23,631 nucleotides of DNA from a virus: the IMG/VR virus record IMGVR_UViG_3300046001_003526, positions 1 to 23,631 of that record. One strand, given 5' to 3'. Below are positions 1-23,631 of this stretch, piece after piece. Numbering within the stretch: position 1 is the stretch's first letter; every line of letters begins with the position of its first letter. The position numbers and the translations under genes are program-made. The notes beneath the pieces are model-generated. The model saw nothing but the letters and a program-made list of their open reading frames with translations, had not been told where the DNA came from and searched no databases.

Positions 1-55
1 TCAAGAAGTCTCGAAGTTGTTTGAACCGCTTCTCGATGCGTTCGAATTCCGTCAT
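1..55 (-). CDS. N-terminus of an unidentified small protein (cut by window edge)
   Basis: Only the first 18 codons are present, beginning MTEFERIEKRFKQLRD and running off the left edge. The ATG overlaps the TGA of the winged-helix gene (ATGA), the same coupling used by most neighbours, which is the main reason to believe the start. The fragment is charged and probably helical. No function can be assigned. Confidence 0.5.
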   Translation of the reverse strand, partial: MTEFERIEKRFKQLRDFL

Positions 56-405
56 GTCGTTGCCTCTTTCTTGATTCTCCAAACGATCATCATCGAGCCT
101 CTCGACGACATCCGCCGAATGCCGCTGTCCTCGATGAATCCGGCCTGTGTGAGTTCCGTTCGGCGTTTGCCGATCGAGTTCATGTATTGCTTGGTTACGC
201 TCGCGAGTTCCTCATCCGTGAGGCCGTCTGGATTGTTTCGCAATGCTTCGAGCGCGAGAGCGCGTCCGCTTCCTGCTCGCGGCGCGGCTCGCTTCGCGGC
301 CTCGATCGATGTCTCTCGATCGTTGGTTCGATGCATACCGAGAGAGAAGAGAGAGCCGATCGGAGGAGGAGCGTCTCCGGCTCGCATCATCGGATCGTGC
401 TTCAT
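52..405 (-). CDS. Small winged-helix-like protein (117 aa)
   Basis: The last 65 or so residues look like a winged-helix DNA-binding domain. There is a helix around LALEALRNNPDGLTDEELA, a putative recognition helix around SIGKRRTELTQAGFI, and a wing containing DSGIRR and ending MMIVWRIKK. This arrangement is common in small phage proteins and resembles MarR/ArsR-type folds. The first 45 residues are polar and probably unstructured. The ATG at 405 overlaps the upstream stop by 4 bases and has a GGAGGAG Shine-Dalgarno just upstream. A role in transcription control or in organising phage DNA is inference, because no close family was recognised. Confidence 0.7.
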   Translation of the reverse strand: MKHDPMMRAGDAPPPIGSLFSLGMHRTNDRETSIEAAKRAAPRAGSGRALALEALRNNPDGLTDEELASVTKQYMNSIGKRRTELTQAGFIEDSGIRRMSSRGSMMIVWRIKKEATT

Positions 406-605
406 CGCTCCTCCTCTCTGCGCTCGATGCGAATCGTGCGATCGAAGCAGAGCGCGACTGTGATCTTCGCGTCCTTGGGAACGCGCTTCATTTCGAGGAA
501 TCCGAGATCGTCTCCGTTCTCGGCGATGAGCCAGATCCGATCGCCTTCGTAGGCCTGCCGGATGACGCGGCCAAAGTGCGACGGTTTGTCGATCGGTTGT
601 TTCAT
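402..605 (-). CDS. 67-aa protein, possible CsrA-like RNA-binding regulator
   Basis: The protein is nearly all predicted beta strand. Residues 11-27 (FGRVIRQAYEGDRIWLI) could match CsrA strand 1 with its R..GE turn. Residues 33-42 could match strand 2. Residues 47-64 (KITVALCFDRTIRIERRE) align without gaps to the CsrA segment ending VHREE, keeping the alternating I/V positions and the final R and E. CsrA proteins are usually 60-70 residues long, which fits. The classical LTR..GE start is not conserved, so the match is weak and rests on pattern only. The start at 605 overlaps the upstream stop and has an AGGAGAGGAGG ribosome site. Hairpins with ANGGA loops in nearby leaders strengthen the idea. 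It could also be an unrelated small beta-barrel. Confidence 0.55.
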   Translation of the reverse strand: MKQPIDKPSHFGRVIRQAYEGDRIWLIAENGDDLGFLEMKRVPKDAKITVALCFDRTIRIERREEER

Positions 606-823
606 GTGGTGGCCTCCTCTCCTTGGGAGGGAGCATTGCTGCTCCCTCCCATCCGAGGAGACGGCGCGTCCTGCGCTTTCGGACTGGCGATGATAGCAGC
701 GCGGTCGAGCATTCCGCGAATCCATTGCATCGCGACGAGATCTTCCTCGGTCGTTGCAATCGAGCGCGAGAGGAGAGATTCGAGGCCTTGTCGCGCTCGC
801 TTCGAGAGATAGGGCCGATTCAT
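602..823 (-). CDS. Hypothetical 73-aa protein
   Basis: The ATG at 823 overlaps the stop of the Gp157-like gene (ATGA). The first 45 residues (SKRARQGLESLLSRSI, then DLVAMQWIRGMLDRAA) should form two amphipathic helices. The last 25 are polar, rich in Pro, Ser and Gly, and are encoded by a 12-bp hairpin (624-651), so part of the tail may be shaped by RNA structure rather than by protein function. No family was recognised. The continuous overlaps on both sides support it as a real gene. Confidence 0.65.
   Translation of the reverse strand: MNRPYLSKRARQGLESLLSRSIATTEEDLVAMQWIRGMLDRAAIIASPKAQDAPSPRMGGSSNAPSQGEEATT
624..651 (-). promoter_or_regulatory. 12-bp RNA hairpin with GCAA tetraloop
   Basis: A perfect 12-bp inverted repeat, TGGGAGGGAGCA on the minus strand, closes a GCAA loop, which is a stable GNRA type. 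It lies in the last codons of the 73-aa gene and only about 7 nt before the AGGAGAGGAGG ribosome site of the 67-aa gene. It could tune translation of that gene or mark an RNA processing point. No run of T follows, so a Rho-independent terminator is unlikely. Confidence 0.7.
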
Positions 824-1344
824 TTGATCGAGATCCTCGTTCCTCGTTCCATGAGATTCGCGAACGGCAGACTTTCGCCTGCTTCGAGCCGAGCGCGAAT
901 CGCGTCTTTGTTTGCTGTCACGACCGTCTTTCGCTCGATGGCCCACTCGGGGAGTTCCTCTGGCCCGACGCGGAGATCGAGCGGAGCCTTGCCACCGTTT
1001 CGCGTGAGTGCGACGCGGAAGCGCGACGTTTCGATCTTCGGGAGATTCCTCGTCTCCCAAACGAATCGCAGACGCTCGCGCAAGCCTTGTGCCGACTTGT
1101 CGTCGGCCTTCGCGAGATCCGCGAGACGGTCGGCCTCCGCCTGCCGCGATTTCGCTCGCGATTCGAGTTCCGCGATGAGCGAGCAGTAGTTGTCTACCTT
1201 TCCGAAGAGATCCAATTCGAGTTCGCGTTCCCATTCTGCGAGCGCGGCCTCTGCCTGCGGATCGGAGAGATCTCCGCCATTCTCATGGAGGATCGTTTCG
1301 AGCGCGGCAAGATCCGCGCTGATGTCATAGATGGTTCGATTCAT
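820..1344 (-). CDS. Siphovirus Gp157-like protein (174 aa)
   Basis: The sequence has the layout of the Siphovirus Gp157 family: a short start (IYDISADLAALETIL), a long charged coiled-coil middle (residues about 50-100, KVDNYCSLIAELESRAKSR and onward), then a beta-rich end with PKIETSRFRVALTRN and a final ANKDAIRARLEAGE segment. Family members are about 150-180 residues long and often sit near single-strand annealing or recombination genes, as here. One member was linked to phage resistance in Streptococcus thermophilus, but its molecular role is not settled. The start at 1344 overlaps the lysozyme stop, with ATGGAGACACA as ribosome site inside the end of that gene. Confidence 0.8.
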   Translation of the reverse strand: MNRTIYDISADLAALETILHENGGDLSDPQAEAALAEWERELELDLFGKVDNYCSLIAELESRAKSRQAEADRLADLAKADDKSAQGLRERLRFVWETRNLPKIETSRFRVALTRNGGKAPLDLRVGPEELPEWAIERKTVVTANKDAIRARLEAGESLPFANLMERGTRISIK

Positions 1345-1739
1345 TGTGTCTCCATTGCTGCTCGCGCCTTGCGAGCGTATTCAAGCGTACTGTCTTTCTT
1401 GTGACCGCGAGGCCCACCGTTGTGGATTCGCGCGACGGTGTCAATCTTCCAGTCTGGTGCATACCGAGTCAGATACGCGATGACGACACGCTCGGCGATC
1501 TCGCGATTCGTCACGCTTTCGTATCCGAGAGCGCGGAGCGCAGGATCTTTCTCCGTCGCGTCGAGCCAATACGAGAAATGGATCTGATACGCGCCAAGAG
1601 CCTTGCCTTTGTCGCCGATCGCGCGATCTGGATCGGCCTCGCCGCCAGTCTCGACGGTACGAATCGCGTCGAGGATCGCTCGCGTGTCCGTGCCTTTCGG
1701 CGGCGCGATCAGGAACAGAGAGAGGAGGATCGAGGTCAC
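1341..1739 (-). CDS. i-type (destabilase-like) lysozyme, probable endolysin (132 aa)
   Basis: The protein probably cleaves the peptidoglycan glycan strand. Residues 1-12 (MTSILLSLFLIA) form a short hydrophobic segment that could be a signal peptide or signal-arrest anchor, giving export without a holin. Glu30 (VETGG) is in place for the catalytic acid. The later part, YQIHFSYWLDA (51-61), then AYLTRY and ARIHNGGP (103-110), matches the signature of the invertebrate-type lysozyme/destabilase family. The many disulfide cysteines of animal members are absent, which is usual for bacterial and phage relatives. A transglycosylase of the SLT superfamily is the alternative. Its ATG overlaps the upstream stop. 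It lies among small early-type genes and not beside the tail genes. Confidence 0.75.
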   Translation of the reverse strand: MTSILLSLFLIAPPKGTDTRAILDAIRTVETGGEADPDRAIGDKGKALGAYQIHFSYWLDATEKDPALRALGYESVTNREIAERVVIAYLTRYAPDWKIDTVARIHNGGPRGHKKDSTLEYARKARAAMETQ

Positions 1740-1990
1740 CGCGAGCCTCCGATCGTGAGCGATTCGCGCTTGATCTGCTCGAGACGCTTGGTTCGCGAGT
1801 AGTGCGCCGGAATCTCGATCGAGCCAGTCTGCTCAAGTTCCTGAATCCAAGAACCAGAGCAGGCTCGATCGAGCATCGGATACTCGCCGTGAATGCAGCG
1901 GAACGGCTCGCGGATGAGTTCGTTGATCGCGGAGATCGCGAGATCGAGTTCGAGGTCGGTCAGTTCCTTGATGTCGGTTTCTTCTTGCAT
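1736..1990 (-). CDS. Hypothetical 84-aa protein
   Basis: The start is set by AAGGAGACAACC directly before ATG at 1990. The N-terminal half is acidic and helical (TDIKELTDLELDLAISAINELI). The second half holds two cysteines and a basic end (RTKRLEQIKRES). No family was recognised. The leader upstream carries an ACGGA-loop hairpin and a tetraloop hairpin, so expression is probably controlled at the RNA level. The stop overlaps the lysozyme start, so the two are probably translationally coupled. Confidence 0.7.
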   Translation of the reverse strand: MQEETDIKELTDLELDLAISAINELIREPFRCIHGEYPMLDRACSGSWIQELEQTGSIEIPAHYSRTKRLEQIKRESLTIGGSR

Positions 1991-2009
1991 GGTTGTCTCC
2001 TTGTCTGCT

Positions 2010-2026
2010 CCTCGCTCCGTGCGAGG
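2010..2026 (-). promoter_or_regulatory. Leader hairpin with ACGGA loop, copy 1
   Basis: On the transcribed strand CCTCGC-ACGGA-GCGAGG forms a 6-bp stem with a five-base loop. Its GGA lies 18 nt before the GGA of the Shine-Dalgarno sequence AAGGAGACA of the 84-aa gene. ANGGA in a loop plus a second GGA at the ribosome site is the known architecture of CsrA/RsmA-repressed leaders. That a CsrA-like protein binds here is inference. Confidence 0.65.
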
Positions 2027-2048
2027 CTCCGGCCTACGGCGCGGATTC

Positions 2049-2072
2049 GAGAGGCCTCTCGCGAGGCCTCTC
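2049..2072 (-). promoter_or_regulatory. 10-bp hairpin with GCGA tetraloop
   Basis: GAGAGGCCTC and its exact complement flank a GCGA loop (GNRA class) on the transcribed strand. It sits between the stop of the 107-aa gene and the leader of the 84-aa gene. No T tract follows, so it is more likely an RNA-stabilising or processing element than an intrinsic terminator. Confidence 0.7.
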
Positions 2073-2093
2073 CGATCCGAGTCGTTCAGCGAA

Positions 2094-2417
2094 TCATTCT
2101 GGAAGGATTCCCTTAATCGGATTCGATCCGAATGCTGCGGCGATCTCGCGAGCGATGTCTCTTTCGAGCATTCGCATCGATGTCGAGACGCGAAGTTCTG
2201 GATTGATGATTCGCGATTGAATTCCCCAGCGATCCTCTCCATGATGGACCGCGATCAACTCGAAGGTCGAATCGCTAGGAGATATGAGGAAGACGCTAAT
2301 CATGTTCCGATTTGCGTCGATCGTCATTTTGCATCCGAGTGCATTGACACGATCTGCGAAATAGGTCGTCGCGAGTGATCGGCGAATGTCTGCGAGAATT
2401 TGATTGAATGTTGTCAT
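2094..2417 (-). CDS. Hypothetical 107-aa protein
   Basis: The start at 2417 is chosen because AAAGGAGACACGCAA precedes this ATG; an in-frame ATG 48 bases upstream lies in the structured leader and has no good ribosome site. The protein has a helical N-terminus, a central beta-rich part (KMTIDANRNMISVFLI, then FELIAVHHGEDRWGI), and a helical end (MLERDIAREIAAAFG), suggesting a small alpha/beta fold. No family was recognised. Its leader is the second copy of the hairpin cassette. Confidence 0.7.
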   Translation of the reverse strand: MTTFNQILADIRRSLATTYFADRVNALGCKMTIDANRNMISVFLISPSDSTFELIAVHHGEDRWGIQSRIINPELRVSTSMRMLERDIAREIAAAFGSNPIKGILPE

Positions 2418-2436
2418 TTGCGTGTCTCCTTTGTTC

Positions 2437-2455
2437 CTCGCGATCCGTTCGCGAG
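2437..2455 (-). promoter_or_regulatory. Leader hairpin with ACGGA loop, copy 2
   Basis: CTCGCGA-ACGGA-TCGCGAG makes a 7-bp stem with the same pentaloop as copy 1 but a different stem sequence. The loop GGA is 17 nt before the GGA of the AAAGGAGACA ribosome site for the 107-aa gene. This is a candidate translational operator. Confidence 0.65.
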
Positions 2456-2476
2456 TCTGGCTCACGGCGCAGATTC

Positions 2477-2500
2477 GAGGAGCCTCCGAAGAGGCTCCTC
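2477..2500 (-). promoter_or_regulatory. 10-bp hairpin with C(UUCG)G tetraloop
   Basis: GAGGAGCCTC and its exact complement close a TTCG loop with a C-G closing pair on the transcribed strand, the classic hyper-stable UUCG tetraloop. It lies directly after the stop of the 68-aa gene. The absence of a T run argues against simple termination. Confidence 0.75.
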
Positions 2501-2513
2501 CGATCCGAGTCGT

Positions 2514-2720
2514 TCACTTGCTTTGAGCGCGAAGGAGTTCTCGATACGCTCTAACTGCGGGAGCGGTTGATCGGACTGGAATTCCAGAGCGGATCGACTG
2601 GATGATCGGAGACTCTCCATTCGCGGATACTTTCCATGCTTCTCGGCAAGCATCGACTCCCCACTTCTCGAGAGTCTCGCGATCGCGACGCTTCAGGGAT
2701 TCGATATTTTTGATGCTCAT
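2514..2720 (-). CDS. Hypothetical 68-aa protein
   Basis: The ATG at 2720 follows AAAGGAGACAGCC and is the first good start in the frame; the frame is open 87 bases further up, but that stretch is the leader with hairpin and promoter-like boxes. The protein is basic and helical (SLKRRDRETLEKWGVDACREAW, then VRAYRELLRAQSK). No family was recognised. Being first after a predicted promoter, it probably heads the small-gene operon. Confidence 0.65.
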   Translation of the reverse strand: MSIKNIESLKRRDRETLEKWGVDACREAWKVSANGESPIIQSIRSGIPVRSTAPAVRAYRELLRAQSK

Positions 2721-2737
2721 GGCTGTCTCCTTTGTTT

Positions 2738-2756
2738 TCGAGGCTCCGTGCCTCGA
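2738..2756 (-). promoter_or_regulatory. Leader hairpin with ACGGA loop, copy 3
   Basis: TCGAGGC-ACGGA-GCCTCGA makes a 7-bp stem with the ACGGA loop. The loop GGA is 17 nt before the GGA of the ribosome site of the 68-aa gene. If the promoter-like boxes just upstream are real, the transcript would begin at or next to this stem. Confidence 0.65.
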
Positions 2757-2763
2757 TGCGATG

Positions 2764-2791
2764 AGTATGCAGAGATTTCGGCTCAAGGCAA
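2764..2791 (-). promoter_or_regulatory. Possible sigma70-like promoter for the small-gene operon
   Basis: Reading leftward, TTGCCT (2791-2786) and CATACT (2769-2764) are separated by 16 bases. The first matches four of six consensus bases and the second four of six. The stretch is richer in A+T than its surroundings. The expected start point is near 2757, right at the ACGGA hairpin. The evidence is moderate to weak. Confidence 0.35.
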
Positions 2792-2798
2792 GGAATCG

Positions 2799-2825
2799 CT
2801 TGAGCATTTCCGAAATTTCCTCAAG
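2799..2825. promoter_or_regulatory. Inverted repeat upstream of the promoter, possible operator
   Basis: CTTGAG and CTCAAG flank an A+T-rich core, CATTTCCGAAATTTC, which itself contains a short inverted sequence. It lies just upstream of the proposed -35 box. It could bind a repressor or activator. Nothing in the sequence identifies the protein. Confidence 0.35.
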
Positions 2826-2868
2826 ATTCTAGGTTATCGGGACTCTGTATATCCAAAGCGCGGGAAAC

Positions 2869-2919
2869 GGCCCGTACGGGCCTCGGAGCGCGGCAGGCCT
2901 CGGAAGGCCTCCAGACGGG
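2869..2919 (-). terminator. Structured segment after the 205-aa gene, weak terminator candidate
   Basis: It lies immediately after the stop at 2928. It holds the palindrome GGCCCGTACGGGCC (2869-2882), an AGGCCT-TCCG-AGGCCT hairpin (2895-2910) and a GGCCCGT block (2913-2919) that can pair with the palindrome. Only a short T run (GTTT) follows, so it may be a terminator or another RNA element. Confidence 0.35.
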
Positions 2920-2927
2920 CCAAGCGG

Positions 2928-3545
2928 CTAGGAGAGCCGTCCTGCGGCCTTTCCTGCCTCACGGTAGAAAGTCGCCGCCGAGACTGGCCGGAGCGGATTC
3001 CGGCCTTCGTCCTCGAATCCCTGCCGATCTCGATCGTATCCGGCAAGCGTCCTCCGGCAGACGAGATCCGAGACGGCGAGAATCCAAGGTCGGCTCCATG
3101 CGCCGAACGACTCCGGCGGATTACCCCAACCAAGCGAGCGCAGGTAGTCGACCGCTTCGCCGACTTCGAGCGGATTCGCTGTCTCGATCTCGCGCCGGCG
3201 CGAGAGCCAGTCTGCCTCGCAGACTGTCGCATCTCGGCTCGCAGAGATCGAGCGCATCCGCGCTTCGCGCTCGCGAGCCTCGCGCTGCGTCAGTTCGAGA
3301 CGGCGCACTTTCACATCGGCGAGGAACTCGAAATATTTCGCAGGGAGGAAACGCGCTCGCGGCCCCCCCCATTGAATCGAATAGTTCTCAAGTGCCGCCA
3401 TCGCGACTTCGGCGGATTCCTCTGCGATGCGCGGAAGCGCGAGTGACCAGAGTTCGCGATCGGTTTCGCCTTTGAAGTAGCGATTCGCTCGCGCAGTAAA
3501 TCCGGCGAGTTCCTCGCGCGTCATGCCTTGCTTCTTTTGTTCCAT
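2928..3545 (-). CDS. Hypothetical 205-aa protein, possibly replication-related
   Basis: No family was recognised with confidence. The N-terminal 65 residues (MTREELAGFTARANRYF, then LWSLALPRIAEESAEVAMAAL, then RFLPAKYFEFLADV) resemble the helical segment of phage helicase-loader or replisome-organiser proteins, which alternate an all-helical domain with a statement of target site such as FLPA. Residues 75-105 are very charged (REAREREARMR) and may be coiled. The rest contains GWGNPPESFGAWSRPW. It follows the annealing-protein operon and a terminator, and its own leader has a hairpin with AGGA in the loop. A DNA replication role is inference from place and weak resemblance. Confidence 0.6.
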   Translation of the reverse strand: MEQKKQGMTREELAGFTARANRYFKGETDRELWSLALPRIAEESAEVAMAALENYSIQWGGPRARFLPAKYFEFLADVKVRRLELTQREAREREARMRSISASRDATVCEADWLSRRREIETANPLEVGEAVDYLRSLGWGNPPESFGAWSRPWILAVSDLVCRRTLAGYDRDRQGFEDEGRNPLRPVSAATFYREAGKAAGRLS

Positions 3546-3558
3546 TGCGTCTCTCTTT

Positions 3559-3576
3559 CTCTGGCTCCTGCCAGAG
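3559..3576 (-). promoter_or_regulatory. Leader hairpin with AGGA loop
   Basis: CTCTGGC-AGGA-GCCAGAG forms a 7-bp stem with a GGA-bearing four-base loop, 13 nt before the start codon of the 205-aa gene. It is a looser relative of the ACGGA hairpins. The nearby ribosome site GAGAGAC is weak, so this gene may be poorly translated unless helped. Confidence 0.5.
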
Positions 3577-3592
3577 TTTCGCGGCCTATCTC

Positions 3593-3628
3593 GTGAACTA
3601 CGTCCGACGTACTCCGCTTCCGGTTCAC
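3593..3628. promoter_or_regulatory. Nested inverted repeats, possible operator or RNA stem
   Basis: GTGAAC and GTTCAC (3593-3598, 3623-3628) form the outer arms. Inside lies the near-palindrome TACGTC-C-GACGTA (3599-3611). It sits in the untranslated gap ahead of the 205-aa gene. It could be a DNA-binding site or a stem in the leader RNA. Confidence 0.35.
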
Positions 3629-3703
3629 AGAAGAGAAGAGAGAAGGAGTTAGATTCAGGGAGTCGAACCGAAACACCGAGCGCGTATTTGTGTCGCTTTG
3701 CTC

Positions 3704-3730
3704 GGGTGGGGGGTTATTAGGGGGGAGGGG
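3704..3730 (+). other. G-quadruplex motif in the 274-base gap
   Basis: On the plus strand, GGGT, then six G, TTATTA, six G, A and four G fit the G3+N1-7 rule for a four-tier quadruplex; another GGGG follows at about 3745. The plus strand is the template strand for leftward transcription here. Next to it (3731-3781) the DNA is unusually A+T-rich. The gap 3546-3776 holds no convincing gene. Confidence 0.55.
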
Positions 3731-3776
3731 TTTCGATTTGTAAAGGGGTGAAACTTGGAAATTTCGAAAGATTGTG

Positions 3777-3808
3777 AAAAAGCCTGCCGCGAACTTCGCA
3801 CGGCAGGC
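3777..3808 (-). terminator. Rho-independent terminator of the annealing-protein operon
   Basis: On the minus strand GCCTGCCG, an 11-base loop and CGGCAGGC form an 8-bp GC-rich stem, followed directly by TTTTT. It lies 11 bases after the stop of the 119-aa gene. This is the cleanest intrinsic terminator in the window and separates the annealing operon from the genes further left. Confidence 0.85.
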
Positions 3809-3819
3809 CAGAGGTAGAA

Positions 3820-4179
3820 TCAAAGTCGAGATCCGCGATTCGCGAAGACAAGCCGACTCGCTCGATGGACGAGATCGAATCGGACGCGCTGATCGCACAA
3901 TTCCCAAGCAAGTTCTCGCCTGCGGATCGTCCGGACGCTCACGCGCAAAGCCTCGGCGAGAATCTCCTTCTTCGGCGTGAGATGAGCAGGCATCAGATCA
4001 AGCGGAATCCCGACCTCGATCACGTCGCGGATGTCCTCCTCGATCGAGGTATCCGCCTTGATGATTCGCGCGACATCCAGAGCCTCCGAGACCGAGATCG
4101 GACGGAAGATCCTCGGATCCTCCGCCGCGATCCCGATCTGCGATCGAAGGCTTGCCGAGCCGACGATCTCCCCACTCAT
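3820..4179 (-). CDS. 119-aa protein with a possible helix-turn-helix
   Basis: The ATG at 4179 overlaps the annealing-protein stop (ATGA); longer in-frame starts would run backwards through that gene. Residues about 28-45 and 48-62 are predicted helices. The segment KKEILAEALRVSVRTIRRRE reads like a helix-turn-helix in which SVRTIRR would be the recognition helix. The end is basic. It is the last gene before a strong terminator. A role in DNA binding, perhaps replication or control of the operon, is inference. Confidence 0.65.
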   Translation of the reverse strand: MSGEIVGSASLRSQIGIAAEDPRIFRPISVSEALDVARIIKADTSIEEDIRDVIEVGIPLDLMPAHLTPKKEILAEALRVSVRTIRRRELAWELCDQRVRFDLVHRASRLVFANRGSRL

Positions 4180-5054
4180 GGCGCGTCTCCGATGATCTCG
4201 ACGACCTCGAATCCTCCGTTGGCTCGCGCCTTGACTCGGACACGAGTGTTGACGGAGAACGCCTGATTCGCCTCCAGTCCCGAGGCGATTTCCTCGGAGA
4301 GAACGGCGATTGGGAGAGGCTGATCTTCTTGATCGATCCGCCAGACGCGGCGGCCATTGCGGCCTTCGACTACGCCAATCGGGCTTCGAGCAAGGATAGT
4401 GATGCAATCCTCGGCGACGACCTCGGGAACTCGATCCGCGATCGGATTCGGATTCGTGAGTTCGTCGAGATCCTTCCGGCGTTCCTCGCGTGTTGGCTTC
4501 GATGTCTTCTTTGGCTCGGCGTGGAACTGCTCGACTAGAACGGCCTGCGCTCCTGCGATCGACTCGACCTCGGTTTCATCGAGGACGGCCAAACCGCAGA
4601 TCGAAAGCGTGGCACGTCGCTTCGCCTTCGTCTCGGCCTTCATGTGAGCATTGCTCAAGTTCTCGCCTTTCAATCCGGCGAGGCTGACCGAGCCAGTCGA
4701 GATATCTTCGCGGCCTGTCCGCTCGGTCACGGCGACCGTGACGGTCAGGATGTCGCCGATGATCTCGCGCTCCATGCGCACGACCGAAACGCCATGAATC
4801 GAGCGCAACTGCTCAGTGCAACTCTTGGTTGCATAGAGCACGGTCTTCCCGCTCAGGGTCAGATACTGAAACGGTTGCGTCAGGGGATTTAACCCCATCG
4901 AATCGCAGACTGCGCGATACAAAGCGATCCGTTGCTCCGGCCCGAGTTTGCCGATGTCGCCTGCGGCGATGTACGCCTCCAAGGCCTTTGTTCCGGCAAT
5001 GGCGAGTTGAGAACTGGCCGACTTCGCGGCCTCCGATACGATCATTGCTGTCAT
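4176..5054 (-). CDS. RecT/Bet-like single-strand annealing protein (292 aa)
   Basis: The N-terminal half carries the pattern seen in a widespread phage family placed near RecT/Bet annealing proteins: LYRAVCDSMGLNPLTQPFQY (about 45-64), then LSGKTVLYATKSCTEQLR, and later NAHMKAETKAKRRATLSICG (about 148-167). Such proteins are thought to pair complementary single strands during phage recombination or replication. The C-terminal 100 residues are variable; residues 190-215 are charged and look like a linker. The start at 5054 follows TGGAGACACAA; an upstream in-frame start would include the promoter. It is the first gene of a leftward operon. The annealing role is family-based, and no partner exonuclease was seen in this window. 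Confidence 0.65.
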   Translation of the reverse strand: MTAMIVSEAAKSASSQLAIAGTKALEAYIAAGDIGKLGPEQRIALYRAVCDSMGLNPLTQPFQYLTLSGKTVLYATKSCTEQLRSIHGVSVVRMEREIIGDILTVTVAVTERTGREDISTGSVSLAGLKGENLSNAHMKAETKAKRRATLSICGLAVLDETEVESIAGAQAVLVEQFHAEPKKTSKPTREERRKDLDELTNPNPIADRVPEVVAEDCITILARSPIGVVEGRNGRRVWRIDQEDQPLPIAVLSEEIASGLEANQAFSVNTRVRVKARANGGFEVVEIIGDAP

Positions 5055-5071
5055 TTGTGTCTCCAGTTTCT

Positions 5072-5098
5072 GCGGACACCGTGTCCGCTTGCGGACAC
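5072..5098 (-). promoter_or_regulatory. Triple inverted element at the early transcription start
   Basis: Three 8-bp units lie head to tail: GTGTCCGC (5098-5091), GCGGACAC (5088-5081) and GTGTCCGC (5079-5072). The middle unit can pair with either neighbour. Pairing with the downstream one gives GCGGAC-ACGGT-GTCCGC, the same layout as the ACGGA leader hairpins, with its GGT or GG 16 nt before the ribosome-site GGA. As DNA the first two units make an operator-like palindrome over the start point. Confidence 0.6.
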
Positions 5099-5126
5099 TA
5101 TATCGGAAGATTCGAGGAGATGTCGA
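5097..5126 (-). promoter_or_regulatory. Leftward sigma70-like promoter of the annealing operon
   Basis: TCGACA (5126-5121) and TATAGT (5102-5097) each match five of six consensus bases and are separated by 18 bases. The predicted start is near 5090, giving a short leader that opens with the GCGGACAC hairpin and leads into the annealing gene. It is the best promoter match seen in the window. Confidence 0.6.
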
Positions 5127-5425
5127 GAAAAAATTCGAGAGGCCTGCACAAATTGGAATCTCGGCGCGTCCAAGCACACGTCGAGACGGTGCTTTCCTTC
5201 GCGGTCACGCGAGGCAACTCCGATCGAGCCGCGCTCCGATGCCGCTCGATCCTCTCGCCAACTTGGGAAACGCTTGATCTGTATACGCTCGCCGTCGATC
5301 TCGCCGAAGAAGACGATCTTCGCTTCCTCGTCGCGCAAGCGAGAGCCGCGATTCTCGGAGATCTGATCAAGCGATCAGAGAGTCAGAGATCGTCTCGGTG
5401 CCGAAATAGTTTGCAGGAAGGCTGA
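5120..5425 (+). CDS. Doubtful plus-strand gene (101 aa) in the control region
   Basis: This is the only plus-strand frame with a position that makes sense: it fills the 312-base gap between the early and late operons. The protein would have a basic start (MSRKNSRGLHKLESRR), and a protein-like acidic and helical stretch (ETLDLYTLAVDLAEEDDL, then FLVAQARAAILGDLIK). Its stop lies 59 bases inside the end of the 461-aa gene on the other strand. GAGGAG touches the ATG, which is too close to act well; GGAAG sits 11 bases upstream. Its start codon also overlaps the -35 box of the leftward promoter. It may be a divergent regulator or may be chance. Without it, the gap holds only promoter and operator. 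Confidence 0.3.
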   Translation: MSRKNSRGLHKLESRRVQAHVETVLSFAVTRGNSDRAALRCRSILSPTWETLDLYTLAVDLAEEDDLRFLVAQARAAILGDLIKRSESQRSSRCRNSLQEG

Positions 5426-6752
5426 GGCCTTTCCCGTACATATCAAACAGGCGATCGAACGCCGTAGCAAACGCTCCCTCGCCGTTGTTCGTGAATGTGT
5501 AGCGAGCGTTGTCGTCCGCCGCCCAGTCCGTTGAGCCTGCGACGATCGCAAGCGCAGGTCCACCATTCGCGATCGGCATCATCTCCGCGAGAATGATCTC
5601 GTCGATGTAGACAGCATCCGTCGCGATCGCCGTCGTTGTCTCGATGTGAAAGTACAACTCGCTCGGCACGATGCGCGGAGAGCGCAACTGAGTTGCATAG
5701 ATTCCGAACGAAGTAGTTGTCGCCGCGATTGATTGCGAGAACAAGAAACTTCCGCCGTCGATGATATTTCCAGATGCGTCCTTCACCGAGAGACGAAGCG
5801 TTCCGGTTGCCGTCGTGTTCTTCTTGATTGCGACGGCGAGGATGTACGGTCGATCCGGCGTGAGCCTGCCGAGAGTTCCGTCGAAGTCTGCGAGCCTCTG
5901 GCGGATATTGAACGTCGATCCCGTCACCGCGAGTTTGAGCGATCGAGTTCCTCGGAATACATTCGCCGCCGTCGTCTCCGTGAGAAACTCTGTGCCTGCC
6001 GTTCCGCTCGAAACGGTGAAGCGATCGGGAAGATTGCTCGTCTGCTCTTCGAGATCGGAATTGTGGAGAATGTTCTGTCCCTGCGATCCGTTGTCTACGC
6101 TCGCACAAGCAGTCGCGAGACGCATGAGCGTCCCGCTTCCGGCAGGGAATCGGTAGTCAAGGCCCGTATACGCAGGCTGTCCTCGAATCTCGAATATCTC
6201 CGATCCTCGCGAAATTGCGCCAGTCGTGCCATCTTGAACGCATCGCGCTTCAAGAACTTCCGTGCGAATGTTCGGCCAGTCGGCAGTCGAGCCGAGAAGC
6301 ACATTCGGAGCGTCGAACAGATAGTAGAACTTACCGTTTCCGCTGTTCGATGCGCCAACCGAGAGACTCGATTTCGTGATCGTCGTTCCGTCGATCGACT
6401 GCGGAGATGCGTCCATGTCTCGAATCAACCAGACGAGAGCGTCGCGAATGTCTTTGCGAACCATCGTATTGGTCGCGCCGACTGCGGTCGCCTCATCAAA
6501 GCACATCTCAACAATCGTTCGCTCTGCCGCCGCGCGAACGTCGTTCAGCACGTTTCCCGCTTCCGCGATTCGCGCTTCGATATTGCCGGAGAGAACGTCG
6601 ATCATCCAAGCATCGGACGACGAGTACTCCAACTGCACATTCGCAAGGAGCGTCTTCAGATTGTTCTGATGCGCTCGAACTTGGTCCATCATGTAGATGA
6701 GTGCGCCGAGCCGATTGAAGAGTCCGTCCGTGCCTGTGTAAGTCAAAGCCAT
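5367..6752 (-). CDS. Phage structural protein, probable fibre or baseplate component (461 aa)
   Basis: The start MALTYTGTDGLFNRLGALIY followed by a helical region (residues 20-120, several Ala-rich helices) is a recurring opening of structural proteins in environmental siphophages. Residues about 240-395 look like a beta-sandwich of carbohydrate-binding type, with NILHNSDLEE, FRGTRSLKLAV and AVYIDEIILAEMMP; this could bind host glycans. The last 60 residues have a second small domain (ARYTFTNNGEGAFATAF). The ribosome site is GAAAGG ahead of ATG 6752. As the final gene of the late operon it probably belongs to the tail tip or fibres; that role is inferred. Confidence 0.65.
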   Translation of the reverse strand: MALTYTGTDGLFNRLGALIYMMDQVRAHQNNLKTLLANVQLEYSSSDAWMIDVLSGNIEARIAEAGNVLNDVRAAAERTIVEMCFDEATAVGATNTMVRKDIRDALVWLIRDMDASPQSIDGTTITKSSLSVGASNSGNGKFYYLFDAPNVLLGSTADWPNIRTEVLEARCVQDGTTGAISRGSEIFEIRGQPAYTGLDYRFPAGSGTLMRLATACASVDNGSQGQNILHNSDLEEQTSNLPDRFTVSSGTAGTEFLTETTAANVFRGTRSLKLAVTGSTFNIRQRLADFDGTLGRLTPDRPYILAVAIKKNTTATGTLRLSVKDASGNIIDGGSFLFSQSIAATTTSFGIYATQLRSPRIVPSELYFHIETTTAIATDAVYIDEIILAEMMPIANGGPALAIVAGSTDWAADDNARYTFTNNGEGAFATAFDRLFDMYGKGLSLPANYFGTETISDSLIA

Positions 6753-6755
6753 AGT

Positions 6756-7046
6756 TCAGCCTTTCGATTCTTCATCGGAGAACGGGACTGCCGCATTCAG
6801 CGCGGCGCGTCTTCGAGCGCATCCTCCACAACCGCCAGTCACAGTATCGACGGCCTTCGCGATGCCTGTCGCCGTCGTGATCGAGTGAACTACGTCGCCA
6901 AGGCCTCTCGGCCTGCCTCGATACTTCGAGCAAGTCGCGCACTTCTCCGCGTTCGTCGCGCCGAAGATCTCCGGATGAGAGCATTCGAGAGGATTGATCT
7001 CGTATCTACAAGACGGGAGATGCTGTGAAGATTCCGAATTTTTCAT
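6756..7046 (-). CDS. 96-aa protein with paired cysteines
   Basis: Six cysteines are arranged as Cys13, Cys22, a C36-A-T-C39 pair and a C73-G-G-C76 pair, the last followed by RRRAALN. Between them lie RPRGLGD and a helical, possibly membrane-leaning stretch (VVHSITTATGIAKAV). The ending CGGC-RR-ALN recalls a common small phage protein of unknown role. The cysteines could bind zinc or an Fe-S cluster. The ATG at 7046 lies 41 bases inside the upstream gene, and no later start codon is available before the cysteine motifs; the ribosome site (CAGAG) is poor. Confidence 0.6.
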   Translation of the reverse strand: MKNSESSQHLPSCRYEINPLECSHPEIFGATNAEKCATCSKYRGRPRGLGDVVHSITTATGIAKAVDTVTGGCGGCARRRAALNAAVPFSDEESKG

Positions 7047-7959
7047 AACTCTGGATCGTTGGAACGCATCCTGTCGCACTTGATCCATTGCATTCGCAAG
7101 TGAATCCTGCTCCTTGATTGCACTCTCGATAGAACTCGCCGTCGATCGCGGCGCATCCGCTCGCGTTGTAGTTCGGGCCAATGCTATCTGGATCGCAAGG
7201 ATCTTGGCACTTATAAGGCGGATTGATATCCGAGCAGTATGGAGGCTGAAATGCTTGACCGAAACTCTGCTGTGGATTTGGAAGACTAAGCCATCCAAGA
7301 ACAGGAGGAGTTTCCCATGCAGCGGTAGGGAATGAGTTCACTTGAACGCAACCGTCTTTCAGATACAGAAGTGGATTTAGGTGGCGCGTCAAGTTTTGAG
7401 GAGTGGATGAAAACGAATTTCCTTGCTCGTTGTATGTCGTCGAGTTGACTGTGAAACTACCGTAGCCACCTATGAGCAAAGTCATGTGCTTCGGATCGTT
7501 CGGAGAGTTGCATCCACATGAAGAGCATCTACCCGATAAGAAGCCCCAAAAAGTCGAATTGTTACCTGCGGCAATCGCTCCAGATCCCGTGATCGTTTGT
7601 TCAGATGATAGATAAGTGCTGCCGCATGGATTGCAGTTTGGAGAAGAGAAAAATGCTCTGGTTCTCCTTCGTTGCAAGAAATTGAATTCTGCCGCTCCTG
7701 TGCGGAAATACAACGTAGGAACACTACCAAACAACGGAGGAGCGGTTGCTGCTTTCTGATAGGTCGCAAAGCCTGTCATCGTGCATACAACTTCGCTCAA
7801 TGTCACAAGACCATTGCTCGTCGTTCCCACAATCTTCGTCGTTAGACCGAGTTCATAATCGAGCCGGAATTTCGGCATCGAGCATTGCCAGATCTCAACG
7901 CAACTCGTCGGGAAAGTCGGAGCGCAGCAACAAAGAAGGCTCGCCGCGTCGACGCTCAC
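7006..7959 (-). CDS. Cysteine-rich virion-associated protein (317 aa)
   Basis: There are 20 cysteines in 317 residues, including a CCC run at 10-12, NCNPCG, GRCSSCGC, KCQDPC and CECNG. The frame begins with GTG at 7959, overlapping the upstream TGA (GTGA). Aromatic, Gly- and Asn-rich stretches suggest a beta-rich extracellular domain, stabilised by disulfides or metal. Three sampled lines (7321-7500) are 47% G+C, below most of the window, which may mean recent acquisition of a receptor-binding region. No family was recognised. Its place among tail genes suggests a fibre or tip protein. Confidence 0.65.
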   Translation of the reverse strand: MSVDAASLLCCCAPTFPTSCVEIWQCSMPKFRLDYELGLTTKIVGTTSNGLVTLSEVVCTMTGFATYQKAATAPPLFGSVPTLYFRTGAAEFNFLQRRRTRAFFSSPNCNPCGSTYLSSEQTITGSGAIAAGNNSTFWGFLSGRCSSCGCNSPNDPKHMTLLIGGYGSFTVNSTTYNEQGNSFSSTPQNLTRHLNPLLYLKDGCVQVNSFPTAAWETPPVLGWLSLPNPQQSFGQAFQPPYCSDINPPYKCQDPCDPDSIGPNYNASGCAAIDGEFYRECNQGAGFTCECNGSSATGCVPTIQSYEKFGIFTASPVL

Positions 7960-8318
7960 TCCTCGACTCCGTGAATCTGAAGCGAAAGAGAACTCGCGGT
8001 ATCCGCTCGAAGCGCGATCCGATCGCCTGCGTTCAAGTATCGAATCGAGTCATCGAGGAGCGTCGCATTTCCTTGGAGCGGATTGTCGTAGTACACCGCG
8101 TTCGAGACTGCCGTCGATTCGTTCGCGCCAAGGATGAAGATACGAAACGTGACGGTCGTCGCCGCCGTGTTGCAAACCGAAAGAGATTCGATTCGCAGCG
8201 ACTTTGACGCGGGAACTTCGTAGACAATCGAAGAGGCTGTCTTCGCGGTCGATGCAACGATTCTTCGCTTTGCGCTGAATCTCGTAAGAGAGTTGATTGA
8301 TGAGGGAAGGCTACTCAT
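7956..8318 (-). CDS. Small beta-rich tail-associated protein (120 aa)
   Basis: The ATG at 8318 overlaps the stop of the 236-aa gene; an earlier in-frame start would run backwards into it. After a basic start (SINSLTRFSAKRR) the protein is beta-rich (IVYEVPASKSLRIESLSVCN, then VTFRIFILG, then IRYLNAGDRIALRAD). This matches the common phage pattern of a small jelly-roll-like protein with a dimension such as INTLTR-x-S at its start, found next to tail fibre genes. The function is unknown. Confidence 0.65.
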   Translation of the reverse strand: MSSLPSSINSLTRFSAKRRIVASTAKTASSIVYEVPASKSLRIESLSVCNTAATTVTFRIFILGANESTAVSNAVYYDNPLQGNATLLDDSIRYLNAGDRIALRADTASSLSLQIHGVEE

Positions 8319-9025
8319 GGGCAGACGAACTCGTATCCGTTTGGAATGGAGAAGACATAGTCGCTGCCCGAAGGCATACACGAGACGACGGTTCCGTTCT
8401 TGATCGGCTTTCGATATGCCGTTCCGCCGAGCGGATAGATCGTGCCGACTCCGATCTCTCGATTCAAATCAACTGGCTGTTCGCAACCATTCAGCGCATA
8501 GAAGATCAGACCAGATCCAACCGTCGCGAAAGTTCCTTGATTGAAGTTGTCGATCGAAACTTCTACGAGCGTGTAGATGAATTTTCCAGATGACCCGATC
8601 TGTGCGGCCGCGTTGATTCTTCCCAAGCGCATCAGAGTCGGAGATGAGCATTCGCGGAAATAGAGTTTTCCATTCGCCGCGATATGTCCAAGGACTGGGA
8701 CAATCGATCCAACTGCGGAGCATGGAAAGACAATCGGTGCTCCGTATACGTCTCCAGATACTGTCGACTTCACGCCACCGCCTACGGCGACGTATGTATT
8801 CGATCCGACAGATGAAAGAGCGACCTCTTCGAAACTTCCTCTGATCGAGTTTCCCGTTCCGCTTTGTCCCGTGATCCGAACGAGAATCGTTCGACCGAGT
8901 ACAGGACCGGAGGCAGTAACGAGCGCAGGATTTCCGTCCAGTCTCTCGATGCGCTCGAACGCCTCGTTGAGATGATGGAATTCGAGTTTGCCGACTTGGC
9001 CTGCGGTGAACTTTGGAAGCGTCAT
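8315..9025 (-). CDS. Tail-associated structural protein (236 aa)
   Basis: The start LPKFTAGQVGKLEFHHLNEAFERIERL is a helical opening shared by many small tail or fibre-associated proteins. The remainder is beta-rich with Gly-Ser turns (VTASGPVLGRTILVRITG, then GGGVKSTVSGDVYG). Four cysteines are spread out (CSAVG, ECSSP, NGCEQP, SCMPSG) plus one near the end. No family was recognised with certainty. It starts within the TGATG overlap with its upstream neighbour, showing it belongs to the same late operon. Confidence 0.65.
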   Translation of the reverse strand: MTLPKFTAGQVGKLEFHHLNEAFERIERLDGNPALVTASGPVLGRTILVRITGQSGTGNSIRGSFEEVALSSVGSNTYVAVGGGVKSTVSGDVYGAPIVFPCSAVGSIVPVLGHIAANGKLYFRECSSPTLMRLGRINAAAQIGSSGKFIYTLVEVSIDNFNQGTFATVGSGLIFYALNGCEQPVDLNREIGVGTIYPLGGTAYRKPIKNGTVVSCMPSGSDYVFSIPNGYEFVCP

Positions 9026-9390
9026 CAGTCCGCCAAGATGTAGTATTGAAGCGCGACGCTCGCAGTATTCGCTCGCGCGGTCGGAGTGTTTGTACCGAGC
9101 CTACAGATCGCGGCCTCTCCTGCTTTCAACTTCAGGAACGCGACGAATGAGCCGCCTGTACCTGTTCCAATCTCGACGTAATTCGTCGGCCCTGTGTTCT
9201 TGAAGTAGGCATAGCCTGCGGATGAAACGCTTCCCATCGTGAGCGCGGCGGCAGTTGTCGTTACGGTCGCCGCGCCGCCGACTGCCGTCGTTCCCGTGAG
9301 ATCGACGAAGAGCGTTCCGGCGTTCTCGGTGTGGTTGAGATCTCCCTTGAGAGTTGAGATCTTGAGATTGAGCGTGATCTCGCGAGCCAT
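9025..9390 (-). CDS. Small beta-sandwich virion protein (121 aa)
   Basis: Predicted beta strands alternate with small-residue turns: REITLNLKISTLKGDL, then GTLFVDLTGTT, then YAYFKNTGPTNYVEIGTG, then SFVAFLKLKAGEAAICRLG. FKNTGPTNYVEIG followed by KLKAGEA is a recurring motif in small phage proteins that sit next to tail fibre genes. The start shares TAATG with the upstream stop. A tail-tip, fibre or decoration role is inferred from fold and place. Confidence 0.65.
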   Translation of the reverse strand: MAREITLNLKISTLKGDLNHTENAGTLFVDLTGTTAVGGAATVTTTAAALTMGSVSSAGYAYFKNTGPTNYVEIGTGTGGSFVAFLKLKAGEAAICRLGTNTPTARANTASVALQYYILAD

Positions 9391-10193
9391 TAGAAGTTCT
9401 CCGAAAGAACGTTGAAATCAGCGAAGTTTGGGAAAGGCTGAACGAGATCGACATTCCCCGCTCTGTATATGCCTTGAAGATCTGCAACGGTGTCCACTTG
9501 GCCGAGTTGATTTCTCCTCGCACTCTGGATCATGTGCAGGAATTCATCCTGTCGAAACTTGTGCGTGATCGAGAACTTCTCAAGGCCGATCCTCGAAGCA
9601 TTCGCGCCGAGATACAGAACTTGCCCGATCGGTGCGCCTTGAAAGATTGTCGAGTTGCGACGGCCTCGCGCCTGTCGAATCTTGAGCGATCGCTCAGGGA
9701 AACTCGCCGCAGAGACGGTTTCTGTGATCGTGATATCGCTCATGCGAACGAGAATCGAAAGAGGCACTCCGGACTTGTCGATCGGAGTTCCTCCGCAATC
9801 AAGACCAGTCTGCGTTCCGTTTGACGGAATTGTTGGACCTGTGCGCCATGCTTCGCGAAACTCAGAAGCGTAGTCGATCGTGATCTGCACATAGCCTTCC
9901 TCATTCGGAAGTTTGTCTCCCGGCTCTGTGTTCTCGTAGGTGAATTCCACTTCCCACACGTTGCGCGATTCGGGAATGTGCTTGATCGAAAACGCCGTCG
10001 CGAAGATCAATTTCTCATCGGGGAACTCTTCGCGGATGTCAGGCAACTCGACTCCGAAATGATCCTTGACCATCTTCGGCGAAGTGATCGGCGCGGCATC
10101 ATCCCAACAACGAAAAGTTCGGCTCGCGCTGACGCGGCCTCCGCTGTCGCTGAATCCTCGCGTCTCCTGCAACTCAACAAACTCGAAAGCCAT
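9390..10193 (-). CDS. Tail protein following the tape measure (267 aa)
   Basis: In siphophages the gene right after the tape measure usually encodes the distal tail protein or another tip component, and this one fits by place. It is mixed alpha/beta, with TRGFSDSGGRVSASRTFRCW near its start and NVWEVEFTYENTEPGD and YVQITIDYASEF further on. Residues about 220-245 (SITHKFRQDEFLHMIQSAR) form a helix. It lacks a recognisable signature, so the specific role is inferred. It begins in a TAATG overlap with the tape-measure stop. Confidence 0.6.
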   Translation of the reverse strand: MAFEFVELQETRGFSDSGGRVSASRTFRCWDDAAPITSPKMVKDHFGVELPDIREEFPDEKLIFATAFSIKHIPESRNVWEVEFTYENTEPGDKLPNEEGYVQITIDYASEFREAWRTGPTIPSNGTQTGLDCGGTPIDKSGVPLSILVRMSDITITETVSAASFPERSLKIRQARGRRNSTIFQGAPIGQVLYLGANASRIGLEKFSITHKFRQDEFLHMIQSARRNQLGQVDTVADLQGIYRAGNVDLVQPFPNFADFNVLSENF

Positions 10194-11272
10194 TAGACGA
10201 ATCCTCCACTCGTTCCAGAGTTTGCGACGAGTGCCTCGATGCCTCGAACCATGCGCTCATCATTTCGGCGTTTGTCTGTATCTGGATACGCATCGAATCG
10301 GAAAGTTCCGAGCGCGGTATTCGCGCCGTTGATGCCTGCGGCCTGCGAAGAGATGCGCTCTTCTTCCATACGCGCGACCTCTTCCATCATTTTGACGCGC
10401 TCTGCATCGGCCTTCTCGCGAATGCGAGCGGTCTTCTCGTCGGCCTTCTCCTTGTCACGCTGCGCCTTCTCGTTGGCATCGGTCTCTTTCTTCGCGATTT
10501 CATTTGCGGCGCGTTTCTCTTCTTCAATTCGAGCATCGGCAGCGGCCTTGTCTGCGGCCTTCTGCTTGTCGAGTTTGTCGCGAGTCTCGTCGGCGTTCGA
10601 TTGGATCTTCGCTTCATACAGTCGACGGATCGCGTCAGCCTGCGCTTCGTTGGCGGCATCGGCGACTCGCAATTCCATTTCGGTCTGGAGACGCTCCTCT
10701 TCGTTCAAGCCTCGAAGGAAGATCGCGCGTTCCGCTTGGCCCGTGCGCTCAAGTTGGCGCATCTGAGCCTCGAACTCTGCCGCGCCTGCCTCCTGCTCAA
10801 GCCCAAACGTCTGGCGAGCCTCTGCTTCTTGTCCCTGCGCGATCTTGCGTTGACGCTCCGCGCGAGCCTGCGCGTCTGCGAGTTCCTGCTCGACGCGCTC
10901 GGCAAACTGCTCGTTCGTCTCCGCGCCAAAAGCATTCATCACGGACTGACCGATTGCCGTTCCGATTCGGTAGGCCGCGCCGATGATCGGAGTCGACTTT
11001 GCGAGGCCATCGAGCGCGGAGCCGATGCCTTCTTCTCCGGCTCGCTCCGCGAAATCCGCGACTCGATCGAGCAGTTGGATCGGATTGAGAAAGCCTTCGA
11101 TCTTCTTCGAGACGCTTCCTGCGCTCTTCTGGAGCCATCCGCCGAACTTCGACTCGTACTGTTTCGCTGCGCCTTCGGCGGACGCTGCGGCCTTTGACTC
11201 TGCCTCGACGAGATCGCGCTCCATTGCGGAGTAGTTCGCGCGAACGTCAATGTAAATGTCGCCGCCCTTCAT
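10193..11272 (-). CDS. Short tape measure protein (359 aa)
   Basis: Place (right after the frameshifting chaperone) and composition identify it. The N-terminus (IYIDVRANYSAMERDLVEAESKAA) has the beta-then-helix opening typical of tape measures. Residues about 60-120 contain hydrophobic helices (STPIIGAAYRIGTAIGQSV). Residues 120-315 are a long, very charged coiled coil rich in Ala, Glu, Lys and Arg. Most siphophage tape measures have 600-2000 residues, so this is short; with roughly 0.15 nm of tail per residue, a tail of about 50 nm would be expected. The ATG overlaps the stop of the frameshift frame, which supports that frame being translated. Confidence 0.75.
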   Translation of the reverse strand: MKGGDIYIDVRANYSAMERDLVEAESKAAASAEGAAKQYESKFGGWLQKSAGSVSKKIEGFLNPIQLLDRVADFAERAGEEGIGSALDGLAKSTPIIGAAYRIGTAIGQSVMNAFGAETNEQFAERVEQELADAQARAERQRKIAQGQEAEARQTFGLEQEAGAAEFEAQMRQLERTGQAERAIFLRGLNEEERLQTEMELRVADAANEAQADAIRRLYEAKIQSNADETRDKLDKQKAADKAAADARIEEEKRAANEIAKKETDANEKAQRDKEKADEKTARIREKADAERVKMMEEVARMEEERISSQAAGINGANTALGTFRFDAYPDTDKRRNDERMVRGIEALVANSGTSGGFV

Positions 11273-11858
11273 GTGGTGCTCCGCTCTACATATCGTCGCG
11301 CCCAGTCGCGCGAATCAGTCGACGCAGTCTGACTCGACTCGTAGCCTTTCAAGCAAAGCATGAGATGTCGGTCGAATTCGGCGCACGTCAGATCGAGCGG
11401 ATTCCCAAGCCCTGCGGCAGTTCGAGCGATGAGATGCGCCTCCGCGAGATAGTCGCGAGGCATCGGCTCGCGCGGAGGCCCAGTCAGTTTCCCGATGGCT
11501 TCTCTTCTCGATCTTCGCCGCCGAATCCGAGCGCACGAAGCGCGATCTCCGTGGCTCGCTTCGCGTCGACAGAATCCGCGATCAACTCGCCGAACTCGCT
11601 CGCGGCGCAGAGAACGCGCAGAGAGCCTGCGAGCGTGTAGCAGTCCAGAACTAGGGCCGAAGCGACGAGAGCGTCTCTGCGAGCCTTCTCGACGGCCTGA
11701 AGCGAAACGGGAAGGCCTGCAATCTCTGCCGCCTTCCTCGCTTCGCTTGCTCGAATGTCTGCGAGTTCGTTCGTGAGCGCGATACGCTGACGAACGGTCA
11801 AAGGCCGAATCGCGACGACGCGACCATCAGGAAGCGTCTCGTTCCAAGGGTGAACCAT
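11269..11858 (-). CDS. Tail assembly chaperone -1 frameshift fusion (gpGT-like, 196 aa)
   Basis: Ribosomes slipping back one base at GGGAAAC (11493-11487) leave the 124-aa frame just before its stop and read LTGPPREPMPRDYLAEAHLI and on, adding 72 residues to the first 124. This is the same layout as lambda G and GT: a short and a long chaperone that coat the tape measure during tail assembly. The heptamer lies in the correct phase (TCG-GGA-AAC), and a 9-bp stem begins 7 nt after it. The extension frame stops exactly where the tape-measure ATG begins. Confidence 0.8.
11438..11493 (-). promoter_or_regulatory. Programmed -1 ribosomal frameshift signal
   Basis: It has three parts. The slippery heptamer is GGGAAAC at 11493-11487. 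The spacer is TGACTGG, 7 nt. The stem is GCCTCCGCG (11479-11471) paired with CGCGGAGGC (11446-11438), 9 bp with no mismatch. Inside the 24-nt loop, GCGAG and CTCGC can form an extra small stem. Sequence, phase and distance all fit known frameshift sites. Confidence 0.85.
11484..11858 (-). CDS. Tail assembly chaperone, short form (gpG-like, 124 aa)
   Basis: It precedes the tape-measure gene and ends at a slippery GGGAAAC. The start (MVHPWNETLPDGRVVAIRPLTVRQRIAL) and the middle, helical part (residues 28-70, Ala-rich and charged; then a hydrophobic stretch DALVASALVLDCYTLAG) are typical of the alpha-helical chaperones that bind the tape measure before tube growth. It starts in a TAATG overlap with the 90-aa gene. 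Confidence 0.75.
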   Translation of the reverse strand: MVHPWNETLPDGRVVAIRPLTVRQRIALTNELADIRASEARKAAEIAGLPVSLQAVEKARRDALVASALVLDCYTLAGSLRVLCAASEFGELIADSVDAKRATEIALRALGFGGEDREEKPSGN

Positions 11859-12130
11859 TAGTCCTTCTTCTTCGTTTTGAGATGTGCGAGAAACTCGTCG
11901 CCGTTGACGACGAGAGATCGATCGGATGCGCGTCGAACTGTATACGAATCGAGATCCGCGAGGCTGACTTCGCTCGCGTTCATCGCGACTCGGACTGCCG
12001 CTTCCTCTTCGAGTCGTCCTCCGCTGATTCGACGCGAAATCGTTCGGCCTTGCTTCGTGACGAGAGTCACGATCCAGTCTGCATCGGAAGGCCGGAAGAG
12101 AGGAATGACTTCAGTAGCAGAGATGCTCAT
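11858..12130 (-). CDS. Small protein between tail tube and chaperone (90 aa)
   Basis: The ATG at 12130 overlaps the tail-tube stop (ATGA); another in-frame ATG 12 bases upstream lies within that gene. The protein begins with a beta strand run (EVIPLFRPSDADWIVTLVTK) and goes on to a helix near EEEAAVRVAMNASEVSL, ending in KTKKKD. No family was recognised. Its place suggests a helper of tail assembly. Confidence 0.65.
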   Translation of the reverse strand: MSISATEVIPLFRPSDADWIVTLVTKQGRTISRRISGGRLEEEAAVRVAMNASEVSLADLDSYTVRRASDRSLVVNGDEFLAHLKTKKKD

Positions 12131-12585
12131 GAGATCAGCCAAGTGACGACGGGAGCCGCGCCGTCCGCGTTCTCAAAGTTGACCGTCATCGTCGTGTCGC
12201 CAGTCTTGTTTGAATTGAACGCGAACGATGAGAAGACGCAGTTCGATGTGATCTTCGCGTCATTCGTGCTGTCATAGAGCGTGAGGCTCAAGGTAGGCCG
12301 CGTCGCTGTCGTGTCCTGCGACGAGACGAGAATCAGATTCGTGTGACTCGTCGAAGTGCCTGCCGACGAATCGACACCGACGACCGCATTGAGCGATCCC
12401 GTGAGATCAAGCATACCGAGACGCTTGCGCTGTCCGGTATCGCCGAAAGCGGTCAGAGTTGAAACGGGCCGCGAGAGCGTCGCGGCGAAACTCTGCACCT
12501 TGAAAAAGGTCTGGACGGTCGTCGTCGTTCCGATCGAGTAGGAGACGTTTCCGTCGTTGCCGATGAGGTAGGTATCGATAGGCAT
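12127..12585 (-). CDS. Major tail (tube) protein (152 aa)
   Basis: It is placed between the tail terminator and the chaperone pair, as tube genes are in siphophages. It is beta-rich with Thr/Ser-rich strands (VSYSIGTTTTVQTFFKVQSF, then TLTAFGDTGQRKRLGMLDLT, then DTTMTVNFENAD), matching the simple tube fold with its split by a short insertion. LDLTGSLNA is close to the usual DFSGSFEG turn of tube proteins. The start at 12585 follows TAAGGAAACTTC, one of few late genes with a free ribosome site, in keeping with high expression. Confidence 0.75.
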   Translation of the reverse strand: MPIDTYLIGNDGNVSYSIGTTTTVQTFFKVQSFAATLSRPVSTLTAFGDTGQRKRLGMLDLTGSLNAVVGVDSSAGTSTSHTNLILVSSQDTTATRPTLSLTLYDSTNDAKITSNCVFSSFAFNSNKTGDTTMTVNFENADGAAPVVTWLIS

Positions 12586-12594
12586 GAAGTTTCC

Positions 12595-12987
12595 TTATGT
12601 GTCGTGCGCGACGAATCGCCACCGCTCAATCATCGTCCAACCATCATCCGCGAATGATGGCACACCGCGCTCGATGCGAACTCCGCGAAGCGCGTCGAAG
12701 CCAGATACGGCGATCGGAGTCGAGAACGCCGTCGCGAGGCCGTCCGAGATTGTGTACGCATCGATTCCGTTCTCGTTGCCGTACTGAATCGCGAACTCGA
12801 TCTCCACTTCGTGCCGCGTGATCGCGCCGAAGAATGGAGTCGTCCTCACAGTCGCCGTATAGACGAGAAGAGGAAGATTCGCGTTTGCAGGCGCGGAGTT
12901 GTAGTAGATCCGAGACGCGAGCGCAGTCGCGATCGAGGTCGTCGCATAGAGCCGAGTCTTCACCGCGTCGAGGATTGCTTTGCTCAT
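12595..12987 (-). CDS. Tail terminator / tail completion protein (130 aa)
   Basis: Place and shape match the tail terminator family (DUF3168-like, lambda gpU-like): a helix at the start (ILDAVKTRLYATTSIATAL), the signature-like stretch IYYNSAPANANLPLLVYTA, and beta strands that follow (VEIEFAIQYG), with GWTMIERWRFVA near the end. Such proteins cap the tube and join it to the head. The ATG overlaps the stop of the gp10-like gene. Assignment rests on pattern and order. Confidence 0.7.
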   Translation of the reverse strand: MSKAILDAVKTRLYATTSIATALASRIYYNSAPANANLPLLVYTATVRTTPFFGAITRHEVEIEFAIQYGNENGIDAYTISDGLATAFSTPIAVSGFDALRGVRIERGVPSFADDGWTMIERWRFVAHDT

Positions 12988-13469
12988 GGAGTCCTCGCGA
13001 ATTGCTTCTTGATCGCGATCTCGAAGAATCTCACGGAGATCTTTGATATCTGCGGAAGCGTAGGCTTGATGTAAGGCCGAGGCTTCATTCTTCGAGTTCC
13101 GAATTCGAGCATTGGTGCATATGGAACATTGCTTCCATATCGAAGAACTACCGATCGGCCATCTTCAAAGATATTCGCAAATCCGTCTGGACGATTTCCA
13201 ACTGTCTCGACGCTCCACGAAGCACGAAGGCGATTCGTATTCACCGCAGGAGGTTGTCCCGGAAGCGATGCGCGATGGTAGCCACGCGCTCGGAGATTCC
13301 GACCTTTCGCGCTCCCCTTCGCGACGCGATAGAGGAAACCCATTCCGGGCCGCGAAAGTTGACGGCGAACAAGACGAGAAGAACCGACGAGCGTCGCATT
13401 CATGCCTTCTCGTAAACCGACTCGCATCGTTTCGAGAATCGCGTCGTGGTTGAACTTCGCGCCGCTCAT
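12984..13469 (-). CDS. HK97 gp10-like head-tail/tail component (161 aa)
   Basis: The segment NVPYAPMLEFGTRRMKPRPY followed by IKPTL is the family signature of HK97-gp10-like proteins, found in the neck/tail region. Upstream are a basic helical start (ILETMRVGLREGMNATLVG) and a stretch with YHRASLPGQPPAVNTNRLRA, also common in this family (the ASxPGxPPxxxTGxLR pattern). The usual length is 120-170 residues. It is coupled by 4-base overlaps to both neighbours. Confidence 0.8.
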   Translation of the reverse strand: MSGAKFNHDAILETMRVGLREGMNATLVGSSRLVRRQLSRPGMGFLYRVAKGSAKGRNLRARGYHRASLPGQPPAVNTNRLRASWSVETVGNRPDGFANIFEDGRSVVLRYGSNVPYAPMLEFGTRRMKPRPYIKPTLPQISKISVRFFEIAIKKQFARTP

Positions 13470-13873
13470 TCTTCGACCTGTCCTTGTGCGCCGCCGAGTT
13501 CTGCGTTCGGCTCAACTTCGACGCAATCGACGACCGTCATATTGAGAGCAGCACGTGCGCCAGTCTGACCGAGTTCCGCAGGATTGACTACGCCAGTTAC
13601 GCGCCATTGCCGAGTTGTCAAACTTTCCGAGTCGTGAATCTCGTAGTCGATTCCGATCGAGAGTGCTCCGACGAAGTAGATCGTCGCGGAAGTTCGGCCT
13701 TCGTATCGGCCTTGAATGACTGGCTCGCTTTGCGACGAAGGCTGAATGAATCCAGTCGCCGTAAAGACGCGGCCATACTGACGAGAGATCGATCCGTCTG
13801 ATTCAACCGTGTACGCCGGAAGACGAATGTACAGCGTCATTCCGAACTGATTCACAAGCGTCTCGATGCTCAA
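13466..13873 (-). CDS. Head closure / head-tail joining protein (135 aa)
   Basis: It begins with TTG at 13873 in a TTGA overlap with the connector's stop; GGAGG lies 6 nt upstream and supports it. The fold is beta-rich (TLYIRLPAYTVES, then FTATGFIQPSSQSEPVIQG, then RQWRVTGVVNP), as in the SPP1 gp16 / HK97 gp7-like head closure families. Between gp6-like and gp10-like genes this is the expected protein. The end is acidic and rich in Gly and Gln. Confidence 0.65.
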   Translation of the reverse strand: MSIETLVNQFGMTLYIRLPAYTVESDGSISRQYGRVFTATGFIQPSSQSEPVIQGRYEGRTSATIYFVGALSIGIDYEIHDSESLTTRQWRVTGVVNPAELGQTGARAALNMTVVDCVEVEPNAELGGAQGQVEE

Positions 13874-14685
13874 CGGAGCCTCCGATACGAATCGAGAACC
13901 AACTTCGTCGACGAGTCGAGATCCGACACAGATCGAAGCGAGTACGAGTATCCGCCGAGCGATTCGCTCTGAAGGCTCGGATCGCGCTTCCGCGAGTTGA
14001 AGAGCCTCGATGCCATCTCGATCGTCGTCTGTTGAAGATCGTACGGAATCGTCGCATATCCGCCGGTATAGTCGACAAGGAATCCTCGATACCGATGCAG
14101 CGTCGGCCCGTAGATGATGCCTCGATCGTAGTCGACGGCGTAGTCGGTCAGCGCATCGTTTGGAGCCTCAAGGATCGCGGTCTGTTTCTTGAGGTCGATT
14201 CCTGCGAGTTTCCGCAGATAGTGCGACTTCGTGTTGACGATCGTCGTCGCAGCGAATCCAGTCGTTCCGGAAATCGCCGTAGCCATTTCAGATACCGAAT
14301 CATGGCTTCCGAATGCGAGCGTCGTCGAATGCTCCTGCCCGTTCGAAGCCACGCGGAAAAGATGGATGTGCTCTCCATTCACCGAGATCGTCGAGACGAT
14401 ATCGCTCGCGAGATTCGAGACGACCGAAAGCACGTTGTCGCCGCCGACTCCGACGAAGCGCACGTTCTCGACTGGATTGTGCTTCAGCGCGACTCGATCG
14501 GCTCCGTATGTATCGTGCCACTCGTAGTACCGCTGCGAGACAAAGTTTCGAGCGCAGTATCGTTGAATGAAGTCACTCGCTCGATCGATCAGACTCTCCA
14601 TCAGCGCATCGTCGGTCGTCGTCGTCACGCCGAGATATGCCTTCAGGCTGACTAGTGTCGTGAGCGAGTTCGTTGCTACTGCCAT
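13870..14685 (-). CDS. gp6-like head-tail connector (271 aa)
   Basis: The N-terminal part (LTTLVSLKAYLGVTTTTDDA, then LIDRASDFIQRYCARNF) is the opening of the HK97 gp6/SPP1 gp15 connector family, which forms the ring beneath the portal. The end (YDLQQTTIEMASRLFNSRKR then GYSYSLRSV) is also family-like. Between, residues about 85-190 are an insertion with NGEHIHLFRVA and a Ser/Thr-rich stretch, making it longer than the usual 100-200 residues; it may be exposed. AAGGAGAGCCG precedes the ATG at 14685. Confidence 0.8.
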   Translation of the reverse strand: MAVATNSLTTLVSLKAYLGVTTTTDDALMESLIDRASDFIQRYCARNFVSQRYYEWHDTYGADRVALKHNPVENVRFVGVGGDNVLSVVSNLASDIVSTISVNGEHIHLFRVASNGQEHSTTLAFGSHDSVSEMATAISGTTGFAATTIVNTKSHYLRKLAGIDLKKQTAILEAPNDALTDYAVDYDRGIIYGPTLHRYRGFLVDYTGGYATIPYDLQQTTIEMASRLFNSRKRDPSLQSESLGGYSYSLRSVSDLDSSTKLVLDSYRRLR

Positions 14686-14902
14686 CGGCTCTCCTTGCCT
14701 TCTTCTTCGGCGTTTGATTCAGTCGAGTCGAATCCACAAAGAGCGGAGCAGGCTCGATCGCGTGTCTTGCGTATCCCTTTGAGACGAGAGTCTTCGCTGC
14801 TTCGTGCGAGACGTTGACGATCGTTCCCGCTCGAAGATCTCGTCGGCCTACGCCGTCGACGTGAATCGCGCAATTTCGGAGAACGATTAGAAGGTCATGC
14901 AT
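14573..14902 (-). CDS. Small head-region protein with long 3' overlap (109 aa)
   Basis: The first 70 residues look real: LLIVLRNCAIHVDGVGRRDL, then RAGTIVNVSHEAAKTLVSKG, then a Lys/Arg-rich stretch (PKKKARR). From there the frame passes into the connector gene for 113 bases in a different frame, giving a hydrophilic end (SRRDDDDRRC) that does not look conserved. The start overlaps the glycosyltransferase stop by 16 bases, with CGGGAGACC upstream. Either the overlap is real or a stop codon near the connector start was lost. The function is unknown. Confidence 0.55.
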   Translation of the reverse strand: MHDLLIVLRNCAIHVDGVGRRDLRAGTIVNVSHEAAKTLVSKGYARHAIEPAPLFVDSTRLNQTPKKKARRADGSSNELAHDTSQPEGISRRDDDDRRCADGESDRSSE

Positions 14903-15936
14903 TCGATCGGTCTCCCGTCTTCATGGTATTTCGAGAGATATTGCGTGATCGCGCGGCAGTCTTCCGCAGGCCACGTCACGACGTTCTGAAGATGACCGAT
15001 GCGAACTCGCGGACAGAGGCAGATCTTCTTTCCTGCTTCGCGGAGACGATTCCAGAAGAAGATATCGTCATCGACGCGGCCTTCTCCCCAAGTGCCTTCT
15101 TTGTTCGGAACGCCGAGGAAGAGAGGACGAGCGAGATCTCGAAGCGAATCGAGTCTAATCAGCGTAAGACCGAAATGTCCCGTGTTCATTTCGAGCGCGT
15201 CCGTGTAGAGCCGATCTTCCGTCATCTCCCTGAGAAGCGTTCCGTCGTCGTTCTTGATCGAGAAGAGCGGAAGATCTTTATCTCGTCCGATCTGAAGCGG
15301 ACAGAGCGCGTCGACATCAGGTCGCGTCTCCATCACTTGCCAGAGACGAATAATGTCTTCCGCGTCAAAGATCGAATCGTAGTCGACCGTCAGAACGTAC
15401 TTGATGCCTTCCATCGTGAGGCAAGTATCAATCAAGCGTTCGAGGCATTGACCCCAGAAAACTCCGGTTGATCGCGAGACGTTGAATCCTAGTTTGGCCG
15501 ACGCTTGATGCAATTCATTTTGCGTGTCCGTCCAACAAACGCGAGGAAGCGACATGATGCAATGGATGTCCTTCATCGGGAAAGACGGACTAGGCCGCGA
15601 GTACTTGCGAGCGACGACGGAAATCTTCGTCTTCGTCTCGTTCCAAGCCCAACCATTCTTGCCGCGCGAGATCTCGAAGCCTGCGAGATTCAGAACGCGC
15701 GAGAGTTTCTCGCGATTCCAAAGCGACTTCGCGCCATCGCCGATCAGCATCTTTTCCGTCTCTGGCTCGCCTTCGTTGTAGGCTTTCAAGACTCCATCTA
15801 GATCAGGAACTTCGAGCCGGAGTTCTGCTCCGTCTTTGAGTTGCGATGCGATCGAGCGAAGCCAAGGAATCGCGTCCTCTGTGCGGATCTGCGTCAAGCC
15901 CGAGCCGATGTCGGCTCCGTCCTTCAGTTCTTCCAT
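14887..15936 (-). CDS. Methyltransferase-remnant / glycosyltransferase fusion (349 aa)
   Basis: Residues about 10-110 look like the second half of a class I methyltransferase: DIGSG at 10-14 could be a leftover of motif I, then PWLRSIASQLKDGAELRLEV, and LSRVLNLAGFEI. The SAM-binding half is mostly missing, so activity is doubtful. Residues about 120-349 resemble a GT-A glycosyltransferase of family-2 type: CIMSLPRVCWTD, VLTVDYDSIFDAEDI (a DxD metal motif), NTGHFGLTLIR, VDDDIFFWNRLREAG and RIGHLQ (possible metal-binding His). It would add sugar from a nucleotide donor, perhaps to capsid or tail proteins, as it lies among them. AAGGAGACATC precedes the ATG. Confidence 0.7.
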   Translation of the reverse strand: MEELKDGADIGSGLTQIRTEDAIPWLRSIASQLKDGAELRLEVPDLDGVLKAYNEGEPETEKMLIGDGAKSLWNREKLSRVLNLAGFEISRGKNGWAWNETKTKISVVARKYSRPSPSFPMKDIHCIMSLPRVCWTDTQNELHQASAKLGFNVSRSTGVFWGQCLERLIDTCLTMEGIKYVLTVDYDSIFDAEDIIRLWQVMETRPDVDALCPLQIGRDKDLPLFSIKNDDGTLLREMTEDRLYTDALEMNTGHFGLTLIRLDSLRDLARPLFLGVPNKEGTWGEGRVDDDIFFWNRLREAGKKICLCPRVRIGHLQNVVTWPAEDCRAITQYLSKYHEDGRPIECMTF

Positions 15937-15971
15937 GATGTCTCCTTGCCGTGAGGCTCTGGAATGATAGA

Positions 15972-15996
15972 GGGGAGGCGGATTTGCCGCCTCCCC
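15972..15996 (-). terminator. 10-bp GC-rich hairpin between head genes
   Basis: GGGGAGGCGG and its exact complement close a five-base loop (CAAAT on the transcribed strand). It lies 24 bases after the stop of the 137-aa gene. TCTATCATT follows, with no real T run, so it may only weaken transcription or stabilise the RNA 3' end, letting the capsid-side genes be made in greater amounts than those further left. Confidence 0.55.
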
Positions 15997-16019
15997 ACCG
16001 GAAAAAGAAAGAGGCTCGT

Positions 16020-16433
16020 TCAGGAGATGACGTAGTTCGCTGCGCCAGTCTCAGCGACGGTCGTGATTCCGTCGATCGGATCAAGAAGCATCGCGTTGAG
16101 TTGACCTCGGCCAGAGGTCGCGTGTTCGATCGTGGCCTTGAGATATCGCTTTCGACCTGCGAGATTCACATCCCAAACGACCTTCGGACGAGTCGTGAGA
16201 TTTGTCGTCGTTGCGAGCGTGTAGTCAGTTGCGAGAACGATGCCTCGAATCGCTTCCCAAGTCGAATTGTCGTCTGACTGCTCAAGTTTGCAGTTCGTCG
16301 TCGGTGCGCCAGTCGATGAGGATGAAAAGGCGATACGCGCAAAGCGGAAGCCTTGCGTGTCGACTGATGCCGTGAGTGTCGATGCGCTCGCCTCAGAAAG
16401 AACGACCGAGCGCATATTTTGAGAGTTTTTCAT
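16020..16433 (-). CDS. Small capsid-associated protein, paralogue B (137 aa)
   Basis: It is chosen to start at 16433 because GGAGGACAG precedes that ATG; a longer frame would run into the hairpin. It is beta-rich and shares an order of motifs with the 145-aa neighbour: TQGFRFARIAFSSSS against TLGFSYASIAFVDGT, VVWDVNLAGRKRYLKATIEH against VVYNVDLRGRKRYLKVQASA, and a similar end. The two are therefore duplicates. Placed directly after the major capsid gene, they may be decoration or fibre-like head proteins; direct evidence is lacking. Confidence 0.7.
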   Translation of the reverse strand: MKNSQNMRSVVLSEASASTLTASVDTQGFRFARIAFSSSSTGAPTTNCKLEQSDDNSTWEAIRGIVLATDYTLATTTNLTTRPKVVWDVNLAGRKRYLKATIEHATSGRGQLNAMLLDPIDGITTVAETGAANYVIS

Positions 16434-16447
16434 CTGTCCTCCAAAGA

Positions 16448-16473
16448 GAGAGGGGAGGTTTCCCTCCCCTCTC
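16448..16473 (-). promoter_or_regulatory. 11-bp hairpin with GAAA tetraloop
   Basis: GAGAGGGGAGG and its perfect complement close a GAAA loop (GNRA) on the transcribed strand. It sits between the two paralogous genes, followed by TTTGGAGGACAG, the ribosome site of the 137-aa gene. It may act as a weak terminator (three T only), a processing site, or a stabiliser that sets the ratio of the two proteins. Confidence 0.7.
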
Positions 16474-16493
16474 ATGGATCAGCGGTTCATCGA

Positions 16494-16931
16494 TCAACTT
16501 GCAACGACTGCGCCTGCGCCGATTTCCGCAGCGGTCACGCGACCATCTGCAGGATTCGTGAGAGTGCAAACGAGTGCGCCCGTCGTCATCGCGCCGCCTG
16601 CCGATGCCTGAACCTTCAGGTATCGCTTGCGGCCTCGGAGGTCGACGTTGTAGACGACCTTCGCGACGTTGGTCGCAACTGCCGCGCTCGATGGAGTCCA
16701 GTCCGTTCCAGGAACGAAGCCAGAAATCGCAGCGTGGCCGGAGCCTGCCGTGTCGCTGTGTTGAATGTACTGATTCGTGAGAACGGTCGAAAGGCCGTGA
16801 GTAGTCGGAGAGGTTCCGTCGACGAAGGCAATCGATGCGTATGAGAATCCGAGCGTGTCGAATTCTGCGGTCAAGAGGCCTGCGGCAGTCGCCGCGCCTG
16901 CGACGGTAATGATCTTGTAATTCGCTTTCAT
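16494..16931 (-). CDS. Small capsid-associated protein, paralogue A (145 aa)
   Basis: The ATG at 16931 follows AGGAGAAAGCACAC and lies 20 bases after the major capsid stop. It is predicted all beta with Ala/Gly/Thr-rich turns (AAGLLTAEFDTLGFSYASIA, then GRKRYLKVQASAGG). It resembles the 137-aa gene next to it. Its position suggests a head decoration protein made in amounts close to the capsid protein. The fold alone does not prove this. Confidence 0.7.
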   Translation of the reverse strand: MKANYKIITVAGAATAAGLLTAEFDTLGFSYASIAFVDGTSPTTHGLSTVLTNQYIQHSDTAGSGHAAISGFVPGTDWTPSSAAVATNVAKVVYNVDLRGRKRYLKVQASAGGAMTTGALVCTLTNPADGRVTAAEIGAGAVVAS

Positions 16932-16950
16932 GTGTGCTTTCTCCTATGGA

Positions 16951-18315
16951 TCAGAAGGTGAACTTGATGATGCCACCAGTTGCGGACGACGATCCGACGT
17001 TCGCGCACACGATGTCGACGCGCTCGGTTCCACGAACGACGCGCTCGTCTTGTTCGAAGGCGTTGAGAGCCGAATCGCTGAACGCGATCGAGGTCGCGCG
17101 GCGATCGCCGAGGTAGCAGGCTTGCGAGAGGTCGCCGATGTAGGCAACGACCGAATCGCCAGTCGTTGGCGTGTACGGAATGACTTGGGTGAATTCGACT
17201 GGAGTTCCGAAGAACTTCGGAGTCGCAATGCCATTCACGATTTCGCTCGCGGTCGTGCCACCTGCGGCAAACGCGAGACGCTCGAATACCGCGTGATAGG
17301 TCGACTTGTTGCAGAAGATCTTCACGTTGTTTCGTTGGAACGCCCAAGCAGGAAGCAATGCAAACGCCGTCGAAACTTGAGCCGACGTGATGTTTGAATA
17401 GTTCGTCGCCGCGCCGGAGTCGCTGACTTGATAGGTCGCGTTCGAGAGCGCAGTTGCGAGGCCGACCACGCCGCCGTATGTCGACGTGCCGTCGCCGTTG
17501 AAGCCTGCGTCGTCTTCCTTGAAGGCGAACTGGTACGCGATTTCATTCGCGACATCGCTCGCGAGGTCGATGATCGAGTCTTCGAGGAGTTCATTCGAGA
17601 CGGTCGTCAGCGCGGTCAACTTCTTCGCGACGAGTTGCACGTTGTCGAAGCCCATCGTCGACTCGGTCGCGGCGATCGCTTCGCCGACCCAGAACGCCGT
17701 GAGGCCCGTATTCTTGCGAGGGATGCGGAGCGTGTCCGAGGTCATGCGGTAGATCTTCGCGTTGCGACGGAAGACACCGTACTGCTCGCGAAGCGTGACG
17801 AGTTCAGCGGCCATCTCGTCAGGAACGAGGAAGCCACCTTGCGAGTTCACGCCTTCGGTATGAGCCTTGATCGCGATACCGAAGTTCTTGCAATTCTCGA
17901 CCGACTTCTTGTGGCCGAGAGTTGCGAGACACCACGTGCCGAACTTCCAAGCCATCTCCTTCGAGGAGAAAGCCTTGCGGCCTGCGCTGTACACGCGAGC
18001 GCGTTCCCATGGCTTGTCGTCGACGTTGGCGACTGCCGAGAGGCCGCGCGGCATCGCATCAAGACGCGAAGCGACTTCGCGACGGATCGACTTCGAGATC
18101 TGTTCCTTCTCCTGATCGCTCATCGCGTCAGTCTCCGGAGCAGCGGCGGCGATGGTCACATCGAGCATCTCTGGATCAACCGCCATGCCTTCGGCATCGG
18201 TGATCATGTAGCCTTCGAGGATGAGTTTCTTTTGCATTGCCACGCCGTCAGCACCCTTGATGCGAGCGGCCTTCTCAAGCGCGTTCTTGAACTGATCGAG
18301 ATTCATCGTCTTCAT
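16951..18315 (-). CDS. HK97-type major capsid protein (454 aa)
   Basis: It builds the icosahedral shell. The first ~110 residues are helical and charged (MDQFKNALEK-like opening, then KEQISKSIRREVASRL), consistent with the delta (scaffold) domain removed by the protease. The core starts near TEGVNSQGGFLVPDEMAAEL (about 150), followed by VFRRNAKIYRMTSDTLRIPR, AFWVGEAIAATEST (the E-loop-following pattern), KLTALTTVSNELLEDS and, near the end, SDSALNAFEQDERVVRGTER. These are family hallmarks. The start at 18315 follows GAAAGGTACAGAC; a frame extension 20 codons upstream lies in the intergenic part. Confidence 0.92.
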   Translation of the reverse strand: MKTMNLDQFKNALEKAARIKGADGVAMQKKLILEGYMITDAEGMAVDPEMLDVTIAAAAPETDAMSDQEKEQISKSIRREVASRLDAMPRGLSAVANVDDKPWERARVYSAGRKAFSSKEMAWKFGTWCLATLGHKKSVENCKNFGIAIKAHTEGVNSQGGFLVPDEMAAELVTLREQYGVFRRNAKIYRMTSDTLRIPRKNTGLTAFWVGEAIAATESTMGFDNVQLVAKKLTALTTVSNELLEDSIIDLASDVANEIAYQFAFKEDDAGFNGDGTSTYGGVVGLATALSNATYQVSDSGAATNYSNITSAQVSTAFALLPAWAFQRNNVKIFCNKSTYHAVFERLAFAAGGTTASEIVNGIATPKFFGTPVEFTQVIPYTPTTGDSVVAYIGDLSQACYLGDRRATSIAFSDSALNAFEQDERVVRGTERVDIVCANVGSSSATGGIIKFTF

Positions 18316-18402
18316 GTCTGTACCTTTCGAATTCAAAGAAACAACTCTTCTCTTCCGAGCGAGGCCGCGTTTCAAGCGAAGTGCCGTGAGCGTTGCCGAA
18401 CG

Positions 18403-19071
18403 TCAGAGCCAGAGTCGACCGCGAGCGCGAGCAATTTCGCGCTCTACGGTTTCAGAAAGCATGATCGACCGCGCCGCCTTTGTAGATGAGTGCGCCGGAA
18501 TCGAAATAGAAACGACCGTGCGCTTCGGAGGCTCGATTCCAAACCATTTCCGCGCGGAAGCAGGCGAGCAAATGCCTTTCTTCACCGCCGTGATGAGTGC
18601 TTCTGGATTCGCCTGCAATGGAGCGAGCGAGACTTCGAGCAACTTCCACCGCGAGTAGATCGTCTTCACATCCTCGCCGTATTTCTTCTTGTCGATGTCC
18701 GTCGCGCGGCGCACTCCTCCGGCCTCCGGCACATATCCGACCGAGACTGCGCGAACGATGCCTTGACCGACGAGAGCGGCGGCGACCTCTGGAAAGAAGT
18801 CGCCAGAGTATCCGTCAGGCCGCTTCGCGAAGACGAAGTCGCCGACGATGTCGCGCTCTCGACGCTTGAGTCCGACCGTCGTTCCGACTGGCTCGGCGTA
18901 GTCGTGATTCCAGAAGAGCGTCGGATTCTGCTCGAACTCCTTCGAGTTCATTCCCGCAGGAATCAGAACCTCGCCGTCGCGATCGAGCGTCTCTGCCGTG
19001 ATGATTGCGGTAAATCCCTTCGCCGTCGAAGTGAGTTCCGCGCCAAGTGCCTTCCGCTTGAGATCGTTCAT
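18403..19071 (-). CDS. HK97-family prohead protease (222 aa)
   Basis: A serine protease that trims the capsid delta domain and activates head maturation. His56 (FWNHDY) and Ser110 (IVRAVSVGY) are in their usual places; Glu146 (LLEVSLAP) lies where the third conserved acidic position is expected. The start GFTAIITAETLDRDGEVLIP is typical of the family, and the length is usual. It overlaps the portal-MuF stop by 4 bases and is followed by the capsid gene after 87 bases. Confidence 0.9.
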   Translation of the reverse strand: MNDLKRKALGAELTSTAKGFTAIITAETLDRDGEVLIPAGMNSKEFEQNPTLFWNHDYAEPVGTTVGLKRRERDIVGDFVFAKRPDGYSGDFFPEVAAALVGQGIVRAVSVGYVPEAGGVRRATDIDKKKYGEDVKTIYSRWKLLEVSLAPLQANPEALITAVKKGICSPASARKWFGIEPPKRTVVSISIPAHSSTKAARSIMLSETVEREIARARGRLWL

Positions 19072-22000
19072 CGCATGATCCTTTCGACTTGCGCGTCAAT
19101 CGCTGCAATTTCTTCTGCATTCTCCGCGATGATCTGGCGGAGATTCTCTGCTTCCGCTTCAGCGAGTTCGCGCTCTGCTTGCTGCATTTCTGCTTCGAAC
19201 TCGTCATCGAGCCGAGGCTGTAGAGCGCAGCGGCAGTTCGGATGCAAAGGAGGACCGTCGATCGCTTCATAATCGGCGACCATGATTCCTCCGTCCTTGC
19301 CGATGATCTCGGAGCCTTCACCGTAGAACGACTCTTCGAGGCCGACTGCGTTCTTCGAGAACGCATCACTCGCGGCCTCGCAGAACTCGCACGGATCAGG
19401 CGCGAGAAGCCACGTCTTCCCGCTCACGACTCCGGATGCCTTCCACGCTTCGACTTCAGCGCGTCGGCTCGCGCGTTGCGCTTCGGTTCGAGCGATCGTC
19501 AGAGCGCGGCGAGTCGTCGCACGTTCAGCGTCTCCGTCCTTCACGGCCCAAGTCTTCACTCGCTCCGCGATCTCTGGAATCGTCTCGCCGTTCGCAACTC
19601 CGTCGCCGATGACCTTCGAGAACTTGACTGCCGTCCATCGGTTCGTCGAGTCTGCCGCACGATTTGCGAGACGGATCGACTCGGTTCGAGCGTATGCCTT
19701 GAGATCTTCGCCGTGCTTGTCGAAGTTCACCGGAAGAGCCTTCATCTTCTCAAGCGTCGTCTTCCCGAGGATGATTCCTGCGGCGAGCGAGTCTTCGAGA
19801 TATGGTCGAAGCGCGTCGACGATGTCCTTGCGCCACTTCTTCGATTCGAGAAGAGACTGCACTTCTGCGGCGAGTTCCTGCGTTGGCGCGTCCTGCTTCG
19901 CGATGCGTTCGAGGACGGCCTTGACTTGTCGATCAAAGATGCGACCGACACTCTTTCCGAGTTCATCCTCGCGCTTCGTGATCTTGTCGAATTCCTTGAG
20001 CGCGTCCTTGCCGAGATCCTTCGTGAGAACGTGCGGAGGCTCGATATCGTCGGCCTCGATCATCTTCGTCCAGAGATCAGAAAGAAGAGACTTCTTTGGC
20101 TTCATCGCCGGAGCAGCGTTTGCCTTCGGATCGCTCGAATTCGCATAGATGAGATTCACCGCATCAGAGATCGGTAGTTTCGATTCCTTGCCGGAGTCGT
20201 CCTTCAGCGTGACCGTCGTTCCAGTCGCCGATGGCTTCCATGCTGTCATCTGGTAGCCCATCGCGCGGAACGCATTCTCCGCGACATCGATCGTGATCCG
20301 CGAAGGCTTCGCAGGGAGTTCCACCGAGTGCGACTGCGGCTTTGCCATGCCTTCTGCCGGAGGAGATCCCTTCGCAGGCTTTGACGAGCGAGGCTTCTTC
20401 GGAGCCTTTGGCTTGTCGCTCGAAGGCTTCGATTCCTTCGGAGCAGAAGACGATTCGCTCGATCCGCCGCCGCCGCTCGATCCTCCGCAAGTGTTGCCTT
20501 CCTCGAATCCTTCAGAGCCGACACCGCAGTTCTTTCCTTCGATGCAGTCGATCTCTTCCGCGATGTCTTCGAGTGCCTTCGTCCAAGCGTCGTCGATCGA
20601 GAGGCCTTCGAATGGATCACTGTCGCATCCGCAACCGCAGGCAGATTTCTTCGCATCGCTCTTCTTTGGATGGCCGTCAGGAAGAAGATCGTAGTCGGTC
20701 GTGTAGTCCGCATCCTCTGGCTTGCCACGACGAACGAGCGTGAGGAACGCATTCACTCGCGCGATGGCCCATTGCTCGCGACCGACTCCGGTGCGATGGC
20801 TCGTCGAGAACGCGCCTGCGCCGCGTCGATAGACGGCCTTCAGCATTCCGAGATCGACGCGCTTCCCCTTCTCGTCTCCGTGCTTCTCGTTGTGCTCGTC
20901 GACCTTCGATCGCAGAGCCTTCTCTGTGGCTTCGCTGATCTCGATTCCGCCGCGCGATCCGCTCGCGGAGCCTTCCTCGTTGCGATCGCTTCCGCTGATG
21001 CGCTCCGATGGCGTGGCCGGAGGATCGCCACCGCCATTCTTCGATCCGCATCCGCAGGCGCACTTCTTCTTCCGCTCCGAGTTGCGCTCGCGTTCTCGAT
21101 CGAACTCCTCGATTTTCCGCTTGGCCCAAGCGAAGCCGTCGTCGCCGCCCCATCCGTACCAAGCCTGCCATCCGCGACCTTGCTCGTCCCAAGTGGAGCC
21201 TTGCTTGTCGACTTCGTGACGCTCGAAGTACGAGGCCATGCGGCGGATCGTGTCTTCAGAAAGACGAACTCGATTCATCAAGTCGCGAGCGCGAGCGATT
21301 CCGACTGCCGTCATTCCGCGCTCGCTCTCTGGCTTGCGAGCGCGAACTTCAAGAGCGCGGCGAGCATTGTCGGCTACCGACTGCGGAGGCCGAGTGTCGA
21401 TGTCGCCGATCGCCTTCGTCTCGATCTCGTCGAGCGTCTTTCCTTCGGCGCACATCGAGTACGCGATCGCGACTGCCTGATCTTGCGGATAGCCTTCCGC
21501 GATCAGTTTCGGGATCTTCTCCGAGACGCAATCCGAGAGCGCGTCCTTCTGCTCTGGCTGTGTCGGAAGCATCGGAGGCTCCTCGATCTCGTTTGAGGCA
21601 TCTAGAGGCCCCGTGAGGCCGTCCGGCGCACTCGAAGCCATTCCGAGAGGCGCGGCAGGAGCAGGGCCGCCGAGAGGCTGTCCGTTCACGAGAAGAGCGT
21701 CGGCCATCGGATCTTCGACTGGCTCAAGTCCTTCGCGCATTCGCGCCTCGTTCGCCGTCATGATTCCGCCTGCGACCATCGAGCGGAGTTTCTCGAAGGC
21801 GAATCGCTCATCCTCGGAAACTGGATTGTCATAGGCGAGAAACGCATCCTCTTCGATATTGAAGAGCGGCAGAAGATTCTGATTCAGCGTCTCCTCATCC
21901 ATGCGGAGCAGCGGCAAGATCGTCGTCTGCTTCCATGATGCGAAGCCTACGGTCGCGCTCGCGAGATTCGGATCGTTCGCCTTCAGCATCGAGACGGGAA

Positions 22001-22973
22001 CGCCGAAGACTGCGGCGATCTCTTCGACGATCTGATCGCGGCCTGCGAGATCCTTCGTAGGGAAAGAGAGAGGCTTGAGGTCGATGTCTGCCGTCGTCGT
22101 GAGGAAGCGTCCGGTGCGCTTCGATCCGCGCAACTTCTCGTCGATCGAGACTTCGAGACGTTCGAGTTCGTCGTCGTGTGCAGGCGACTTGACGACGAGG
22201 AGATAATCGGGACGCGCTTTGTTCGCGAAGAAGGCGACATCCATCTCGTGAATGGCTTCGTTCGCCATGATCGCGCCCCAAGCGGCCTCGACCTTGCCGA
22301 TCCCGTAGTACATATCCGCCGGATTCGGTCGCTTGAAATGGATCACTTCATCAGGCGCATATGTGTTCTCGCGCTTCTGCTCTTCGGTCGCGCCGTAGCG
22401 ATATGCCTTGACGAAGTCTTCGCCTTGCTGACCGGGAACGACTTCAACGAATTGCGAAGGCATCGTCCAGAGTTGCACCGGAACGCCGAGACGCTGATCG
22501 ATGACTGGATGGATGTAGGAGTTGCCAGTCAACTCTCCGTACAGAACGCGGAGAACTGTCGCGTCAAATCCGTTTTGGTAGGGGTTGACCTTCGAGAGCA
22601 ACTGAAGGATCGGATGCGCGTCGTCGACGACCTCGAAGTCGTCGCCGTACTCTGCGGCCTTCGTAAGCGCATATCGACTCGGACGCTGTTCGAGATCGCC
22701 GAAGAGATATGACTTCGTTCGGCGCGAGGCTTTGCGAGTGTTCCAGAGTTTCGTCGACTGACTCTTATTCCGAACGTACAAGCGAAGAGGCTGACTCGCG
22801 ACAGCGACAGCGTTCAGATTCGCCGCTGCGTAGATCCAAGATCGATACGCATTCACAGCGGCGCGATATTCAAACGGCGATCTCTTCGCAGGCTCGCCGC
22901 GAAGGATCGTCATCGAAGAATTGAAGTACTTCTCCGGAGTGAACGCCGCTTTGATTCGTGCGAGTAGATTCAT
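19068..22973 (-). CDS. Portal-MuF fusion with extra domains (1301 aa)
   Basis: Residues 1-430 form an HK97-type portal, the ring through which DNA enters: RSWIYAAANLNAVAVASQPL, FEVVDDAHPILQLLSKVNPY, TGNSYIHPV, then KDLAGRDQIVEEIAAVFGVP. Residues 480-510 carry CVSEKIPKLIAEGYPQDQAV. Residues 525-630 hold a conserved module (GMTAVGIARARDLMNR, SYFERHEVDKQGS, WGGDDG). A CACGCG cluster lies near 640. Residues 680-775 match DUF5824 (LGMLKAVYRRGAGAFSTSHR). ACGCGC is near 778 and NCGVGSEGFEEGNTCG near 810, followed by a low-complexity Ser/Lys/Pro linker. Residues 1155-1250 are the MuF head-morphogenesis domain (CEFC near 1194, HPNCRC near 1245). Portal and MuF are usually separate genes; here one uninterrupted frame joins them. 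Confidence 0.9.
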   Translation of the reverse strand: MNLLARIKAAFTPEKYFNSSMTILRGEPAKRSPFEYRAAVNAYRSWIYAAANLNAVAVASQPLRLYVRNKSQSTKLWNTRKASRRTKSYLFGDLEQRPSRYALTKAAEYGDDFEVVDDAHPILQLLSKVNPYQNGFDATVLRVLYGELTGNSYIHPVIDQRLGVPVQLWTMPSQFVEVVPGQQGEDFVKAYRYGATEEQKRENTYAPDEVIHFKRPNPADMYYGIGKVEAAWGAIMANEAIHEMDVAFFANKARPDYLLVVKSPAHDDELERLEVSIDEKLRGSKRTGRFLTTTADIDLKPLSFPTKDLAGRDQIVEEIAAVFGVPVSMLKANDPNLASATVGFASWKQTTILPLLRMDEETLNQNLLPLFNIEEDAFLAYDNPVSEDERFAFEKLRSMVAGGIMTANEARMREGLEPVEDPMADALLVNGQPLGGPAPAAPLGMASSAPDGLTGPLDASNEIEEPPMLPTQPEQKDALSDCVSEKIPKLIAEGYPQDQAVAIAYSMCAEGKTLDEIETKAIGDIDTRPPQSVADNARRALEVRARKPESERGMTAVGIARARDLMNRVRLSEDTIRRMASYFERHEVDKQGSTWDEQGRGWQAWYGWGGDDGFAWAKRKIEEFDRERERNSERKKKCACGCGSKNGGGDPPATPSERISGSDRNEEGSASGSRGGIEISEATEKALRSKVDEHNEKHGDEKGKRVDLGMLKAVYRRGAGAFSTSHRTGVGREQWAIARVNAFLTLVRRGKPEDADYTTDYDLLPDGHPKKSDAKKSACGCGCDSDPFEGLSIDDAWTKALEDIAEEIDCIEGKNCGVGSEGFEEGNTCGGSSGGGGSSESSSAPKESKPSSDKPKAPKKPRSSKPAKGSPPAEGMAKPQSHSVELPAKPSRITIDVAENAFRAMGYQMTAWKPSATGTTVTLKDDSGKESKLPISDAVNLIYANSSDPKANAAPAMKPKKSLLSDLWTKMIEADDIEPPHVLTKDLGKDALKEFDKITKREDELGKSVGRIFDRQVKAVLERIAKQDAPTQELAAEVQSLLESKKWRKDIVDALRPYLEDSLAAGIILGKTTLEKMKALPVNFDKHGEDLKAYARTESIRLANRAADSTNRWTAVKFSKVIGDGVANGETIPEIAERVKTWAVKDGDAERATTRRALTIARTEAQRASRRAEVEAWKASGVVSGKTWLLAPDPCEFCEAASDAFSKNAVGLEESFYGEGSEIIGKDGGIMVADYEAIDGPPLHPNCRCALQPRLDDEFEAEMQQAERELAEAEAENLRQIIAENAEEIAAIDAQVERIMR

Positions 22974-23631
22974 CAGATGACTTTCACCATGAGAGGCCTT
23001 CGCGCTCGACGCGCAAGAACGGCAAGCGCGAGAGCGCAGACTCCGTCGTCGTGTCCGACTGTCGCCTCATAGGAGACGTTTCTCCCTGAGTATCGGAAGC
23101 CGAAGGATTCAAGTTCACTCCGTAGCCAACCATCGGGAAAGCGGATGTCCGCAGTCGAGATCGCGATCTGTAGGCCTTCCATGAGTTGTTGCTTGCTCTG
23201 GCTTGTGAATTTGAAGCCTTCGGTTCTTCGACAGACCTTGCGAAGATCTTCGACGATCGGATCGCCGACTCCGGTCGAGTCGATCTGCGCCGGAGCGTTC
23301 TGAATCATCTTCGCGAGTCGCTCGCGCGTCACGTTCCAAGGAGCCTGCCACCGTTCGAGCCGACAGACGCGGCCCTCGGCATCGAGGCCGACTGCGACCG
23401 TCCAGTCCTGCGACTTCGCGAGGTCGACTCCCCAAGCCTCTGGAGTTGCTGCCGACATCGGCGCGATGCAAGCGCGGATCGCATCGAGGCCGAAGGGATT
23501 CCCTCCGTCTTCTGCGGGAATTCCTTCGAGTTCTTGATCGGCGATCGCCTTCGGCAGACTCGCTCGCATGGCTTCGACTTCCGCAGGATCGAGAAACGGA
23601 TTCGACATCGAGCCGATTCGGAACGCGGCCC
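22973..23631 (-). CDS. terL: Large terminase subunit, C-terminal nuclease part (cut by window edge)
   Basis: The packaging motor's nuclease domain, which cuts concatemeric DNA. The frame is open to the window edge, so the ATPase part lies outside; the first ATG inside the window (23608) is unlikely to be the true start. Counting from that Met, the RNase-H-like acidic residues are Asp62 (WGVDLAKSQDWTVAVGLD), Asp110 (IDSTGVGDP) and Asp187/188 (GHDDGVCALALAV). The stop overlaps the portal start (ATGA). The order terL, portal, protease, capsid is the standard one. Confidence 0.9.
   Translation of the reverse strand, partial: AAFRIGSMSNPFLDPAEVEAMRASLPKAIADQELEGIPAEDGGNPFGLDAIRACIAPMSAATPEAWGVDLAKSQDWTVAVGLDAEGRVCRLERWQAPWNVTRERLAKMIQNAPAQIDSTGVGDPIVEDLRKVCRRTEGFKFTSQSKQQLMEGLQIAISTADIRFPDGWLRSELESFGFRYSGRNVSYEATVGHDDGVCALALAVLARRARRPLMVKVI

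Follow-up and report, generated by a model that had tools for sequence, protein, structure and literature searches.

The window, as the whole stretch of 23,631 bases analysed here is called, is the record of an uncultured phage and includes genes for portal, capsid, and connector proteins. From about 400 to 5100 it has a block of minus-strand genes, most of them small, and five starts in this block are directly preceded by a short hairpin (Table 1). A search of phage records for near DNA matches to the window returned none, and all matches of its capsid protein in phage records were below 60% identity. A host search with a capsid profile yielded four MAG contigs, which belonged to different groups. 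A tRNA scan of the window found none, and an Rfam search of the window gave two matches only, both far under the gathering scores. The 292-aa product of g4176 is possibly a single-strand annealing recombinase, judging by eye and by a distant homolog (L203:6950-7639) that matches Rad52_Rad22 below the cut-off; the 292-aa protein itself matches a tRNA-ligase C-terminal domain below threshold (E 0.065). Both g4176 and g3820 are widely conserved in the window's phage group.

Table 1. Genes, hairpins, and repeated elements of the minus-strand block (positions are those of the window)
Feature	Positions	Strand	Remarks
67-aa CsrA-like protein gene	402-605	-	proposed reader of the hairpins
Gp157-family gene (PF05565)	820-1344	-	close to the CsrA-like gene, both in the window and in relatives
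Sixth hairpin, same shape: GCTCGC-AAGGC-GCGAGC	1360-1376	-	before the Gp157 start
g1736	1736-1990	-	84 aa, without family match; start ATG 1990
Candidate operator hairpin CCTCGC-ACGGA-GCGAGG	2010-2026	-	before 84-aa gene g1736
50-nt conserved hairpin element, copy 1	2036-2085	-	between the g2094 end and the 2010-2026 hairpin
g2094	2094-2417	-	107 aa, without family match; start ATG 2417
Candidate operator hairpin CTCGCGA-ACGGA-TCGCGAG	2437-2455	-	before 107-aa gene g2094
50-nt conserved hairpin element, copy 2	2464-2513	-	directly past the g2517 stop
g2517	2514-2720	-	68 aa, without family match; start ATG 2720
Candidate operator hairpin TCGAGGC-ACGGA-GCCTCGA	2738-2756	-	before 68-aa gene g2517
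g2928	2928-3545	-	205 aa, without significant family match; start ATG 3545
Candidate operator hairpin CTCTGGC-AGGA-GCCAGAG	3559-3576	-	before 205-aa gene g2928
g4176	4176-5054	-	292 aa, without family match of its own; start ATG 5054
Variant hairpin GCGGAC-ACGGT-GTCCGC	5072-5088	-	before 292-aa gene g4176

An earlier note on this DNA had drawn attention to three leader hairpins that present ACGGA as a five-base loop, and all three lie exactly where it had placed them. Three ACGGA loops on stems of at least 6 bp were observed against a mean of 0.03 per dinucleotide shuffle, and none of the 200 shuffles reached three. When ANGGA and AGGA loops were counted, four were observed against a null mean of 0.205 and a null maximum of two in dinucleotide shuffles. 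The loop GGA precedes the GGA of the Shine-Dalgarno sequence by 18 nt (start to start) in the 2010 leader and by 17 nt in the 2437 and 2738 leaders, in keeping with the 17-18 nt that the same note had given. This pairing with a second GGA holds for these three of the five leaders and goes no further. The 3559-3576 hairpin is present with its AGGA loop, but no GGA occurs from the hairpin to the start (AAAGAGAGACGCA). The sole other GGA of that leader belongs to an ATGGA that overlaps the start codon and that is lost in the relatives G001 and G011. AGGA leaders in other phages run into AGAAAGCGAGACAGAC-ATG. An A(N)GGA motif is found in a hairpin loop near the ribosome-binding site in four of the five leaders, the fifth being the ACGGT variant at 5072-5088, whose loop is itself without GGA. 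This variant hairpin can be drawn where the note had placed it, but it stands outside the minimum-energy fold, and its loop varies among relatives. The minimum-energy fold contains the hairpin in the other four leaders; that of the 5072 leader pairs 5081-5087 with 5092-5098 and also GUGUC (5075-5079) with GACAC (5057-5061), the latter at the edge of the ribosome site.

Relatives of the phage were collected from IMG/VR with the capsid (best 80 of 316), the 292-aa protein (13 loci), and the Gp157-family gene (13 loci), and the leaders of orthologous genes were compared. With the window's own leader counted each time, the g1736 hairpin was found in 8 of the 9 distinct leaders listed (one with an ATGGA loop; a partial ortholog, L106, was left out of this comparison), the g2094 hairpin in 4 of 4, and the g2517 hairpin in 2 of 2. 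The ninth g1736 leader, that of L105 (the same record as G002), has GCGGC-AAGAT-GCCGC at the same place. Orthologs of g2928 likewise have a hairpin of the operator type in many relatives. Where the stems change, the changes are compensated. In the g2517 hairpin, the closing C-G pair of the window is replaced by A-T in L085/G003, whose leader is the one further distinct ortholog leader on the list, and the closing pair of the g2928 hairpin changes in the same way in L098/G001. The second position of the loop varies between ACGGA and ATGGA, and the stem of the g2094 hairpin, with an ATGGA loop, also stands ahead of a different start in G001. In relatives, the stem of the 5072 leader is retained, with ACGGT, ACGGC, ATGGT, ACGAA, or (in G002) ACGGA as the loop. 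Stem sequences are unrelated across genes and phages, and in four more records (G004, G135, G142, and G150) unrelated stems carry the same loop. In other words, relatives keep a hairpin at a fixed position, compensate changes in its stem, and leave the stem sequence free, which bears out the earlier claim that selection acts on an RNA hairpin with a fixed loop. The 100% pairing seen in 15 selected 15-mers was not used as evidence, because these hairpins were chosen for perfect stems and pair by construction.

Further evidence for a favoured loop comes from counts over the phage loci, in which all scans required perfect Watson-Crick stems and recognised start sites by a simple pattern. A set of 171 heavily overlapping phage loci (2.0 Mb) contained 100 distinct hairpins with a five-base loop at most 14 nt from a ribosome site; this count leaves out 32 loci (the MAG loci L108-L111 plus L146-L173). 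Half of these hairpins (50/100) have loops of the form A-N-G-R-N, against 1 in 32 (about 3) if all bases were equally frequent in the loop; only identical sequences were merged as duplicates, so that orthologous leaders differing by one base count separately and kinship is uncorrected. ANGGA makes up 22 of the 100 upstream pentaloop hairpins and 33 of 2852 genome-wide, with slightly different de-duplication in the two counts (ACGGA is counted 12 times in one and 13 times in the other). Among distinct hairpins of 15 records of the window's group (group A), those with a GGA triplet in the loop lie just upstream of a start in 23 of 39 cases, compared with 73 of 620 for other triplets. Of the 153 upstream hairpins listed in group A, 43 have GGA in the loop and 110 have other loops.

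The loop differs by lineage. A scan blind to the loop sequence in a second group of phages (group B, six records) found the same architecture with ACGAT in 10 of the 37 hairpins listed, for example GCGGC-ACGAT-GCCGC-AGAAGGAGACAGCC-ATG, and listed no A(N)GGA operators in any of the six. The ACGAT hairpins occur in four of these records (G007, G137, G138, and G139), and none is listed for G143 and G148. Within the first group, G002 and G006 have mainly ANGAA or AAGAT loops, so that three loop classes stand side by side: A(N)GGA in the window's group, ACGAT in the second group, and mainly ANGAA or AAGAT in G002 and G006. By the test set in the note (related phages with the genes and without the ACGGA loop), the strict form of its claim fails in the second group and in G002 and G006, where the hairpin itself is kept. 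Such lineage dependence speaks against host CsrA as sole reader and against base pairing between the loop and a single conserved host RNA, and it suggests a cognate factor of the phage. For this reason, pairing with 16S rRNA or with one host RNA was rejected.

What could read these hairpins? The earlier note had offered a CsrA-type reading and had named a 67-aa protein, presumably, by its length, the product of 402-605; this protein proves to be distantly CsrA-like. A Pfam CsrA search of 13 phage records gave two weak matches. One was a 66-aa protein encoded one short ORF downstream of the Gp157-family gene, and the other record encodes a homolog 95% identical to it. The 67-aa protein of the window is about 40% identical to the 66-aa protein. 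Members of this protein family were found in 13 of 13 records of the first set (G000-G012, several of which had been found via neighbouring genes) and in 7 of another 29 records, which include many short pieces (G002, found again, is uncounted). Among 21 records fetched whole, 7 of which (G135, G137, G138, G142, G143, G148, and G150) had been picked for having the protein, 19 encode it, and the two without it are pieces of 23 and 11 kb. The protein is under purifying selection, with a pN/pS of 0.12 over all pairs of eight close copies.

The evidence of similarity to CsrA is spread over the members. Of 15 members scanned, 5 have Pfam CsrA matches, all under the cut-off, and 10 have none. CsrA is the only Pfam match of L113 and L112 (E about 0.001), of L188 (E 0.0009), and of L136 (E 0.058, on a 71-aa part), and in L187 it is the second of four matches (E 0.092). 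The best PF02599 scores are 19.6 bits (L188) and 19.5 bits (L113) against a curated cut-off of 27 bits. The NCBIfam csrA model matches L188 at 0.0028, also under its cut-off, and neither Pfam nor NCBIfam gives a CsrA match for the window's own 67-aa protein. Since the scores lie below the family cut-offs, the protein is called CsrA-like and is placed outside the CsrA family (PF02599). Searching PF02599 at E values up to 1 added matches in 2 of 12 more records, a threshold at which control genomes also match (7 of 14, 3 of them over the cut-off). A profile of the CsrA-like proteins aligned by hhalign with 13 bacterial CsrAs gave a P value of 0.0034 and a probability of 9.6% over the C-terminal half only, and a score as high was reached in 0 of 150 column shuffles. 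An HMM of the 13 bacterial CsrAs, run on every ORF, ranked the CsrA-like protein first only in G002, G006, G138, and the separate locus L147, and in the window the protein was outside the three best matches. Sequence searches of the PDB with the protein gave nothing convincing (RsmN at E 0.97), and PHROGs held no CsrA-like family for the phage members scanned.

An AF2 model built on a 16-row alignment (pLDDT 83.6, pTM 0.60) predicts five strands, at residues 11-18, 23-28, 33-38, 48-55, and 58-61. Five consecutive strands are the strand order of CsrA. As for a C-terminal helix, the model has three residues in helical form (64-66), and its confidence is low there. CsrA Arg44 is aligned with Arg62 of the window protein, an arginine present in 14 of the 16 rows; it is absent in G008 and G135, and the aligned residue is also absent in G009. 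Searches of the PDB with this model as a monomer (Foldseek and VIA-align) listed no CsrA or RsmA chain, and a BFVD structure search with it gave nothing significant. An earlier model from 8 rows (pLDDT 64.2) had retrieved only chains with Z of 3.5 or less. CsrA forms an interwoven dimer, and a monomer model is a poor probe for such a search.

Do the protein and the hairpins occur together? A scan of 2.9 million viral contigs for an exact ACGGA hairpin followed by GGAGAC, in which no protein was used, returned seven stretches. These include one known record (G142) and three new records (G164, G166, and G167) that encode the CsrA-like protein; the three resemble one another in their leaders and therefore amount to about one independent case. 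A fifth, a 21-kb record, has the same leader and no match to the CsrA-like protein, and two short contigs are without the protein, the surroundings of their sites being different and apparently unrelated. A corresponding scan for the ACGAT pattern returned six stretches, each in a record that the capsid search had already brought up; the protein is encoded in three of the six records and has no match in the remaining three, which are pieces 18-23 kb long. No such hairpins were found in the 16 kb scanned of L205, which has a better CsrA match, and in the stretches examined of L203 and L204, which have a distant homolog of the 292-aa gene, there was neither the CsrA-like protein nor the hairpins.

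The arrangement resembles the CsrA/RsmA/RsmE systems in that A(N)GGA lies in the loop of a short hairpin near the Shine-Dalgarno sequence and in that a small protein, mostly of beta strands, is at hand. It differs in that regulator and targets are both in the phage, the protein scores below the family cut-offs, sister lineages have ACGAT or ANGAA loops, and a second GGA is not general. Some reported targets of these proteins are pentaloops: in the cited part of one study, RsmE binds ANGGAX hexaloops as well as AAGGA and AGGGA pentaloops with high affinity (PMC4005645), and 10-55 nt between GGA sites are given for CsrA in the part cited of another (PMC6028588). Two features of the loops weigh against a CsrA-type reading. 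Whole lineages have GAT or GAA, though the GGA core is described as irreplaceable for RsmE in the section cited, and the ACGGA of the window has a pyrimidine as N, where the same section describes high-affinity pentaloops for a purine N (PMC4005645).

CsrA-type genes are known on other mobile elements, and the 67-aa gene is like them in this respect. As far as the cited parts of these papers go, csrA alleles were found in 30 of 2517 phage genomes, with no assigned role (Sobrero and Valverde 2020, PMC7366521), and the plasmid regulator RsmQ acts on host mRNAs (PMC9928087). Those alleles are CsrA proteins found by PSI-BLAST or tBLASTn (PMC7366521, PMC9928087, parts cited). Unlike the phage csrA genes in the cited part of that catalogue (PMC7366521), the gene described here has its likely targets in the phage itself. 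Among the matches listed in the open-licence literature, no phage CsrA-type protein with targets in its own genome is described. Phage proteins that bind an RNA site at the ribosome-binding region are exemplified by T4 RegA and the MS2 coat protein, but these proteins and their RNA motifs are unrelated to the CsrA-like protein and the hairpins. The nearest described genome arrangement that was met is that of the SAS and ESAS elements of cluster K mycobacteriophages, repeats that lie just upstream of the starts of a subset of non-structural genes, about half of them with inverted repeats, according to the portion of the source consulted (PMC3203893). The present hairpins share with them the position just upstream of the starts of some phage genes. 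SAS is a fixed 13-bp sequence, GGGATAGGAGCCC, and ESAS are 17-bp inverted repeats with a sequence consensus (PMC3203893, same portion), whereas the stems of the hairpins are free and only the loop is fixed. The SAS 13-mer is absent from the five leaders of the window.

The interpretation favoured here, at a little better than an even chance, is that the hairpins serve as RNA operators for a CsrA-like translational regulator of the phage itself, the 67-aa protein. This protein would bind the A(N)GGA loop, whose short stem lies 0-8 nt ahead of the ribosome-binding site, and binding would control, and most simply repress, initiation on a gene block that includes the possible annealing recombinase, the 205-aa gene, and a variable set of small ORFs. 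Repression is a default guess for the direction of control. Activation is conceivable at the 5072 leader, because stabilising the ACGGT hairpin would free the ribosome site. If the protein acts as a dimer, bridging of the loop GGA and the Shine-Dalgarno GGA would be possible for the three leaders at 2010, 2437, and 2738. In some other leaders the ribosome site lacks a GGA, and in the ACGAT group the loop and the Shine-Dalgarno sequence would need different recognition. Loop and protein may have diverged together, so that each phage lineage would have its own loop. A more far-reaching version, to which slightly less than an even chance is given, is that of a self-contained Csr-like phage system, in which the lineages have private loops and their own diverged readers, are insulated from host CsrA, and have rewritten the GGA rule more than once.

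Alternatives differ mainly in what they take to read the loop. The hairpins may be read by another phage RNA-binding protein, with the CsrA-like protein having its role elsewhere. Co-occurrence fits more than one protein, because g3820 and the 292-aa gene are widely conserved too, and the tRNA-ligase match of the 292-aa protein, sub-threshold as it is, also speaks for this alternative. However, the other proteins of the block have no RNA-binding family match over the cut-off, and the CsrA-like protein alone resembles a type known for such targets, so that a different phage reader is considered unlikely. Host CsrA or RsmA could instead read the hairpins to time phage genes, with the 67-aa protein acting otherwise or interfering with host CsrA. 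The layout suits it, as host CsrA prefers A(N)GGA loops that precede a Shine-Dalgarno GGA by about 12-18 nt in the sections cited (PMC6028588, PMC4005645). CsrA is also present in some possible hosts: in a sample of 59 genomes belonging to the phylum of a Phycisphaerales MAG, 24 have it. In the family of a Rhodobacteraceae MAG, however, a CsrA match was found in 1 of 61 genomes, beside homologs of two window phage genes. Moreover, the layout is unchanged in the group B phages but carries ACGAT, a loop that host CsrA would not be expected to read, and a conserved phage protein of the CsrA type is at hand. Host CsrA is thus a weaker candidate reader than the phage's own protein, and control by the host is judged quite unlikely.

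The remaining alternatives dispense with a specific protein. The hairpins could serve translation or mRNA stability by keeping the ribosome site open, by acting as standby sites, or as processing marks. Stems of 5-7 bp that end 0-8 nt before the ribosome site could keep that site unpaired, and a 50-nt hairpin that looks like a processing signal adjoins two of the operator hairpins, but a purely structural role leaves unexplained a fixed loop on free stems and a loop that depends on the lineage; such a role is held to be rather improbable. Finally, the resemblance among leaders could stem from base composition or from the shared ancestry of a duplicated leader. Part of the likeness of the 2010 and 2437 leaders is indeed common descent, since they share the flanking 50-nt element. 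The dinucleotide shuffles, the different stems in other genes and phages, and the prominence of GGA among all loop triplets leave this explanation with next to no probability.

The GGA rule, whose repeated rewriting the far-reaching version supposes, is described as fixed for CsrA-type proteins. Whereas the csrA genes catalogued on phages came without known targets (PMC7366521, part cited), this phage family combines a CsrA-like protein with several matching RNA sites in the mRNAs of the phage, and the question of targets can now be tested, for which purified 67-aa protein and a handful of RNAs of 40 nt would suffice. If loop code and protein changed together, the lineages would form a natural mutational series for the RNA choice of CsrA-type proteins.

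Three smaller features of the block may be added. The 50-nt hairpin element, which adjoins two operator hairpins, resembles a processing signal, and its copy at 2036-2085 begins 8 nt past the g2094 stop. The leader of the CsrA-like gene itself has a different hairpin, which counts against the favoured interpretation. The sixth hairpin, at 1360-1376, sits within the end of the coding sequence upstream of the Gp157 gene and, with its AAGGC loop, is possibly a degenerate member of the operator set.

Two operator leaders of the window, in which a short stem with a fixed loop stands just upstream of a gene's ribosome site, are accompanied by a further conserved element of exactly 50 nt that begins ACGACTCGG and ends GCGCCGT. 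On folding, the element gives one extended stem that is interrupted by small internal loops (z of -4.7 and -4.5). A pattern scan found nine copies, each of 50 nt, distributed over 8 of 22 records or loci, and the stem displays paired changes among these copies. The element is perhaps an RNase III-type processing site.

Positions of the 50-nt element, the tandem hairpins and the extended CsrA-like proteins
Feature	Record or locus	Position	Strand	Remark
50-nt element	window	2036-2085	minus	8 nt after stop codon, shortly before operator leader
50-nt element	window	2464-2513	minus	directly after stop codon, shortly before operator leader
Two tandem hairpins with GGA loops	G008	30678-30710		before one start
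Two tandem hairpins with GGA loops	G009			before one start, matching place
Two tandem hairpins with GGA loops	G135	13168-13200		before one start, matching place
CsrA-like protein with two-CxxC C-terminal extension	L136	5052-5318
CsrA-like protein with two-CxxC C-terminal extension	L187	3156-3416
CsrA-like protein with two-CxxC C-terminal extension	L192	1439-1705

In three related phages, two hairpins with GGA loops occur in tandem. Their loops are 19 nt apart, and such an arrangement would be suited to a dimeric RNA-binding protein.

The leader of the gene for the 67-aa CsrA-like protein, the proposed reader of the hairpins, is unlike the operators (window 606-661, minus). Here the ribosome site immediately follows a hairpin that has a stem of 12 bp and the loop GCAA, and an unusually long stem (10-12 bp) is also present in the corresponding leader of several relatives. 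In the leader of the 292-aa gene (window 5052-5108, minus), one arm is present three times (tgtccgc / gcggaca / tgtccgc). As a result, two mutually exclusive folds are possible, and in one of them the edge of the ribosome site is paired. Judged by eye, the homolog of the 292-aa gene in several relatives (G163, G008, G135, G004, and G150) also seems to be separated from the operator region by a small ORF, hydrophobic and ~27 codons long.

A 70-aa CsrA-like protein is encoded on contig C442 (locus L147/L205) of a MAG labelled Rhodobacteraceae. It scored 28.7 bits in the genome search, above the cut-off of 27, and a 61-aa part of it scored 22.3 bits in hmmscan. Directly beside the gene for this CsrA-like protein, both the 292-aa protein and the Gp157-family gene have homologs; an integrase-looking ORF lies nearby. 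Hairpins of the window's operator type were not found in the 16 kb scanned at this locus, which perhaps represents a second phage type carrying the same trio of genes without hairpins in that interval.

Three CsrA-like proteins of the second group, the related phages with ACGAT loops, carry a C-terminal extension whose two CxxC motifs are zinc-ribbon-like. Two of the three matched a zinc-ribbon family below its cut-off.
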